Shown here: one piece after another, positions 1 through 60,629 of the stretch | Layout: each line of letters opens with the position of its first letter | Position numbering within the stretch: position 1 is the first letter of the stretch | DNA from: an uncultured Bacteroidota bacterium | GTDB lineage: Bacteria > Bacteroidota > Bacteroidia > Flavobacteriales > Flavobacteriaceae | NCBI GenBank assembly: GCA_902577515.1 | Contig: CACGZJ010000008.1 | Coordinates: forward strand, 1-60,629 | Length of the DNA: 60,629 nucleotides | Direction of reading: 5' to 3' | Notes under the pieces: model-generated | What the model was told of the DNA's origin: nothing | The model's database searches: none | Seen by the model: only the letters and a program-made list of their open reading frames with translations | Translations under genes and position numbers: made by a program

Positions 1-1
1 A

Positions 2-58
2 AAACCTAAATCAAAAGGAATATTCTCAAGAGTTAAAAGTTTCTTTAAAAGAAAATAA
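2..58 (+). CDS. C-terminal tail of a truncated upstream gene (partial)
   Basis: An open frame runs in from the left edge and ends at a TAA at 56-58, three bases before the tRNA-Leu gene. The 18 visible codons encode a strongly basic tail ending FFKRK. Too little remains to identify the protein. It fits the dense packing of the rest of the window, but a chance open frame of this length cannot be excluded. Confidence 0.35.
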   Translation, partial: KPKSKGIFSRVKSFFKRK

Positions 59-60
59 AG

Positions 61-145
61 TGCCTACGACTGGACTCGAACCAGCACTCGAAAAATTCGA
101 ACTACCCCCTCAAGGTAGCGTGTATACCAATTTCACCACGTAGGC
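61..145 (-). tRNA. tRNA-Leu (anticodon GAG)
   Basis: Read on the minus strand, this 85-nt segment folds as a class II tRNA. The 7-bp acceptor stem pairs GCCTACG (139-145) with CGTAGGC (62-68), and the discriminator base is A. The anticodon arm is CTACC-TTGAGGG-GGTAG with anticodon GAG. A long variable arm has a TCGAA/TTCGA stem, and the T-arm carries GTTCGAGTC. The 3' CCA is not encoded. It reads CUC and CUU leucine codons. Confidence 0.95.
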
Positions 146-163
146 TTTAAAATGTTAGGGTAG

Positions 164-236
164 TGACCTGGCTGGGGCTCGAACCCAGGACCCTCTCCTT
201 AAAAGGGAGATGCTCTACCAACTGAGCTACCAGGTC
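164..236 (-). tRNA. tRNA-Lys (anticodon TTT)
   Basis: Minus-strand 73-nt tRNA. The acceptor stem pairs GACCTGG (230-236) with CCAGGTC (165-171), the discriminator is A, the D-arm contains AGCTCAGTTGGTAGAGC, and the anticodon stem-loop is TCTCC-CTTTTAA-GGAGA with anticodon TTT. The T-arm is the standard GGTTCGAGCC type. CCA is not encoded. It lies 18 bp upstream of the tRNA-Leu in the same orientation, so the two are probably co-transcribed. Confidence 0.95.
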
Positions 237-293
237 TAAAAAAGAGGTCAAATATACATTGAAATATTCATTATTCAATCATCTTTTTTATTA

Positions 294-301
294 TAAATTT
301 G
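294..301 (+). promoter_or_regulatory. Putative -7 box TAAATTTG before aroK
   Basis: Exact match to the Bacteroidota -7 consensus TAnnTTTG, ending 7 nt before the aroK ATG. No convincing -33 TTTG is visible. If used, transcription would start about at the start codon. Confidence 0.45.
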
Positions 302-308
302 TTAATCT

Positions 309-836
309 ATGGCTGATACAATATTTCTGATTGGATATATGGGTGCGGGTAAAACTGTTGTTGGAAAATCTCTCTCAAAATCTATTAATTATGATTTTTA
401 TGATTTAGATAATTTTATTGAGATAATGGAAAAGAAAAAGATTTCAGAAATCTTTAATGATCATAATGAAGTTTATTTTAGAAGACTTGAAAATAAATAT
501 TTAAAAATTTTATCTCAAAAAAAAGAATCAAAAATCATTTCTTTAGGAGGTGGGACTCCATGTTTTAAAAATAATATTAAAATTATTGAAAGCACTCCTA
601 ATTCAATAACGATTTATCTTAAGGCATCAGTAAGTTGTCTTATGAAGAGACTTAAAGATGGAAAAAATAAACGTCCTCTAATTTCTCATATAAAATCATC
701 TAAAGATCTAAAAGATTTTATTAGTAAACACCTTTTTGATAGAGCTATTTACTATGAAAATGCTGATGTTAAATTAAGTGTTGATAATCTTAAAATAAAT
801 GAAATTGTAAAATTAATTTCTAATTTTTTAGCTTAA
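309..836 (+). CDS. aroK: Shikimate kinase
   Basis: Phosphorylates the 3-OH of shikimate with ATP, the fifth step of the shikimate pathway, in the cytosol. The 175-residue length is normal for the family. A P-loop GYMGAGKT (9-16), the shikimate/Mg-binding DLD (32-34), the shikimate-binding Arg58 in FRRLE, the GGG loop (80-82), a lid with KRP (121-123) and Arg145 of the adenine/phosphate region are all visible. aroC, which acts two steps later, lies at the far end of the window, so the pathway genes are dispersed. The 3' end overlaps the convergent phosphoribosyltransferase gene by 9 bp. The only upstream signal is a -7-like box; there is no Shine-Dalgarno sequence. Confidence 0.95.
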   Translation: MADTIFLIGYMGAGKTVVGKSLSKSINYDFYDLDNFIEIMEKKKISEIFNDHNEVYFRRLENKYLKILSQKKESKIISLGGGTPCFKNNIKIIESTPNSITIYLKASVSCLMKRLKDGKNKRPLISHIKSSKDLKDFISKHLFDRAIYYENADVKLSVDNLKINEIVKLISNFLA

Positions 837-1328
837 AAATACATTAAACTCTTTTTTTTCATCAATTATAAAATCTATATGTTCATTAACTGATGTGGAT
901 AATTTGACACCGGAGAAGTCTACTTTAACTGGAAATAAAGTTTGATCTCTATTAACAATTACTGATGTTTTTATTTTTGATGGATTAAGATTAATTAAGT
1001 TAGAAATTACAAACTGAAGAGTTCTTCCAGATTGAGAAACATCATCAACTAATAAAACCGTGCTATTATTGATGTCATATTTTTCTTCAATTTTTATTTC
1101 ATAACCTTTACCTTTTTTTAAAATATCAATTTTATGGATTTTAATTTTTAAATTTGAGTATTCTTCAATAAAATTTTTAATTTTTTTGGCAATTTCATAT
1201 CCATTTTTAGATATTCCAATAATAGTCAATTTTTCATCATTAAAAACTTCTTCATAAACCTCTAAAGAAATTCTTTTTATTTTACTTTGAATGTCATTAT
1301 TATTTAAAATTAAATTTTTTGCCTCCAT
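828..1328 (-). CDS. PRTase-fold phosphoribosyltransferase of unknown substrate
   Basis: A 166-residue type I phosphoribosyltransferase-fold protein. The PRPP-binding motif VLLVDDVSQSGRT at 91-103 has the expected two acidic residues followed by a Thr/Gly-rich phosphate loop. It resembles the PyrR/hypoxanthine-PRTase group, but the base-recognition region does not identify a substrate, so I leave it unnamed. It may salvage a nucleobase or act as a PyrR-like regulator. It is convergent with aroK and overlaps it by 9 bp. It is divergent from the FKBP lipoprotein gene, with 60 bp between start codons. Confidence 0.8.
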   Translation of the reverse strand: MEAKNLILNNNDIQSKIKRISLEVYEEVFNDEKLTIIGISKNGYEIAKKIKNFIEEYSNLKIKIHKIDILKKGKGYEIKIEEKYDINNSTVLLVDDVSQSGRTLQFVISNLINLNPSKIKTSVIVNRDQTLFPVKVDFSGVKLSTSVNEHIDFIIDEKKEFNVFLS

Positions 1329-1335
1329 AGTTAAT

Positions 1336-1343
1336 CAAATATA
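1336..1343 (-). promoter_or_regulatory. Putative -7 box TATATTTG before the phosphoribosyltransferase gene
   Basis: Exact TAnnTTTG on the minus strand, 7 nt before the ATG at 1328. It predicts a very short or absent leader. Confidence 0.45.
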
Positions 1344-1388
1344 TAACTCTTTATTTAAAGAAAGTAAAATTGTATATTCGCAACAATT

Positions 1389-2264
1389 ATGAAGAATTTT
1401 TTTATAATTTTATTTCTATCAATTTTTGTCTTTTATAGTTGTGATAAGGACTCTGATAATATCCCTGAGATTAGAGAATATTCTGAACAGGTCATAGTTG
1501 ATAATGACTTAATTGTTACTTACCTTAAAACTCATACATATAATTATAATCAGCTCAATGTTAGATCAGACTTAAAAATTATACTAGATACATTAGATTC
1601 CTCAAACTCTTCCAATCTTTCATTATATGATATGATTGACGTAAAGACAGTAGATGTTACTGATTCTAACGGAGATATAGTGCCTCATAATTTATATTAT
1701 TTAATAGTTAGAGAAGGAGAAAAAAGAAGCCCTGTGATAACTGATTCAGTTTATGTTGCATATCAAGGTTCTTTATTAGATGGAAATTATTTTGATCAAA
1801 GATCATTTCCTGTTTGGTTGGATATGGCAAATGCACTTCCTGGTTTTAGAGAAGGTGTCTCAGAGTTGAAATCTGGTTCTTTCATTCAAAATCAGGATGG
1901 TTCAATTTCTTATCAAAACTATGGTGTTGGCTTGTTTTTTATGCCTTCAGGTCTAGGATATTTTGACTCTCAAACTTCATCTGCAATTCCTGAATACTCT
2001 CCTTTAATTTTTTCTGTTAAATTAATGACCTATACTGACACTGATCATGATAATGATGGAATACTATCAATCAATGAAGATATAGATGGAGATGGAATTC
2101 CTTTTCAAGATGATACTGACGGAGATAGGCTTTGGAACATGTATGATGTAGATGATGATAATGACGGAGTTTTAACAAAGAATGAACTTGATAAAAATGA
2201 TGACGGAATAATAGACGATACAGATAACGATGGAATCCCAGACTATTTAGATAATGATAGTTAA
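1389..2264 (+). CDS. FKBP-type peptidyl-prolyl isomerase-like lipoprotein with Asp-rich calcium repeats
   Basis: A 291-residue predicted lipoprotein. A hydrophobic signal peptide ends in a lipobox with Cys18 (FVFYSC). Residues about 100-215 look like an FKBP domain: the segment SVYVAYQGSLLDGNYFDQR and the later PGFREGVSELKSGS match its core strands and the 'PGW.EG' loop. From about 217 to the end come repeated D-x-D-x-DG units resembling thrombospondin type-3 repeats, which bind calcium in known proteins. Likely role: folding or assembly of envelope proteins on the periplasmic or outer face. Whether isomerase activity remains is uncertain because several active-site aromatics cannot be placed. 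Its stop codon shares TTAA with the stop of the convergent gene. Confidence 0.75.
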   Translation: MKNFFIILFLSIFVFYSCDKDSDNIPEIREYSEQVIVDNDLIVTYLKTHTYNYNQLNVRSDLKIILDTLDSSNSSNLSLYDMIDVKTVDVTDSNGDIVPHNLYYLIVREGEKRSPVITDSVYVAYQGSLLDGNYFDQRSFPVWLDMANALPGFREGVSELKSGSFIQNQDGSISYQNYGVGLFFMPSGLGYFDSQTSSAIPEYSPLIFSVKLMTYTDTDHDNDGILSINEDIDGDGIPFQDDTDGDRLWNMYDVDDDNDGVLTKNELDKNDDGIIDDTDNDGIPDYLDNDS

Positions 2265-2905
2265 TCTTTTTTTCTAAAAAATCCATATGGTATATCATAT
2301 GAAATATTTAAAGACAATTTATTTGTTGTTAAGTCAACGTTTGCATCATCTAATTGGACTCCATTAGCATTTATTATTAATATTTCTTTTCTATTCAAGC
2401 CTCTTTCATATCTTAATCCTAAACTAACTGATTTTATTTTAATTCTAGTTCCAAGTAATAATCCAACTGAATATTTATCTTTAATCTCCTCAAGATTAAA
2501 ATTGCTAGAATTTGACAGGCTATATTTAAAAGATGGTCCTCCAAAGACACTTACTGGTCCTAAAACTTTGTATCCAAATATTATGGGCATTTGAATATCG
2601 GTTGATTTATATGAATGTTCTGCTATCTGAATCAAATCGTTAGATTGAATTGCAGAAGCATTTTTTGATTTTGAAAAAATTAAATTCAGTTCAGGTCTTA
2701 TATAAAATGTAATTAAATCAATTTCAGAAAAAACACCAAACTGAAATCCTGTTGAATTTTTTATATCTAGATTATAGTTATCAATTTTATTTTTTAGATC
2801 TGTTATTGATCCAAAATTATCATCGTTTAGTCCAAAATTAACCCCAAAATTACCTTGGGCTAATAAGGTTGATGAAAATAGAACTGAAATAAATACTATT
2901 CTCAT
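2261..2905 (-). CDS. Outer-membrane beta-barrel protein (porin-like, PorT/OMP_b-brl type)
   Basis: A 214-residue protein with a short cleavable signal peptide (MRIVFISVLFSSTLLAQ) followed by alternating hydrophobic/polar strands, for example FGVNFGL, SGFQFGVFSEID, FYIRPELNLIF and SLGLRYERGLN. This matches the small 8-stranded 'outer membrane beta-barrel' family common in Bacteroidota. Function is unknown; family members are structural or assembly barrels. The ATG overlaps the end of the upstream transketolase C-subunit gene by 4 bp, so it is probably translated from the transketolase mRNA. The 3' end overlaps the convergent FKBP lipoprotein gene by 4 bp. Confidence 0.7.
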   Translation of the reverse strand: MRIVFISVLFSSTLLAQGNFGVNFGLNDDNFGSITDLKNKIDNYNLDIKNSTGFQFGVFSEIDLITFYIRPELNLIFSKSKNASAIQSNDLIQIAEHSYKSTDIQMPIIFGYKVLGPVSVFGGPSFKYSLSNSSNFNLEEIKDKYSVGLLLGTRIKIKSVSLGLRYERGLNRKEILIINANGVQLDDANVDLTTNKLSLNISYDIPYGFFRKKD

Positions 2906-3858
2906 TTTTTTCTTTTAAGTACCTCTTTACAGGCAACAATTATTGAATCTTTATTAAGTCCATATTTAATCATAAGCTCACTTGGTTTTCCTGATTCACC
3001 GAATGTATCTTTTGTGCCTACTAACTCTTGAGGTGTTGGTAATTTTGTACTCAAAAGTCTTGAAACACTCTCACCAAGACCGCCATAAATATTATGTTCC
3101 TCGGCAGAAACAATACATCCTGTTTTGCTTACAGAATTTAATATTACCTCCTCATCTAAAGGTTTAATAGTATGAATGTTAATTATTTCACATTTAATGT
3201 TATTTCTTTCTAATTCAGAAGCAGCAATCAAAGATTCCCAGACAAGATGACCAGTTGCTACGATTGTTACATCGTTGCCTTCTTTTAATAGTTCACCTCT
3301 ACCTATTACAAAATCTTTTTCAATATCAGTAAAGTTTGCAACTTTAGGTCTTCCAAATCTTAAATAAACAGGCCCATCAAATTCACTGATTGCAATTGTT
3401 GCAAGTTTAGTTTGATTAAAATCACATGTATTAATAACAGTCATTCCAGGGAGCATTTTCATTAACCCAATATCTTCAAGTATTTGATGAGTTGCGCCAT
3501 CCTCACCTAGAGTAATGCCAGCATGAGATGCACATATTTTTACATTTTTATTAGAATACGCAACAGATTGTCTAATTTGATCGTAGACTCTACCAGTTGA
3601 GAAATTTGCAAAAGTACCAGTAAATGGAATTTTTCCACCAATAGCAAGACCTGCCGCTAATCCAATCATATTAGCTTCAGCTATCCCAGTCTGGAAAAAT
3701 CTATCTGGATTTTCTTTTGAGAAAGTGTCCATTTTTAGAGATCCAGTTAAATCTGCACAAAGTGCTACAACATCTTTATTTTTTCTTCCAAGTTCTGTTA
3801 AGCCTTCACCAAATCCAGATCTTGTATCTTTATCCCCTTGATTATTAAATCTATTCAT
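2902..3858 (-). CDS. Transketolase, C-terminal (Pyr) subunit
   Basis: Second half of a split transketolase, 318 residues. It carries the pyrimidine-binding Pyr domain with the catalytic Glu61 in the TGIAEANMIG motif, the HAGITLGEDGATHQ segment (112-125), and a C-terminal transketolase domain. With the N-subunit encoded one base upstream it forms the ThDP enzyme of the non-oxidative pentose phosphate pathway, moving two-carbon units between sugar phosphates. Splitting is common in Bacteroidota and in archaea. A DXS-type synthase is unlikely because that enzyme is a single chain and the two halves here match split transketolases. Confidence 0.88.
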   Translation of the reverse strand: MNRFNNQGDKDTRSGFGEGLTELGRKNKDVVALCADLTGSLKMDTFSKENPDRFFQTGIAEANMIGLAAGLAIGGKIPFTGTFANFSTGRVYDQIRQSVAYSNKNVKICASHAGITLGEDGATHQILEDIGLMKMLPGMTVINTCDFNQTKLATIAISEFDGPVYLRFGRPKVANFTDIEKDFVIGRGELLKEGNDVTIVATGHLVWESLIAASELERNNIKCEIINIHTIKPLDEEVILNSVSKTGCIVSAEEHNIYGGLGESVSRLLSTKLPTPQELVGTKDTFGESGKPSELMIKYGLNKDSIIVACKEVLKRKK

Positions 3859-3859
3859 A

Positions 3860-4687
3860 TTAATAGTCTCCTAAAGTTTCTGGATTTTGATTTAATGCAA
3901 TTTCTAGTTCATGATCATTAGGAGCTACTCCATGCCATTTATGAGTGTTCATCATAAAATCTACTCCATTACCCATTATGGTTTTCATTAAGATTAGTAT
4001 TGGACTTCCTTTACCTAGACTATCTTTAGCCTCAATCATTACATTATAAATTTCATCTAATGAATTTCCATTATATATTTCAAATACTTTCCAACCAAAT
4101 GCTTCAAGTTTAAGTTTCAAATTTCCTAAATCAAGAACATCTTTAGTAGATCCATCTATTTGTTGACCATTGAAATCTACAGTAACAATAATATTATCAA
4201 CTTTTTTTGCAGATGCAAACATAAATGCCTCCCAATTTTGTCCTTCTTGAAGTTCACCATCTCCAGTAAGAACAAAAACAGTAGAATTATCTTGATTTAT
4301 TTTTTTTGACAATGCTACTCCAATCCCTACAGATAATCCTTGCCCAAGAGATCCAGATGATATATTTATTCCTGGTAAACCATCATGATTAGTTGGATGA
4401 CCTTGCAGTCTAGAATTAATCTTTCTGAATGTATTTAATTCATTTAATTTAAAATGACCAGTCCTAGCTAATATACTATAGTAAACTGGAGAGATATGCC
4501 CATTAGAAAGAATGAAAATATCATTTAGATCTTTTTTGGAATCATTTTTAAGAACTTTTTTATAGAGTATAACGAAAAATTCAACACAGCCTAAAGAACC
4601 ACCAGGATGACCCGAATTTGCAGAATGAACCATTCTTAGTATATCTCTTCTTATTTGCTGAGAAAGTATTTTTAAATCTTCATTCAT
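3860..4687 (-). CDS. Transketolase, N-terminal (PP) subunit
   Basis: First half of split transketolase, 275 residues from the ATG at 4687. An upstream in-frame ATG at 4723 would add 12 residues that look non-homologous and would include the TACATTTA promoter box, so I prefer 4687. Visible are HSANSGHPGGSLG near the N-terminus, with the substrate and phosphate-binding His/Ser, and the ThDP-Mg motif GDGELQEGQ followed about 25 residues later by VDFNGQQIDG. It pairs with the C-subunit directly downstream, one base apart, as a two-gene unit that continues into the barrel gene. Confidence 0.88.
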   Translation of the reverse strand: MNEDLKILSQQIRRDILRMVHSANSGHPGGSLGCVEFFVILYKKVLKNDSKKDLNDIFILSNGHISPVYYSILARTGHFKLNELNTFRKINSRLQGHPTNHDGLPGINISSGSLGQGLSVGIGVALSKKINQDNSTVFVLTGDGELQEGQNWEAFMFASAKKVDNIIVTVDFNGQQIDGSTKDVLDLGNLKLKLEAFGWKVFEIYNGNSLDEIYNVMIEAKDSLGKGSPILILMKTIMGNGVDFMMNTHKWHGVAPNDHELEIALNQNPETLGDY

Positions 4688-4693
4688 TTTTTG

Positions 4694-4701
4694 TAAATGT
4701 A
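4694..4701 (-). promoter_or_regulatory. Putative -7 box TACATTTA before the transketolase operon
   Basis: TAnnTTTA on the minus strand ending 6 nt before the ATG at 4687. It supports that start over the upstream in-frame ATG at 4723. Confidence 0.4.
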
Positions 4702-4797
4702 GGGTTATAGAAATCAGTTTCAAAATTGTTTAAATCCTTTTTATCATAAATTCTATATAAATAGTTAACAATATTTAATACTTCTTAATTACTTTTC

Positions 4798-4805
4798 TAA
4801 TTTTG
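4798..4805 (+). promoter_or_regulatory. Putative -7 box TAATTTTG before the LptF/G gene
   Basis: Exact TAnnTTTG with only 5 nt between the box and the ATG at 4811. The predicted transcript would be leaderless. Confidence 0.45.
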
Positions 4806-4810
4806 GAAAA

Positions 4811-5878
4811 ATGAGGATTCTAGATAAGTATATAATAAAAAAATTTTTAGGGACATTTCTTATCATGTTTGGTCTTTTTATTCCAATTGGTATAATGGTA
4901 GACTTTGCAGAAAAGATAGATAAGTTTAGAGAAAATGAAATACCTGCTAATTTAATTTTTAATTACTACATAGATTTTATTTGGTATTTTGGAAGTCAAC
5001 TTTATCCTGTATTTCTTTTTTTAGCTGTTATTTGGTTTACCTCTAGACTGGCAAATAATACAGAAATTACTGCTATTTTATCCTCTGGTATTTCATTTAA
5101 AAGATTTTCTCAGCCTTATTTAGTTTCTGCTTTAATTGTTGTAGTTTTTGCACTAATATCTGTAATGTTTATCGTTCCAAAATCTAATAAAAATTATAAT
5201 GAATTTGTTTCGCAAAAAATTAAGGGTGAGGAGGTAGCTAATAGTTCAAGAATATTCAAACAAATAAATGATAACGAATTTATATATGCAAGTTCTTATG
5301 ATGTTAAAAGAAAAAGAGCTTTAAATTTTACCTTGGAAAATTTTGAAGATTTTACTCTAAAGCATAAAATTACTGCAAATACAATAAGATGGGATGACTC
5401 TATTTTTAGATTAACAAATTACGTGGAAAGAATTATTGATAATAAGGGAGATGTAATTAAAAGGTCCACTAGAAAAGATACTATATTAGACTTCGACATT
5501 GATGACCTAGCACCCGTAAATTACCTTGCAGAAACTTTAAATTTTTTTGAACTTAATAGGTTAATTAGATATGAGAAAACTGCTGGATCTCCTTTAATTA
5601 ATTCACACTTATTAGTTCGCCATAAAAGGTATACAATTCCTTTATCATGCTTTGTTCTAACTCTTATTGCTGTTTCTGTATCTTCCATAAAAAGAAGAGG
5701 TGGAACTGGTTCCAATCTTGCCATTGGAGTATCTCTTGGGTTCTTGTTTATTTTTTTAGATAAAATTTTGGGTGTACTAGTTATAAAGTCAAATTTTTCT
5801 CCTGCTATTGCTTCTTGGGGTATACTTTTATTCTTTTTAACAATTGCTATTTTTTTAGTAAGAAAATCTTTAAGGTAG
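4811..5878 (+). CDS. LptF/LptG-family permease of LPS export
   Basis: A 355-residue YjgP/YjgQ-family membrane protein. Three membrane segments lie near the N-terminus (about 12-31, 55-76 and 104-123), then a soluble periplasmic beta-rich region (about 125-270), then three C-terminal membrane segments. This is the LptF/G architecture. These proteins form the inner-membrane channel of the LptB2FG transporter that extracts lipopolysaccharide. Bacteroidota often carry the two paralogues apart, and I cannot tell F from G here. It stands alone, 36 bp upstream of accA in the same direction. Confidence 0.88.
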   Translation: MRILDKYIIKKFLGTFLIMFGLFIPIGIMVDFAEKIDKFRENEIPANLIFNYYIDFIWYFGSQLYPVFLFLAVIWFTSRLANNTEITAILSSGISFKRFSQPYLVSALIVVVFALISVMFIVPKSNKNYNEFVSQKIKGEEVANSSRIFKQINDNEFIYASSYDVKRKRALNFTLENFEDFTLKHKITANTIRWDDSIFRLTNYVERIIDNKGDVIKRSTRKDTILDFDIDDLAPVNYLAETLNFFELNRLIRYEKTAGSPLINSHLLVRHKRYTIPLSCFVLTLIAVSVSSIKRRGGTGSNLAIGVSLGFLFIFLDKILGVLVIKSNFSPAIASWGILLFFLTIAIFLVRKSLR

Positions 5879-5893
5879 GTTATTTAATTAATT

Positions 5894-5901
5894 TATATTT
5901 G
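5894..5901 (+). promoter_or_regulatory. Putative -7 box TATATTTG before accA
   Basis: Exact TAnnTTTG in the 36-bp gap, 13 nt before the accA ATG. It suggests accA has its own promoter. Confidence 0.45.
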
Positions 5902-5914
5902 AGAAAAAATAAAA

Positions 5915-6868
5915 ATGGAGTTTTTAGATTTTGAAACACCGGTAAAAGATATTATTGATCAAATAAATAAGTGTAAATCTATTGAAAATGAAAGTGATGT
6001 TGATATTACTAAAACCTACAACTTACTTCAGAAGAAACTTGTTGAAACTAAAAAAAATATCTATTCCAATCTTACTTCATGGCAAAGAGTTCAGCTGTCA
6101 AGACATCCAAACAGACCTTATGCTCTTGACTATATAAATTATTTATGTGGTGATTCATTTCTTGAATTACATGGGGATCGAAATGTTAAAGATGATAAAG
6201 CTATGATTGGAGGTTTAGGCAAAATAAATAATGATTCATTCATGTTTATTGGAACTCAAAAAGGTTATAATACCAAAACCAGACAGTATAGAAATTTTGG
6301 AATGGCAAATCCAGAAGGATATAGAAAAGCTTTGAGGTTAATGAAAAAAGCCGAAAAATTTAATATTCCAATAGTCACTTTAATTGATACTCCTGGAGCA
6401 TATCCAGGCCTAGAAGCAGAGGAAAGAGGACAGGGTGAAGCGATAGCAAGAAATATATATGAAATGATGAATATTAAAGTTCCAATTATATGTATAATTA
6501 TTGGAGAAGGTGCTTCTGGAGGGGCCTTAGGTATAGGTGTTGGTGATAAGATTTTAATGTTGGAAAATACATGGTACTCTGTTATTTCCCCTGAATCATG
6601 TTCTTCTATTTTGTGGAGGAACTGGGAATACAAAGAATTAGCTGCAGATGCTCTCAAGCTAACTGCTAATGATATGCTTAAGAATAAGTTGATTGACAAA
6701 ATAATCAAAGAGCCTTTGGGCGGAGCTCATTATGATCCTGAAGAAACATTCGAGACAGTTAGAGAGAATATAATATCCTTAAAAAAGGAAATTACCTCTA
6801 TAAGTTTAAAAAAAATGATTAACAATAGAAGAAAAAAATTTGTAAAGATTGGAAATTTTAAAGGATGA
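5915..6868 (+). CDS. accA: Acetyl-CoA carboxylase carboxyltransferase subunit alpha
   Basis: Alpha subunit of the carboxyltransferase that moves carboxylate from biotin-BCCP to acetyl-CoA, the first committed step of fatty-acid synthesis. Its 317 residues are typical. After an alpha-helical N-terminus comes the crotonase-like core: LELHGDR, a long segment with [27 protein letters not shown] followed by [10 protein letters not shown], and the oxyanion loop [17 protein letters not shown]. The partner accD and the biotin subunits are not in this window. Followed by 113 bp of non-coding DNA before dnaB. Confidence 0.96.
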
Positions 6869-6981
6869 GATCAATATTAACAAATTTTATTACTTATTAA
6901 CATTTTTTTTGTTCATACATTATATTGAATAACCTATAGAATTTCCTACGCTAGAAAGTTGTTTTTCCATACATTTACTTA
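6869..6981. other. Intergenic region accA-dnaB, largest gap with no assigned element
   Basis: 113 bp, among the longest gaps in the window. It contains an AT-rich tract with an eight-T run near 6904-6910 followed by TATATTGA near 6921. I see no terminator hairpin, no RNA gene and no clear TAnnTTTG box. It presumably carries the dnaB promoter. Confidence 0.4.
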
Positions 6982-8490
6982 ATGGAGAAAAGGAACCCCT
7001 TGAAAATTTATGAAAATGAAAACCAATCCATAGTAAATCTATCGGCTGGTAAAATACCTCCTCAAGCAGTTGATTTAGAAGAGGCTGTTCTTGGGGCAAT
7101 GCTTATAGATGAAAAAGGCGTTAACGAGGTTATAGACATTCTTTCTCCTGAAGTTTTTTATAAAAAATCACATCAACTTATTTTTGAATCAATTCAAAGA
7201 CTATTTAGAGAATCAGAGCCAATTGATTTATTAACAGTATCAGCTGATTTAAAGAAAAATAAAAATTTTGAGATAGTTGGAGGAGATTTCTACCTTATTG
7301 GTCTTTCTCAAAAAGTTTCTTCATCAGCACATATTGAATATCATTCAAGAATTATTCAGCAAAAATTTATTCAAAGAAAACTAATCACAATTTCAAATGA
7401 AATTATTTCAAAATCTTACAATGAAAGTACTGATGTAATGGATCTATTAGATGAGGCTGAGTCAAAATTATATGATATTGCACAAAATAATATAAAGGGT
7501 TCCTCTGAAACTGCTCAAAATCTAGTAATACAAGCTAAAAATAGAATTGAAGAAATAGGAAATAGAGAAGGTTCTTTAAGTGGAATATCAACTGGATTTG
7601 AAAAATTAGATAGATTAACCTCAGGATGGCAACCAAGTGATTTAATTATTATTGCTGCTAGGCCTGGTATGGGTAAAACAGCTTTAGCTTTATCAATGGC
7701 TAGAAATATATCTGTCCAAAAGAAAATCCCTGTAGCATTTTTCTCTCTTGAGATGTCTTCAGTTCAACTTATTACAAGACTTATTTCTGCTGAAACTGGA
7801 CTTTCTTCTGATAAATTAAGGACTGGTAAACTTGCACAACATGAGTGGCAACAATTAAATGTTAAAGTATCAGATCTTGAATCAGCTCCTCTTTATATAG
7901 ATGATAGTGCTGCGCTAACTATTTTCGAGCTAAGAGCAAAAGCTAGAAGGCTTGCATCTGCTCATGATATTAAGTTAATTGTAATAGATTATCTTCAATT
8001 AATGAATTTAGGATCTTCTAATAAAGCAGGTAATAGAGAACAGGAAATATCTACAATTTCTAGAAACCTGAAAGCTCTTGCTAAAGAATTAAATATACCA
8101 GTAATTGCGTTATCTCAGTTATCGAGGGCTGTAGAGACTAGAGGTGGGACTAAAAGACCAATTCTATCAGATTTAAGAGAATCAGGCGCAATTGAACAAG
8201 ATGCTGATATTGTATCTTTCTTATATAGACCAGAATATTATGGAATAACTGAATGGGATGATGATATGAAAACCCCATCTGAAGGCCAAGGAGAGTTTAT
8301 TGTTGCAAAGCATAGAAATGGTGCTTTAGACTCAATTAAACTTAAATTTGTTGCTAACCTTGGTAAATTTGAAGATATTGATAGCTTTGATTCTCCCTTT
8401 GAGTTTCAGTCAAAGCTTAATTCAGATAATAAATTAAGTGACTTTAGTGAACCATTAAATAAAGATGATGATGATAATCTTCCATTTTAA
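6982..8490 (+). CDS. dnaB: Replicative DNA helicase
   Basis: Hexameric 5'-3' helicase at the replication fork, 502 residues. The N-terminal primase-interacting DnaB-N domain begins around residue 26 (PPQAVDLEEAVLGAML). The RecA-like C-terminal domain carries Walker A ARPGMGKT (226-233), catalytic Glu257 in FSLEMS, Walker B ending at Asp336 in LIVIDYLQL, and SQLSR (378-382). The acidic tail is typical of Bacteroidota homologues. No intein is present. The stop codon abuts the stop of convergent prfB without a gap. dnaN and holA are also in the window but not linked in an operon. Confidence 0.97.
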   Translation: MEKRNPLKIYENENQSIVNLSAGKIPPQAVDLEEAVLGAMLIDEKGVNEVIDILSPEVFYKKSHQLIFESIQRLFRESEPIDLLTVSADLKKNKNFEIVGGDFYLIGLSQKVSSSAHIEYHSRIIQQKFIQRKLITISNEIISKSYNESTDVMDLLDEAESKLYDIAQNNIKGSSETAQNLVIQAKNRIEEIGNREGSLSGISTGFEKLDRLTSGWQPSDLIIIAARPGMGKTALALSMARNISVQKKIPVAFFSLEMSSVQLITRLISAETGLSSDKLRTGKLAQHEWQQLNVKVSDLESAPLYIDDSAALTIFELRAKARRLASAHDIKLIVIDYLQLMNLGSSNKAGNREQEISTISRNLKALAKELNIPVIALSQLSRAVETRGGTKRPILSDLRESGAIEQDADIVSFLYRPEYYGITEWDDDMKTPSEGQGEFIVAKHRNGALDSIKLKFVANLGKFEDIDSFDSPFEFQSKLNSDNKLSDFSEPLNKDDDDNLPF

Positions 8491-9574
8491 CTAATTATCA
8501 TTTAAAAGATATGACTTTAAAAATTCATTAAGTTCTCCGTTAAGAATAGCTTCAGTATTTCCTGATTCATAACCAGTTCTAACATCTTTTACAATTTTAT
8601 ATGGATGAAGTACATAATTTCTAATTTGTGATCCCCATTCAATTTTTTTCTTAGAATTTTCAATTTTTTTTCTTTCCTCATTATTTTTTTGAATTTCAAT
8701 CTCATAGAGTTGAGACTTAAGAAGCATGAGTGCTTTCTGCTTGTTGTCTAGTTGTGATCTTGTTTCAGAGTTTTCAATAGTAATTCCAGTAGGTTTATGT
8801 TTAAGTCTAACAGCAGTCTCAACTTTATTCACACTTTGTCCTCCAGCTCCCCCAGATCTCATTGTTTCCCATAATAAGTCAGATGGGTTAATAACAATTT
8901 CTATAGAATCGTCAACAAGAGGGTAGACATAAACTGATGCAAAAGATGTGTGTCTTTTGGCATTACTATCAAAAGGAGATATTCTTACTAATCTATGAAC
9001 ACCATTTTCTCCTTTAAGCCAACCAAAAGCATAATCACCATCAATTTGAATAGTGGCAGTTTTTATTCCAGCTACATCACCAGGTTGATTATTTAGTTCT
9101 TTAATTTTAAAGTTATTTTTTTCACCCCACATCATATACATTCTTAAAAGCATTTCAGCCCAATCACATGATTCAGTTCCACCAGCTCCTGCAGTAATCT
9201 GGAGAATTGCAGCCATCGAATCTTCTTTTTTGCTGAGCATCATTCTAAACTCCATATCTTCAATAAGACCTTCCAACTCATTATATGATTCGTTAATCTC
9301 ACTTTCACTAATCTCTTTATTTAAGAAAAATTCACCTAGAACTGAAATATCGTCATACTTAGATATTAAAATATTAAATTCTGAAATAGAGGATTTTATT
9401 TGCTGAATTTCTTTAACGATTTTTTCTGCATCTTTAGGATTTGACCAGAAATTAGGATCAGAAGCTTCTATCTCTAAATTAGAAAGATTGGATTCTTTAG
9501 ACTCAAGGTCAAAGAAACCCCCTTAACGTATCAATACGTTTTTTAATTCCTTTCAAATTTTCTTTAGAAAACAT
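8491..9574 (-). CDS. prfB: Peptide chain release factor 2 with programmed +1 frameshift
   Basis: Terminates translation at UGA and UAA. The gene is in two frames. An ATG at 9574 opens a 21-codon first frame that ends at a TGA (9509-9511). Shifting +1 there gives GAC and an uninterrupted 339-codon frame down to 8491, for a 360-residue protein, the normal RF2 size. The site AGGGGGTTTCTTTGAC has the classical form: internal Shine-Dalgarno-like AGGGGG, slippery CTT, then TGA-C. In the full protein the UGA-recognition tripeptide SPF is at 199-201 and the catalytic GGQ at 244-246. A frame read only from the internal ATG at 9276 would lose most of domain 1. RF2 level probably sets frameshifting, as in E. 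coli. Confidence 0.96.
9508..9523 (-). promoter_or_regulatory. prfB: prfB programmed +1 frameshift site (recoding element)
   Basis: On the minus strand: AGGGGG (9518-9523), TTT, CTT, then the in-frame TGA (9509-9511) followed by C. The AGGGGG has the spacing seen in E. coli prfB. I translated the downstream frame and found no stop between 9510 and the conserved body. Confidence 0.93.
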
Positions 9575-9631
9575 GTTTGAAATTAATTATATGATTTGGA
9601 AAAAAAAAATTATATTTCTAAAAATTTAACA

Positions 9632-11998
9632 ATGAAAAAAATACTTTTATTTACACTTTTATTTTCTAACTATATTTTTTCTCAAAATATTGATTTTAAA
9701 GGATTTATGAACTTTTCATATATTAAAGATTCAGGTAAAATCTATCTTGAAATTAGCGATCTTGATAAAGAGTTCTTATATATTAATTCATTGAGTAGAG
9801 GTATTGGAAACAATGATTTAGGTTTAGATAGAGGTCAATTAGGTGAATCTAGACTAGTATTTTTTACAAAGAAAGGTGATAAGATTTTTTTAATTCAACC
9901 AAACACTAGATATGTATCAAACTCTAGTAATAAATTAGAAAATAAAGCAGTTGAAGAAGCTTTTGCAAGATCTGTTTTATTTTCTTTTGATATAATTAAG
10001 AAAAAAAATAACAAATATATTATTGACTTAAGTCCTTTATTAATTAATGATGCTCATGGAGTAACCCAAAGATTAGAATCATCTAGTTCAGGTATTTATA
10101 CATTAAATAAATCTATGTCAGCAATTGAACTTAGTAGGACAAAGGCTTTTCCTAAAAATATTGAATTTGATGTAATTTTAACTTTTACTGGTAATCCTTT
10201 AGGGAGTAAGATCAGAAGTGTTACTCCTTCAGCTTCAAATATCACTGTTAATCAACATCACTCTTTTGTAGAACTACCAGATGATAACTTTAAGAAAAGA
10301 AAATTTGATCCAAGAACTAGTAGTTATCCCTTTATTGTATATGATTATTCAACTCCTATAGATGAGAAACTTGAGCAGAGATTTATAGTTAGACATAGAC
10401 TTAATAAAAAATATCCAGATAAAGAGGTTAGTGAACCCGTTGAACCTATTATATATTATATTGATAATGGAACCCCAGAACCTGTTAAATCTGCATTAGT
10501 AGAGGGTGGTAGCTGGTGGAATCAGGCTTTTGAAAGTGCGGGATATAAAGATGCTTTTAGAATTGAAATTTTACCTGAAGATGCTGATCCAATGGATGTT
10601 AGATATAATTTAATTCAGTGGATACATAGATCTACAAGAGGGTGGAGTTATGGAGCAAATGTTGTAGATCCAAGGTCTGGTGAAATAATTAAAGGTCAGG
10701 TAAGTTTGGGTAGTCTTAGAGTTAGGCAAGATTATATGATTCTTAGTGGGTTGCTTGATAATCCTAAATCAGACGATAATAAAAAATTAATAATTGAAAC
10801 TTCATTAGATAGAATTAGACAATTATCTGCTCATGAAATTGGTCATACACTTGGACTTGCACATAATTTTATTTCTAGTGCAGATAATAGGGCATCTGTT
10901 ATGGACTATCCTCATCCAAAAATATCTATAGTTGATGATAAAATTAATATTGATAATGCATATGCAAAAAATATTGGTGAGTGGGATAAAGTAAGTATAA
11001 AATATGCCTATTCTGACTTTTCTAATTTACAAGATGAATCAAAAGAGTTAAATAAAATTTTAGATGAAGCAGAAAGTAATGGTCTATATTTTATTACAGA
11101 TTCCGATTCAAGACCTATAAGTAGTGCAAATCCTTATTCTCATTTATGGGATAATGGAGATCTTCCGTACAAGGAACTTGATAATCTATTAAAAATTAGA
11201 AATAAAGCACTTAAAAATCTTGACTTAGAGAATCTTGAACATGGAGAATCTTATGATAGGATTGAAGATATAATGGTCCCTATTTATATGTTACATAGAT
11301 ATCAAATTGAGGCTACAACAAAAGCTTTAGGAGGTATTGATTATTTATATTTTGTTAAAAATAAAAATAATAATAAAGTAAGATTTGTAAATAAAGATAT
11401 GCAAATCAAATCATTAAACTCCTTACTAAAAGTAATACATCCAAGCAATTTAAAAATACCAAGTAACTTAATAGATTTGTTGGCTCCAAGGTCATATTCT
11501 AATCCAAGAACTAGAGAAAATTTTGTTTCAAATACTGGAGTAGGATTTGATTATATAAATGCTTCAAGTTCGATCATAAATCATGTTTTTACTTTTATGT
11601 TTGATCCTGAAAGAATGAACAGGATACATCAACAAAATATGTTTGGAAAAAATATTCTAACACTTGAAGATTATTTTAGTAAAATTCAAGATTCATTTTT
11701 TAATAATAAAAAAATGGATGAATATGAAATCTCCATAAACAAAAATATAAAGTCTTTATTTCTTGATCATTTATTTATTGCATTCAATGATAAAAAAACA
11801 AATGACATAGTTAAATCTAAAATTTATTCTAAAATATCTAACATAAGGTCATACTTAGAAAATAATACATCTGATTTCAATGATTTTTTAGTTATGAAAA
11901 TTAGAGATTTTTATAATAATCCAGATCAATATATACCTATTGAAAAGACTAAAACTCCAGATGGTTCTCCAATTGGAGATTTTTCATGTGATTACTAG
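9632..11998 (+). CDS. Secreted zinc-dependent metalloprotease, metzincin-like (DUF5117/DUF4953 type)
   Basis: A 788-residue protein starting at the ATG at 9632, where a clear signal peptide begins (MKKILLFTLLFSNYIFSQ). An upstream in-frame ATG at 9596 would bury that signal. The extended zinc site HEIGHTLGLAH (401-411) is followed by a Met-turn-like VMDYPHP (about 423-429), the metzincin signature. The N-terminal about 260 residues and the region after the active site match the large Bacteroidota 'zinc-dependent metalloprotease' family with DUF5117/5118 domains. Probably periplasmic or exported; the substrate is unknown. It is divergent from prfB and is a likely protein-scavenging enzyme together with the other peptidases here. 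Confidence 0.85.
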   Translation: MKKILLFTLLFSNYIFSQNIDFKGFMNFSYIKDSGKIYLEISDLDKEFLYINSLSRGIGNNDLGLDRGQLGESRLVFFTKKGDKIFLIQPNTRYVSNSSNKLENKAVEEAFARSVLFSFDIIKKKNNKYIIDLSPLLINDAHGVTQRLESSSSGIYTLNKSMSAIELSRTKAFPKNIEFDVILTFTGNPLGSKIRSVTPSASNITVNQHHSFVELPDDNFKKRKFDPRTSSYPFIVYDYSTPIDEKLEQRFIVRHRLNKKYPDKEVSEPVEPIIYYIDNGTPEPVKSALVEGGSWWNQAFESAGYKDAFRIEILPEDADPMDVRYNLIQWIHRSTRGWSYGANVVDPRSGEIIKGQVSLGSLRVRQDYMILSGLLDNPKSDDNKKLIIETSLDRIRQLSAHEIGHTLGLAHNFISSADNRASVMDYPHPKISIVDDKINIDNAYAKNIGEWDKVSIKYAYSDFSNLQDESKELNKILDEAESNGLYFITDSDSRPISSANPYSHLWDNGDLPYKELDNLLKIRNKALKNLDLENLEHGESYDRIEDIMVPIYMLHRYQIEATTKALGGIDYLYFVKNKNNNKVRFVNKDMQIKSLNSLLKVIHPSNLKIPSNLIDLLAPRSYSNPRTRENFVSNTGVGFDYINASSSIINHVFTFMFDPERMNRIHQQNMFGKNILTLEDYFSKIQDSFFNNKKMDEYEISINKNIKSLFLDHLFIAFNDKKTNDIVKSKIYSKISNIRSYLENNTSDFNDFLVMKIRDFYNNPDQYIPIEKTKTPDGSPIGDFSCDY

Positions 11999-12009
11999 TT
12001 ATTTTTAAC

Positions 12010-12017
12010 TAAATTTG
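12010..12017 (+). promoter_or_regulatory. Putative -7 box TAAATTTG before the cysteate synthase-like gene
   Basis: Exact TAnnTTTG ending at 12017, where it overlaps a possible GTG start. It favours the ATG 20 nt downstream at 12038 as the true start of a short-leader transcript. Confidence 0.45.
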
Positions 12018-12037
12018 TGCATTATTTCCAGATTATA

Positions 12038-13078
12038 ATGCCTGCTAATAATAAACCTTACAATAACATACTGGAGCTTATAGGTAATACTCCATTAATT
12101 AGACTAAATGAAGTCACAAAAAATTTTAAAGGAGAATACTTCACAAAGTTTGAGGGATTTAATCCAGGTCACTCTAATAAGGATAGAATTGCTCTTCATA
12201 TAATTAATCAAGCTGAAAAGAAAGGTATTTTAAAGAAGGGTAGTACTATAATTGAAACTACATCTGGTAATACTGGCTTCAGCTTGGCTTTAGTTTCTTT
12301 ACTCAAAGGATATAAGTGTATCTTGGCAGTAAGTTCTAAAGCTTCTAAAGATAAAATCAATATGATGAAATGTTTAGGGGCTGAAATTTATGTTTGTCCC
12401 TCTAATGTATCATCTGATGATCCAAGATCATATTATGAGGTTGCTAAGAGGTTAACTAATGAAATTAACGGATCTGTATACATTAACCAATATTTCAATG
12501 ATTTAAACATTGAAGCTCACTATCAAACTACCGGTCCAGAAATCTGGAATCAAACAAATGGAAAAATTAGTCACTTAATTGCATGCAGTGGTACTGGAGG
12601 TACTATATCAGGAATAGGTAGATTTTTAAAAGAAAAAAATAATGATATAAGAATTATTGGAGTTGATGCATACGGTTCAATACTAAAAAAATACCATGAA
12701 ACTGGTGAAGTAGATCCAAATGAAATATACTCATATAGGATAGAGGGACTTGGTAAAAATATAGTACCTTCTGCAACTGATTTCAAAATTATCGATAAGT
12801 TTGTAAAGGTTACTGATTCTGATAGTGCTCATATGGCTAGAGAGATAACTTTAAATGAAGGATTATTTGTCGGATACACTTCAGGTGCAGCTTTTCAAGC
12901 TGCAAAAATATTAAATGATGAGAACGAATTCGAAAAGTCTAGTTGTATTGTAATTATTTTTCCTGATCATGGTTCAAGATATTTAAGTAAAATATATTCT
13001 GATGAATGGATGAACAATCAAGGTTTTTATGATTCGAGTTTTTATCAACCTAAAAAAAATTCAATTAATTATATTTAA
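12038..13078 (+). CDS. PLP-dependent cysteine-synthase-fold enzyme, probable cysteate synthase
   Basis: A 346-residue fold-type II PLP enzyme. The PLP lysine is Lys48 in NPGHSNKDR, the substrate loop TTSGNTG is at 74-80, and the phosphate loop GTGGT follows in [10 protein letters not shown]. Generic cysteine synthases have NPxxSVKDR and a C-terminal SSG; here the residue before Lys is Asn and the late motif reads YTSGAA. Five bases downstream lies an alpha-oxoamine synthase gene. In Bacteroidota this pair makes sulfonolipids: phosphoserine or a similar donor plus sulfite gives cysteate, which is then acylated. Cysteate synthase is therefore my preferred call; plain O-acetylserine sulfhydrylase or cystathionine beta-synthase remains possible. 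Start chosen at ATG 12038 rather than GTG 12017. Confidence 0.7.
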
Positions 13079-13083
13079 TTTTT

Positions 13084-14340
13084 ATGCAAGACTTATTTGA
13101 CAAAATATATAAAAATAAAGGTCCTCTTGGCAAATGGGCATCTATTGCCGAAGGTTACTTTGTATTTCCTAAACTAGAAGGTCCAATTTCAAATAGGATG
13201 ATGTTTAATGGTAAAGAAGTTATTACATGGAGTGTAAATGATTATCTAGGATTAGCAAACAATCCAGAAGTAAGAGAAGTTGATGCCAAGGCAGCAAAAC
13301 AGTATGGAAGTGCTTATCCTATGGGAGCTAGAATGATGTCAGGTCATACTAATCTTCATGAAAAATTAGAATCTGAACTTGCCAAATTTGTTTCTAAGGA
13401 ATCTGCATACCTTCTTAATTTTGGATATCAGGGAATCCTTTCAACTATAGATACTTTAGTAACTAAAAATGATATTATTGTATACGATATAGACTCTCAT
13501 GCATGTATAATTGATGGAGTTAGACTTCATCTTGGAAAAAGATTTACATATCAGCATAATGATATGAAAAGTTTAGAGAAAAATCTTGAAAGAGCTACAA
13601 AACTTGCAGAACAAACAGGAGGAGGAGTATTGGTAATCTCAGAGGGAGTTTTTGGAATGAGGGGAGAGCAAGGAAAACTAAAAAAAATAGTTGCATTAAA
13701 AGATAAATATAAATTTAGACTTCTTGTGGATGATGCTCACGGTTTTGGAACGTTAGGTAAAACTGGTGCAGGAGCTGGAGAGGAACAAGGTGTTCAAGAT
13801 CAAATTGATGTGTACTTTGCAACCTTTGCAAAATCTCTTGCCTCAACTGGTGCTTTTATTGCAGGTGATTCTGAAATAATTGAATTCTTGAAGTATAACA
13901 TGCGTTCTCAAATGTTTGCAAAATCTCTTCAGATGCAATTAGTTATTGGCGCACTAAAAAGACTTGAATTAATTAAGACCAGGCCTGAGTTTAAGCAGAA
14001 GCTTTGGGAAAATGTTAATTTACTTCAATCTGGATTGAAGGAAAGAGGCTTTGATATTGGTTCAACACAAAGTTGTGTTACTCCCGTATACCTTAAGGGT
14101 AGCATTCCTGAAGCAATGGCATTAGTTAAAGACTTAAGAGAAAATTATTATATTTTTTGTTCAATTGTTGTTTATCCTGTAATACCAAAGGGATTGATTC
14201 TGCTTAGACTAATTCCAACTGCTTCACACAATATTAATGACATTAATATAACTCTTGAAGCATTCTCTTCAATTAGAAAAAAACTTGAGAAAGGTGTTTA
14301 TAAGCGAGCATCTAAAGGAATGGAAGAGTCAGTTGACTAA
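13084..14340 (+). CDS. Alpha-oxoamine synthase, probable cysteate C-fatty acyltransferase (sulfonolipid synthesis)
   Basis: A 418-residue fold-type I PLP enzyme of the serine palmitoyltransferase/KBL/BioF family. Visible are the substrate-stacking His139 (DIDSHACIIDG), DDAHG at 216-220, and the PLP Schiff-base Lys250 in FATFAKSLASTGAF. The family condenses an amino acid with an acyl thioester, releasing CO2. The linked cysteate synthase-like gene makes cysteate the likely substrate, giving 3-ketocapnine, precursor of the sulfonolipids of gliding Flavobacteriia. Alternatives are serine palmitoyltransferase and glycine C-acetyltransferase; a KBL would normally pair with threonine dehydrogenase, absent here. 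Its stop shares CTAA with the stop of dnaN. Confidence 0.75.
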   Translation: MQDLFDKIYKNKGPLGKWASIAEGYFVFPKLEGPISNRMMFNGKEVITWSVNDYLGLANNPEVREVDAKAAKQYGSAYPMGARMMSGHTNLHEKLESELAKFVSKESAYLLNFGYQGILSTIDTLVTKNDIIVYDIDSHACIIDGVRLHLGKRFTYQHNDMKSLEKNLERATKLAEQTGGGVLVISEGVFGMRGEQGKLKKIVALKDKYKFRLLVDDAHGFGTLGKTGAGAGEEQGVQDQIDVYFATFAKSLASTGAFIAGDSEIIEFLKYNMRSQMFAKSLQMQLVIGALKRLELIKTRPEFKQKLWENVNLLQSGLKERGFDIGSTQSCVTPVYLKGSIPEAMALVKDLRENYYIFCSIVVYPVIPKGLILLRLIPTASHNINDINITLEAFSSIRKKLEKGVYKRASKGMEESVD

Positions 14341-15458
14341 TCATTAAGCATTACTGGCATTACAAGCATAGTAATTAACTCTTTTAATGAATCTTTTTTA
14401 TTTATTGGTCTTATAATACCTGCTCTATTTGGATGGGACATTGACAGTGTAATTGTTTCAGAATCTAAATTATTCAGCATTTCAATTAAAAACTTTGAGT
14501 TGAAACCAATCTGGATATCATCACCTGAGTACTCACACTCAAGATTTTCATCTGCTTTATTACTAAAGTCAAAGTCTTCAGCACTAATATTCAAAAGAGA
14601 TCCCGCAAGTTTTATCCTAATTTGATTTGTTGTCTTATTAGAGAAAATACTTACTCTTCTAACAGAATTTAAAAAAAGCTCTCTATCAATTGTAAGGACG
14701 TTGGGATTATCTTTTGGAATAACAGCTTCATAATTTGGAAACTTGCCATCAATCAGTCTAGAAGTAATTGAACTTTTACCAAAAATAAATTTTGCATTTG
14801 AATCATTATGCTGAATAGTTATTTCAGAATCATGAGTCTGCAAAATTCCTTTAAGTATTTGTAAAGGTTTTTTAGGCATAATAAATTCAGATATTTCTTT
14901 AGAGCTATACTCTGAAGTTTCAAATTTTACTAGTTTATGAGCATCGGTTGCAACAAATTTTACTGACTCACTGTTAAATTGAAAAAATACTCCACTTATA
15001 ACAGGTCTGAGGTCATCTGTTCCGGAAGCAAAGATTGTTGAATTTATTGCATTTCCTAGGTCAACTCCATTAATAATGGTTTCATGTGCATCTAAAATTT
15101 CAATTTGTTTAGGAAATTCTTCTCCTTCTAAATAAGCAAGAGAATATTTTCCATTACTTGCGCTAATTTCAATAGTATTATTTTCAGTTTTAATAAATGT
15201 CAATGGTTGATCTGAGAATGTCTTAAGAATATCTATTAATAGTTTAGCTGAAATTGCTAATTTATCAACAGATTCAGACTCAATATCAATTTCTGAAGTC
15301 ATCGTTGATTCTAAATCTGATGAGCTAATTTTAAGTTTCTTATTGTCTACCTCAAATAGAAAATTATCCAGTATAGGAATTGTATTTGAAGAATTAATTA
15401 CTCCACCTAATATTTGGAGCTCTTTGTACAAGATTGATGATGAAACAATAAACTTCAT
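14337..15458 (-). CDS. dnaN: DNA polymerase III beta subunit (sliding clamp)
   Basis: Ring-shaped processivity clamp, 373 residues, the usual length. Three repeated clamp domains are recognisable: MKFIVSSSILYKELQILGGVI at the start, a central segment with SGVFFQFNSESVKFVATDAHKL, and the C-terminal end MLVMPVML, typical of the clamp binding pocket. In many bacteria dnaN follows dnaA near oriC, but no dnaA gene is adjacent here. Convergent with the acyltransferase gene, sharing stop-codon bases; 78 bp separate it from the next gene upstream on the same strand. Confidence 0.96.
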   Translation of the reverse strand: MKFIVSSSILYKELQILGGVINSSNTIPILDNFLFEVDNKKLKISSSDLESTMTSEIDIESESVDKLAISAKLLIDILKTFSDQPLTFIKTENNTIEISASNGKYSLAYLEGEEFPKQIEILDAHETIINGVDLGNAINSTIFASGTDDLRPVISGVFFQFNSESVKFVATDAHKLVKFETSEYSSKEISEFIMPKKPLQILKGILQTHDSEITIQHNDSNAKFIFGKSSITSRLIDGKFPNYEAVIPKDNPNVLTIDRELFLNSVRRVSIFSNKTTNQIRIKLAGSLLNISAEDFDFSNKADENLECEYSGDDIQIGFNSKFLIEMLNNLDSETITLSMSHPNRAGIIRPINKKDSLKELITMLVMPVMLND

Positions 15459-15469
15459 TTGTTTTTTTT

Positions 15470-15477
15470 CAAATATA
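15470..15477 (-). promoter_or_regulatory. Putative -7 box TATATTTG before dnaN
   Basis: Exact TAnnTTTG on the minus strand, 11 nt before the dnaN ATG. Confidence 0.45.
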
Positions 15478-15536
15478 TTTAATTGATATTATAAATCTTA
15501 TAATTACTTATAAAAGTTATCTACCAAATACAAACA

Positions 15537-16364
15537 CTAAAAATAGATACTTACATGATCTCGATAATTTAGGCCAAACAATGAACTAGCACTTCCCACT
15601 GTTTGAGGATTACTTTTATAAATACTTAATTGAAGATAACCGAGAGTATTAAATATTGCCATCTTCTTCCCATCTTCTTCTCGATCTTTTTTATCAAGGT
15701 TAAAATCAATTGCATCAGAGTAATTTTTATAAATTTTTGTAAACTTAACATTTCTAGCATTTATAGTAAAAGATCTTGTTTTTGAAATCTCTTTGAATAG
15801 CTTTTCAGTAATATTTGTTATGACATTGCCATAATTATCAATATAAATCACGCTTCCTATAATTTGATTTTGTTCTTGGTTAACAACTGGTCTTAAGTTT
15901 TTAATTTCCTTAATTTTATTAATTTTTGTACCAACAACATTTAAGGGTCCAGATCTACTAATATGCCCTAATACCTTAACAAATAGATCATCTGAAGATA
16001 TCTTATAATTAAAGCTATTATGTAAATTAATTTCAAATATATCCTCTGGAATTATATCTTTAAATATTAAAGAAAATACTCCATTATCAGCACCAATAAA
16101 AAATGATTCTTCGTGTTTAATGACTATATGTCTATTTTCTGGAGTAAGTTCAGAATCTACACATATCATATGAATTGTACCTTTTGGAAAATTTCTGAAG
16201 GCTCCTTGAAGTATATATCCAGCTTCAGTTAAATTAAATGGACTAATATTATGTGAAATATCTAAAATTTCTGCTGACTCAATTTCTGAAATTATTTTTG
16301 CTTTTAATGAACTAACAAAATAGTCCTTATTTCCATAATCTGTAGTTAAGGTTATGATAGACAT
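15537..16364 (-). CDS. SAM hydrolase (adenosine-forming), SAM hydroxide adenosyltransferase family
   Basis: A 275-residue member of the DUF62 / SAM hydroxide adenosyltransferase family, related to fluorinase and chlorinase. The N-terminal TLTTDYGNKDYFVSSLKAKI carries the conserved SAM-binding Asp-Tyr-Gly segment, and the middle GADNGVFSLI and IDNYGNVITNI motifs are characteristic. Characterised members hydrolyse S-adenosylmethionine to adenosine and methionine. No halogenase signature loop is evident. The physiological role is unclear. It is transcribed toward dnaN but with a 78-bp gap, and divergent from phoH. Confidence 0.85.
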   Translation of the reverse strand: MSIITLTTDYGNKDYFVSSLKAKIISEIESAEILDISHNISPFNLTEAGYILQGAFRNFPKGTIHMICVDSELTPENRHIVIKHEESFFIGADNGVFSLIFKDIIPEDIFEINLHNSFNYKISSDDLFVKVLGHISRSGPLNVVGTKINKIKEIKNLRPVVNQEQNQIIGSVIYIDNYGNVITNITEKLFKEISKTRSFTINARNVKFTKIYKNYSDAIDFNLDKKDREEDGKKMAIFNTLGYLQLSIYKSNPQTVGSASSLFGLNYRDHVSIYF

Positions 16365-16442
16365 TAATTAAGATAAACTTTATAAATTTTATGTAAATTT
16401 GGATTAAATAATCTACTATAACAAATTTTTAAATTAAATCTA

Positions 16443-17372
16443 TTGAGTGAACTAGAATTTGAACTAACTGATGTTGACCCACAAAACTTTTTCTCAAGAG
16501 ATAATTTAAATTCTTTAAAATCCAGTTTTCCTAAACTTAAACTTGTTCAAAGAGGACAGACTATTAAGGCACTTGGTGAAAAAAGTGAATTAAAGTTATT
16601 TGATAACAAATTTAGGACTTTATTAAACTATTATTCAGATTATAATAACATAGACCCTAATATAATAAATGATATTGTCGTCAAGGATATAAAATTTAAT
16701 GGTGATAAACCTTCACTGATTTTACATGGTGTTTCAGGTAAACCTATATTAGCTAAAACTACAAATCAGAAAAAACTTCATAAATCAATTTTGAATAATG
16801 ATTTAATATTTGCTATTGGTCCAGCTGGGACAGGAAAAACATACACTGGTGTTGCAATGGCTGTAAAAGCTTTAAAAGAAAAAGAGATTAAAAAAATTAT
16901 ATTAACAAGACCTGCAGTTGAAGCTGGCGAAAACCTAGGTTATCTTCCAGGAGATTTAAAAGAAAAGCTTGACCCCTATATGCAACCACTTTATGATGCA
17001 CTAAGAGATATGATACCAACTAATAAGCTACAGAAATTTATTGAGGATAGGACAATTGAAATTGCTCCTTTAGCATTCATGAGAGGTAGAACATTGGATA
17101 ATGCTTTCGTGATTTTAGATGAAGCTCAGAATACAACTAATGCTCAAATGAAAATGTTTTTAACTAGAATGGGTATGAATGCTAAGTTCATGGTTACTGG
17201 AGATCCTGGACAAGTGGATCTTCCAAGAAAAGTGAATTCTGGATTAAAAGATGCAATTAAAATACTTTCAAGAAAGGAAGGTATTGATATAATCTATCTT
17301 GATGATACAGATGTAATTAGGCATCCCATAGTTAAAAAAGTTATAGATGCTTATAATAAAATTGATAAATAA
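16443..17372 (+). CDS. PhoH-family ATPase
   Basis: A 309-residue PhoH-like P-loop ATPase. Walker A is GPAGTGKTYTG, followed by the family hallmarks LTRPAVEAGENLGYLPGD, PYMQPLYDALRD, the Walker B region FVILDEAQNTT and TGDPGQVDLP. The N-terminus lacks a PIN domain, so it is the PhoH/YbeZ type, often linked to RNA metabolism alongside YbeY, which is not seen here. The start is a TTG at 16443; no ATG lies close enough upstream in frame. purC follows seven bases later and probably shares the transcript. Confidence 0.92.
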   Translation: MSELEFELTDVDPQNFFSRDNLNSLKSSFPKLKLVQRGQTIKALGEKSELKLFDNKFRTLLNYYSDYNNIDPNIINDIVVKDIKFNGDKPSLILHGVSGKPILAKTTNQKKLHKSILNNDLIFAIGPAGTGKTYTGVAMAVKALKEKEIKKIILTRPAVEAGENLGYLPGDLKEKLDPYMQPLYDALRDMIPTNKLQKFIEDRTIEIAPLAFMRGRTLDNAFVILDEAQNTTNAQMKMFLTRMGMNAKFMVTGDPGQVDLPRKVNSGLKDAIKILSRKEGIDIIYLDDTDVIRHPIVKKVIDAYNKIDK

Positions 17373-17379
17373 ATAGGTT

Positions 17380-18330
17380 TTGAATACAATTTTTAAAACA
17401 GATTTTAATTTTCCTGGGCAAATATCTAAATATGAAGGCAAAGTAAGAGATGTATACTCTTTAGAAGAGGATATATTGATTGTTATTACATCTGATAGAA
17501 TATCTGCATTTGACATTGTTATGCCCAAACCAATTCCATATAAAGGACGAGTGCTAAATCAAATTTCAGTTAATATGCTCAAGTCCACTGAAGATATTAT
17601 TCAAAATTGGCTTATAACATCTCCCGATCCAAATGTTTCAATAGGTAGAAAACTTAAACCTATAAAAGTTGAAATGGTTATTAGAGGATACTTAAGTGGC
17701 CACTCTGAAAGATTATACAGCTCTGGTAATAGAAATATTTGCGGAGTTAATTTACCAAATGGATTATTATCAAATCAAAAATTTGATAATCCTATAATTA
17801 CTCCAAGTACAAAAGCTGATTTTGGTCATGATGAAGATATATCTAAATCTGATATAATAAAAAAAGGAATTTTAACATTAGACCAATACGAAGAAATAGA
17901 GGATGTAACTTATAAACTATTTAAGAGGGGTACAGAAATAGCAAAAAAAAGAGGATTAATTCTAGTGGATACAAAGTATGAATTTGGATATGATTCAAAA
18001 GGTAATCTTTGCTTAATAGATGAGATTCACACTCCTGATTCCTCTAGATATTTTTATGAAGATACTTATGAAGATCACATGAATAGAGGAGAAACCCCTA
18101 AACAACTATCTAAAGAATTTTTTCGTCAGTGGTTAATACAAAATAATTTTCAGGGGAAGGAAGGTCAAAATCTTCCTGAAATTTCTGATGATGTTGTAAT
18201 GGATGTTTCAAATAGATACATAGAACTTTACAATAAAATTACCGGTAACAATTTTGATAGTTCGAAGGCTATAAATTCACTTGATCAAATTGAGGAGACT
18301 GTAATTAACTCATTAAAACTTATCAGTTAA
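17380..18330 (+). CDS. purC: Phosphoribosylaminoimidazole-succinocarboxamide synthase (SAICAR synthase)
   Basis: Joins aspartate to CAIR with ATP in purine synthesis. The 316-residue length fits the longer, yeast ADE1-like form rather than the short enterobacterial type. Motifs include YEGKVRDVYSL near the N-terminus, TSDRISAFDIVMP, EMVIRGYLSGHSERLY, and LIDEIHTPDSSRYF. The start must be a TTG at 17380: an in-frame TAG lies two codons upstream, and the next Met would delete conserved N-terminal residues. It overlaps the convergent M20 peptidase gene by 18 bp. Confidence 0.94.
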   Translation: MNTIFKTDFNFPGQISKYEGKVRDVYSLEEDILIVITSDRISAFDIVMPKPIPYKGRVLNQISVNMLKSTEDIIQNWLITSPDPNVSIGRKLKPIKVEMVIRGYLSGHSERLYSSGNRNICGVNLPNGLLSNQKFDNPIITPSTKADFGHDEDISKSDIIKKGILTLDQYEEIEDVTYKLFKRGTEIAKKRGLILVDTKYEFGYDSKGNLCLIDEIHTPDSSRYFYEDTYEDHMNRGETPKQLSKEFFRQWLIQNNFQGKEGQNLPEISDDVVMDVSNRYIELYNKITGNNFDSSKAINSLDQIEETVINSLKLIS

Positions 18331-19830
18331 TATACCCAAATAGGTCTCTATTCCAGTTATATAATTTTCAATTTTAATATTTTCATTAGGACTGTGTTGA
18401 TTATTATCTTGATTAACTGTTGGTACTGTTACCGCTGGAATTCCTAGAGTATTTACAAATGGAGAAATAGGTACTGATCCACCACTTGTCCTTTTTTTTA
18501 CAGGTTCAATTCCAAATGTTTTTTTCAACGATTTTACAAGCCATTTGCCAATTTCAGACTCAATATCAGTTCTAAACGCATCATAATCAAAGCTAGAAAC
18601 AAATGTTACAATCTTATCATGTTTAAGCCTTTCATCTTTTGTTGGTCTTCTATCTATAACATAATATCCAAGTTCTTCAATATGACTTTTAATAAGATTA
18701 TGAAGTCTTATTGGATCAGACTCTAACACAAGTCTTACATCAATTTCTGCTATACATTCCGATGGAACAATTGTTCTTACTTCTTCTCTAACCCATCCAG
18801 ACTCAATACCTCTTACATTTATAGATGGATACTGAATTGATTCTTGATAATTTTTTCCGACATTATCAGGCTTTTTAAATTGCATGTCATTCATCATCTT
18901 TTCTTCATCATCAGGGACTTCGGCTAAAATTTCTAATGTTTTTTCATCAAGTTCAATACCATCATAAAACCCTGGTATGGTAACTCTTCCATTAGGATCT
19001 TTCATAGAAGATAATATTTCAGACATTCTAAAAACAGGATTTGGGGCGTAGTTCCCAAAATGACCGCTATGTTGAGGAACAATCGGACCATAAGTAATTA
19101 ATGTAATATCTGAAATTCCTCTAGCTCCAAATGTTAATGTGGGAAGATTAGATGGATGTTTGGGACCATCAAATATTAGTAAAGCATCACTTTTCAATTT
19201 TGAAGAATATTTTTTAACTGCATCTGCAAGGTTAGGCGAACTAATCTCCTCTTCAAAATCCATAATAACTTTTAAATTATATTCTAATTCAATGCTATTT
19301 CTTTTCATTATCTCTAGGGCATTAAGAATCATCATTACAGGACCTTTAGCATCTGATGCAGATCTAGCAAAAATTCTTAAATCCTCCTTTTTTATATCAT
19401 CGAATGTTATATTATCTAATCTACTCCAATCAGTTATTTTATATTCATTATTAATTCTTTCTTTAAGGACAGCCTTATAAGGGTTTTCTTGATCCCACTT
19501 GGAATTGTCAACAGGTTGTCCATCAAACTGAAGGTAAATTAAAAGAGTATTTAGATCTTCAGAAATTACTTTTGAAGCTAAAAGAAGAGGTAATTCGGGA
19601 GTCTCAAGTCTTTCAACTTCAAATCCATATTTTTTAAAATTATTTATCCCCCATTCAATTAGAGGTTTCATTTCATTCTTATAATTAGCATCATTTTTAA
19701 TTGATAAGAATTCTCTAAAACTTTCAATACTCTCAATTCCAATATCGAATATTTGATTTTCAATATTGCTTTGAGAAAATAAATTAAGTCCAGTTGTAAA
19801 TATTAAGATTGGTATTATTAATTTTTTCAT
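18313..19830 (-). CDS. Exported M20-family metallopeptidase (dipeptidase-like)
   Basis: A 505-residue M20 peptidase with a signal peptide (MKKLIIPILIFTTGLNLFSQ), so probably periplasmic. Recognisable are ARSASDAKGPVMMI with the bridging-metal Asp, the catalytic pair in DFEEEISSPNL, HSGHFGNYAPNP in the dimerisation lid domain, and the C-terminal metal His in QHSPNENI. The first metal ligand differs: where M20 enzymes have His-x-Asp, residues 101-103 read Gln-Phe-Asp. It may still be active with altered metal binding, or the family here may use a different ligand. It is the last gene of the minus-strand operon, four bases after miaA. Confidence 0.8.
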   Translation of the reverse strand: MKKLIIPILIFTTGLNLFSQSNIENQIFDIGIESIESFREFLSIKNDANYKNEMKPLIEWGINNFKKYGFEVERLETPELPLLLASKVISEDLNTLLIYLQFDGQPVDNSKWDQENPYKAVLKERINNEYKITDWSRLDNITFDDIKKEDLRIFARSASDAKGPVMMILNALEIMKRNSIELEYNLKVIMDFEEEISSPNLADAVKKYSSKLKSDALLIFDGPKHPSNLPTLTFGARGISDITLITYGPIVPQHSGHFGNYAPNPVFRMSEILSSMKDPNGRVTIPGFYDGIELDEKTLEILAEVPDDEEKMMNDMQFKKPDNVGKNYQESIQYPSINVRGIESGWVREEVRTIVPSECIAEIDVRLVLESDPIRLHNLIKSHIEELGYYVIDRRPTKDERLKHDKIVTFVSSFDYDAFRTDIESEIGKWLVKSLKKTFGIEPVKKRTSGGSVPISPFVNTLGIPAVTVPTVNQDNNQHSPNENIKIENYITGIETYLGILTDKF

Positions 19831-19834
19831 TACT

Positions 19835-20734
19835 TCAAATTATTTTATTTAAATCTATTTTAAAATTTTTTTCAATGTTTATTTTTTTTGAATTTTTATA
19901 TTTTTTGAGCCAAGTAATTTGTCTCTTTGCGTAATTCCTTGTGTTTTGTTTTATCTTATCAATTGCCTCATAGTAAGATAATTTATTTTTAAAATAATCA
20001 AAAAACTCTTTGTAACCAACTGTATTTAAAGTATTTAAATTTGAATACTTCTTTAATTTAAAGGCCTCTTCTTCTAGTCCATTATTAATCATAATATCAA
20101 CTCTTCGATTAATTTTATCATAAAGTACTTCCCGAGGGCATTCTAATAAAATAAACTTTGTTTTAAATTCTCTTTTTTTAATTCTGTCTTTCCTAAAGGA
20201 TGAAAATTTATTCCCAGTATATTTTATGATTTCTAAAGCTCTGATTATTCTGCTATGATTTTTTTTATCCACAATTTCATAATACTCTCTATCTAACTTT
20301 TTTAATTCTTCTTGTAGGTATGAGACCCCTTTATCTTTATGTATTCTAATAATTTCATCTCTAATTTTCTCAGGAATCTCTGGAAACTGATCTATCCCAT
20401 ATATCACGGAATCAGCATAAAGTCCTGAGCCTCCAACTAATATTAAATATTCTTTATCCTTAAATAGATTATTAATTTTATGTATTGCATCTTTTTCATA
20501 TAATCCGACATTATATTTATCATGAATACTTTTGTTGTGAATAAAATGATGTTTTATTTCTTTTAATTCATGTTTTGCAGGAGGGCATGTGCCTATCTCA
20601 AGTTCTTTATAAAACTGTCTAGAGTCACAAGAAATAATTTCAGTTTTAAGCTTTTTTGCAAGTTCTATACTAAACGTTGTTTTTCCAACTCCAGTTGGCC
20701 CAGCTATGTATATTAAGTTTTTATTTGTCTTCAT
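19835..20734 (-). CDS. miaA: tRNA dimethylallyltransferase
   Basis: Transfers dimethylallyl from DMAPP to the N6 of A37 in tRNAs reading UNN codons. 299 residues. P-loop GPTGVGKTTFS near the N-terminus, SCDSRQFYKELEIGT with the catalytic Asp, VGGSGLYADSVIYG, and the C-terminal TRNYAKRQITWLKK segment that grips the tRNA are all visible. Its start overlaps the end of the K+ channel gene by 14 bp, so it is translated from the same operon mRNA. Confidence 0.96.
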   Translation of the reverse strand: MKTNKNLIYIAGPTGVGKTTFSIELAKKLKTEIISCDSRQFYKELEIGTCPPAKHELKEIKHHFIHNKSIHDKYNVGLYEKDAIHKINNLFKDKEYLILVGGSGLYADSVIYGIDQFPEIPEKIRDEIIRIHKDKGVSYLQEELKKLDREYYEIVDKKNHSRIIRALEIIKYTGNKFSSFRKDRIKKREFKTKFILLECPREVLYDKINRRVDIMINNGLEEEAFKLKKYSNLNTLNTVGYKEFFDYFKNKLSYYEAIDKIKQNTRNYAKRQITWLKKYKNSKKINIEKNFKIDLNKII

Positions 20735-21542
20735 CTAGGTGAGAACCACATTGGTGACAATATATAGCATTGTCTTTATGCTTATCATTTAAACATTCAG
20801 CACACACCCTTGTGTTAACATCAACTTTTTTTCTTCTTTGAGCCATTTCTGCAGAAATTATTCCGGTTGGTACCGCAATAATTCCATAACCAAGAATCAT
20901 CAGCATTGATGCAAGAAACTTACCCAAACCTGTTAATGGAACAATATCACCATACCCAACAGTTGATATTGTACTTATACACCAATAGATACTCTCTGGA
21001 ATATTATTAAAACCAGCTTCGGGACCTTCAATTAAATACATTAGAGTTCCGAATAAAATGCACATAATAAGAACAAACAACAAAAAGATTACAATCTTTG
21101 CTCTACTTACTAACAGTGATCTAACAAGGAAGTTAGACTCACCAATATATCTAGATATGTGAAGAACACGGAAAATTCTAAGAATTCTAAGTGCTCTAAT
21201 AGCCATCATTGTCTCTAGTTGAGCTCCAACTATAAATAATGATATATATTTAGGAATAGTAGCCAATAAATCTATAATACCATAAAAGCTAAAAATATAT
21301 TTTCTAGGGTGGTGAATAGATACAACTCTTAATATATATTCAATAGTAAATAATATAGTAATTGTCCATTCAGCTACATTAAGTATTTCATAGTATTGCT
21401 GGTTTATCCAACCAACCGTTTCAAGAGCTACTAGTACAACACTGATTATGATTACTATAATTAATGATATATCAAATACTTTTCCAGCAGGAGTGTCTGC
21501 TTCATATATAATATCATGTATTTTCTGACGTGTTTTATTCAA
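20721..21542 (-). CDS. Voltage-gated-type potassium channel with C-terminal zinc ribbon
   Basis: A 273-residue six-transmembrane ion channel. S1 starts near residue 24, the S4 voltage-sensor helix carries regularly spaced arginines at about 116-131 (RALRILRIFRVLHISR), and the pore filter TVGYGD sits at 194-199, predicting K+ selectivity. After S6 the chain ends in a four-cysteine ribbon (CAEC...CHQC, about 247-263), likely a cytoplasmic zinc-binding module that could sense metal or redox state. It lies in an overlapping operon with an exonuclease and miaA, with no obvious functional link. Confidence 0.9.
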   Translation of the reverse strand: MNKTRQKIHDIIYEADTPAGKVFDISLIIVIIISVVLVALETVGWINQQYYEILNVAEWTITILFTIEYILRVVSIHHPRKYIFSFYGIIDLLATIPKYISLFIVGAQLETMMAIRALRILRIFRVLHISRYIGESNFLVRSLLVSRAKIVIFLLFVLIMCILFGTLMYLIEGPEAGFNNIPESIYWCISTISTVGYGDIVPLTGLGKFLASMLMILGYGIIAVPTGIISAEMAQRRKKVDVNTRVCAECLNDKHKDNAIYCHQCGSHLDEDK

Positions 21543-22665
21543 TGTCTGAAAATTTATAAATTTCTTTCAAATTTACTAGTTTTTTATATCTCTTCTCAGA
21601 AATTAGTCTATATACATAATTTTTAACCCTTTTTGACTCATACACTTTTACTAACCTAGAATTAATTTTTTTCTCAGAATTTATATTATTATAAAGCTCA
21701 AAATATCCATATCCTTCTATAATACCATTTTTAAAGAGAATAAAACTTTTGTCAGCCTCTTTCTTTCCATTAAATGTTATTACAAAGTCTGAAGCCTCAT
21801 TTATAATTTCAGGCTTAGAAATTTTGGAGAAAATCTTTGGATCAATATTATTATTAATTTTTGGCCTAAGAGAATTAATCTCTTGAAGGGTCTTCAAAAT
21901 TGCAATGTGAACATTGCCTGTAGGATGTACCTTAATTGTTTTAAAATTATTCTGAACGTACTTTGGTATGAATTTTTTACTAGTAAATAGCTTAATTAGT
22001 TTATTCTTAATATCCTTACTAAAATCAATATAAACTAATTCATTTTTCTCATTATATATATAGAAGACTCCCGTATTTTCCTTTAGATTATCTATAACGT
22101 CTTTAAAAATATTATCCATTTTTTCACCAGGGAATTCGACGATACTTTTTCTTATTATTTCTTGCTTAACATCTTTTTCTAAAAGAATTTTAAATAACTC
22201 AACAGTCGCAAGTGCATCTCCACTTGCACGATGTCTATCCTTAATTGGAATTCCAAGACTTCTGGATAGTCTTCCAAGTTTGTAAGATTGCTGATTTGGA
22301 AGTAATTCTTGAGATAAAATAACTGTGCATATAGATTTCATAGAAAAATCAAACCCTAACCTTTTAAACTCTAATTGTAAAATTCTATAATCAAATTGAG
22401 CATTATGGGCTACTAGAATACATTCAGAAGTTATTTCAATTATTCTCTTAGCAATTTCATGAAATTTAGGAGCCGTCTTAAGCATCTTTGATGAAATTCC
22501 AGTAAGTTTTTCTACATAAGGATGTATCTCTTTTTCAGGGTTTACTAGGCTTATAAACTGATCAGTAATAGAGACACCATCAAATTTATAGATGGCGATC
22601 TCAATTATCGACTCCTCATTAAATTTTCCACCTGTAGCTTCAAGGTCAACTATTGTATACATCAA
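21535..22665 (-). CDS. DnaQ-like 3'-5' exonuclease fused to a degenerate GIY-YIG domain
   Basis: A 376-residue protein. Residues 1-165 form a DEDDh exonuclease: VDLEATG (Asp7, Glu9), HNAQFDYRILQ with the third Asp, and HRASGDA with His and the last Asp. It is the same family as the Pol III epsilon proofreading subunit. The region from about 205 (GVFYIYNEKNELVYIDFSKD) aligns with a GIY-YIG nuclease as in the UvrC-like Bacteroidota fusion, but the usual YVGKS reads YIDFS, so the second active site looks impaired. It could proofread or process repair intermediates. It overlaps yggS by 4 bp and the K+ channel gene by 8 bp. Confidence 0.85.
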   Translation of the reverse strand: MMYTIVDLEATGGKFNEESIIEIAIYKFDGVSITDQFISLVNPEKEIHPYVEKLTGISSKMLKTAPKFHEIAKRIIEITSECILVAHNAQFDYRILQLEFKRLGFDFSMKSICTVILSQELLPNQQSYKLGRLSRSLGIPIKDRHRASGDALATVELFKILLEKDVKQEIIRKSIVEFPGEKMDNIFKDVIDNLKENTGVFYIYNEKNELVYIDFSKDIKNKLIKLFTSKKFIPKYVQNNFKTIKVHPTGNVHIAILKTLQEINSLRPKINNNIDPKIFSKISKPEIINEASDFVITFNGKKEADKSFILFKNGIIEGYGYFELYNNINSEKKINSRLVKVYESKRVKNYVYRLISEKRYKKLVNLKEIYKFSDIE

Positions 22666-23312
22666 TAACTTCTTTTTCCGAAAATTTTACTACCAACCCT
22701 TATCATATTTGAACCCTTCTCTATAGCTAATCTATAGTCATCGCTCATACCAATTGATAAAATTTTTAATTTAGAATTCTTCAAGCTCATTTTATCATAT
22801 AATTCCTTAATTTGATAAAATTCATCACTTATTTTTTGTTGATCTTCAGTAAAACTTGCCATACCCATTAACCCAACAATATTAATATTCTTATATTTTT
22901 GAATATCTGAATAAAAACCCTCTAGAAGGCTTGTATCTAAGCCAAATTTCGTCTCTTCTGAAGAAATTTTAAGTTGTATTAGACAATCAATTTTTCTATT
23001 TGATTTTTTAGCACATTTATCAATTTCTGTTGCTAATGAAATTCTGTCTAGCGAATGTATCAACGAGATAAAGTTTGAAATGTATTTAACTTTATTTTTT
23101 TGAAGATGTCCAATCATATGCCACTCGATATCATCTGGTAATAGTTGATGTTTTTCAACAATTTCTTGAACTCTGTTTTCTCCAAAGATCTTTTGATTAG
23201 AATTATATGCTTCTTTTATTTCATCTATAGATCTAGTCTTGGAAACTGCGACTAATTTGACTTCATCGCTTATTTCCTCTTTTAGACTCAGTATATTATC
23301 TCTTATGTTCAT
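22662..23312 (-). CDS. YggS/PROSC-family PLP homeostasis protein
   Basis: A 216-residue PLP-binding TIM-barrel protein of the YggS (PLPBP) family. The PLP lysine is in LVAVSKTRSIDEI near residue 25. Further family motifs are FGENRVQEIVEK, WHMIGHLQKNK, and the C-terminal LSIGMSDDYRLAIEKGSNMIRVGSKIFG, which cradles the phosphate. Members buffer pyridoxal phosphate and affect amino-acid pools rather than catalysing a known reaction. Overlaps both neighbours by 4 bp, indicating translational coupling. Confidence 0.94.
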   Translation of the reverse strand: MNIRDNILSLKEEISDEVKLVAVSKTRSIDEIKEAYNSNQKIFGENRVQEIVEKHQLLPDDIEWHMIGHLQKNKVKYISNFISLIHSLDRISLATEIDKCAKKSNRKIDCLIQLKISSEETKFGLDTSLLEGFYSDIQKYKNINIVGLMGMASFTEDQQKISDEFYQIKELYDKMSLKNSKLKILSIGMSDDYRLAIEKGSNMIRVGSKIFGKRSY

Positions 23313-24265
23313 AGTTGACTCATTATCTCTTCAGCTACTTCTAGAGCTAAAAGGCCATCTCTAAGTGGAACTTTTGATCCAGAATTATTATTAATGGAGT
23401 CAAAGAAATCTTTTAACTCTGATTCAATTGAATTAATTTCAACTATTTCAGGTGTTTCAAAAAATATTACTTTTTCTTCACCGACATTGTTTTTGATGAC
23501 AATTGAACTATCTGAATCGTTAGGTTCTTTTCCTCTGATTCTAACTACTTGATAATCTTTCTCCAAAAAGTTAATAGAAATGTATGCATCTTCTTGAAAA
23601 ATTCTAGTTTTTCTCATTTTTTTGAGAGAAATTCTACTTGATGTTAGGTTAGCAATACACCCATTTTCAAACTCAATTCTTGCATTTGCTATATCAGGAG
23701 TAGTACTAATAATAGATACTCCAGAAGCATTAATTTTTTTAACTTTTGAGTTGACAACTTTTAAAACAATATCTATATCGTGGATCATTAGATCCATTAT
23801 TACAGATACATCGGTTCCTCTTGGATTAAAATCTGAAAGTCTATGCGACTCAATAAATTTTGGATTTTTTACAAATCTATTACAAGAAATGAATGCCTGG
23901 TTATATCTCTCTACAAATCCAACTTGACCAACTATTTTATTCTTTGATGCTAGCTCATTAATAATTTTAGCCTCACCAGAGTTTGATGTTAAAGGTTTTT
24001 CGACAAATATATGTTTCCCAGCTTCTATACATTTTTTAGCAATTTCAAAATGGGTAGTTGTTGGGGATACTATAATTGCAGCATCAATATCTTTAAGTAA
24101 TAGGTTTAAATCATTATAGTATTTGTAACCAAATTCTGATGAAAGCTTTTCTGAATTAGTTTCATCAGTATCATAAAATCCTATTAAATTTTGATTTGAT
24201 GAATTAATAATATTTAGATGAATCTTACCTAGATGTCCGGCTCCAATTACACCAACTTTTATCAT
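23309..24265 (-). CDS. Gfo/Idh/MocA-family NAD(P)-dependent oxidoreductase
   Basis: 318 residues. A Rossmann domain begins VGVIGAGHLGKIHLNI. The family's EKPL motif (IFVEKPLT) supplies the conserved lysine, followed by GQVGFVERYNQAF. The C-terminal alpha/beta substrate domain includes MIHDIDIVLKVV with the usual catalytic His. The substrate is not identifiable; relatives oxidise sugars, inositols or biliverdin-like compounds, and in Bacteroidota this type often works in sugar metabolism. First gene of the six-gene minus-strand operon. Confidence 0.88.
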   Translation of the reverse strand: MIKVGVIGAGHLGKIHLNIINSSNQNLIGFYDTDETNSEKLSSEFGYKYYNDLNLLLKDIDAAIIVSPTTTHFEIAKKCIEAGKHIFVEKPLTSNSGEAKIINELASKNKIVGQVGFVERYNQAFISCNRFVKNPKFIESHRLSDFNPRGTDVSVIMDLMIHDIDIVLKVVNSKVKKINASGVSIISTTPDIANARIEFENGCIANLTSSRISLKKMRKTRIFQEDAYISINFLEKDYQVVRIRGKEPNDSDSSIVIKNNVGEEKVIFFETPEIVEINSIESELKDFFDSINNNSGSKVPLRDGLLALEVAEEIMSQL

Positions 24266-24269
24266 TTGC

Positions 24270-24277
24270 TAAAAATA
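24270..24277 (-). promoter_or_regulatory. Putative -7 box TATTTTTA before the six-gene operon
   Basis: TAnnTTTA on the minus strand, 4 nt before the ATG at 24265. If real it drives the operon running down to 18313 with a leaderless mRNA. Confidence 0.38.
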
Positions 24278-24323
24278 CAATCTTCTTTTGGAATAATCGA
24301 GTATTAATTTAATATTAGCATGA

Positions 24324-24965
24324 GTGGAAGATAATTTTAAGCATAAAGGAAGACGAAGAATTCTAGTATCAGAATTAAGAGAAAAAGGTATTAAAGATAA
24401 TAGAATCCTTAAGGCTATTGAGAGTATTCCTAGACATTTATTTATTGACCCAGGCCTTTCAGAACAAGCATATATTGATAAGGCACTTCCAATAGAAAAT
24501 GATCAAACTATATCGCAGCCATATACTGTAGCTTTCCAAACACAACTTCTTAACCCATTAGATAGTGATAAAATATTAGAAATTGGTACAGGCTCTGGAT
24601 ATCAAACTGCAGTTCTAGATTATTTAAATCTAGATATTTATACAATTGAAAGAGACCATGCCTTATATAGATCTACATCTAATCTATTTGATAAGATGAA
24701 TATTAAACCTAAAAAATTTATTTATGGAGATGGCTTTAATGGAATGCAAGATCATTCACCTTTTGATGGTATAATAGTAACAGCAGGTTCACCAGTAATC
24801 CCAAAGAAACTTGTAATGCAGTTAAAAGTAGGAGGTAGGTTAATAATTCCTGTTGGAAAAGATGTACAAGTCATGACAAAAATTATTAGGATTTCAGAAA
24901 ATGAATTAAAAAAAGAAACCTTTGGAAATTTCCGATTTGTTCCTATGCTAAAAAATAAAAACTAA
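24324..24965 (+). CDS. pcm: Protein-L-isoaspartate O-methyltransferase
   Basis: Repairs isoaspartyl residues in aged proteins using SAM. 213 residues. The motif ENDQTISQPYTVAFQTQLL (substrate loop) and SAM-binding EIGTGSGYQTAVL are diagnostic, followed by FDGIIVTAGSPVIPKKL and GGRLIIPVG. The start is GTG at 24324; the nearby ATG at 24320 is in another frame and stops after four codons. Convergent with smpB, sharing the stop bases CTAA. Confidence 0.94.
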   Translation: MEDNFKHKGRRRILVSELREKGIKDNRILKAIESIPRHLFIDPGLSEQAYIDKALPIENDQTISQPYTVAFQTQLLNPLDSDKILEIGTGSGYQTAVLDYLNLDIYTIERDHALYRSTSNLFDKMNIKPKKFIYGDGFNGMQDHSPFDGIIVTAGSPVIPKKLVMQLKVGGRLIIPVGKDVQVMTKIIRISENELKKETFGNFRFVPMLKNKN

Positions 24966-25420
24966 TTATTGAAGTTCTTTTTAATCCTTTTTAGACTTAT
25001 CTTATTTTCTCTGTCTTTAATCACATTTCTTTTATCAAACTCTCTTTTACCTTTTGCAACAGATATGTTAAGCTTTGCTATTCCTTTTTTACTAATAAAA
25101 AGAGAAGTTGCAACAACAGTAATTCCAATATCACGAACGTCTTTTTCAATTTTTTTTAACTCTTGTCTATTAAGAAGTAGTTTTCTCTTTCTTTTTGGAT
25201 CATAATTTTGCTCACTTGAGTTCTCATATTGATCAATATGAAGATTGATCACGAATAGTTCACCGTCAGTATATTCACAATATGAATTATTAAGCGATGC
25301 TTTAGAATTTCTTATTGATTTTATCTCATTTCCAGTCAATACAATCCCACAAGTATAACTATCTAGTAACGAGTAATCATACTTAGCTTTTTTGTTTTTT
25401 ATGTTAACTGAACTATTCAT
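24962..25420 (-). CDS. smpB: SsrA-binding protein (trans-translation)
   Basis: Binds tmRNA and delivers it to stalled ribosomes. 152 residues, normal for SmpB. Motifs include the N-terminal NKKAKYDYSLLDSYTCGIVLTG, GNEIKSIR, and LHIDQYENSS followed by RKRKLLLNRQEL; the basic tail KKNFNN is disordered in the free protein. The tmRNA gene itself is not in the window. Its start lies 47 bp from the divergent GNAT start. Confidence 0.96.
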   Translation of the reverse strand: MNSSVNIKNKKAKYDYSLLDSYTCGIVLTGNEIKSIRNSKASLNNSYCEYTDGELFVINLHIDQYENSSEQNYDPKRKRKLLLNRQELKKIEKDVRDIGITVVATSLFISKKGIAKLNISVAKGKREFDKRNVIKDRENKISLKRIKKNFNN

Positions 25421-25424
25421 GATG

Positions 25425-25432
25425 TAAAATTA
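25425..25432 (-). promoter_or_regulatory. Putative -7 box TAATTTTA before smpB
   Basis: TAnnTTTA on the minus strand, 4 nt before the smpB ATG. Confidence 0.35.
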
Positions 25433-25467
25433 CAAATTTGAAAAGGAATAATTTATATTTTTATCAT

Positions 25468-25914
25468 ATGGCGATAATAAGAACAGCTCAAAAACAAGAC
25501 TTTAAATTTTTGAGCAAAATATTCTTATTAAATGTCCCAAAATACTTTGATAAAAAAGAATTAGATGATTTTAAAAAATACTTTAATTCTAAAAATCTTG
25601 AATCCTATTTTATAATTGAATCCCAAGGTAAAGAAGTAGGAGGAGGTGGCTATGCATATGAGAATATAAAAACTGCTAGAATATGCTGGTTATTTATACA
25701 CCCCAATTATCATGGTTTGGGCTTAGGTAAAAAGCTAGTTAATCATTGTGTTAAAATTTTAAAGAATGATAGAAAATTGAGTGTAATTGAAGTTGAGACT
25801 TCCAATCTTACATATAAATTTTACGAGAAATTAAATTTTAAAATTGAATACATAAAGAAAGATTATTGGCCAAATAATGATGACTTATATTTTATGAAGA
25901 TTGATTTAATCTAA
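25468..25914 (+). CDS. GNAT-family N-acetyltransferase
   Basis: 148 residues from the ATG at 25468. A TTG at 25438 would add ten residues ahead of the natural MAIIRTAQKQDF start and overlap the likely promoter. The acetyl-CoA-binding motif A reads FIHPNYHGLGLGKKLVNHCV, with the expected glycine-rich Q/R-x-x-G-x-G/A pattern (HGLGLG), preceded by the central beta-bulge region ARICWLF. The C-terminal motif LTYKFYEKLNFK is typical. The substrate cannot be inferred; it is isolated, between smpB and glyA. Confidence 0.85.
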   Translation: MAIIRTAQKQDFKFLSKIFLLNVPKYFDKKELDDFKKYFNSKNLESYFIIESQGKEVGGGGYAYENIKTARICWLFIHPNYHGLGLGKKLVNHCVKILKNDRKLSVIEVETSNLTYKFYEKLNFKIEYIKKDYWPNNDDLYFMKIDLI

Positions 25915-26020
25915 TCTAATATTTAATAATAAAAATTGTTTATAACTAGTTGATTTATATAATAGGAAACAAACAAACTAGAGTTGCTATTTTATTAATT
26001 TAGCACTTTAATTCTCAGTT
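25915..26020. other. Intergenic region GNAT-glyA
   Basis: 106 bp, AT-rich. It contains a short palindrome AACTAGTT and a related ACTAGAGTT about 30 bp downstream, too weak for a terminator. No glycine riboswitch-like structure is evident before glyA and no clear TAnnTTTG box is visible. Confidence 0.35.
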
Positions 26021-27292
26021 ATGAATAGTCAAGAAAAAATATTTAGTTTAATTGAAAAAGAAAAAATTAGACAACTTGGTGGACTTGAATTAATTGCATC
26101 TGAAAACTTTACTAGTGAAGATGTAATGAAAGCTACTGGATCTATTCTGACAAATAAATATGCTGAAGGTTATCCAGGTAAAAGATATTACGGAGGTTGT
26201 GAAGTAGTAGATCAAATAGAACTAATTGCAATTGACAGATTAAAAGAGTTATTTAAAGTTGAATATGCAAATGTACAACCTCACTCAGGCTCTCAAGCTA
26301 ACACAGCTGTATTTGATGCTTTTCTTAAGCCAGGTGATAAGATATTAGGTCTTGATCTTTCTCATGGTGGGCATTTAACTCATGGTTCCAATGTTAATTT
26401 TTCAGGTAAAATATATACATCTAGTTTTTATGGTGTTACTAAAGAAGGAATTTTTGATTATAGTGAAATTCTAACAAAAGCTAAGGAGGTTATGCCTAAA
26501 TTAATAATTGTTGGAGCTTCAGCATATTCAAGAGATATTGATTTTTCCAAATTTAGAGAAATTGCTGATGAAGTTGGATCTTTTCTTCATGCAGATATTG
26601 CTCACCCATCAGGTTTGATTGCAAAAGGCTTTTTAAGTGATCCAGTTCCTTATTGTCATGTTATTACCTCAACTACCCACAAAACTCTTAGAGGCCCAAG
26701 AGGCGGTATAATAATGATGGGTAAAGATTTTGATAACCCCTTTGGTTTAAAACTTAAAAATGGAAATTTAAAAAAGATGTCATCTGTTCTTGACTCTGCT
26801 ATTTTTCCTGGAAATCAAGGTGGCCCATTAGAACATGTAATTGCTGCTAAAGGAATTGCCTTTGGTGAAGCCTTAGAAACAAACTTTGAAAAATACATAG
26901 GTCAAGTAATAATTAATGCTAAAAGGTTATCAGAAAATCTTACCAATATGGGTTATAACATTGTTTCAGGTGGAACAGATAATCACTTAATGCTTATTGA
27001 CTTAAGAAATAAAAATATTACTGGAAAGGAAGCTGAAAGAGTGCTTGGTATTTCAAATATTACTGTAAATAAGAATATGGTGCCTTTTGATGATCAATCA
27101 CCCTTTGTTACTAGTGGTATTAGAATTGGTACACCTGCTATTACTACAAGAGGACTGAATGAGAAGGATATGGATTTTGTTGCAGAAACAATTAACTCGT
27201 CTATAGAAAATTCTAAGAAAGAAAATCTCTTAATTGATATTGGCAAGAAAGTAGAATCTTATATGATAGACAGGCCTTTATTTAATAGCTAA
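26021..27292 (+). CDS. glyA: Serine hydroxymethyltransferase
   Basis: Interconverts serine and glycine with tetrahydrofolate, the main source of one-carbon units. 423 residues. Diagnostic segments: [52 protein letters not shown], the PLP lysine in [13 protein letters not shown], and [17 protein letters not shown]. All expected active-site residues are visible. Monocistronic; its end lies 3 bp from the convergent glutaminyl cyclase gene. Confidence 0.97.
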
Positions 27293-27295
27293 AGA

Positions 27296-28312
27296 TTATT
27301 TTCTGCTATAAATTTTTACTTCAAATAACTTATTCCAGTTTTTTCCAGTAACAAATAATCTTCCGTTAAGCTCTGCTATACCATTCATTACATCTGTTTC
27401 AGGAGTGTTTAAAACTCTATTTCTAATGCCAGTAAAATCTATTACATTTTCAACTGCCCCATCCTTAGGATTAATAATAATAATTACATCTCTGTTTTGC
27501 TGGTAAGTGTTTGCATAAATTTTTCCATCAAAATATTCTAATTCATTAATATTTCTAATCCTAGATTTATCTGTCATAACATCAATAAAATCAATTTCTT
27601 CAAGTGTATCAGGGTCTAATCTCCATATTTTGCTTGTTCCATCAGACTTATATATGTATTTACCATCGTTTGTTAATCCCCATCCCTCAATGCTCTTGTT
27701 ATAATCAAAACTTCCAATTTTATTAAAATCAAGATCATATATAAAACCAATTTTGTTTCTCCATGTCAATTGAAATATTTTATCATTTAATATTGTCAAA
27801 CCTTCAGCAAAATACTCATAGTTAAGATTTAAAACTTTTAGTATTTCGCCACTATTTAAATCAATTTTTCTTAATGATGACTTACCATTTAGTCCTGTAC
27901 TTTCATATAAGTTATTTCCGTAAAATTCTAGTCCCTGAGTATATGCATTTTGATCATGTTTATACTCCTTAATAATTTCATAAGTCATTATCTCAGGTTT
28001 CTTATTTGAGTAAACATCAAAACTTCTATAAATAGAGTGTTCTATACCATTAGAGTAAATCTTAACTTTTGCAGAGTTCTCACCTAATTTTAGGTCTTTT
28101 AGAGTAGTCTCACTATCAACTTGTTTTTCATTTAAGTAATATGCTGCGGAGTCAATAACTTGTCCTGATTTTGACTCTATAATAATTTTGATATTGTCTC
28201 CATTGGAGATTATTTTGTCAGATGATGTAATATTTATTTTAAAATCTTTATCAATAGAGCTTTGACAGTTAAATATTAATAATGGAAATAAAAAAACAAC
28301 TGTATATTTCAT
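27296..28312 (-). CDS. Glutaminyl-peptide cyclotransferase, lipoprotein (plant/bacterial beta-propeller type)
   Basis: 338 residues. A short signal peptide ends in a lipobox with Cys16 (LLIFNC), so it is membrane-anchored in the periplasm or on the surface. An Ig-like linker (about 25-100) precedes the five-bladed beta-propeller of the glutamine cyclotransferase family, recognised by NAYTQGLEFYGNNLYESTGL, YFAEGLTILNDKIFQLTW and the WGLTNDGKYIYKSDGTSKIW blade. Members convert N-terminal Gln to pyroglutamate. Divergent from the SDR gene; only 34 bp separate the start codons, with an apparent -7 box for each. Confidence 0.87.
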   Translation of the reverse strand: MKYTVVFLFPLLIFNCQSSIDKDFKINITSSDKIISNGDNIKIIIESKSGQVIDSAAYYLNEKQVDSETTLKDLKLGENSAKVKIYSNGIEHSIYRSFDVYSNKKPEIMTYEIIKEYKHDQNAYTQGLEFYGNNLYESTGLNGKSSLRKIDLNSGEILKVLNLNYEYFAEGLTILNDKIFQLTWRNKIGFIYDLDFNKIGSFDYNKSIEGWGLTNDGKYIYKSDGTSKIWRLDPDTLEEIDFIDVMTDKSRIRNINELEYFDGKIYANTYQQNRDVIIIINPKDGAVENVIDFTGIRNRVLNTPETDVMNGIAELNGRLFVTGKNWNKLFEVKIYSRK

Positions 28313-28316
28313 GTAT

Positions 28317-28324
28317 TAAATTTA
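28317..28324 (-). promoter_or_regulatory. Putative -7 box TAAATTTA before the glutaminyl cyclase gene
   Basis: TAnnTTTA on the minus strand, 4 nt before the ATG, back to back with the box of the divergent SDR gene. Confidence 0.38.
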
Positions 28325-28331
28325 TAACTAA

Positions 28332-28339
28332 TATATTTA
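28332..28339 (+). promoter_or_regulatory. Putative -7 box TATATTTA before the SDR gene
   Basis: TAnnTTTA on the plus strand, 7 nt before the ATG at 28347 and 7 bp from the opposing box. Two promoters would fit in 34 bp only if both mRNAs are leaderless. Confidence 0.38.
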
Positions 28340-28346
28340 ATAAATA

Positions 28347-29141
28347 ATGAGCAAGGTCATTTTAATCACTGGAACTTCTTCTGGATTTGGAAGAACAATA
28401 GCTGAAAAACTTCACTCTGAAGGATACACTGTAATTGGGACATCTAGAAATTCTGAAAAAATTTACTCTGATTATTTAACTATTAAGCTTGATATAAATG
28501 ACTATGAAGCATCTAAGTCTGAAGTTGACGAGATAATAAAGAAATATGGCAAAATTGATGTTCTAGTTAACAATGCAGGAATTAACATAACTGGACCAAC
28601 TGAAACAATGAAAATGAGTGATATTAAAAGCGTATTTGATACAAATTTTTTTAGTCAGCTTAATCTAATCCAAACAGTCTTACCTCACATGAGGTCAAAA
28701 AAAATGGGTTTAATAATTAATATTACTTCAATTGCAGGATATCTTGGCCTTCCATTTTGGAGTGCTTATTGTGCATCAAAAGCTTCTTTTAGAGTTATAG
28801 CTGAAAGTTTAAACATTGAACTAAAAAAGTATAATGTTAACGTTGTAAATATTGCTCCAGGTGACTATAAAACTGAAATTTTGAATAATAGGAGAGATTC
28901 AGATAATCCTAGTTCCTCGCCTTATTTTAAAGAATATGAAAAAATTATTAAGAGTGTTAATGGAAAAATGATTCATGGAAGGGACCCGATTGAAGTTGCC
29001 AACTTAGTGTTGAAAATAATTAAAGAAAAAAAACCAAAAATTAACTACCTTGTAGGTGGATTTCTCGAAAAGAAAATTACACTGAAGAGTCTATTACCGG
29101 ATAAGCTTTTTCAGAAAATAATAATGAAACTATATAGCTAA
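28347..29141 (+). CDS. Short-chain dehydrogenase/reductase
   Basis: A 264-residue classical SDR. NAD(P)-binding TGTSSGFG at 9-16, NNAG at 75-78, and the catalytic triad Ser128, Tyr141, Lys145 (YCASK). Arg34 in GTSRN suggests NADPH preference. The basic, hydrophobic C-terminal tail (GGFLEKKITLKSLLPDKLFQ) resembles lipid-acting SDRs such as 3-ketosphinganine reductase. The window holds probable cysteate synthase and cysteate acyltransferase genes, so this is a candidate 3-ketocapnine reductase, but it is 14 kb away and the link is inference. Transaldolase follows 5 bp downstream. Confidence 0.88.
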   Translation: MSKVILITGTSSGFGRTIAEKLHSEGYTVIGTSRNSEKIYSDYLTIKLDINDYEASKSEVDEIIKKYGKIDVLVNNAGINITGPTETMKMSDIKSVFDTNFFSQLNLIQTVLPHMRSKKMGLIINITSIAGYLGLPFWSAYCASKASFRVIAESLNIELKKYNVNVVNIAPGDYKTEILNNRRDSDNPSSSPYFKEYEKIIKSVNGKMIHGRDPIEVANLVLKIIKEKKPKINYLVGGFLEKKITLKSLLPDKLFQKIIMKLYS

Positions 29142-29146
29142 GAATT

Positions 29147-29800
29147 ATGAAATTTTTTATTGATACAGCAAACCTAGACCAAATAAAAGAAGCTCAGTCT
29201 CTTGGAATACTTGATGGAGTTACAACAAACCCTTCATTAATGGCAAAAGAAGGTGTTACAGGTCAAAAAAATATTATTGATCATTATCTAAAAATTTGTG
29301 ATATAGTTGATGGAGATGTATCTGCTGAAGTAATATCTGTTGATTATAAAGGAATCGTAAAAGAAGGTGAAGAGCTTGCTTCACTTCATAAACAAATAGT
29401 TATTAAGGTCCCTATGATTGAAGAAGGTGTAAAAGCAATCAGATACTTTAATGATAAAGGGCTTAAAACAAATTGTACTCTTGTTTTTTCATCAGGACAA
29501 GCTTTGTTAGCTGCAAAAGCAGGTGCTACATATGTATCTCCCTTCATAGGTAGGCTAGATGATATTTCAACTGATGGCCTAGAATTAATTGGTGATATAA
29601 GGGATATTTATGATAATTATGCATATGAAACAGAGATTCTTGCAGCTTCAATCAGACATACAATGCATATCATTGATTGTGCTAAAATTGGTGCTGATGT
29701 AGTAACCAGTCCACTATCTGCTATAAAAGGTCTTTTAAATCATCCTCTTACTGATTTAGGTTTAGAGAAGTTTCTTAATGATCATAAAAAAGGGAACTAG
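29147..29800 (+). CDS. Transaldolase-like / fructose-6-phosphate aldolase family (TalC type)
   Basis: 217 residues, the short single-domain transaldolase form. MKFFIDTANLDQIKEA, GVTTNPSLMAKEG, the Schiff-base Lys87 in IVIKVPM, and the later ASIRHTMHI and GADVVTSP motifs are characteristic. It likely transfers dihydroxyacetone units in the non-oxidative pentose phosphate pathway, complementing the split transketolase at 2902-4687. Family members may instead act as fructose-6-phosphate aldolase; sequence alone does not decide. Its stop is a CTAG palindrome shared with the convergent gene's stop. Confidence 0.9.
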   Translation: MKFFIDTANLDQIKEAQSLGILDGVTTNPSLMAKEGVTGQKNIIDHYLKICDIVDGDVSAEVISVDYKGIVKEGEELASLHKQIVIKVPMIEEGVKAIRYFNDKGLKTNCTLVFSSGQALLAAKAGATYVSPFIGRLDDISTDGLELIGDIRDIYDNYAYETEILAASIRHTMHIIDCAKIGADVVTSPLSAIKGLLNHPLTDLGLEKFLNDHKKGN

Positions 29801-31197
29801 TTTAAATTTAATATTTTTTCAATATCATTGGTAAAAAGGTTACTGAAACCATCAATTATTTTTGATTTTTGATCTATAATTATAGTTTTATTCAGAAAAG
29901 TTAAAACCCAACTTTTACTTGATTTTTCAAAATCTTTAAATGAATATTGATTAGATAAATCTAAATTCAAAATATTCTGTGCTTGACTTACCATATCTGT
30001 ATATGGTTGGATACAAATTCCAACAAACCTGTAATCTGGATATATTTTTTTAAGTTCTTCAACTCTTCTAATAGTCCTTCTGTAGTGATTCATTTGAGTT
30101 TGAGACCAGAAGTAAATTAGTGTTCTTTTACCTTTAAACTCTGATTTACTTGAGGTTATGCTTCCCTCAAAATTTATTATATCAACATTTGGTAATTGAT
30201 TGCCTTTTTGCATTTTATTTATATCTACATATAACTTTGTGATTTCATCTAGATATTTTTCAGATGTATTTACATATTTATAATAGTCAATAAATTTGTC
30301 ATGAAACTCATTATTTCTAAAATTTAATATTTCTTCAATTGCAGTAGCTCTTGCTAAATTATTCTTTAGATAAGGATCGCTAATTTGAGAATCAATAATT
30401 AATAGCTTCTTTATATTAAAATCTGTATTATTCTTTTCATAAAAATATATCTTACCGCTATCTAATGTCTTTTCATTAAAATAATTCATTAAATAAGTAA
30501 CATAAGGTTCAAAAAGAGATAAATCAGAATCATTTAAGTCAATTTCATCTCTGTATCTGTAATATGAATCTCTTTTATTTTTTGTCCAATTTGTACCCCT
30601 AAGTAGTGCATATCTTTCAAGCTTATTAAAGTAATTGTATTTTATGCTAGATTTAGTGATACTTTTAGATAGTCTTTTTTGATCTATGGTTTCATCAAAT
30701 AAATTCCAAATTCTAAGTTTCTCATTCATCAAGGAGTCAATTTTGCTCTTAAAAATAGTACTCTCCTCTACATAATATCTTGAGAGATATTCATTCTCAT
30801 AATCATCCATATTAGAAATATCAACCAAAAAATTATTTTTTGAGGAACCTTTTCCACTGAATGTTAATGATTCTTTAAAATCTTCAACATTAACTCTTAT
30901 CCATAGACTGTCTCCATTCTCAATTATTATATATTGATTTTCAGGCAAGTGTTCTATTCTATATATACCAGGCCTAATATTTTCAATTTTTTTAAAAAAT
31001 TTATTTTCTGAATCAAGTTCTATAGAATCTATTTTGATGTTATTATAATAAAAATTAACATAATTAGATGAAGGATTTATTATTTCTCCTCCTAGAAAAA
31101 AATCATCTTTTGAATTTGTATTATTACATGAAAAAAAGATAAAAATTATACTAACTAATATTAGTTTAAAAATTCTCAACTTACTATTTTTGCGCAT
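29797..31197 (-). CDS. Lipoprotein with C-terminal thioredoxin-like domain lacking the CxxC motif
   Basis: 466 residues. Lipobox with Cys24 (FIFFSC). The N-terminal region (about 30-130) resembles the DUF4369-like beta domain found in Bacteroidota TlpA proteins. The C-terminal 130 residues have the thioredoxin fold pattern (LIYFW followed by ELKKIYPDYRFVGI, then a cis-Pro-like region), but the redox site that should read WCxxC is SQTQMNH at 365-371. A thiol-disulfide reductase role is therefore unlikely; it may be a structural or binding relative. Start codon four bases from the divergent ABC-F start. Confidence 0.72.
   Translation of the reverse strand: MRKNSKLRIFKLILVSIIFIFFSCNNTNSKDDFFLGGEIINPSSNYVNFYYNNIKIDSIELDSENKFFKKIENIRPGIYRIEHLPENQYIIIENGDSLWIRVNVEDFKESLTFSGKGSSKNNFLVDISNMDDYENEYLSRYYVEESTIFKSKIDSLMNEKLRIWNLFDETIDQKRLSKSITKSSIKYNYFNKLERYALLRGTNWTKNKRDSYYRYRDEIDLNDSDLSLFEPYVTYLMNYFNEKTLDSGKIYFYEKNNTDFNIKKLLIIDSQISDPYLKNNLARATAIEEILNFRNNEFHDKFIDYYKYVNTSEKYLDEITKLYVDINKMQKGNQLPNVDIINFEGSITSSKSEFKGKRTLIYFWSQTQMNHYRRTIRRVEELKKIYPDYRFVGICIQPYTDMVSQAQNILNLDLSNQYSFKDFEKSSKSWVLTFLNKTIIIDQKSKIIDGFSNLFTNDIEKILNLN
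31185..31192 (+). promoter_or_regulatory. Putative -7 box TATTTTTG before the ABC-F gene
   Basis: Exact TAnnTTTG, 9 nt before the ATG at 31202. It lies inside the first codons of the divergent lipoprotein gene. Confidence 0.45.
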
Positions 31198-31201
31198 ATT
31201 T

Positions 31202-32824
31202 ATGTTATCAGTTTCTAACTTATCGTTGCAATTCGGAAAAAGAATCTTATTTGATGAAGTAAATATAACTTTTTCTCCTGGAAATTGTTATGGTATTATA
31301 GGCGCTAATGGTGCTGGCAAATCTACTTTTTTAAAAATTTTATCAAAAGATCTAGAACCTAATACGGGATCTGTTTTTCTAGAACCTGGTAAAAGATTAT
31401 CTGTATTAGAACAAAATCATAATAGGTATGATGATAAAACAGTTATTGAAACTGTGATTCTTGGTAATCAAAAATTATTCGATTTAAAAAGTGAAATTGA
31501 TTCAATTTATGCAAAAGAAGATTTTTCCGATAAAGATGCTGATAGAGTTGGAGAGCTACAGGCATCCTTTGAGGAAATGAATGGATGGAATGCAGATGCT
31601 GATGCCGCTTTTCTACTTTCAAGTCTTGGAATTTCTGAAGATATACATAACATATCTATGAACGATATTGATCAAAAAGTGAAAGTTAAAGTTCTTCTAG
31701 CACAGTGTCTTTTTGGTAATCCTGATGTATTGGTTATGGATGAGCCAACAAATGATTTAGATTATACAACTGTAGAGTGGTTAGTCAACTTTATTAATGA
31801 ATTTGAGAATACAGTTATTGTAGTGTCTCATGATAGATTTTTTCTAGATACAGTATGTACACATACATCAGATATAGACTTTAGCAAGATTAATCACTAC
31901 TCTGGTAATTACACTTTTTGGCAACAGTCAAGTGAGTTAGCGGCTAGACAAAAGCAGCAGCAAAATAAAAAAGCAGAAGAAAAGAAAAAAGAACTTCAAG
32001 AGTTTATTTCTAGGTTCTCTGCCAATGTTGCAAAGTCTAAACAAGCCACTGCAAGAAAGAAAATGATTGAAAAATTAAATATTGAGGAGATAAGACCCTC
32101 TTCAAGAAGATATCCTGCAATTATTTTTGAACAAGAAAGAGATGCTGGTGATCAAATTCTTGAACTAAAATCATTATCATATGAAAATGATGGTGAGACA
32201 TATTTCAAAGACATAAGCTTTAATCTTAATAAAGGTGAAAAGGTTTTGATTCTTTCAAAAAATTCAAGATCTGTTAATTTATTCTATGATTGTATTTCTG
32301 GATCTCTTAATCCTACAGAAGGTTCTTTCAATTGGGGCGTAACAACTTCTTTTGGTTATCTTCCAGTGGATAATCATTCTTTTTTTGATAAAAACATTTC
32401 TTTAGTTGACTGGTTAAGACAATGGGCTAATAATGATGAAGAAAGGGAAGAATTATTCATTAGGAGTTTTCTTGGAAGGATGCTATTTGGTGGAGACGAA
32501 GCTTTAAAGTCTTGTAATGTTTTATCTGGAGGTGAAAAAGTTAGATGTATGTTATCAAAAATAATGATGGGTAAACCAAATGTTTTACTTATTGATGAGC
32601 CAACAAACCACCTTGATCTTGAGTCAATAACTGCATTTAATAATTCTCTTATTAATTTTAAAGGCACAGTTCTTCTTAGCTCGAATGATAGAGCATTTGC
32701 TGAATCAGTTTCAAATAGAATCATTGAAATCACTCCTAATGGGTTAATTGATAGCTACTTGCCGTTTAGTGAATATATTAATGATGATAAGGTGCTAGCC
32801 GCAAGAGAGAAGCTTTATAATTAG
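31202..32824 (+). CDS. ABC-F ATPase (YbiT-like translation factor)
   Basis: 540 residues, two ABC domains and no membrane segments; ABC-F proteins act at the ribosomal E site. I start at the ATG at 31202 because the earlier TTG at 31190 lies in the promoter box. Domain 1 has a full Walker A (GANGAGKST, 34-42) and Walker B (LVMDEP, 177-182), but its signature reads MNDIDQKVK instead of LSGGxxxR. Domain 2 has the reverse: intact LSGGEKVR and LLIDEPTNH, but a ruined Walker A (LSKNSRSVNL, 351-360). Thus only one composite ATP site looks complete. A charged coiled linker (about 247-300) joins the domains. Confidence 0.9.
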   Translation: MLSVSNLSLQFGKRILFDEVNITFSPGNCYGIIGANGAGKSTFLKILSKDLEPNTGSVFLEPGKRLSVLEQNHNRYDDKTVIETVILGNQKLFDLKSEIDSIYAKEDFSDKDADRVGELQASFEEMNGWNADADAAFLLSSLGISEDIHNISMNDIDQKVKVKVLLAQCLFGNPDVLVMDEPTNDLDYTTVEWLVNFINEFENTVIVVSHDRFFLDTVCTHTSDIDFSKINHYSGNYTFWQQSSELAARQKQQQNKKAEEKKKELQEFISRFSANVAKSKQATARKKMIEKLNIEEIRPSSRRYPAIIFEQERDAGDQILELKSLSYENDGETYFKDISFNLNKGEKVLILSKNSRSVNLFYDCISGSLNPTEGSFNWGVTTSFGYLPVDNHSFFDKNISLVDWLRQWANNDEEREELFIRSFLGRMLFGGDEALKSCNVLSGGEKVRCMLSKIMMGKPNVLLIDEPTNHLDLESITAFNNSLINFKGTVLLSSNDRAFAESVSNRIIEITPNGLIDSYLPFSEYINDDKVLAAREKLYN

Positions 32825-35233
32825 TTACTTATCCCGAATTACAGCTCCAAAATCTAATTTTATTTTTTCTGACAATCTTGTCATTATTTTATCAATAACA
32901 TTGTCTGTAAGTGTTTTTTTAGAGTCATTGAAAGTAAAGCTTATGGCAAACGATTTTTTATCTTTTCCGATTTTCTTATCCTTATACTCATCAAATAAAT
33001 TGATTTCTTTTAAGATTTTATTCTCTTCTTTATAGGCTAAATTCTTAATATCATCAAAGGAAACATTCTCATCAAGTATCATTGAAAGATCTCTTCGTGA
33101 AGATGGAAATTTTGATATTTCCTGATATTTAACTTTTTGTGAGGAAGGTCTTAATAAGTCTAAATTTAGAGTACAGATATTAATCTTTTGATCTAAAGAG
33201 AAGTCATTAGCGTAATTTGAGTTAATCTCACCAATGGATCCAATTTTTAGCTTTCCTTTTAAAATATTTAATTTATAATCGTATAATTCATCTTCACTAA
33301 CTTCATATTTAATATTCTCTATTTTTAGAATGGTAAATATTTTTTCGACGACTCCTTTCAAATAAAAGAAGTTATTTTCTTGATATTTTGTCATCCAATT
33401 TTCATCAAATATACTCCCAGTTACTGATATTAACATTTTTCTTATTTCATGAAATTCATTATCAATAGTTGAGTATACATTACCAATTTCAAATAATTTT
33501 AAATCTTTATTTTGTCTATTTATATTATGATTGATAGCTTCTAATGAATTAGGAATTAACGATTGACGCAAGTTTGAAAGCTCAATCCCTTGTGGATTCA
33601 ATAATTCTACTGAATTCTCATTAAATTTTTTATTAGTTGTTGGTGAGCAAATCGAATTATTAATTATTTCATTAAATCCAATACCAACTAATTGATTACT
33701 AATAATCGATTCAATTTTAAAATTTTTATTATCAGAATTATTCGGAATACTCATTGATATTTTATCATCTATATCAATGTTGTCAAACCCAAAAACTCTA
33801 AGTATTTCTTCTATCACATCAATTTCTCTAAAGACATCATGTCTATAGTCAGGTGCAATCAAATTAATTCCATCATTACTATGCCCTTTTATCTTAAAAT
33901 CAAGAGAAGTCAAGATTTGTGTAACTATTTCTTTATCAATAAGTTGTCCTGAGATCTTTTCAATTCTATCATATCTTAAATAAATATCTTTGATTTCTTT
34001 TTTCAAATTATCTTCAACAAATATTTCTGAAATATGACATTCTGGATTAATTTCTTTTATTAATAATGCGGCTCTTTTTAAAGCATAAATAACTTTATTT
34101 AGATCAACACCTCTTTCATATCTGTATGAAGCGTCTGTAAAAAGTTGATGTCTTTTAGATGATTTTCTTATTGTAACAGAGTTAAAAATTGCTGATTCAA
34201 GAAATAAGCTATTTGTAGACTCACTAACACCAGAATCAATTCCACCATAAATTCCTGCAAGACAAAGAGGTTCGCTATTAGAGCATATCATTAGATCCTC
34301 ATTGTTAAGTTTTATTTCGCTTTCATCTAGAGTTTTAAATTTTGTTCCTGATTTTAGTGATTTAACTGTTATATTTTCAATTTTGTCAAGATCAAAAGCA
34401 TGAAGAGGTTGACCAATTTCATGCATTACATAATTTGTAATATCAACAATGCTATTTATTGGTTTAAGACCTATTGACTTAAGTTTATTTTGAATTTCTT
34501 GAGGAGAAGATTCAACATTTATATTCTTTATTACCAAACCAGAATAAAACGGGCATTTTTCTGAATCTTCAACATTTAAATTGATCACCTTATCAATATT
34601 AACTGAACTAAATGAGTTAATTGATGGTAAACTTAAATTAGATTTAATTTTTTTATAGTCTAGAAATGCTTTAAGATCTCTTGCTACACCATAATGAGAC
34701 ATTGCATCACATCTGTTTGGAGTAAGTCCGATTTCCAAAATTTTATCTGACTGTATATTAAACAAGTCACTGATTGGTGTGCCGGGTTTAACATTTTTCT
34801 CTAAAACCATTATGCCTTCATGTGAGTCACCTAATCCAATCTCATCTTCAGCACATACCATACCATTGCTTACAACGCCTCTAATTTTTGATTTTTTTAT
34901 TTTTATTTCTACACCTTCATTAGTATATATTTTTGAGCCAACTGTAGCAACAGGAACAATTTGTCCTTTTTCTATATTTGGAGCTCCACAAACAATTTCA
35001 AAGACTTCGTTACTACCAATATCTATTGAAGTAACTTTTAGCCTGTCAGCATTTGGATGTTTAACACATTCTAACACTTTACCTGCCACAACGCCTTTTA
35101 AACCACCTTTTATAGATTCGAAATCAGATATTTTTTCAACTTCTAATCCTAAATTAGTAAGTATCTCAGATATCTCCTCTGGAGTATGATCAGTTTCAAG
35201 ATAGTCTTTAAGCCAATTAATTGATATTTTCAC
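32825..35233 (-). CDS. pheT: Phenylalanine-tRNA ligase beta subunit
   Basis: 802 residues. An N-terminal EMAP/tRNA-binding domain (about 40-150, with CGAPNIEKGQIVPVATVG), B3/B4 editing domains, B5, a catalytic-like core (KLFEIGNVY), and the C-terminal FDX-ACB anticodon-binding domain (KFPSSRRDLSMIL) are all present. It charges tRNA-Phe with the alpha subunit, whose gene is not in the window. The start is GTG at 35233 (encoding MKISINWLKDYL, the family start). It abuts the ABC-F stop codon with no gap. Confidence 0.97.
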   Translation of the reverse strand: MKISINWLKDYLETDHTPEEISEILTNLGLEVEKISDFESIKGGLKGVVAGKVLECVKHPNADRLKVTSIDIGSNEVFEIVCGAPNIEKGQIVPVATVGSKIYTNEGVEIKIKKSKIRGVVSNGMVCAEDEIGLGDSHEGIMVLEKNVKPGTPISDLFNIQSDKILEIGLTPNRCDAMSHYGVARDLKAFLDYKKIKSNLSLPSINSFSSVNIDKVINLNVEDSEKCPFYSGLVIKNINVESSPQEIQNKLKSIGLKPINSIVDITNYVMHEIGQPLHAFDLDKIENITVKSLKSGTKFKTLDESEIKLNNEDLMICSNSEPLCLAGIYGGIDSGVSESTNSLFLESAIFNSVTIRKSSKRHQLFTDASYRYERGVDLNKVIYALKRAALLIKEINPECHISEIFVEDNLKKEIKDIYLRYDRIEKISGQLIDKEIVTQILTSLDFKIKGHSNDGINLIAPDYRHDVFREIDVIEEILRVFGFDNIDIDDKISMSIPNNSDNKNFKIESIISNQLVGIGFNEIINNSICSPTTNKKFNENSVELLNPQGIELSNLRQSLIPNSLEAINHNINRQNKDLKLFEIGNVYSTIDNEFHEIRKMLISVTGSIFDENWMTKYQENNFFYLKGVVEKIFTILKIENIKYEVSEDELYDYKLNILKGKLKIGSIGEINSNYANDFSLDQKINICTLNLDLLRPSSQKVKYQEISKFPSSRRDLSMILDENVSFDDIKNLAYKEENKILKEINLFDEYKDKKIGKDKKSFAISFTFNDSKKTLTDNVIDKIMTRLSEKIKLDFGAVIRDK

Positions 35234-35250
35234 AAGGTTAGTTTGATAAA

Positions 35251-35258
35251 CAAATATA
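35251..35258 (-). promoter_or_regulatory. Putative -7 box TATATTTG before pheT
   Basis: Exact TAnnTTTG on the minus strand, 17 nt before the GTG start, in the 30-bp gap after recG. Confidence 0.4.
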
Positions 35259-35263
35259 CTTAA

Positions 35264-37369
35264 TCAGCTTATATATCTCCATAAATTTTTTGAATTTGAA
35301 GAAGTAGAAATTTCATATCTAATGGGTAAATTTTCCTTGTCAATCAACTTGGGGTCTTTACTAAGTATTTGCTCTGCACAATTTTTGGCCTCATTTAAAA
35401 TATCAAAATCATAAATTATATCTGCTAACTTAAATTTTAAAACTCCACTTTGTTTAGTCCCTAGCAAATCTCCTGGACCTCTAAGTTTAAGATCAACTTC
35501 TGCAAGTTTAAATCCATCACTTACTTTAACCATTGTATCAATTCTAATCTTTGAGTCTTCAGACAGCTTGTCTTTTGTCATTAAAATACAATAACTCTCA
35601 TCATTTCCTCTTCCAACCCTTCCTCTTAGCTGGTGAAGCTGAGATAATCCGAATCTTTCTGCGCTCTCAATAACCATAACTGATGCATTTGGAACATTAA
35701 CACCAACTTCAATTACAGTCGTTGAAACTAAAATTTGAGTTTCCTTTTTTATAAATCTACTCATTTCGTATTCTTTGTCTTTTGAATTCATTTTACCGTG
35801 AACAATACTAACCTGGTAATCAGGTATAGGAAACTCCCTAATAATACTATTATATCCATCCATAAGATCTTTATAATCTAATTTCTCAGATTCATTAATT
35901 AAAGGATATACAAGATATACTTGTCTTCCTTTTTTTATTTCTTTTTTCAGAAAACTAAAAACACTGAGCCTGTTCTTATCATATTTATGAACAGTTTTAG
36001 TCTCTATTCTTCCAGGAGGTAACTCTTTGATTGTTGAAACATCAAGATCTCCATAAATGCTCATTGCTAGAGTTCTTGGAATTGGAGTAGCAGTCATAAC
36101 TAGAATATGTGGAGCAGGATTATTTTTTTTCCAAAGTTTTGCTCTTTGAGCAACCCCAAATCTGTGCTGTTCGTCAATTACACTTAATCCAAGATTATTA
36201 AATTGAACAATATCTTCCAATATTGCATGAGTACCTATAAGAATGTTAATTTTTCCTGATTTTAAATTCCTGTGTATACTTGTCCTATCCCTAGATTTTG
36301 TTGAACCAGTTAACAACTCAATTTCCACATCTAGATCCTTTGTCAGTTCTCTAATTGAATTATAATGTTGGTTAGCAAGAATTTCAGTTGGTGCAAGAAT
36401 AGAAGACTGGTAACCATTGTCAATAGCTATTAACATGACCATTAAAGAGACAATTGTTTTTCCTGACCCAACATCACCTTGGAGTAATCTATTCATCTGT
36501 TTTCCATCCCTAAAATCATTTCTAATTTCTTTTATAACTTTTTTTTGATCTTTAGTTAATTCAAAAGGCAATGATTTATTGTAAAAGTCATTTAAATTAT
36601 TACCAACCTTTTCAAATTTAAATCCGTTGAGCTTTATTATTCTATCGTTTTTAGTTAACTGAAAACCTATTTGATTAAAAAAGAGCTCTTCGAATTTTAG
36701 TCTTCTGATTGACTGTGATAATAATTCCTGTGATTCAGGTAAGTGAATATTTATAAGGGCTTGATATCGGTCAATAAGGCTAAATTCTTTTAATATGGAA
36801 GCTGATAGATTTTCTTTTATATGAACTTGAATAGAATTTAAAAGATTAAAAATTATCTTAACAAAGTATTTTTGTGTTACTCCTTCAGCTATTAATTTTT
36901 CAGTTGATGAATATATTCCATGAAGTCTTCTAGGTATATTTCTTTCAAAACTTTCTTTTGTCTTTATTTCCGGGTGAGCAATGGAGACTTTATTGCCATA
37001 CCAGTTTAGTTTACCATAGACTACATACTCCTTGTCAACTTTTACTGATTCTTCAACCCAACTAAATCCTCTATACCAAATTAAATCAATTTTACCCGTT
37101 TCATCATAAAATTCACAATTAAGCCTATCTCTATATCTAACTTTAGTTTTTTTTATTGATTTTATTTTGCCAATAATCTGAACCTCTGAGTTATTAAGGG
37201 GAAGTTGATTGATTTTAAAAAAACTCATTCTGTCTATATATCTGAAAGGGTAGAAGTCTATTAAGTCCTTTACAGTTTTAATATTCAATTCATCATTAAG
37301 AAGTTTTGATCTTGAAGGACCAACACCTTTAATAAATTCGACAGATTGGTTTAAAAAATCATTATTCAC
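35264..37369 (-). CDS. recG: ATP-dependent DNA helicase RecG
   Basis: Rescues stalled forks and processes Holliday junctions. 701 residues. The N-terminal wedge OB-fold domain (about 50-160) is followed by helicase motifs: LLQGDVGSGKTIVS (Walker A), LAPTEILANQHY, GTHAILED, VIDEQHRFGVAQR (DEQH box), MTATPIPRTLAMS, and QLRGRVGRG (motif VI). The C-terminal LKLRGPGDLLGTKQSG is the RecG-specific TRG region. Its start overlaps the end of the amidohydrolase gene by 8 bp. Confidence 0.97.
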   Translation of the reverse strand: MNNDFLNQSVEFIKGVGPSRSKLLNDELNIKTVKDLIDFYPFRYIDRMSFFKINQLPLNNSEVQIIGKIKSIKKTKVRYRDRLNCEFYDETGKIDLIWYRGFSWVEESVKVDKEYVVYGKLNWYGNKVSIAHPEIKTKESFERNIPRRLHGIYSSTEKLIAEGVTQKYFVKIIFNLLNSIQVHIKENLSASILKEFSLIDRYQALINIHLPESQELLSQSIRRLKFEELFFNQIGFQLTKNDRIIKLNGFKFEKVGNNLNDFYNKSLPFELTKDQKKVIKEIRNDFRDGKQMNRLLQGDVGSGKTIVSLMVMLIAIDNGYQSSILAPTEILANQHYNSIRELTKDLDVEIELLTGSTKSRDRTSIHRNLKSGKINILIGTHAILEDIVQFNNLGLSVIDEQHRFGVAQRAKLWKKNNPAPHILVMTATPIPRTLAMSIYGDLDVSTIKELPPGRIETKTVHKYDKNRLSVFSFLKKEIKKGRQVYLVYPLINESEKLDYKDLMDGYNSIIREFPIPDYQVSIVHGKMNSKDKEYEMSRFIKKETQILVSTTVIEVGVNVPNASVMVIESAERFGLSQLHQLRGRVGRGNDESYCILMTKDKLSEDSKIRIDTMVKVSDGFKLAEVDLKLRGPGDLLGTKQSGVLKFKLADIIYDFDILNEAKNCAEQILSKDPKLIDKENLPIRYEISTSSNSKNLWRYIS

Positions 37370-38609
37370 TCTTTAAAAAGTCTAATGCTAAATTTGTCAT
37401 TACTTTAACTCCAAGAAGCATTGAGTTATCATCTATAAAAAAATCAGGTGTATGATGTGCAGGAGCTTCTCTTTCTTCGTTTGTGTTATATCCACCCAAC
37501 TCAAACAAAAAACCTGGAATTTCGTTTAAGTAATATGCATAATCTTCTGCAAGTGTTTTAGCATTACTTAGTATTACATTTTCGTTACCTGCAGATTTTT
37601 TTAGAGATGGAAGCATTCTATTCATAATTTCAGGATCATTGTATGTAATGTCAGCACCATCATCAATTTCAACTATAGCTTTCCCCCCATATGATTCGGC
37701 AATTCCTTCTGAAAGTTCAATAATTCTTTTTTTTATATAATCCCTCATTCCATAATCTAATGATCTAATAGTTCCAACTAAATTTACCTCATTTGGAATA
37801 ATATTAAATCTATTTCCACCCTCAACTTTACCAAATGAAATAACTGCAGGTTCTTTTGTTAATTCTGATTCTCTTGAAATAATTGTTTGAATCGAATTAA
37901 TTATTTGTGCGGTGATGATAATTGGGTCAACCGCAAGCCAAGGAGTTCCTCCATGAGCTTGAGTCCCAATTACTTTAATTGTAAACCTCGAAGAAGATGC
38001 ATAAAAGCCTCTTGGTTTATAGTAAACCTTATTCATAGGTAGTTGAGCAGCTATATGAAGACCAAAAATTGCATCTACATCTGGATTTTTTAAAACTCCC
38101 TCTTTAATCATCATCCTTGCTCCGCCTTCCTCACCAGGTGGAGGGCCTTCTTCGGCTCCTTGAAAAATAAACTTTACAGTACCTTCAAAATCTCTATTCT
38201 TAGATAATATTTCTGCTGCCCCCATAAGAATGGCCATATGACTATCATGTCCACAAGCATGCATAATTCCATTATTTATTGACATAAAAGGAAGGTAATT
38301 TTTTTCTTTAATTGGCAGTGCATCCATATCTGCTCTTAATCCTACAACCTTACCTTCTTTGCTTCCTTCTAGTATACCAACGACCCCATTTACTCCAACA
38401 TTTCTTTTAACTGAAATACCGAGCGATTCTAGATGTTTTGCTATTACTTCAGATGTTCTAAACTCTCTATTTGAGAGTTCGGGATGTTTGTGAAAATCAT
38501 GTCTCCATGAAATTACTTTTTGTTCAATATTTTTTATTTGATCCTCAATAGATTGAGAAAAACTAAATTGAAAAATGAAAAAGAATATAATTAATGATAA
38601 TTTTTTCAT
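37362..38609 (-). CDS. Exported M20D amidohydrolase (hippurate/IAA-amino-acid hydrolase type)
   Basis: 415 residues with a signal peptide (MKKLSLIIFFFIFQFSFSQ). The M20D metal site is complete: GLRADMDALPI, MHACGHDSHMAILMGAA, and FIFQGAEEGPPPGEEGGARMMI with the catalytic Glu, plus His in DAIFGLHIAAQ and PAHHTPDF at the end. These enzymes cleave N-acyl amino acids or peptides. Transcribed together with recG. Unlike the other M20 protein at 18313-19830, all expected metal ligands are retained. Confidence 0.9.
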   Translation of the reverse strand: MKKLSLIIFFFIFQFSFSQSIEDQIKNIEQKVISWRHDFHKHPELSNREFRTSEVIAKHLESLGISVKRNVGVNGVVGILEGSKEGKVVGLRADMDALPIKEKNYLPFMSINNGIMHACGHDSHMAILMGAAEILSKNRDFEGTVKFIFQGAEEGPPPGEEGGARMMIKEGVLKNPDVDAIFGLHIAAQLPMNKVYYKPRGFYASSSRFTIKVIGTQAHGGTPWLAVDPIIITAQIINSIQTIISRESELTKEPAVISFGKVEGGNRFNIIPNEVNLVGTIRSLDYGMRDYIKKRIIELSEGIAESYGGKAIVEIDDGADITYNDPEIMNRMLPSLKKSAGNENVILSNAKTLAEDYAYYLNEIPGFLFELGGYNTNEEREAPAHHTPDFFIDDNSMLLGVKVMTNLALDFLKSE

Positions 38610-38660
38610 AAGTATTGATTTAATTAATGGTTATAGGGTAATTAAAATTCATTAATTAGT

Positions 38661-38668
38661 TAAATTTA
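38661..38668 (+). promoter_or_regulatory. Putative -7 box TAAATTTA before uvrD
   Basis: TAnnTTTA on the plus strand, 5 nt before the ATG at 38674. Confidence 0.38.
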
Positions 38669-38673
38669 TAATA

Positions 38674-40914
38674 ATGTTAGAAGATAACAAATCTTATCTA
38701 AATGATCTTAATGATGCTCAATTGAGTGCAGTCTTGAAGACGGATGGCCCATCAATGGTAATTGCAGGAGCTGGATCAGGAAAAACAAGAGTTTTAACAT
38801 ATAAAATAGTCCACTTAGTCAACAAAGGTGTAGATCCATTTGAAATTTTAGCTTTAACATTTACTAATAAAGCTGCTCGTGAAATGAAGCTTAGAATTTC
38901 ATCAATGATTGGTGAAAGTGATTCAAAAAGTATATGGATGGGTACCTTTCATTCAGTTTTTGCTAAAATATTAAGATTTGAAGCTCATAAAATTGGTTTT
39001 ACTTCAGATTTTACTATCTATGATACACAAGATTCTGAAAGACTAATTTCATCTATTATTAAAGAAATGAACTTAGACAAGGATGTTTACAGATCCAAAT
39101 CAATTAGAAATAGAATTTCAACTCTTAAAAACAACTTTATAACTGTTAATGGCTATTTCTCTAATAATGAATTAGTTGAGTCTGATGATTTATCAAGAAA
39201 ACCTGAGACAGGAAATATTTATAAAGAATATAATGATAGATTGATAAAATCAAACTCTATGGACTTTGATGACCTTTTAATGAAAACTAATGAATTATTA
39301 AATAATCACCCTGAAGTCCTAGCAAAGTACCAAGAAAAATTTAAATATATACTCGTAGATGAGTATCAAGACACAAATAACTCCCAATATCTTATTGTAA
39401 AATCATTGTCTGATAGGTATCAGAATATTTGTGTTGTTGGTGATGATGCGCAAAGTATATATTCATTTAGAGGTGCAAACATTAACAATATTATAAATTT
39501 CAGAAATGACTATGATGATGTTGAAACCTTTAGGCTTGAACAAAATTATAGATCCACAAAAAATATAGTAAACGCTGCTAATTCTGTTATTGATCATAAT
39601 AAAAATAAAATTGATAAAGAAGTATGGACAGAAAACGATTTTGGAGATAAAGTTCAAATTTCTTCAAATCAATCAGATATTGCCGAGGCTAGATCTATTT
39701 GTCAAAAAATACAAACTATAAATGATTCTAATCTGTCAGATATTGCCATACTTTATAGAACAAATGCGCAATCTAGGCCTATTGAAGATTCACTTAGACT
39801 AAATAAAATACCATATAGAATATTTGGTGGAGTTTCATTTTATAATAGAAAAGAAATAAAGGATATTCTTGCGTATTTAAGATTAATAATAAACAGTAAT
39901 GATGAAGAAAGTCTTAAAAGAGTTATAAATTATCCAGCTAGAGGAATTGGTCTGGTTACAATTAACAAAATTATTATTGCAGCTCAAAAAAACAATCTAA
40001 GCCTTTATGATACAATAAAGAAACATAAAGAGTTACATATTCCTTTTTCTTCTTCAGTTTCGTTAAAACTTCAAAACTTTATTGACTTAATCGAAGTTTT
40101 TAAAATTGAAAATGAAAAATTAAATGCTTTTGATTTAACTAAAGAATTAATTAATAAAGTCAAGATTATTGATGAGTTAAAAAAAGATGAATCTCCAGAA
40201 GGAATTTCAAGGGTTGAAAATGTTCAAGAATTATTAAATGGAATAAGAGATTTTATTGAGGATCAAAAAGAAATAGTTGATTCTAATGATGGACTATCAG
40301 AGTTTCTTTCAAATGTCTCACTTTCAACAGACTTCGATATTGAACAGGACAATGAAGACTATATCTCTTTGATGACGCTTCATTTATCAAAGGGTCTTGA
40401 ATTCAAAAATGTCTTTATAGTTGGCCTTGAAGAGGATCTTTTCCCATCTGCTTTAAGTTATAACACACGATCAGAACTAGAGGAAGAAAGAAGGTTGTTT
40501 TATGTCGGAATTACTAGAGCAAAACAAAACCTTTATTTATCATATGCTAACTCTAGGTATAGATGGGGAAAGCTAATTTATTGTGAGGAGAGTAGATTTA
40601 TAAATGAGATTGATAAGGATTATGTAAATATGACAAAACAAGCTGATTTTAAACCAGTATCTGAGCACTTCCCAAAGAAAAAGATAGTTTTTAAACCAAA
40701 AGGAAACTTAAAAAAAATATCATCTTCAGCTATAAAAAATAGTTCTATTGAAATCAATTTTTCAGAAGGGGATAAGGTTTCTCATGAAAAATTTGGACTT
40801 GGCAAAATAGTAAAAATAGAGGGACTTAATAATGATGTTAGAGCAATTGTTGATTTTTCGAAATTTGGTCAAAAAAATCTATTATTAAGGTTTGCCAAGC
40901 TAAATAAAATATAA
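38674..40914 (+). CDS. UvrD/PcrA-type superfamily 1 DNA helicase
   Basis: 746 residues, 3'-5' helicase for nucleotide excision and mismatch repair. NDAQLSAVLKTDGPSMVIAG leads into Walker A AGAGSGKTRVL, then LALTFTNKAAREMK, GTFHSVF, LVDEYQDTN, VGDDAQSIYSFRGA, LEQNYRST, ISLMTLHLSKGLEFKNVF and VGITRAKQNLYLSYA. The short C-terminal tail (about 690-746) ends in a UvrD-type tudor-like region (GDKVSHEKFGLGKIVKIEG). Followed by a strong intrinsic terminator, the only clear one in the window. Confidence 0.95.
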   Translation: MLEDNKSYLNDLNDAQLSAVLKTDGPSMVIAGAGSGKTRVLTYKIVHLVNKGVDPFEILALTFTNKAAREMKLRISSMIGESDSKSIWMGTFHSVFAKILRFEAHKIGFTSDFTIYDTQDSERLISSIIKEMNLDKDVYRSKSIRNRISTLKNNFITVNGYFSNNELVESDDLSRKPETGNIYKEYNDRLIKSNSMDFDDLLMKTNELLNNHPEVLAKYQEKFKYILVDEYQDTNNSQYLIVKSLSDRYQNICVVGDDAQSIYSFRGANINNIINFRNDYDDVETFRLEQNYRSTKNIVNAANSVIDHNKNKIDKEVWTENDFGDKVQISSNQSDIAEARSICQKIQTINDSNLSDIAILYRTNAQSRPIEDSLRLNKIPYRIFGGVSFYNRKEIKDILAYLRLIINSNDEESLKRVINYPARGIGLVTINKIIIAAQKNNLSLYDTIKKHKELHIPFSSSVSLKLQNFIDLIEVFKIENEKLNAFDLTKELINKVKIIDELKKDESPEGISRVENVQELLNGIRDFIEDQKEIVDSNDGLSEFLSNVSLSTDFDIEQDNEDYISLMTLHLSKGLEFKNVFIVGLEEDLFPSALSYNTRSELEEERRLFYVGITRAKQNLYLSYANSRYRWGKLIYCEESRFINEIDKDYVNMTKQADFKPVSEHFPKKKIVFKPKGNLKKISSSAIKNSSIEINFSEGDKVSHEKFGLGKIVKIEGLNNDVRAIVDFSKFGQKNLLLRFAKLNKI

Positions 40915-40917
40915 AAA

Positions 40918-40948
40918 AAAAGCGTGATAAAATCACGCTTATTTTTTA
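40918..40948. terminator. Bidirectional intrinsic terminator between uvrD and the OmpA-like gene
   Basis: A perfect 9-bp inverted repeat AAGCGTGAT-AAA-ATCACGCTT (40920-40940), preceded by an A-run and followed by ATTTTTTAA. Because of the flanking A and T tracts it can terminate transcription in both directions, for convergent uvrD (+) and the OmpA gene (-). Confidence 0.9.
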
Positions 40949-40965
40949 ACTAATCAATAATGATT

Positions 40966-41889
40966 TTAGTCAGGCTTGTTATCTGAGCTAATTGTATTAC
41001 TTGGACCTGTAGCAGGAACATTCATACTCATTCCTTCTTCAATAAGTTTAGTAAACTGATCAAGTTTAGGAAGAACAATTATTCTGGTTCTTCTATTAAC
41101 AGCTCTTGATACAGAAGAATCATTGTCAGCTATAGGCATGTAAAAACTTCTACCAGCAGCAACTAGTTTAGTTGGATCTACACCGTAATCATTTTGTAAA
41201 ATTCTAACAACAGAAGTTGCTCTTTTTACAGATAGATCCCAGTTATCAACAACTCCAGGAATAGTTTCAGCTGCTTTTTCTTGATCAATTAGCATATTGT
41301 CTGTATGACCTTCAACCATAAATTCAAGATCCGGCTTATCACTAATTACTTTAGCGATTTTTTCTAAAACTTTTTTTGCCCTAGTAGTTACAGTAAAGCT
41401 TCCACTGTTGAAAAGTAGTTTATCTGAAATAGATACATAAACTACACCTTTCTCAACGTTAATTTCTATATCATCATCGCTAAGTGTTCCAAGCGAGCTT
41501 TTAAAGCTTTGAACAAGTGCTAAAGTTACAGAATCTCTCTTTGTAACAGCATCTTGCATCCTTGTGATGATTAAGTCTTTTTCTTTAATACTTTCAAGAG
41601 ATCTTTCAAGATTTTCTGCTCCTTTTTGAGTTAGAGTAGTTAAATTTCCAATATTGTCAATTAGATCTTGATTATTAGCTCTTAAAAATTTGTTTTGTTC
41701 TGATAATGCAGATAATCTCTCAGAAGTTGCTGAAAGTTGAGTTTCTGCAGCATTTAGCTTAGCAGTTGCACTATCTAATAATTCCTTTGTATTTTGCTGA
41801 AGGCTCTCTAAGTCAGAGTATTTCTTTTGAGATACACATGAAGTTAGAAGTAAACCTAAAACTCCTACAATAAAAATGTTATTTTTCAT
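40966..41889 (-). CDS. OmpA-family peptidoglycan-associated lipoprotein
   Basis: 307 residues. Lipobox with Cys18 (LLLTSC). Residues about 25-110 form a long coiled coil rich in Leu, Glu, Ser and Asn heptads (for example LDSATAKLNAAETQLSATSE). The C-terminal OmpA domain (about 160-285) contains FNSGSFTVTTRAKKVL and MVEGHTDN, with the peptidoglycan-binding Asp, and ends with NRRTRIIVLPK. It tethers the outer membrane to peptidoglycan. Monocistronic, between the uvrD terminator and a glycosyltransferase gene. Confidence 0.92.
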   Translation of the reverse strand: MKNNIFIVGVLGLLLTSCVSQKKYSDLESLQQNTKELLDSATAKLNAAETQLSATSERLSALSEQNKFLRANNQDLIDNIGNLTTLTQKGAENLERSLESIKEKDLIITRMQDAVTKRDSVTLALVQSFKSSLGTLSDDDIEINVEKGVVYVSISDKLLFNSGSFTVTTRAKKVLEKIAKVISDKPDLEFMVEGHTDNMLIDQEKAAETIPGVVDNWDLSVKRATSVVRILQNDYGVDPTKLVAAGRSFYMPIADNDSSVSRAVNRRTRIIVLPKLDQFTKLIEEGMSMNVPATGPSNTISSDNKPD

Positions 41890-41954
41890 ATCAAAATATA
41901 TTGGTTATTAATTAGTCAGCTACAAACTTAATATTTTTATGCTAAATTATTGTA

Positions 41955-42938
41955 TTAGAGACTAAAGAATTTTTTCTTTCCTAGAATGAAGTAATTGTAT
42001 ACAATACTTCGAATTCTAAAGTAGTTCTCTTTTTTTAAAGATTTTTCTCTATTTCTTAAAATTTTATTAGCCTGATTAAAGTAGTTTAAATGAGCTTTAA
42101 TTATTGATATTGAAAGATCTATTCTACCTTTAATTAAGAATCTAATAATTGAAATCATATCTAAAATTATTCTAATTAATAGAACATATAATAAAGAATT
42201 TAAAGGCAAATTCTTTGTTAGCATTATTAATGAATTCCTATAATTTAAATAGTTTTTATTAGCGTTTTCCTTTAAAGTTGCTGCTCCAACATGGTATACA
42301 ACCGAATCAGTAGATGAGAAACATTCAATTCCTTTATTAAATCCTCTCCAACATAAGTCTATTTCTTCCATATGTGCGAAAAAACTTTTATCAAATCCTC
42401 CCAATTCATAAAATGTTCTTTTTGGAATAATCATACAAGCTCCTGAAGCCCAAAATATTTTATCATCTGAGTATTGATTTGTATTTTTCTCTAAAGTGTA
42501 GAAAATTCTTCCTCTACAAAATGGATACCCAAACTTATCTATAAATCCTCCAGAAGCACCGGCATACTCATAGTATTCTCGATTGTTAAAATCCATAATA
42601 TTGGGTTGAATAATACAGTTTCCCTTTTCCTTTAATTTTCTCTTAATAGGGTCAAGCCATTTGTCTGTTACTTCAACATCATTATTGAGTATACACACTA
42701 TATCTTCATTTACATGCTTTAGGCCAATATTATATCCTTCTGCAAATCCATAATTTTTATCCAAACTTATTAATTTGACTTGAGGAAAATTCTGTTCTAC
42801 AAATTCTACTGAATTATCATCAGAATTATTATCAATTATATAGATTGTAGAATCTCCAGATTTGTCAATTACTCCTTTTAGGTGTGATTTTAAAAGATTT
42901 ATTCCATTCCAATTAAGTATTGCAATTCCTATTCTCAT
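41955..42938 (-). CDS. Family 2 glycosyltransferase
   Basis: 327 residues. N-terminal GT-A fold: IAILNWNGINLL, then IDNNSDDNSVEFVE and CILNNDVEV, with the metal/nucleotide-binding acidic pair, and later ASGACMIIPKRTFYELGGFD, EEIDLCWRG. It resembles rhamnosyl/dTDP-sugar transferases of cell-surface polysaccharide synthesis; donor and acceptor are unknown. The C-terminal about 80 residues are basic with a hydrophobic stretch (LPLNSLLYVLLIRIILDMIS) that may associate with the membrane. Overlaps the upstream nuclease-domain gene by 4 bp. Confidence 0.88.
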   Translation of the reverse strand: MRIGIAILNWNGINLLKSHLKGVIDKSGDSTIYIIDNNSDDNSVEFVEQNFPQVKLISLDKNYGFAEGYNIGLKHVNEDIVCILNNDVEVTDKWLDPIKRKLKEKGNCIIQPNIMDFNNREYYEYAGASGGFIDKFGYPFCRGRIFYTLEKNTNQYSDDKIFWASGACMIIPKRTFYELGGFDKSFFAHMEEIDLCWRGFNKGIECFSSTDSVVYHVGAATLKENANKNYLNYRNSLIMLTKNLPLNSLLYVLLIRIILDMISIIRFLIKGRIDLSISIIKAHLNYFNQANKILRNREKSLKKENYFRIRSIVYNYFILGKKKFFSL

Positions 42939-43378
42939 TTATTGTAAAATGTTAGATCTTTTTCTTGTATATATTGATTTTTATTCTTGTCCAATTTAAA
43001 ATAAAAATGATTTAATCCATTTGTAACAATAATAATTTCACTTTTTAATTCAATATTATATCGCATTACCTGATCAAAATGTTCTTTAATAATATTAATA
43101 TTTGGAGATTTACACTCTACCAGAATATTTACCTTGCCATTTAGGTCATAAACAACAATATCATATCTTTTTAAAACTCTATTTATATAAAATGATTTTT
43201 CACAATTTATTAATGATTTAGGATAATTTTTTGAAATTAAATACTTTATAAAATTTTGTCTTACCCATTCCTCAGGGGTTAATACAATCCATTTTTTTCG
43301 AATTTCATCAAAAATGACATTATTGTTGTTTTCTTTTTTAATTTTAAATTGAAAATCAGGAAAATTAAGTTTCTTCAT
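42935..43378 (-). CDS. Orphan HsdR-N-like PD-(D/E)xK nuclease domain protein
   Basis: 147 residues resembling only the N-terminal nuclease domain of type I restriction subunit R. The catalytic pattern is Asp73 in RYDIVVYD, then Glu88 and Lys90 in LVECKSP. No helicase, HsdM or HsdS is nearby, so it is not a restriction system. A stand-alone gene of this type beside holA seems usual in Flavobacteriia (from memory), suggesting a housekeeping role in DNA transactions. Its ATG lies only 3 bp from the divergent holA ATG. Confidence 0.8.
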   Translation of the reverse strand: MKKLNFPDFQFKIKKENNNNVIFDEIRKKWIVLTPEEWVRQNFIKYLISKNYPKSLINCEKSFYINRVLKRYDIVVYDLNGKVNILVECKSPNINIIKEHFDQVMRYNIELKSEIIIVTNGLNHFYFKLDKNKNQYIQEKDLTFYNK

Positions 43379-43381
43379 AAA

Positions 43382-44389
43382 ATGTCAGAGTACAACAAAT
43401 TAATTAATGATATAAATAATGGCAAACTTTCACCAATTTATTTGATCCATGGTGATGAAAGTTTCTTCTCAGATAATCTTATAAATGCCATAATTAATTC
43501 ATCTGTAAAAGCTGATGCTGTTGATTTTGATTTAAAGAAGATTTATTCCAAAAAATTAGATGAAAATCAAGAAAATGAAGTTGTTGATTTTTTAAAAAGA
43601 TATCCTCTGGTAGGAGATTTTAATCTAATGGTTGTAAAAGATTCTAAGAACTTATCAAACGATTTTAACTTAATTAACTCATATATTGAAAATCTCAATA
43701 AGAAATCAATTCTGGTCTTATCTTTTAATAGTTCTATTGATAAAAGAAAGAAAGTATATAAAAGTTGCTTAAAGCATGGGATTGTTTTCGAATCAAAAAA
43801 GATATATGATAGTCAGGTATATCAATGGATTGAACAGCAGTCAAAAGAAAAATCTATTAACCTTCATCCTAATTCAATTAAAATTATTGCTGATTTTGTT
43901 GGCAATGACTTGTCACAAATTGATAATGAACTAGAGAAATTAAAACTTAATTCGATTAAAGATCAAGTTATTAGGCCTGAAGAAGTTGAGAATATAATTG
44001 GATTTAGTAAAGAGTATAATTTCTTTGAGTTAACTAAAGAAATTGGAAAGAATAACTATCAAAAATCACAAGATCTGGTTTCATATATGTCAAAGAATTC
44101 AAAGAAATATCCAATTCCAGTAATAATAGGTACCATATATTCCTTTTTTAATAAATTATTTATTTATCATTCATTAGAGAATAAAAATGAAGCATCTAAA
44201 ACTCTTGGAGTCAACCCATATTTTATTGAGGAATATAAAAGGGCTTCAGTTAGCTATCCAATGAAAAGAATATCAAAGATTTTTAATTATTTACTTGAAG
44301 CAGATAAGAGATCGAAAGGGATCGATTTTGATGCAACTAACCATGAAGGTATTTTAAACGAATTAATCTATAAAATCTTTAAAAATTAG
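43382..44389 (+). CDS. holA: DNA polymerase III delta subunit
   Basis: Clamp-loader delta subunit that opens the beta clamp. 335 residues from the ATG at 43382; upstream in-frame codons from 43349 read into the divergent gene. YLIHGDESFFSDNLINAI is the family's AAA+-like N-terminal signature, and DLSQIDNELEKLKL marks domain III. The C-terminal LLEADKRSKGIDFDATNHEGILNELIYKIF is typical. With dnaN (14337-15458) the window holds the clamp and one of its loaders. Divergent from the nuclease-domain gene; convergent with the E1 gene. Confidence 0.93.
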   Translation: MSEYNKLINDINNGKLSPIYLIHGDESFFSDNLINAIINSSVKADAVDFDLKKIYSKKLDENQENEVVDFLKRYPLVGDFNLMVVKDSKNLSNDFNLINSYIENLNKKSILVLSFNSSIDKRKKVYKSCLKHGIVFESKKIYDSQVYQWIEQQSKEKSINLHPNSIKIIADFVGNDLSQIDNELEKLKLNSIKDQVIRPEEVENIIGFSKEYNFFELTKEIGKNNYQKSQDLVSYMSKNSKKYPIPVIIGTIYSFFNKLFIYHSLENKNEASKTLGVNPYFIEEYKRASVSYPMKRISKIFNYLLEADKRSKGIDFDATNHEGILNELIYKIFKN

Positions 44390-44400
44390 CTTTTAAAATA

Positions 44401-46797
44401 CTAGGATAGTTTCTTGAATCTATGTGGATCCGATTCCCTCATTAAATTATAGATTTCATCAAAAATATCTTCAAACGAAGGCTTGCTTATATAATCACCA
44501 TCAGAACCATAAGGAGGTCTGTGTTCTTTAGCAGTTACTAGTTTTGGTTCACTGTCAAGAAATTGATAAATATCTTGATTATTTAAAAGTTCTTGAAGAA
44601 TATAACTTGAAGCACCACCTGGAACATCTTCGTCAATAATAATAAGTCTATTTGTTTTTTGAATACTCTTAATAATATTTTTAGATATATCAAAAGGAAT
44701 TAGGCATTGAAGATCAATTACTTCACAATTAATGTTGAATTTTTTAATTTCTTTAGCTACTTCATGAACTATGTTTAGAGTTGAACCATACGAAACTATT
44801 GTTAAGTCATCTCCTTCCTCAAGAATTTCAATTTCTCCGATAGGTGTTTTAAACTCACCGTAATTTAATGGAAGTTCCTCTTTTACTCTATAAGCATTTA
44901 AAGGTTCAATAATAATAGCAGGCTGTTCAAGATCCAATAAACTATTGTAAAATCCTGCAGCCTTTGTCATATTTCTTGGTGTAAGAATAAATACTCCTCT
45001 TAAGAAGCTTATCATACCACCTAGAGGTGATCCTGAATGCCATATTCCTTCAAGTCTATGCCCTCTAGTTCTAACAATCAAGGGAGCTTTCTGTTTCCCG
45101 ATGGTTCTATAACTAAATGTAGATAAATCATCACTTAGAATTTGAAGAGCATATAGTATATAATCAAGATATTGAATCTCTGCAATTGGTCTAAGACCTC
45201 TAAGTGACATTCCTATTCCTTGACCAACAATAGTAGACTCCCTGATACTAGTATCAAATACTCTATTTTCACCATATTTATCTTGAAGACCCTCAAGGCC
45301 TTGATTAACATCTCCAATCTTTCCGACATCTTCTCCAAATATGTATACTTTAGAATTAATCTCTAATATTTTATCAAAATTATCTCTTAGAATTATTCTA
45401 CCATCAACTTTATTCGATATATCTGAATATTCAGCTTTTGTGTAATCAATATTCTTTAGATCTGAAATTTCAATTGAATATAGATCTGATGAATATTTTT
45501 CTTTTAGAATATTTAAATATTTATCTCTCCAACTAATAAGTTTCTCTCTGTCCTGAGACTCTCCTGGTGGTAATTTGTAAAGTAATCTTCTGCAAACCTT
45601 TATTATATATGAAAAGTTTGAGTCGTCAATATTAGAAATTAATAAATTAATTTCATCATCTATCGGGTTCGTTAAAGATTTGATTTTATCTAATAAATCA
45701 ATTTTTGCTTCTTTAATTGGTCTTTGATACAATTCCCATGCTAACTTTTTCTCATCTGTTACATAGGTTTTAATTTCATCTTTAATACTTTCAATTTTCT
45801 TTCTTGTTGAAATTTTATTTTTTATAATCCATTCTTCAAATTTTCTATTACAATCATAGTCTTCTTCCCACTTTAATCTTTCCTTTGACTTATACCTTTC
45901 ATGTGATCCTGAAGTTGAATGTCCAAGAGGTTGTGTAAGTTCTGTGACATGGACAAGTACAGGTATATGATGTTCTCTAGCAATTTTTTCTGCATGTGAA
46001 TAAGTCCTCATCAATGACTGGTAGTCCCATCCTTTAACTTCTAATATTTCTATACCTCGAGATTCTTTATTTATCTGAAATCCTGATAGAGCCTTTGAAA
46101 TACTTTCTTTAGTTGTATGATCTTTATTATGAACAGAAATACCATAATCATCATCCCATATACTAATAACTGCAGGAATTTGAAGAACTCCACATGCGTT
46201 AACTGCCTCAAAAAATATTCCTTGACTTGTACTTGCATTTCCAATAGTACCCCATACAATTTCGTTACCGTTTTTGGAAAATTTTTCAGAGTCTTTTACA
46301 TTATCGTTTCTATATATTTTTGAGGCTAATCCAAGACCAACTAGTCTTGACATTTGACTAGCAGTAGGGGATACGTCTGAAATATGATTCTTTTGTGATG
46401 TTTGATTTATCCACTCTTTATTTTCATCTATAAGGTCTGTTAGAAAGTGTCCAACCATTTGTCGTCCACCTGCCATCCTTTCATAAATTTGATCAGGATG
46501 ACCATAGATTGCTGAGAAAAATTCTCTGGCTGAAAGTAAATCTTGTGATAATAAAATTGTTAAATCCCTGTAATAACCTGAACGAAAATCTCCATTTTTA
46601 AAAAAATGAGTCATAACAACTTGAGGTAATTCTTTTCCGTCACCAAAAATTCCGAATTTCCCTCTTCCAAGTAATACCTCACGTCTTCCAAGTATACCTA
46701 TCTCTCTACTTAAGCAGATTGTTCTAAAGTCATTTAAAACTTTTTCCTTAAACTTTTTTAAGCTAATCTCTTCTTTTATAGAACTAGATGTACTCAT
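44401..46797 (-). CDS. Fused E1 alpha/beta 2-oxoacid dehydrogenase (ThDP-dependent)
   Basis: 798 residues from the ATG at 46797; a longer frame upstream overlaps the preceding gene and is non-homologous. The N-terminal half is an E1 alpha domain with the ThDP-binding region IGNASTSQGIFFEAVNACGV (from Ile185), where the usual GDx motif reads GNA (187). The C-terminal half is E1 beta: VYIFGEDVGKIGDVNQGLEG, RESTIVGQGIGMSLRGLRP and the terminal GGASSYILQELLN region. It decarboxylates pyruvate or branched-chain 2-oxoacids and feeds a lipoyl E2 not present here. Single-chain alpha/beta fusion is common in Bacteroidota. Confidence 0.9.
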   Translation of the reverse strand: MSTSSSIKEEISLKKFKEKVLNDFRTICLSREIGILGRREVLLGRGKFGIFGDGKELPQVVMTHFFKNGDFRSGYYRDLTILLSQDLLSAREFFSAIYGHPDQIYERMAGGRQMVGHFLTDLIDENKEWINQTSQKNHISDVSPTASQMSRLVGLGLASKIYRNDNVKDSEKFSKNGNEIVWGTIGNASTSQGIFFEAVNACGVLQIPAVISIWDDDYGISVHNKDHTTKESISKALSGFQINKESRGIEILEVKGWDYQSLMRTYSHAEKIAREHHIPVLVHVTELTQPLGHSTSGSHERYKSKERLKWEEDYDCNRKFEEWIIKNKISTRKKIESIKDEIKTYVTDEKKLAWELYQRPIKEAKIDLLDKIKSLTNPIDDEINLLISNIDDSNFSYIIKVCRRLLYKLPPGESQDREKLISWRDKYLNILKEKYSSDLYSIEISDLKNIDYTKAEYSDISNKVDGRIILRDNFDKILEINSKVYIFGEDVGKIGDVNQGLEGLQDKYGENRVFDTSIRESTIVGQGIGMSLRGLRPIAEIQYLDYILYALQILSDDLSTFSYRTIGKQKAPLIVRTRGHRLEGIWHSGSPLGGMISFLRGVFILTPRNMTKAAGFYNSLLDLEQPAIIIEPLNAYRVKEELPLNYGEFKTPIGEIEILEEGDDLTIVSYGSTLNIVHEVAKEIKKFNINCEVIDLQCLIPFDISKNIIKSIQKTNRLIIIDEDVPGGASSYILQELLNNQDIYQFLDSEPKLVTAKEHRPPYGSDGDYISKPSFEDIFDEIYNLMRESDPHRFKKLS

Positions 46798-46805
46798 AGG
46801 GACCG

Positions 46806-46813
46806 CAAATTTA
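46806..46813 (-). promoter_or_regulatory. Putative -7 box TAAATTTG before the fused E1 gene
   Basis: Exact TAnnTTTG on the minus strand, 8 nt before the ATG at 46797. It confirms that start over any longer reading. Confidence 0.45.
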
Positions 46814-46834
46814 CAAATAATTAAAACAACTAAA

Positions 46835-47959
46835 TTATAACCATCTTCTTGAGAAGAGATTACCCAATGATTCAAGGTTATAAGAGATAATAAATCTAAT
46901 TTTTTTACTGTAGTTATTTTGTGATAATTCAAAGCCTTTATTTGAGCTAACTGGAAAGTATAGTTCAAAGAAATCGGGAAGTAGGTTTAATCTAATTCCT
47001 GTTCCATAAAAATATCTTGATTTTTCATTCCTGTCTTTTAACATTCCTAGATCTAGATATGACTCGAACCATTTCCAAATTCCAAAATTTAAATTTGTTG
47101 CAAGGATAAAATTATTTGTTGATGGATTATCAAAAAATGATTTAAATCCTCCGCCTGCCATAATAAATTGTTGACTTAAGATGCCATCTTCTTCAGATCT
47201 TCCAATGTAATTTCCATTAAATAAATAATCTGCTGATCTGCTTAGGTTGTAGTTAAAGTAAGTGTTGTCTTTATTTTTATTCCATAAAAATTTACCGATG
47301 TAAAATCTTGCTTGAAATTGACGATTATTATTAAGTAGTTTTCTGTAGTCAAAGACAAAATTCATTTTACCGAAATTTTTTGAAATTTGAGTATTAAAAG
47401 ATGTTCTTAGGTACTTAATTATGTCTATTTCAGAATAAAAATGGCCAAAATTATAAATGCTGTAATCATTTAGGTATTGATCATAATCATTTGATTCTTT
47501 TTTAATTGTATAGTTTGAGAATGAAAATGTTCTAGTAATATTAGATCTTAAATCTTTACTATTCCTAAAACTTAAAGAAATTGAAGGAAAAAAAACATGA
47601 TATCTTAAATTTTCATCATAATGATTAGTTTTATATTGAAGATTATATGATGTAGAATAATTTTTTCCAATCTCATCATTAACAAGGTATTTTAAGTTAA
47701 TAGAGCCTACCAAATTTTCTGTATTTGAAGCATATTGACTGAATATTTCATATGTGAAGGGTCTATTTTTTAAACCTCTATTTAAAATGTTTATACCGGG
47801 CGAGATCCCATCATATAAATTATAAGTTACTTCAGGCCTTAAATAAATACTTTTATATTTTGGATTTTCAAGATCTCCTATTAGTTTAATTCTAAAAGGT
47901 TTTGAATCATTCTTAGAGTTAATTAACCAATTATTAGTTTGATTTGTTTCCGGAAGCAT
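46835..47959 (-). CDS. C-terminal part of a frameshifted M1-like protein (barrel-like region)
   Basis: 374 residues from the first ATG, but the open frame continues upstream without a stop to about 48094. There it meets the N-terminal gene in another frame. The translated extension (NNTLIPYFISFIKDD onward) joins the frame of the upstream gene if one A is removed from an A8 run. Alternating hydrophobic strands (YKSIYLRPEVTYNLYDG, FYGTGIRLNLLPDFFELYFP) resemble an outer-membrane barrel or beta-rich surface domain. Probably the second half of the 49604-start gene, broken here, rather than an independent gene. Confidence 0.7.
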   Translation of the reverse strand: MLPETNQTNNWLINSKNDSKPFRIKLIGDLENPKYKSIYLRPEVTYNLYDGISPGINILNRGLKNRPFTYEIFSQYASNTENLVGSINLKYLVNDEIGKNYSTSYNLQYKTNHYDENLRYHVFFPSISLSFRNSKDLRSNITRTFSFSNYTIKKESNDYDQYLNDYSIYNFGHFYSEIDIIKYLRTSFNTQISKNFGKMNFVFDYRKLLNNNRQFQARFYIGKFLWNKNKDNTYFNYNLSRSADYLFNGNYIGRSEEDGILSQQFIMAGGGFKSFFDNPSTNNFILATNLNFGIWKWFESYLDLGMLKDRNEKSRYFYGTGIRLNLLPDFFELYFPVSSNKGFELSQNNYSKKIRFIISYNLESLGNLFSRRWL

Positions 47960-48050
47960 TTTATTTGCATTTACAGCTATGTAATCAAAATCAATTTCCG
48001 GAATCTTTATTTCATTGTATAGCTCATAAAGATTTTCATTAATTACCTTA

Positions 48051-49604
48051 TCATCTTTGATGAAAGATATGAAATAAGGTATAAGTGTATTGTTTTTTTT
48101 CAGATACTTGATATGTATCAGAAGATGTCTTTTTCAGTTTAAGATCAATTGATTTTCTTGTATTAATGTAATTATTAAAAAACCAAGAGTATTTTGATTT
48201 TTCAATATCTTTAAATAATAAAACTAGATTGCTTGATTTTTTAAGACTAGGTATCTTCTTTAATATACTTTCAAATTTTGACTTTCCTATTAAGTCTGAA
48301 AGATAATCAAAACCTATTCCAGTATGATAAGGGGATGCTATTTCGCTATTTATTTTTGTTAATTTATTTCTAGGTTGATTATCAGCTTGCTGCAAGTTTA
48401 ATCTAATTACATATTCAGAATAATTAATAAAAATTTCATTAAAATTAACCTTAGATACATTATAGTTTTTTAAAAATTTATTTCCAGCAATTCTTCCTAA
48501 AAATTTTACATTTGGATAGAACTCCTTTAAGAAATCATTTATAAGATAAATTTCAATTCCTCTATATAGCCAATGATCTTCTCTTTTATTAAAATCAAAT
48601 TTGTTATCCAAGTAATTGATAAGATATGATTTTAGAAATGTTATTTCCTCTAGAAATTCATTTGAAAAAGGTCTGATAAACTTTGGTAGTTGATTTAATC
48701 CATAAAATGGCATTTTTTTGTAATCTGATTCAGATACTATTAATGTTTTATTAAAATCTTTTCCAAACTTCTTTTCTAGATACTTAGATATTCTTTCTAC
48801 TCTTAATTTATATTCTAAAGGATCTGATAGCTGAAAAATATCAGTATAAATTTTATTATCATTAGTTATAATCTCTTTAAAGCTGTTCTTTATATTAAGA
48901 ATTATTTCTACTTCATTTAAGTTTTGTCCAACTAGTAAATAATATGATTTTCTTAAATTATTATTTACATTTTCTAAATTTAAATTTGTAATCAAATTAT
49001 ACTCTTTATTAGCAATAAACTCAATATTGAAATTTGACTCAGATAGAGATTGGTCATCCAAGTTTAGGTTGCTTTGCTTTAACCAGTTATTATTTTGAAA
49101 TTTTGAAAAAGATATTATCCAGTTTTTAAGATTAATATTTTCGTTGTCGAATCCATATCCTGTAAATCTTGCATCTGGTAGTTTAATTTCATAATCAATT
49201 TCAATATCAATGGATTCATTCTCTCTAATTTCCTCTTTTAAACTTAATTTTAATAAATCAACATTATCATCTAATCTTTCCCACGATTCAATTTTTGAGG
49301 AGTGTAACTTATTTATGATTGTGTAACCTCTTTGTTTTTTTTGTGCAAAAGAAAATACTCTTGAATACTCATCAGACATTCTTTTTGCCAAAGCAGTATT
49401 ATTATCAACATATGCATTATTCCAGTCTTCTAAAAAAATTTCTGAGATTTCCATTTTAGAATTATTCAAAAATTTCATTTTTTGATTAACCTTAATAATT
49501 TTTTCTTTAGAATCTAACTCAGCTTTAATTGAATAACTTATCTCTTGTGCTTGAAGAAAAAAGGGAATTATAACTAATGATATTATTAAATTACCTTTAT
49601 TCAT
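48051..49604 (-). CDS. N-terminal part of a frameshifted M1-like (gluzincin) protein
   Basis: 517 residues with signal peptide ([20 protein letters not shown]). The start and the N-terminal beta domain match M1-type aminopeptidases. The catalytic HExxH, expected near 319-323, reads EEITF, and the following glutamate helix, normally W-x-x-E-G, reads WLYRG (345-349), so zinc catalysis is probably lost. The frame ends at a TGA shortly after an A8 run; a neighbouring frame continues to 46835. The intact gene would be about 922 residues. Starts 4 bp before the uvrA stop. Confidence 0.7.
   Translation of the reverse strand: MNKGNLIISLVIIPFFLQAQEISYSIKAELDSKEKIIKVNQKMKFLNNSKMEISEIFLEDWNNAYVDNNTALAKRMSDEYSRVFSFAQKKQRGYTIINKLHSSKIESWERLDDNVDLLKLSLKEEIRENESIDIEIDYEIKLPDARFTGYGFDNENINLKNWIISFSKFQNNNWLKQSNLNLDDQSLSESNFNIEFIANKEYNLITNLNLENVNNNLRKSYYLLVGQNLNEVEIILNIKNSFKEIITNDNKIYTDIFQLSDPLEYKLRVERISKYLEKKFGKDFNKTLIVSESDYKKMPFYGLNQLPKFIRPFSNEFLEEITFLKSYLINYLDNKFDFNKREDHWLYRGIEIYLINDFLKEFYPNVKFLGRIAGNKFLKNYNVSKVNFNEIFINYSEYVIRLNLQQADNQPRNKLTKINSEIASPYHTGIGFDYLSDLIGKSKFESILKKIPSLKKSSNLVLLFKDIEKSKYSWFFNNYINTRKSIDLKLKKTSSDTYQVSEKKQYTYTLFHIFHQR
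48093..48100 (-). other. Frameshift at an A8 homopolymer within the M1-like gene
   Basis: On the minus strand eight A's follow TCTG. With eight A's the reading stops 17 codons later. With seven A's the frame passes directly into the downstream frame that runs to 46835, and the joined residues SEKNNTLIPYF read smoothly. With nine A's the third frame also stops soon. This may be sequencing or assembly error, a real mutation, or a site of transcriptional slippage. Confidence 0.8.
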
Positions 49605-52426
49605 TTTTTGTATTCTTTATAAAGATACTTTGCTGTATACCCCTTATTATTACTGATAATTTCTTCAGGACTTCCACTATCAATAAGTGTTCCACCGTTT
49701 TTTCCACCTTCAGGACCAATATCTATTATGTGATCAACCTGCTTAATTACATCTAAGTTATGTTCTATTATTACAATTGTGTTACCCTTGTCAACTAGTT
49801 TATTAAGAACATTTAACAAAACCCTTATATCCTCAAAATGGAGTCCAGTTGTAGGTTCATCAAGAATATATAATGTTTTTCCTGTATCCTTTTTTGAAAG
49901 TTCACTTGCAAGTTTAATTCTTTGAGATTCTCCTCCGGATAAAGTTGTAGAAGACTGCCCAAGAGTAATATATCCAAGGCCAACACTATCAATAGCTTTT
50001 AAAATGTTGTAAATCTTAGGAATAGATGAAAAAAATTCTAGAGATTTTGAAATACTCATATCAAGGACATCTGATATAGATTTACCTTTATATCTAACTT
50101 CAAGAGTTTCTCTATTAAATCTTTTTCCATTACAAACTTCACATTCAACAAAAACATCTGGAAGAAAGTTCATTTCAATTAATTTCATCCCACCTCCTTT
50201 ACAATTTTCACATCTACCTCCGGTAACATTAAAACTAAATCTACCAGGTTTATATCCTCTGATTTTTGCCTCAACAGTTTCTGAAAAAAGTTTTCTTATT
50301 TCACCGTAAACTCCAGTATATGTAGCGGGGTTACTTCGAGGAGTTCTTCCTATTTGTTGTTGATTGACTTCTACAACTTTGTCTATATTATCAAGTCCGT
50401 CAATCTTTTTAAATTCTAGTGGTGACTTTACTGAATTATATATCTTAGAGTTAATAATAGGGTATAGGGTTTCATTAACTAAGGTTGATTTACCACTTCC
50501 CGATACTCCCGTAACTGCAATCATTTTTCCAAGAGGAAATTCTACATCTATATTTTTTAAGTTATTTCCTTTACACCCATAAATTTTTATAGATTCACCA
50601 CTTCCTTTTCTGATTTTTTTTGGTACTTCTATCTTTTTAATTTCATTTAAATAATCTGCAGTAATTGTTTTTGCCTTTTTAATTTTATAAGGTGAACCTT
50701 GGTATATTATTTCACCACCATTTAAACCTGCATTTGGTCCTAAATCAATAATATGGTCAGAACTTAAAATCATTTCCTTATCGTGTTCTACAACTATTAC
50801 TGAGTTTCCAGAGTCTCTAAGTTTTTTTAGTGAATCAATTAGCTTGATATTATCTTTTTGATGAAGTCCTATACTAGGCTCATCTAATATGTACAAAACT
50901 CCTACGAGTTGAGATCCAACTTGGGTTGCTAATCTTACTCTTTGAGCTTCACCTCCAGATAAAGATTTTGTAGATCTTGATAGAGTTAAATACTCTAATC
51001 CTACATCAATCAAAAACTGAATTTTTATTGAAATCTCTTTGCTAATTTCTTCAGATATTTTAAGATCTTTTTTAGATAATTTTTTATTTAAATCTTTAAA
51101 CCAATCCTTAAGCTCTGATAGATCCATTTCTGTTAATTCAAAAATATTTTTCTTATTTATTTTAAATGATCTAGACTCAATTTTTAATCTGCTCCCTTCA
51201 CACGTACCACATTTATTAATATCTACAAATTGCATAGCCCATCTCCTTAAACTTTTTGACTCATTATTATTTAGTTGCTCTTTGATGAAAGATTCAATAC
51301 CCATGTAGTCTATCTCATATTCTCTTTTTACCCCAAGTTCTTTAGAATTAACTACAAAACTTTCCTTTCCTCCGTTTAGTATAAAATCTAATCCTTCTTG
51401 AGGTATTTTATTTACAGGGTCGCTTAATGAAAAATTGTAATATTTTGCAATCAATTCAATCTGTCTGTATATCCATGAATTATCTTTTTTCCCAATTGGT
51501 AAAATACCTCCATTACTAATTGATATTGAATCATCAGGGATAAGTTTTTTAATATTAATATTAAACTCCGTTCCAAGTCCGTTACAATCCTCACACATTC
51601 CTTTTGGAGAATTAAAAGAAAATGTATTGGGTTCTGGTTTTGGATATGAGATTCCACTTTCTGGACACATTAAGTTCCTGCTAAAATATTCAGGTTTACC
51701 TGAATCAGAGTCTAATATAAATATTGTATCATTCCCATATTTCATAGCTATTTTAATAGACTCAGACAAGATCCTCTTTGATTCAAAATCATCTTTTACA
51801 GATAAGTTATCTACCACTAAACTAATGTCATGGGTTTTATATCTATCAAGTTTCATTCCTCTTTTTATATCGATAATATCACCATCAACAATAACTTTTG
51901 AAAAGCCTTGCTTAGTAAAATTTTCAAATAAATCTCTGTAATGACCTTTTCTAGATCTAATTATTGGTGCTAGGATAATTATCCTTTGATTTAAGTACTT
52001 GTCACAAATTAGTTTGATAATTTCCTCATCTGTATTTTTGACCATTTTTAAATTTGACTTATAACTATACGCAACTCCAATTCTGGCAAATAATAGTCTT
52101 ATAAAGTCATATATATCAGTAACAGTTCCAACTGTTGATCTTGGATTTTTACTTGTTGTCTTTTGTTCAATAGCTATTACTGGTGAGAGTCCTTCAATTT
52201 TTTCAACATCAGGTCTTTCATAATTTCCAACAAATTGTCTAATATATGCAGAGAAAGTTTCCATATATCTTCTTTGACCTTCAGCATGAATTGTATCAAA
52301 TGCTAATGAAGATTTGCCGCTTCCAGATAGTCCTGTAATAACGACAAGCTTTTCTCTAGGAATTTCTAGATCAAGGTCCTTAAGATTATGGACTTTTGCA
52401 CCTTCAATTTGAATTGTGTCGCTCAA
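49601..52426 (-). CDS. uvrA: UvrABC system protein A
   Basis: Damage recognition in nucleotide excision repair. 941 residues with two ABC ATPase domains: [14 protein letters not shown] near residue 32 with [12 protein letters not shown], and [15 protein letters not shown] with [12 protein letters not shown]. The zinc module of domain 2 is complete (CENC...CEVC). In domain 1 the first pair reads CPES and not CxxC, which I believe is common in Bacteroidota UvrA. The start is TTG at 52426. Lies 7 bp downstream of ggt and overlaps the M1-like gene by 4 bp. Confidence 0.96.
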
Positions 52427-52433
52427 TATTGAA

Positions 52434-54122
52434 TTAATTTAAAATTGCTCCAAAATCATCACCTCTTGGGTCAGGTCCAACATAAACTTTTCCATTTTTA
52501 TCAATAAAAATTGCATCTACAGCTCCAATAGAAGACCTAGGTGACATCCCAGATATTTCATCTTCAAATGGTAGAGAAATTATGAAGTAATTTTTATCTC
52601 TTAGTAGTGAGTCAATTTCTTTAGTAAATCCATTTTCCTCAACAATTACAACGTCAGGAAGCCACTGATGATGAAATCTTGGCGCACTAACAGCATCAGA
52701 TACGCTCATGTTAAATTCATAAACATTTAAAATAGTCTGTAGAACTGAGGTAATTATTGTAGAACCACCTGGTGTCCCTACAATTAGTGAAGGCTTTCCA
52801 TCTTTTAATACTATTGTTGGTGTCATCGAGCTTAGCATACGTTTTTTTGGTTGTATTGAATTTGCTTCACTTCCAATTAATCCATAGAAGTTAGGATGAC
52901 CAGGTTTTGAGCTAAAATCATCCATCTCGTTATTCAGAAAGAAACCTCCTTCTTCGACAAATACCTTTGATCCATAGCTATTATTTAATGTTGTAGTAAC
53001 TGATACAGAGTTCCCGTATTTATCAATAATTGAATAGTGGGTTGTTTCAAGACTTTCATTTGATACGATAGTTCCATAATCAATATCAGATGATAGAGAA
53101 GCGTTATCCCATGAAAAACTACTCATCCTTTCACTTATGTAATCATCATCCATTAATTCATATACAGGTAAATCCATAAAATCTGGATCTCCCATATATT
53201 TACTTCTATCAGCATACGCTCTTCTTTCAACTTCTGTAATCAATTGAACAGTCTTAAGGGAATTATGCCCAAAACTTGAAATATCATATTTTTCAATTGC
53301 TTTTAGCATTTGACCTAAAAGTATACCTCCACTCGAGGGGAGTGACATTGAGATGATATCTAGATCTTTATAATTAAATCTTACCGGATCTCTCCAAACA
53401 GATTCATAGTTTTTTAAATCATTCATCTCCATTATTCCTCCAGAGCTATTTACTTCATCAACTATCATTTTTGCAATATCACCTTCATAAAATGCTTTTG
53501 GACCATCTTTAACAATCTTTTTAAGTGTTTCTGCAAATTTTATATTTACAATTACATCTCCCTCTTTGAAAATTTTTGAATAAAGGGAATTCTCCCCATT
53601 CACTTTTACAAAGTCATCATATTTTTCATTCAATGATCTTGATTGTTTCTTAGTAACTACATAACCGTTCTCAGCTAAATCAATTGCTGGTTTAAAAAGA
53701 TCTTCTATTGGAAGAGTTCCAAATTTTGAATGGATTTCAAATATTGCAGATATTGAGCCAGGAACTCCAATGGCTGCTCCACCTAGAGTGCTCATTTCAG
53801 GAATCACATCTCCATTTTCATCAAGATACATATCTTTAAATGCATTCCCTGGAGCCATTTCTCTAAAATCAAGAGAACCGGATTCACCTGACTGATCATA
53901 ATAAACAAAGAAACCACCACCTCCAATATTTCCTGCAGTTGGATGAACTACTGCTAATGCTAGATGAGTAGCAATCATAGCATCATAAGCGTTACCCCCA
54001 TCTTTCATAATCTCTAGACCTATTTCAGAAGCTTCTTGTCTTGCAGATACTACTGCAGGATTATATGATTTAGTACAGCTAAAAATTAAAAAAGATAAAA
54101 TAAAAGGAATAAAATTTTTCAT
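52434..54122 (-). CDS. ggt: Gamma-glutamyltransferase, lipoprotein
   Basis: 562 residues. Lipobox with Cys16 (FLIFSC), so membrane-anchored and probably periplasmic. It matures by self-cleavage before the catalytic Thr of TTHYSIIDKYGNSVSVTTTLN (the same TTHYS motif as E. coli). Other conserved parts: ATHLALAVVHPTAGNIGGGGFF, DFREMAPGNAF, SLPSSGG, MLSSMTPTIVLKDGKP and GTPGGSTIITSVLQ. It cleaves glutathione and gamma-glutamyl peptides for amino-acid recovery. Divergent from glmM, with 43 bp between start codons. Confidence 0.95.
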   Translation of the reverse strand: MKNFIPFILSFLIFSCTKSYNPAVVSARQEASEIGLEIMKDGGNAYDAMIATHLALAVVHPTAGNIGGGGFFVYYDQSGESGSLDFREMAPGNAFKDMYLDENGDVIPEMSTLGGAAIGVPGSISAIFEIHSKFGTLPIEDLFKPAIDLAENGYVVTKKQSRSLNEKYDDFVKVNGENSLYSKIFKEGDVIVNIKFAETLKKIVKDGPKAFYEGDIAKMIVDEVNSSGGIMEMNDLKNYESVWRDPVRFNYKDLDIISMSLPSSGGILLGQMLKAIEKYDISSFGHNSLKTVQLITEVERRAYADRSKYMGDPDFMDLPVYELMDDDYISERMSSFSWDNASLSSDIDYGTIVSNESLETTHYSIIDKYGNSVSVTTTLNNSYGSKVFVEEGGFFLNNEMDDFSSKPGHPNFYGLIGSEANSIQPKKRMLSSMTPTIVLKDGKPSLIVGTPGGSTIITSVLQTILNVYEFNMSVSDAVSAPRFHHQWLPDVVIVEENGFTKEIDSLLRDKNYFIISLPFEDEISGMSPRSSIGAVDAIFIDKNGKVYVGPDPRGDDFGAILN

Positions 54123-54150
54123 AATAAAATATCGTGTAATTTACAATTTA

Positions 54151-54158
54151 TATATTTA
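54151..54158 (+). promoter_or_regulatory. Putative -7 box TATATTTA before the phosphohexomutase gene
   Basis: TAnnTTTA on the plus strand, 7 nt before the ATG at 54166, in the 43-bp divergent gap with ggt. Confidence 0.38.
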
Positions 54159-54165
54159 CACTTAT

Positions 54166-55554
54166 ATGACTCTCATAAAAAATATTTCAGGTTTTAGAGG
54201 TACAATTGGTGGCGAAAATAGTAAAAATTTAACTCCCATAGATATTGTTAAATCAATTGCTGCTTTTTCCATATTAATTAAAGAAAATAATCCTAATTTA
54301 TATAATCTTTCTGTAATGACAGGAAGAGATGGAAGAAAGTCAGGCGAATCTATTTTAAATATTGTTAATTCAGTCTTTTCATCTATGGGTATAGATGTAA
54401 TTGACTGTGGAATTTCTACTACTCCAACCCTGTGTTGGGGTGTCTTAAATAATAAATCGGTTGCTGGTCTTATGATAACAGCAAGTCATAATCCTGAGGA
54501 ATATAATGGCCTAAAATTCTTTAATTCAGATGGTGAGTTTCTATCTAGAGAAGACGTTAATAAACTTATAAAATATTCTAATCTTGATTTATTTGACTTT
54601 TCATCAAATGATGGTTTAGGTAAAATAACTAAATATGATGATTTAATTGATGACCATATAGATGCGATTATTAATTTAGAAATATTACCATTAAAAGATA
54701 TTCAATCCTTAAAACTTTCTGTCGTTGCTGATGCAATAAATTCTGGAGGTTCTATTGCGATGCCAAAATTATTTGAAAAGCTCTCAATAAATTATGAAAT
54801 TATTAACTCTGAGATTAGTGGTAAGTTTTCGCATACACCAGAACCACTTAAAGAAAATTTAAAAGAATTATCAGAAAAAATCAAAGAGAGTAATGCAGAC
54901 TTTGGAGTAGCTGTTGATCCTGATGTTGATAGGCTAGTATTCTTCGATGAAAATGGAGAAATACTTGGTGAGGAAAACACACAAGTATACTGCTCGGATT
55001 TTGTTTTGTCTGTATCTAAAGGTGATACTGTGTCCACACTATCTTCTTCTAACGCGCTTAAAGATGTGACAATGTCATACGGGTGTAATTATCACTCTAC
55101 ACCTGTTGGGGAGATGAATGTTGTAAAGAAAATGAAAGAAGTAAACGCTGTAGTTGGAGGAGAGGGCGGAGGAGGAATTATCTATCCAGATCTTCACTAT
55201 GGAAGAGATGCATTGGTGGGTATAGCTCTGTTTCTTGGTTTACTAGTTAATAAATCTATTAAAGTTTCAAAGTTAAGGGATGAGTTTCCTAAATATTATA
55301 TGAAAAAATTAAAGATTACACTAAAAGATGCTAATCTAATAAATCAGGTTTTTGAAAAGTTAGTTTCTAAATATTCACATCTATCACCAAATACTGAAGA
55401 TGGGGTTAGGATTGACTTTAATGAAGGTTGGGTACATATGAGAAAATCAAACACCGAACCTATTTTAAGAATTTTTTCTGAATCAGATACACAAATAAAT
55501 GCAGATAAAATTGCCCTAGATATTGAGAAAGAAATTAATGATCTAGTTAATTAG
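54166..55554 (+). CDS. glmM: Phosphoglucosamine mutase (alpha-phosphohexomutase family)
   Basis: 462 residues. Converts glucosamine-6-P to glucosamine-1-P for UDP-GlcNAc. The phosphoserine loop TASHNPEEYNGLKF, the metal loop DPDVDRLVFFDENG, the sugar-binding GEGGGGIIYPDLHYGRD and the phosphate-binding RKSNTEPILRIFSE motif are all present. Phosphomannomutase/phosphoglucomutase activity is an alternative for family members in Bacteroidota. Its 3' end overlaps the acyltransferase gene by 12 bp. Confidence 0.88.
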   Translation: MTLIKNISGFRGTIGGENSKNLTPIDIVKSIAAFSILIKENNPNLYNLSVMTGRDGRKSGESILNIVNSVFSSMGIDVIDCGISTTPTLCWGVLNNKSVAGLMITASHNPEEYNGLKFFNSDGEFLSREDVNKLIKYSNLDLFDFSSNDGLGKITKYDDLIDDHIDAIINLEILPLKDIQSLKLSVVADAINSGGSIAMPKLFEKLSINYEIINSEISGKFSHTPEPLKENLKELSEKIKESNADFGVAVDPDVDRLVFFDENGEILGEENTQVYCSDFVLSVSKGDTVSTLSSSNALKDVTMSYGCNYHSTPVGEMNVVKKMKEVNAVVGGEGGGGIIYPDLHYGRDALVGIALFLGLLVNKSIKVSKLRDEFPKYYMKKLKITLKDANLINQVFEKLVSKYSHLSPNTEDGVRIDFNEGWVHMRKSNTEPILRIFSESDTQINADKIALDIEKEINDLVN

Positions 55555-56406
55555 ATGTTTAAATCTATTGTGTGACCAAAAATATTGATTAGGATCTCTG
55601 TAAACTTGTTCTTCAAGCAATTTAATAAACTGGTCTGTTATACTGTAACTAGAATCTTTATTGTCATGTATCTCAATAAATTTAGTTCTGTAGTAACCTC
55701 TTTTTACTCTATTTATATCTGCAAAAACTACCGAAAGATTATAATCTCTTGCAAACCTTTCAGCTCCAGTAAATATTGGTACTTTATGTCCAAAAAAATC
55801 ATTTATGTATGATTTTCCAACTTTACGTGGTGATTGATCAGCAGCAAATCCGAACAAGTAGTACTTATTATTGTCAAGAGACATCATGAACTCCTTTATC
55901 TTATATCTAGAAACTAAAAAGGCTTTATGTTTTTTTCTAATTTTTTTAAATAATCTATCAAAATATTTGTTCGTCATAGGAGTATATATTCCGTAGCCAT
56001 TTCCTTTAGTGTTGTATCCAACTGATAATAACCATTCAAAGTTTGAATAATGTCCACATAACAGAATTATATTCTTTTTTTTCTTCTGAATTTTTCTTAA
56101 TACATCAATATTTTCATAGGTGTATCTTTTCATCATTTGATTTTTACTCATACCATATGCTTTGATACTTTCAATTGTTATATCTGAAAAGTGATTATAG
56201 AATCCTTTTTCGATCTCACGTAGCTCAATGTCTGTTTTATTTGGAAAAACAAGCTTAAGATTTCTACGAACAGTCTTAAGCCTATACTTAAAGACTTTAT
56301 ATAGAAGAAAATTAACAAAATCAGATATTCTGTAGACAACACAAAATGGTTGTATGGAAATAATTTTAATTAGAGGATAAAATATAAGGTATGTTAGAAG
56401 TTGCAA
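55543..56406 (-). CDS. LpxL/HtrB-type lipid A acyltransferase
   Basis: 287 residues. Hydrophobic N-terminal anchor (MQLLTYLIFYPLIKIISIQP), then the acyltransferase motif HYSNFE (H-x4-E) within LLCGHYSNFEWLLSVG. GFAADQSPRKVGKSYINDFFGHKVPIFTGAERFA is characteristic of LpxL-type lysophospholipid/lipid A acyltransferases. It adds a secondary acyl chain to lipid A at the inner membrane. Lies 3 bp downstream of the TlpA gene, and convergent with the phosphohexomutase gene. Confidence 0.9.
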   Translation of the reverse strand: MQLLTYLIFYPLIKIISIQPFCVVYRISDFVNFLLYKVFKYRLKTVRRNLKLVFPNKTDIELREIEKGFYNHFSDITIESIKAYGMSKNQMMKRYTYENIDVLRKIQKKKKNIILLCGHYSNFEWLLSVGYNTKGNGYGIYTPMTNKYFDRLFKKIRKKHKAFLVSRYKIKEFMMSLDNNKYYLFGFAADQSPRKVGKSYINDFFGHKVPIFTGAERFARDYNLSVVFADINRVKRGYYRTKFIEIHDNKDSSYSITDQFIKLLEEQVYRDPNQYFWSHNRFKHLIN

Positions 56407-56409
56407 TTA

Positions 56410-57525
56410 TCAGTCATTTAATGATAATGCAAATTTAATTCTTTCTTCGAGATCGTTACCTCTCAAATTTTTACCTATTACAGTTCCAGTATTATCGATT
56501 AGATATGACTGAGGAATTGCCCTTATACTATATCTTCTAGCTACAGGATCATTCCAAAAGCTTAAATTTGAGACCTGCGTCCAAAGTAGATTATCGTCTT
56601 CAATAGCTTTCTCCCACTGTTCTTTAGTTCTATCAAGGGAAACACCTAGAATATCAAAACCGTCTTGGTTATATTTTTTGTATAATCTAACAAGATTAGG
56701 ATTTTCAACTCTACATGGTCTGCACCATGCTGCCCAGAAGTCAAGAAGAGTAACAGTATTACTTTGAGTTAACTCACTTAGGGTAATATTAGATCCGTCG
56801 ATACTTGGTGCAGTAAAATCTGGTGCAATTTCACCTACTTCAATTGGATCTTCATACTGAGTTAATAAATCAGCTATATTTTTTCCAACATTACTTACTT
56901 TTATTCTATTAGAGAAGTTTTCATAAACATCAATGATACTATCTTTATTAACCTTGTTTTCTACCATAAAAACCTCTAATAATAGGGCTGACATATATGA
57001 ATCTAAATTGTCGATAATAAAATCCCATTCATATAGTAGTACTTCTCTTTCTTTTGCGTTGTAATCTTTTTCTAATTTCATTGCAGTTTCAACATCTCCA
57101 TTCATAATTGCATCTTGAGCAGTTAATGAAATACTATTCATATCTTCTACTAGGGACTTTGTTTCAGACTTATATTTAATAAAATCATCATTTGAAATTG
57201 TTCCAGAAACAGTTGATTTTGAAATATTGTCTATATCTAGGTCAGCGGTAATTGTTCCTGTTTCTAATATAGTCAAAACATATCCATTAACACCCTCTAA
57301 CTGTATATAGCTTATTTCAGGAGTAGCAGATACACCTTTAAAAGAAAATTTACTAGATTTAACTGATGTAGAATCCTTGATAAAAGGTTGATTATTCTGA
57401 TCTGCTTGAAGTATGTAAACTTTTGTGTCATCAATAACATCTACTGTACCATTCATAATAAAGCCGTTATCGTTACTACAAGATGATAACAATGCAAGAA
57501 TTAAAGACGTATAAAAATATTTCAT
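56410..57525 (-). CDS. TlpA-family thiol-disulfide oxidoreductase with N-terminal DUF4369, lipoprotein
   Basis: 371 residues from the ATG at 57525, where the signal peptide and lipobox (ALLSSC) begin; the open frame reaches further upstream but without a signal. Residues about 18-115 are a DUF4369 beta domain. The C-terminal thioredoxin domain starts near 240 (GEIAPDFTAPSIDGSNITLSEL) and has the active site WCRPC (Cys268, Cys271) and cis-Pro in RAIPQSYLID. Probably reduces or isomerises disulfides in exported proteins. Contrast with the CxxC-less relative at 29797. Confidence 0.9.
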   Translation of the reverse strand: MKYFYTSLILALLSSCSNDNGFIMNGTVDVIDDTKVYILQADQNNQPFIKDSTSVKSSKFSFKGVSATPEISYIQLEGVNGYVLTILETGTITADLDIDNISKSTVSGTISNDDFIKYKSETKSLVEDMNSISLTAQDAIMNGDVETAMKLEKDYNAKEREVLLYEWDFIIDNLDSYMSALLLEVFMVENKVNKDSIIDVYENFSNRIKVSNVGKNIADLLTQYEDPIEVGEIAPDFTAPSIDGSNITLSELTQSNTVTLLDFWAAWCRPCRVENPNLVRLYKKYNQDGFDILGVSLDRTKEQWEKAIEDDNLLWTQVSNLSFWNDPVARRYSIRAIPQSYLIDNTGTVIGKNLRGNDLEERIKFALSLND

Positions 57526-57540
57526 CAAATAAATTTCGAA

Positions 57541-57548
57541 CAAATTTA
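57541..57548 (-). promoter_or_regulatory. Putative -7 box TAAATTTG before the TlpA gene
   Basis: Exact TAnnTTTG on the minus strand, 15 nt before the ATG at 57525. It argues against the longer N-terminus. Confidence 0.4.
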
Positions 57549-57592
57549 ATCTTTTAAAATTAATATCTTTAGTTAACTTTTTGTTAAGGTAA

Positions 57593-58981
57593 ATGTCTGA
57601 TATCAACATAATTTCTCTTTTTGAAAGCATACTTGATAAATCATCAATTATTACAGGTGAAAAACTTAAGTCAAGATTCTATCATATATGGAAAACAGAT
57701 ATACCCCTTGAGTCAATTTGTTTACTTCTTCCAAAGGACACAGACCAAGTGTCAGCTATACTAAAAACCTGTAACGATAATAATCAGGAAATAATAGTCC
57801 ATGGAGGTCTTACGAATCTTGTTGGCTCAACTAAATCAACTAAAAATCAAGTAGTTGTATCTCTTGAAAAAATGAATAACATAATTGAAATTGATGAAAA
57901 AGGTAAAACTGTTACATGTGAGTCTGGTGTTATAATTGAGGATATTATTAATTCTGTTAAAGAGAAAGACCTTCTTCTACCATTAAATTTTGGGGCAAGA
58001 GGCTCTGCACAAATAGGAGGCGCAGTTTCAACTAATGCAGGAGGATTAAGGGTATTTAAATATGGTATGACAAGAAGTTTAGTATTAGGTTTAGAGGCAG
58101 TTCTTCCTGATGGAACTTTAATATCATCTTTAAAAAAACTAATGAAAGACAATTCAGGTTATGATTTAAAACAGTTTTTTATTGGATCTGAAGGAACTCT
58201 AGGAATAGTTACAAAAGTTGTTCTTAGATTATATCAGCATCCTAAGACAAGATATACTGCTCTGGCTGTTACTAATGATTACCAAAAGGTTTTAAACTTA
58301 TTAAGGTTTATGGAGGATAAAATTTCAAAAAACCTTACAGCTTTTGAGCTTTTATGGAATGATACCTACAAACAAATGGTAAGTGATAAAACCATGTATA
58401 ATAAATATCTCCCAGATAACTATAAATACTATGTTTTTATCGAATATATGGGTGGTGATTTTGAAAATGACTACAACACTTTTGAAAAAGCTGTTATGGA
58501 GACACTTGAGCAAGGGCTTGTTGATGATGCAGTCTTAGGTAAGAACGAAAAAGAGCAGCTGAATATTTGGGGAATTAGAGAAGATGTCGCTGTTTTAGCA
58601 GAAGAAAAAAAATTTGATCAGCAATTTGATATAAGTATACCTGTAGCACAAATTGGAGAAGTGATTGATAAAACAATCAACGAGCTCAAAAATTGTAAAG
58701 GTGTAGAAACAATCTTTCCGTTTGGTCATGTAGCCGATGGTAACATACATTTTATAATTGGAAAGAATTCTGATGATGATGATTTAAAATCTAACATTAA
58801 CGAAATAATCTACAGTAATACAGAACTAGTTAAAGGTTCAATCTCTGCAGAACATGGAATAGGTCTTGATAAAAAGAAATACTTGATAAAGAGCAGGAGT
58901 AAAGATGAAATTGAACTAATGAAGCTTATCAAGAAATCTATTGACCCAAAAAATATATTAAATCCCGGTAGAGTATTTTAA
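57593..58981 (+). CDS. FAD-linked D-2-hydroxyacid dehydrogenase (GlcD/D-lactate dehydrogenase-like)
   Basis: 462 residues. The N-terminal PCMH FAD-binding domain contains VHGGLTNLVGSTKSTK, LNFGARGSAQIGGAVSTNAGG and GSEGTLGIVTKVVLRL. The C-terminal FAD-oxidase domain contains FPFGHVADGNIHF, SAEHGIGLDKKKYL and PKNILNPGRVF. Relatives oxidise D-lactate, glycolate or D-2-hydroxyglutarate. No Fe-S domain is attached, so it would pass electrons to quinone or an ETF. Divergent from the TlpA gene and 29 bp upstream of aroC. Confidence 0.9.
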   Translation: MSDINIISLFESILDKSSIITGEKLKSRFYHIWKTDIPLESICLLLPKDTDQVSAILKTCNDNNQEIIVHGGLTNLVGSTKSTKNQVVVSLEKMNNIIEIDEKGKTVTCESGVIIEDIINSVKEKDLLLPLNFGARGSAQIGGAVSTNAGGLRVFKYGMTRSLVLGLEAVLPDGTLISSLKKLMKDNSGYDLKQFFIGSEGTLGIVTKVVLRLYQHPKTRYTALAVTNDYQKVLNLLRFMEDKISKNLTAFELLWNDTYKQMVSDKTMYNKYLPDNYKYYVFIEYMGGDFENDYNTFEKAVMETLEQGLVDDAVLGKNEKEQLNIWGIREDVAVLAEEKKFDQQFDISIPVAQIGEVIDKTINELKNCKGVETIFPFGHVADGNIHFIIGKNSDDDDLKSNINEIIYSNTELVKGSISAEHGIGLDKKKYLIKSRSKDEIELMKLIKKSIDPKNILNPGRVF

Positions 58982-58991
58982 TTTAAGGTAT

Positions 58992-58999
58992 TATCTTTA
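58992..58999 (+). promoter_or_regulatory. Putative -7 box TATCTTTA before aroC
   Basis: TAnnTTTA, 11 nt before the aroC ATG. Confidence 0.35.
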
Positions 59000-59010
59000 T
59001 AATTCAAGCT

Positions 59011-60075
59011 ATGGCAGGAAATTCATTCGGTAATATCTTTAAAATTTCATCCTTTGGTGAGTCCCATGGAAAAGCTCTAGGTGGAGTTATAGATGGGTGT
59101 CCTGCAGGTGTAAATATTGATTTAGATTTTGTTAATTCTGAGTTGAATAGAAGAAGACCTGGACAGTCTGAAATTGTTACTCAAAGAAAAGAAGATGATT
59201 CTGTTGAATTTTTATCCGGAATATTTGAAGGCAAATCAACAGGTACTCCTATAGGATTCATAATTGTTAATCAGGATCAAAAATCAAAAGATTACTCTCA
59301 TATAAAGGATAGCTACAGACCATCTCATGCAGATTTTGTTTATGATAAGAAATATGGTTTTAGGGATTATAGAGGTGGTGGTAGAAGTTCTGCAAGAGAA
59401 ACTGTAGTTAGAGTTGTTGCAGGTGCCATAGCTAAGCTTCTTTTAAAGGATGTTAAGATAAACGCTTTTGTTTCATCAGTTGGAAAAATAAAATATGAAT
59501 ATGAAAATTCAAATGTTGACTTTGAAAATATTGAAAAATCAATTGTAAGATGTCCAGATCTTGATAAGTCCAAAGAGATGGAAGATTTAATAAAAAAAAC
59601 AAGAAAGAACGGAGATACAGTGGGTGGAGTTATTTCTTGCATTATAAGTGGAACTCCAGTTGGTCTTGGGGAACCAGTTTTCAATAAGCTTCACGCTGAG
59701 CTTGGGAGAGCTATGCTTTCAATTAATGCTGTTAAGGGATTTGAATTTGGAAGTGGTTTTAGAGGCTCTGAAATGAATGGGTCTGAACATAATGATTCTT
59801 TTAATGAGGACGGATCAACAAAAACTAACTATTCAGGCGGGGTACAAGGTGGCATATCAAATGGTATGGATATCTACTTTAATATTGCATTTAAGCCTGT
59901 TTCTACAATAATGAGAGATCAGGATTCTATAGATAGTAAAGGAAACAAAGTAAAAGTGCAAGGAAAAGGTAGGCATGACCCTTGTGTTGTACCTAGAGCA
60001 GTTCCTATAGTTGAGGCAATGGCTGCACTAGTACTTGCTGATTATTTATTATTAAGTAAGCTCTCAAAAATATAA
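59011..60075 (+). CDS. aroC: Chorismate synthase
   Basis: Last step of the shikimate pathway: converts EPSP to chorismate with reduced FMN. 354 residues. Diagnostic signatures are [21 protein letters not shown] near the N-terminus, [37 protein letters not shown], and the C-terminal [22 protein letters not shown]. Complete. Followed 2 bp later by a transporter gene in the same direction, probably co-transcribed. Confidence 0.97.
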
Positions 60076-60077
60076 TT

Positions 60078-60629
60078 ATGAAGTTACATTGGAAGATAAT
60101 TATTGGAATGGTTTTAGGTGTTGTTTTTGGACTTATTATGTCTCAAACAACATTTGGATCTGATTTAATAAAAGACTGGGTAAAACCATTTGGTACAATA
60201 TTTATCAATTTACTTAAGCTAATAGCTATGCCATTAATTTTAGCTTCTTTAGTCAAGGGTATTTCTGATTTAAAAGACATTTCTAAATTATCTACTATTG
60301 GAACTAGAACACTTGGAATTTATATATGTACAACAGTAACAGCTGTTGTTATTGGGCTAATTCTTGTAAATATTGTTCAGCCTGGAAGTACTATTACAGA
60401 AGAAACAAGAATTGATCTTGTTCAAGAGTATGAGCAGGGTGTAATTGAGAAGCAACAACAAGCTCAGCAGCAATCAGAAAGCGGTCCTCTGCAGCCATTA
60501 GTTGATATTGTTCCAGCAAACATCTTTGATGCTGCTACAAATAATAGAAACATGCTTCAGGTTATTTTCTTCGCTATATTCTTTGGAATTGGAATAATAT
60601 TGGTTGACCCAAAGCTTGCTAAACCTGTA
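60078..60629 (+). CDS. Dicarboxylate/amino-acid:cation symporter (DAACS family), 3'-truncated by window edge
   Basis: ATG at 60078; 184 codons visible and open to the edge. The N-terminus MKLHWKIIIGMVLGVVFG and the motif FINLLKLIAMPLILASLVKGISDL are the first helices of the glutamate/aspartate/C4-dicarboxylate symporter family (GltP/DctA). Two further membrane segments follow, joined by a Gln-rich loop (EKQQQAQQQSE). Substrates would be glutamate, aspartate or C4-dicarboxylates, driven by Na+ or H+. The rest lies beyond the window. Confidence 0.9.
   Translation, partial: MKLHWKIIIGMVLGVVFGLIMSQTTFGSDLIKDWVKPFGTIFINLLKLIAMPLILASLVKGISDLKDISKLSTIGTRTLGIYICTTVTAVVIGLILVNIVQPGSTITEETRIDLVQEYEQGVIEKQQQAQQQSESGPLQPLVDIVPANIFDAATNNRNMLQVIFFAIFFGIGIILVDPKLAKPV

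Follow-up and report, generated by a model that had tools for sequence, protein, structure and literature searches.

A putative sulfonolipid gene pair in planktonic Flavobacteriaceae that show no gliding motor or sulfate assimilation genes

Two adjoining genes for PLP-dependent enzymes in an oceanic member of the Flavobacteriaceae raise the question of what they make together, and of why a lineage with a small genome has kept them. Both lie in the window, by which we mean the whole stretch of 60,629 nt that was analysed, with 5 nt between the stop codon of capA and the ATG of the acyltransferase gene (Table 1). The ORF list and coordinates thus bear out the two adjoining ORFs with 5-bp spacing that a preliminary description had reported. 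The longest frame of the first ORF (12017..13078) opens with GTG and codes for 353 aa, whereas translation from the ATG at 12038 gives 346 aa; the second frame starts with ATG. Each protein has a strong Pfam match (PALP, E = 9.3e-80, for the first; Aminotran_1_2, E = 3.9e-36, for the second), which excludes chance ORFs. The pair is flanked on the 5' side by a gene for a Met-zincin-type protein (DUF4953/DUF5117) and on the 3' side by dnaN, in converging orientation. To gauge conservation, we surveyed 20 loci of the genus, this one included. A gap of 1-5 nt separates capA from the acyltransferase gene in all 19 loci in which both ORFs are whole; the other locus (L016) stops within capA.

Table 1. 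Features considered in this study. Coordinates refer to the window unless a contig or locus of the same genome is given.
Feature	Length (aa)	Position	Strand	Basis or remark
capA-like cysteate synthase, fold type II PLP enzyme	346	12038..13078	+	NCBIfam NF053679; PDB relative 9k2p
capB/sulA/cfat-like cysteate fatty-acyltransferase (alpha-oxoamine synthase)	418	13084..14340	+	28eh/7u7h clade; Lys280; Lys250
SDR, candidate 3-ketocapnine reductase (by inference)	264	28347..29141	+	KdsR NF049977; clustering in other families
MBL + double rhodanese fusion, persulfide-dioxygenase-like	456	own genome G000:C1:103518-104888 (L104:1019-2389)		
CapA paralogue (L105)		own genome C14, L105:481-1458		52% identical to CapA

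The first protein is probably a cysteate synthase. Among the 25 models listed of 33 matched, the NCBIfam equivalog for the cysteate synthase CapA was the best, and the sole one whose cut-off was exceeded, though narrowly (606.3 bits versus 600). This result favours the earlier proposal that a neighbour with the cysteine synthase fold would provide cysteate. The closest solved structure is 9k2p (E 5.9e-145, 60.6% identity over 325 aa), which is annotated solely as a PLP-dependent beta subunit and has no functional name. Both motifs of the preliminary description are confirmed, NPGHSNKDR starting at residue 42 and GYTSGAA at residue 279. Their portrayal there as unusual did not hold, however, as they are in fact normal for the CapA family: all 11 family-level relatives examined carry NPGHSxKDR and GYTSGA, and 9k2p carries NVGHSAKDR and GYTSGA. 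Among six order-level relatives, both motifs vary, the first appearing as NPGHSTKDR, NPGHSMKDR, NPGLSVKDR or NPGDSTKDR, and the second as GYTTGA, GYTGGA, GYSSGA or GYSTGS.

One caveat here is that the margin over the cut-off is 6 bits, and that the same genome encodes a paralogue for which the best model is also CapA, at 462.3 bits, below the cut-off of 600. Both points count against the CapA reading. The paralogue carries NPGNSVKDR and GNSCGAA, is more CBS-like (CBS/CysK-like), and may be a cysteine or cystathionine enzyme. Conceivably, the first enzyme of the pair could itself make cysteine, as a cysteine synthase or cystathionine beta-synthase, with cysteate coming from elsewhere. It does score 393.9 bits with the CBS model TIGR01137 and 307.9 bits with cysteine synthase A; CBS and cysteine synthase make up most of the 59 further PDB matches listed after the functionally unnamed 9k2p; and some order-level relatives (G037, G041 and G052, for example) have an acyltransferase match without a strong capA match. 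However, the enzyme falls under the cut-offs of the other 24 models listed (of 33 matched) and over that of CapA, and its motifs are those of the CapA family, not the SVKDR and NSCGAA of the paralogue. The genome holds that paralogue as a distinct, more CBS-like protein, and capA is tightly linked to the acyltransferase gene across the genus. We therefore regard a cysteine-forming role as improbable, and a cysteate synthase of the CapA family remains our reading of the first protein.

The second protein resembles enzymes that condense cysteate. Its nearest solved structure is 28eh, entitled 'Cysteate-C-fatty acyltransferase' (E 1.7e-209), followed by 7u7h, the SulA of Alistipes finegoldii (E 2.9e-171); the serine palmitoyltransferase (SPT) structure 3a2b ranks after these two (E 2.7e-70). 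As originally described, the active site is intact, with His139, DDAHG (Asp216, Asp217 and His219) and Lys250 all found. The preliminary description had looked to a tree to separate the possible identities. In a 73-row maximum-likelihood tree, the protein clusters with neither SPT nor KBL-like proteins and instead joins the two solved cysteate acyltransferases, 28eh and 7u7h, inside a clade of 47 rows with 100/100 support. The solved SPT 3a2b forms a separate clade with proteins from three class genomes that exceed the SPT cut-off. Rows that we presume to be KBL-like and BioF-like, partly from their tree position, lie outside the cysteate acyltransferase clade. The tree left out L009, a copy of the window, and kept L120, a long-branched row placed outside the clade; the long-branch warnings of the tree program concerned L110, L113 and L120, among others, none of which is part of the claim.

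Lys250 corresponds to SulA Lys251, the PLP lysine, and Lys280 to SulA Lys281. According to the available excerpts of PMC9304779, the active sites of SulA and SPT differ at Lys281, which is Ala in SPT; SulA accepts cysteate, not serine or phosphoserine, and the K281A variant is inactive. The position is Lys in 48/48 clade rows (the window being counted twice), versus Ala in 4/4 SPT, Asn in 13/13 KBL-like and Thr in 6/6 BioF-like rows outside the clade, a count that omitted L120 and whose groups also lack L036 and L110. The cysteate-diagnostic Lys280, together with the score on the SPT equivalog NF047600 (301.6 bits versus a cut-off of 640), points to a cysteate acyltransferase, as had been proposed.

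These same data bear on the idea that the protein is an SPT serving sphingolipid synthesis, and the adjoining PLP enzyme an unrelated cysteine synthase. SPT shares the superfamily and fold, and the top NCBIfam model of the protein is indeed the SPT of the CFB group. However, the score on that model is less than half the cut-off, the SPT rows form a clade of their own, and the position of SulA Lys281 holds Lys rather than Ala, making this idea very improbable. The SPT cut-off is passed in 3/60 class genomes, and the own genome holds a second, weaker match to NF047600 besides the acyltransferase. That the protein is KBL or BioF, condensing glycine or alanine, is hardly credible: these enzymes share the superfamily, but the scores (286.7 bits for KBL, 279.3 bits for BioF) are far under the cut-offs (460 and 426.45), and the KBL-like and BioF-like relatives sit in other clades with Asn or Thr instead of Lys. 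We dropped the SPT, KBL and BioF identities on the basis of the model cut-offs, the tree and the diagnostic lysine.

For the two genes, the analysis directly establishes the families to which they belong, their active-site residues, their linkage and their conservation. Judging from their sequences, the pair very probably forms an operon-like unit with which sulfonolipid (capnine) synthesis starts, covering its first two committed steps. With substrates, product, reductase and final lipid taken from homologues, the predicted route would begin with CapA, which would swap the phosphate of O-phospho-L-serine for sulfite, via a PLP-aminoacrylate, to yield L-cysteate. Such an intermediate belongs to the known enzymology of this fold, and sulfite is needed by CapA. 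In the acyltransferase, the external aldimine of cysteate would form at Lys250, and cysteate would then condense with the thioester of a fatty acid (in the characterised homologue, acyl-ACP), releasing CO2 and giving 3-ketocapnine. A ketoreductase, for which the SDR of Table 1 is the candidate, would then convert 3-ketocapnine to capnine, and an N-acyltransferase would complete the outer-membrane sulfonolipid. Excerpts of PMC10191378 and PMC11211663 describe phosphoserine sulfonation to cysteate by CapA, formation of 3-ketocapnine from cysteate and acyl-ACP by CapB/SulA, reduction to capnine, and then N-acylation.

The SDR matches the NCBIfam model for 3-ketodihydrosphingosine reductase (KdsR) over its full length, at 219.6 bits versus a cut-off of 400, a shortfall that counts against the pathway proposed above. 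We scanned six other SDRs of the own genome, leaving out L052. L050 scored 112.2 bits; L047 and L048 scored below 199.1 and 181.1 bits (25 families being listed of 141 and 138, respectively); and L051, L053 and L054 gave no KdsR match at E 1e-30. Outside this family but within the order, some genomes have an SDR gene inserted between those for CapA and the acyltransferase (G038, G045, G044, G057) or beside the latter (G042, G037), and order-level clusters cover steps 1-3 (L097 in family f3, L098 in f10, L099/L100 in f9) or steps 2-3 (L207 in f7). The window SDR was the top own-genome match for four of the five clustered SDRs recovered (L097, L099, L100 and L207, with L099 and L100 representing one genus; L208 yielded no SDR over the length limit). 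For the fifth, the truncated ORF of L098, L050 was the best own-genome match and the window SDR second. We consider the SDR a candidate 3-ketocapnine reductase. In Chryseobacterium and Alistipes too, the reductase does not adjoin the pair, according to excerpts of PMC11211663. Within the genus, the SDR is present in 16/25 genomes, and in 13 of the 25, including the own genome, it lies 13.5-15.1 kb downstream of the pair on the same contig. Loss of the SDR in the other nine was considered and set aside: in seven (G002, G004, G011, G014, G016, G018, G022) the contig is too short to reach the expected site ~14 kb downstream, and the region is missing from G015 and G020.

How widely is the pair conserved? 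The acyltransferase is found in 22/25 genomes of the genus, the own genome included, and CapA likewise in 22/25, in one case split across two contigs. The acyltransferase query gave a single match in each of the 22 and none in the other three, and two to four matches in 27 of 35 other relatives. The three genomes without the pair (G007, G015, G020) are also without the adjacent dnaN. As dnaN is an essential gene, the region is most likely unassembled there, and loss of the pair from these genomes is unsupported. G007 has the SDR on its contig C4, which ends 6.6 kb past the SDR, short of the expected site of the pair. Every genome of the genus in which the region seems to have been assembled has the pair. 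A copy in UBA7446 is 96% identical over residues 3-362, and of 590 stretches that encode the acyltransferase, the 80 best are 77-96% identical. The acyltransferase is common in Flavobacteriaceae, and the combination of CapA and CapB/SulA is in itself an ordinary, known kind of system.

The setting of the pair is another matter. GldL was detected in 0/25 genomes of the genus, compared to 32/35 other relatives (31 over the cut-off). PF01507, the PAPS/APS reductase family, was likewise detected in 0/25, compared to 11/12 other genomes of the family and 27/35 non-genus relatives (26 over the cut-off). PF01507 includes CysD as well. Genome completeness is listed at 54-95%; multiplying the missing fractions gives ~1e-17, assuming independence, and hence both absences look like lineage losses rather than assembly gaps. 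We infer that the genus is GTDB genus MED-G11, to which some NS5 members belong; the available excerpts of an NS5 study (PMC9122927) report that NS5 species have no gliding motility and that, of the NS5 groups, NS5_B alone has assimilatory sulfate reduction. The loss of gliding and sulfate reduction is therefore already in print. The term 'sulfonolipid' is absent from the text of that study, and among the open-access listings searched we found no publication joining these losses to sulfonolipids. Sulfonolipids of other marine Bacteroidota are the subject of earlier papers, and their occurrence in the sea is in itself not new. Taken together, the absence of GldL and the reported non-gliding nature of NS5 (PMC9122927, in excerpt) speak against carrying over to this lineage the link between sulfonolipids and gliding that the preliminary description had mentioned, and make gliding an unlikely reason for keeping the pair. 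Similarly, with no PF01507 match in the genus, sulfite supply for CapA is unexplained by sulfate assimilation, which is a point against the proposed pathway.

A fusion of an MBL domain (PF00753) with two rhodanese stretches (PF00581) is a candidate sulfite feeder for CapA, given its likeness to persulfide dioxygenases. Enzymes of this type release sulfite or thiosulfate from persulfides. Among PDB entries, 3tp9 and 3r2u come closest, and ETHE1 (4chl) matches more weakly. The score on the NCBIfam model for the Blh sulfur transferase/dioxygenase (NF040641) is 56, versus a cut-off of 625, and we do not class the protein as Blh. Rhodanese-matching frames of 454-488 aa occur in 22/25 genomes of the genus, the MBL half having been examined in the own genome only. 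The fusion may supply sulfite to CapA. Cysteine dioxygenase was rejected as a source, PF05995 being found in 0/23 genomes of the genus, 2/14 at the order level and 1/14 controls; as it is scarce in the order and the controls too, this family is rare here anyway. Sulfite reductase (PF01077) was found in 0/23 genomes of the genus and 2/14 of the order, and since it is scarce in the order too, its absence from the genus is non-discriminating.

Compared to CapA-CapB-CapC of Capnocytophaga (Liu et al. 2022, as presented in excerpts of PMC10191378 and PMC9304779), the pair belongs to the same synthase and acyltransferase families, but the gene for the candidate ketoreductase is 14 kb distant, and the setting is a ~1.2 Mb plankton genome with no GldL or PF01507 match. 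A CapC of Ornithobacterium has also been described (PMC11211663, in excerpt). With SulA of A. finegoldii (7u7h; PMC9304779, in excerpt), the window enzyme shares the Lys251/Lys281 positions and the clade. In Alistipes, cysteate reportedly comes from an enzyme related to the archaeal synthase and not from CapA (PMC10191378, in excerpt), whereas here CapA is found. Five relatives (G037, G041, G043, G048, G052) have a clear cysteate acyltransferase (60-64%) and a CapA match of at most 54% or none; acyltransferases without a strong CapA suggest another cysteate route in such relatives. By homology, the same role would fall to Cfat of Flavobacterium johnsoniae (Fjoh_2419; PMC9304779, PMC11211663, both in excerpt), which is a close relative of SulA (PMC9304779). 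The window's genus differs in showing no GldL. Work by Vences-Guzman in 2021 reportedly found the F. johnsoniae Cfat gene to be required for efficient gliding.

The point of interest, then, is not the pair itself but a pathway kept where neither a gliding motor nor sulfate assimilation was detected. Tentatively, and with some doubt, we suggest that sulfonolipids are still made by a non-gliding, genome-reduced, free-living ocean lineage that has lost assimilatory sulfate reduction. Its sulfite would come not from sulfate but from the oxidation of organic or sulfane sulfur by a persulfide dioxygenase-type enzyme, and the lipid would be kept for a gliding-independent role in the outer membrane or in interactions. 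The locus predicts capnine-type sulfonolipids in small free-living marine Flavobacteriaceae, and raises the question of where sulfite originates in cells without a detectable PAPS/APS reductase. Sulfonolipids and gliding, usually named together, would come apart here. Excerpts of PMC9304779 state that sulfonolipids trigger choanoflagellate development and affect inflammation in mouse models; given such effects, the presence of a source in the plankton could be relevant to how grazers and bacteria interact.
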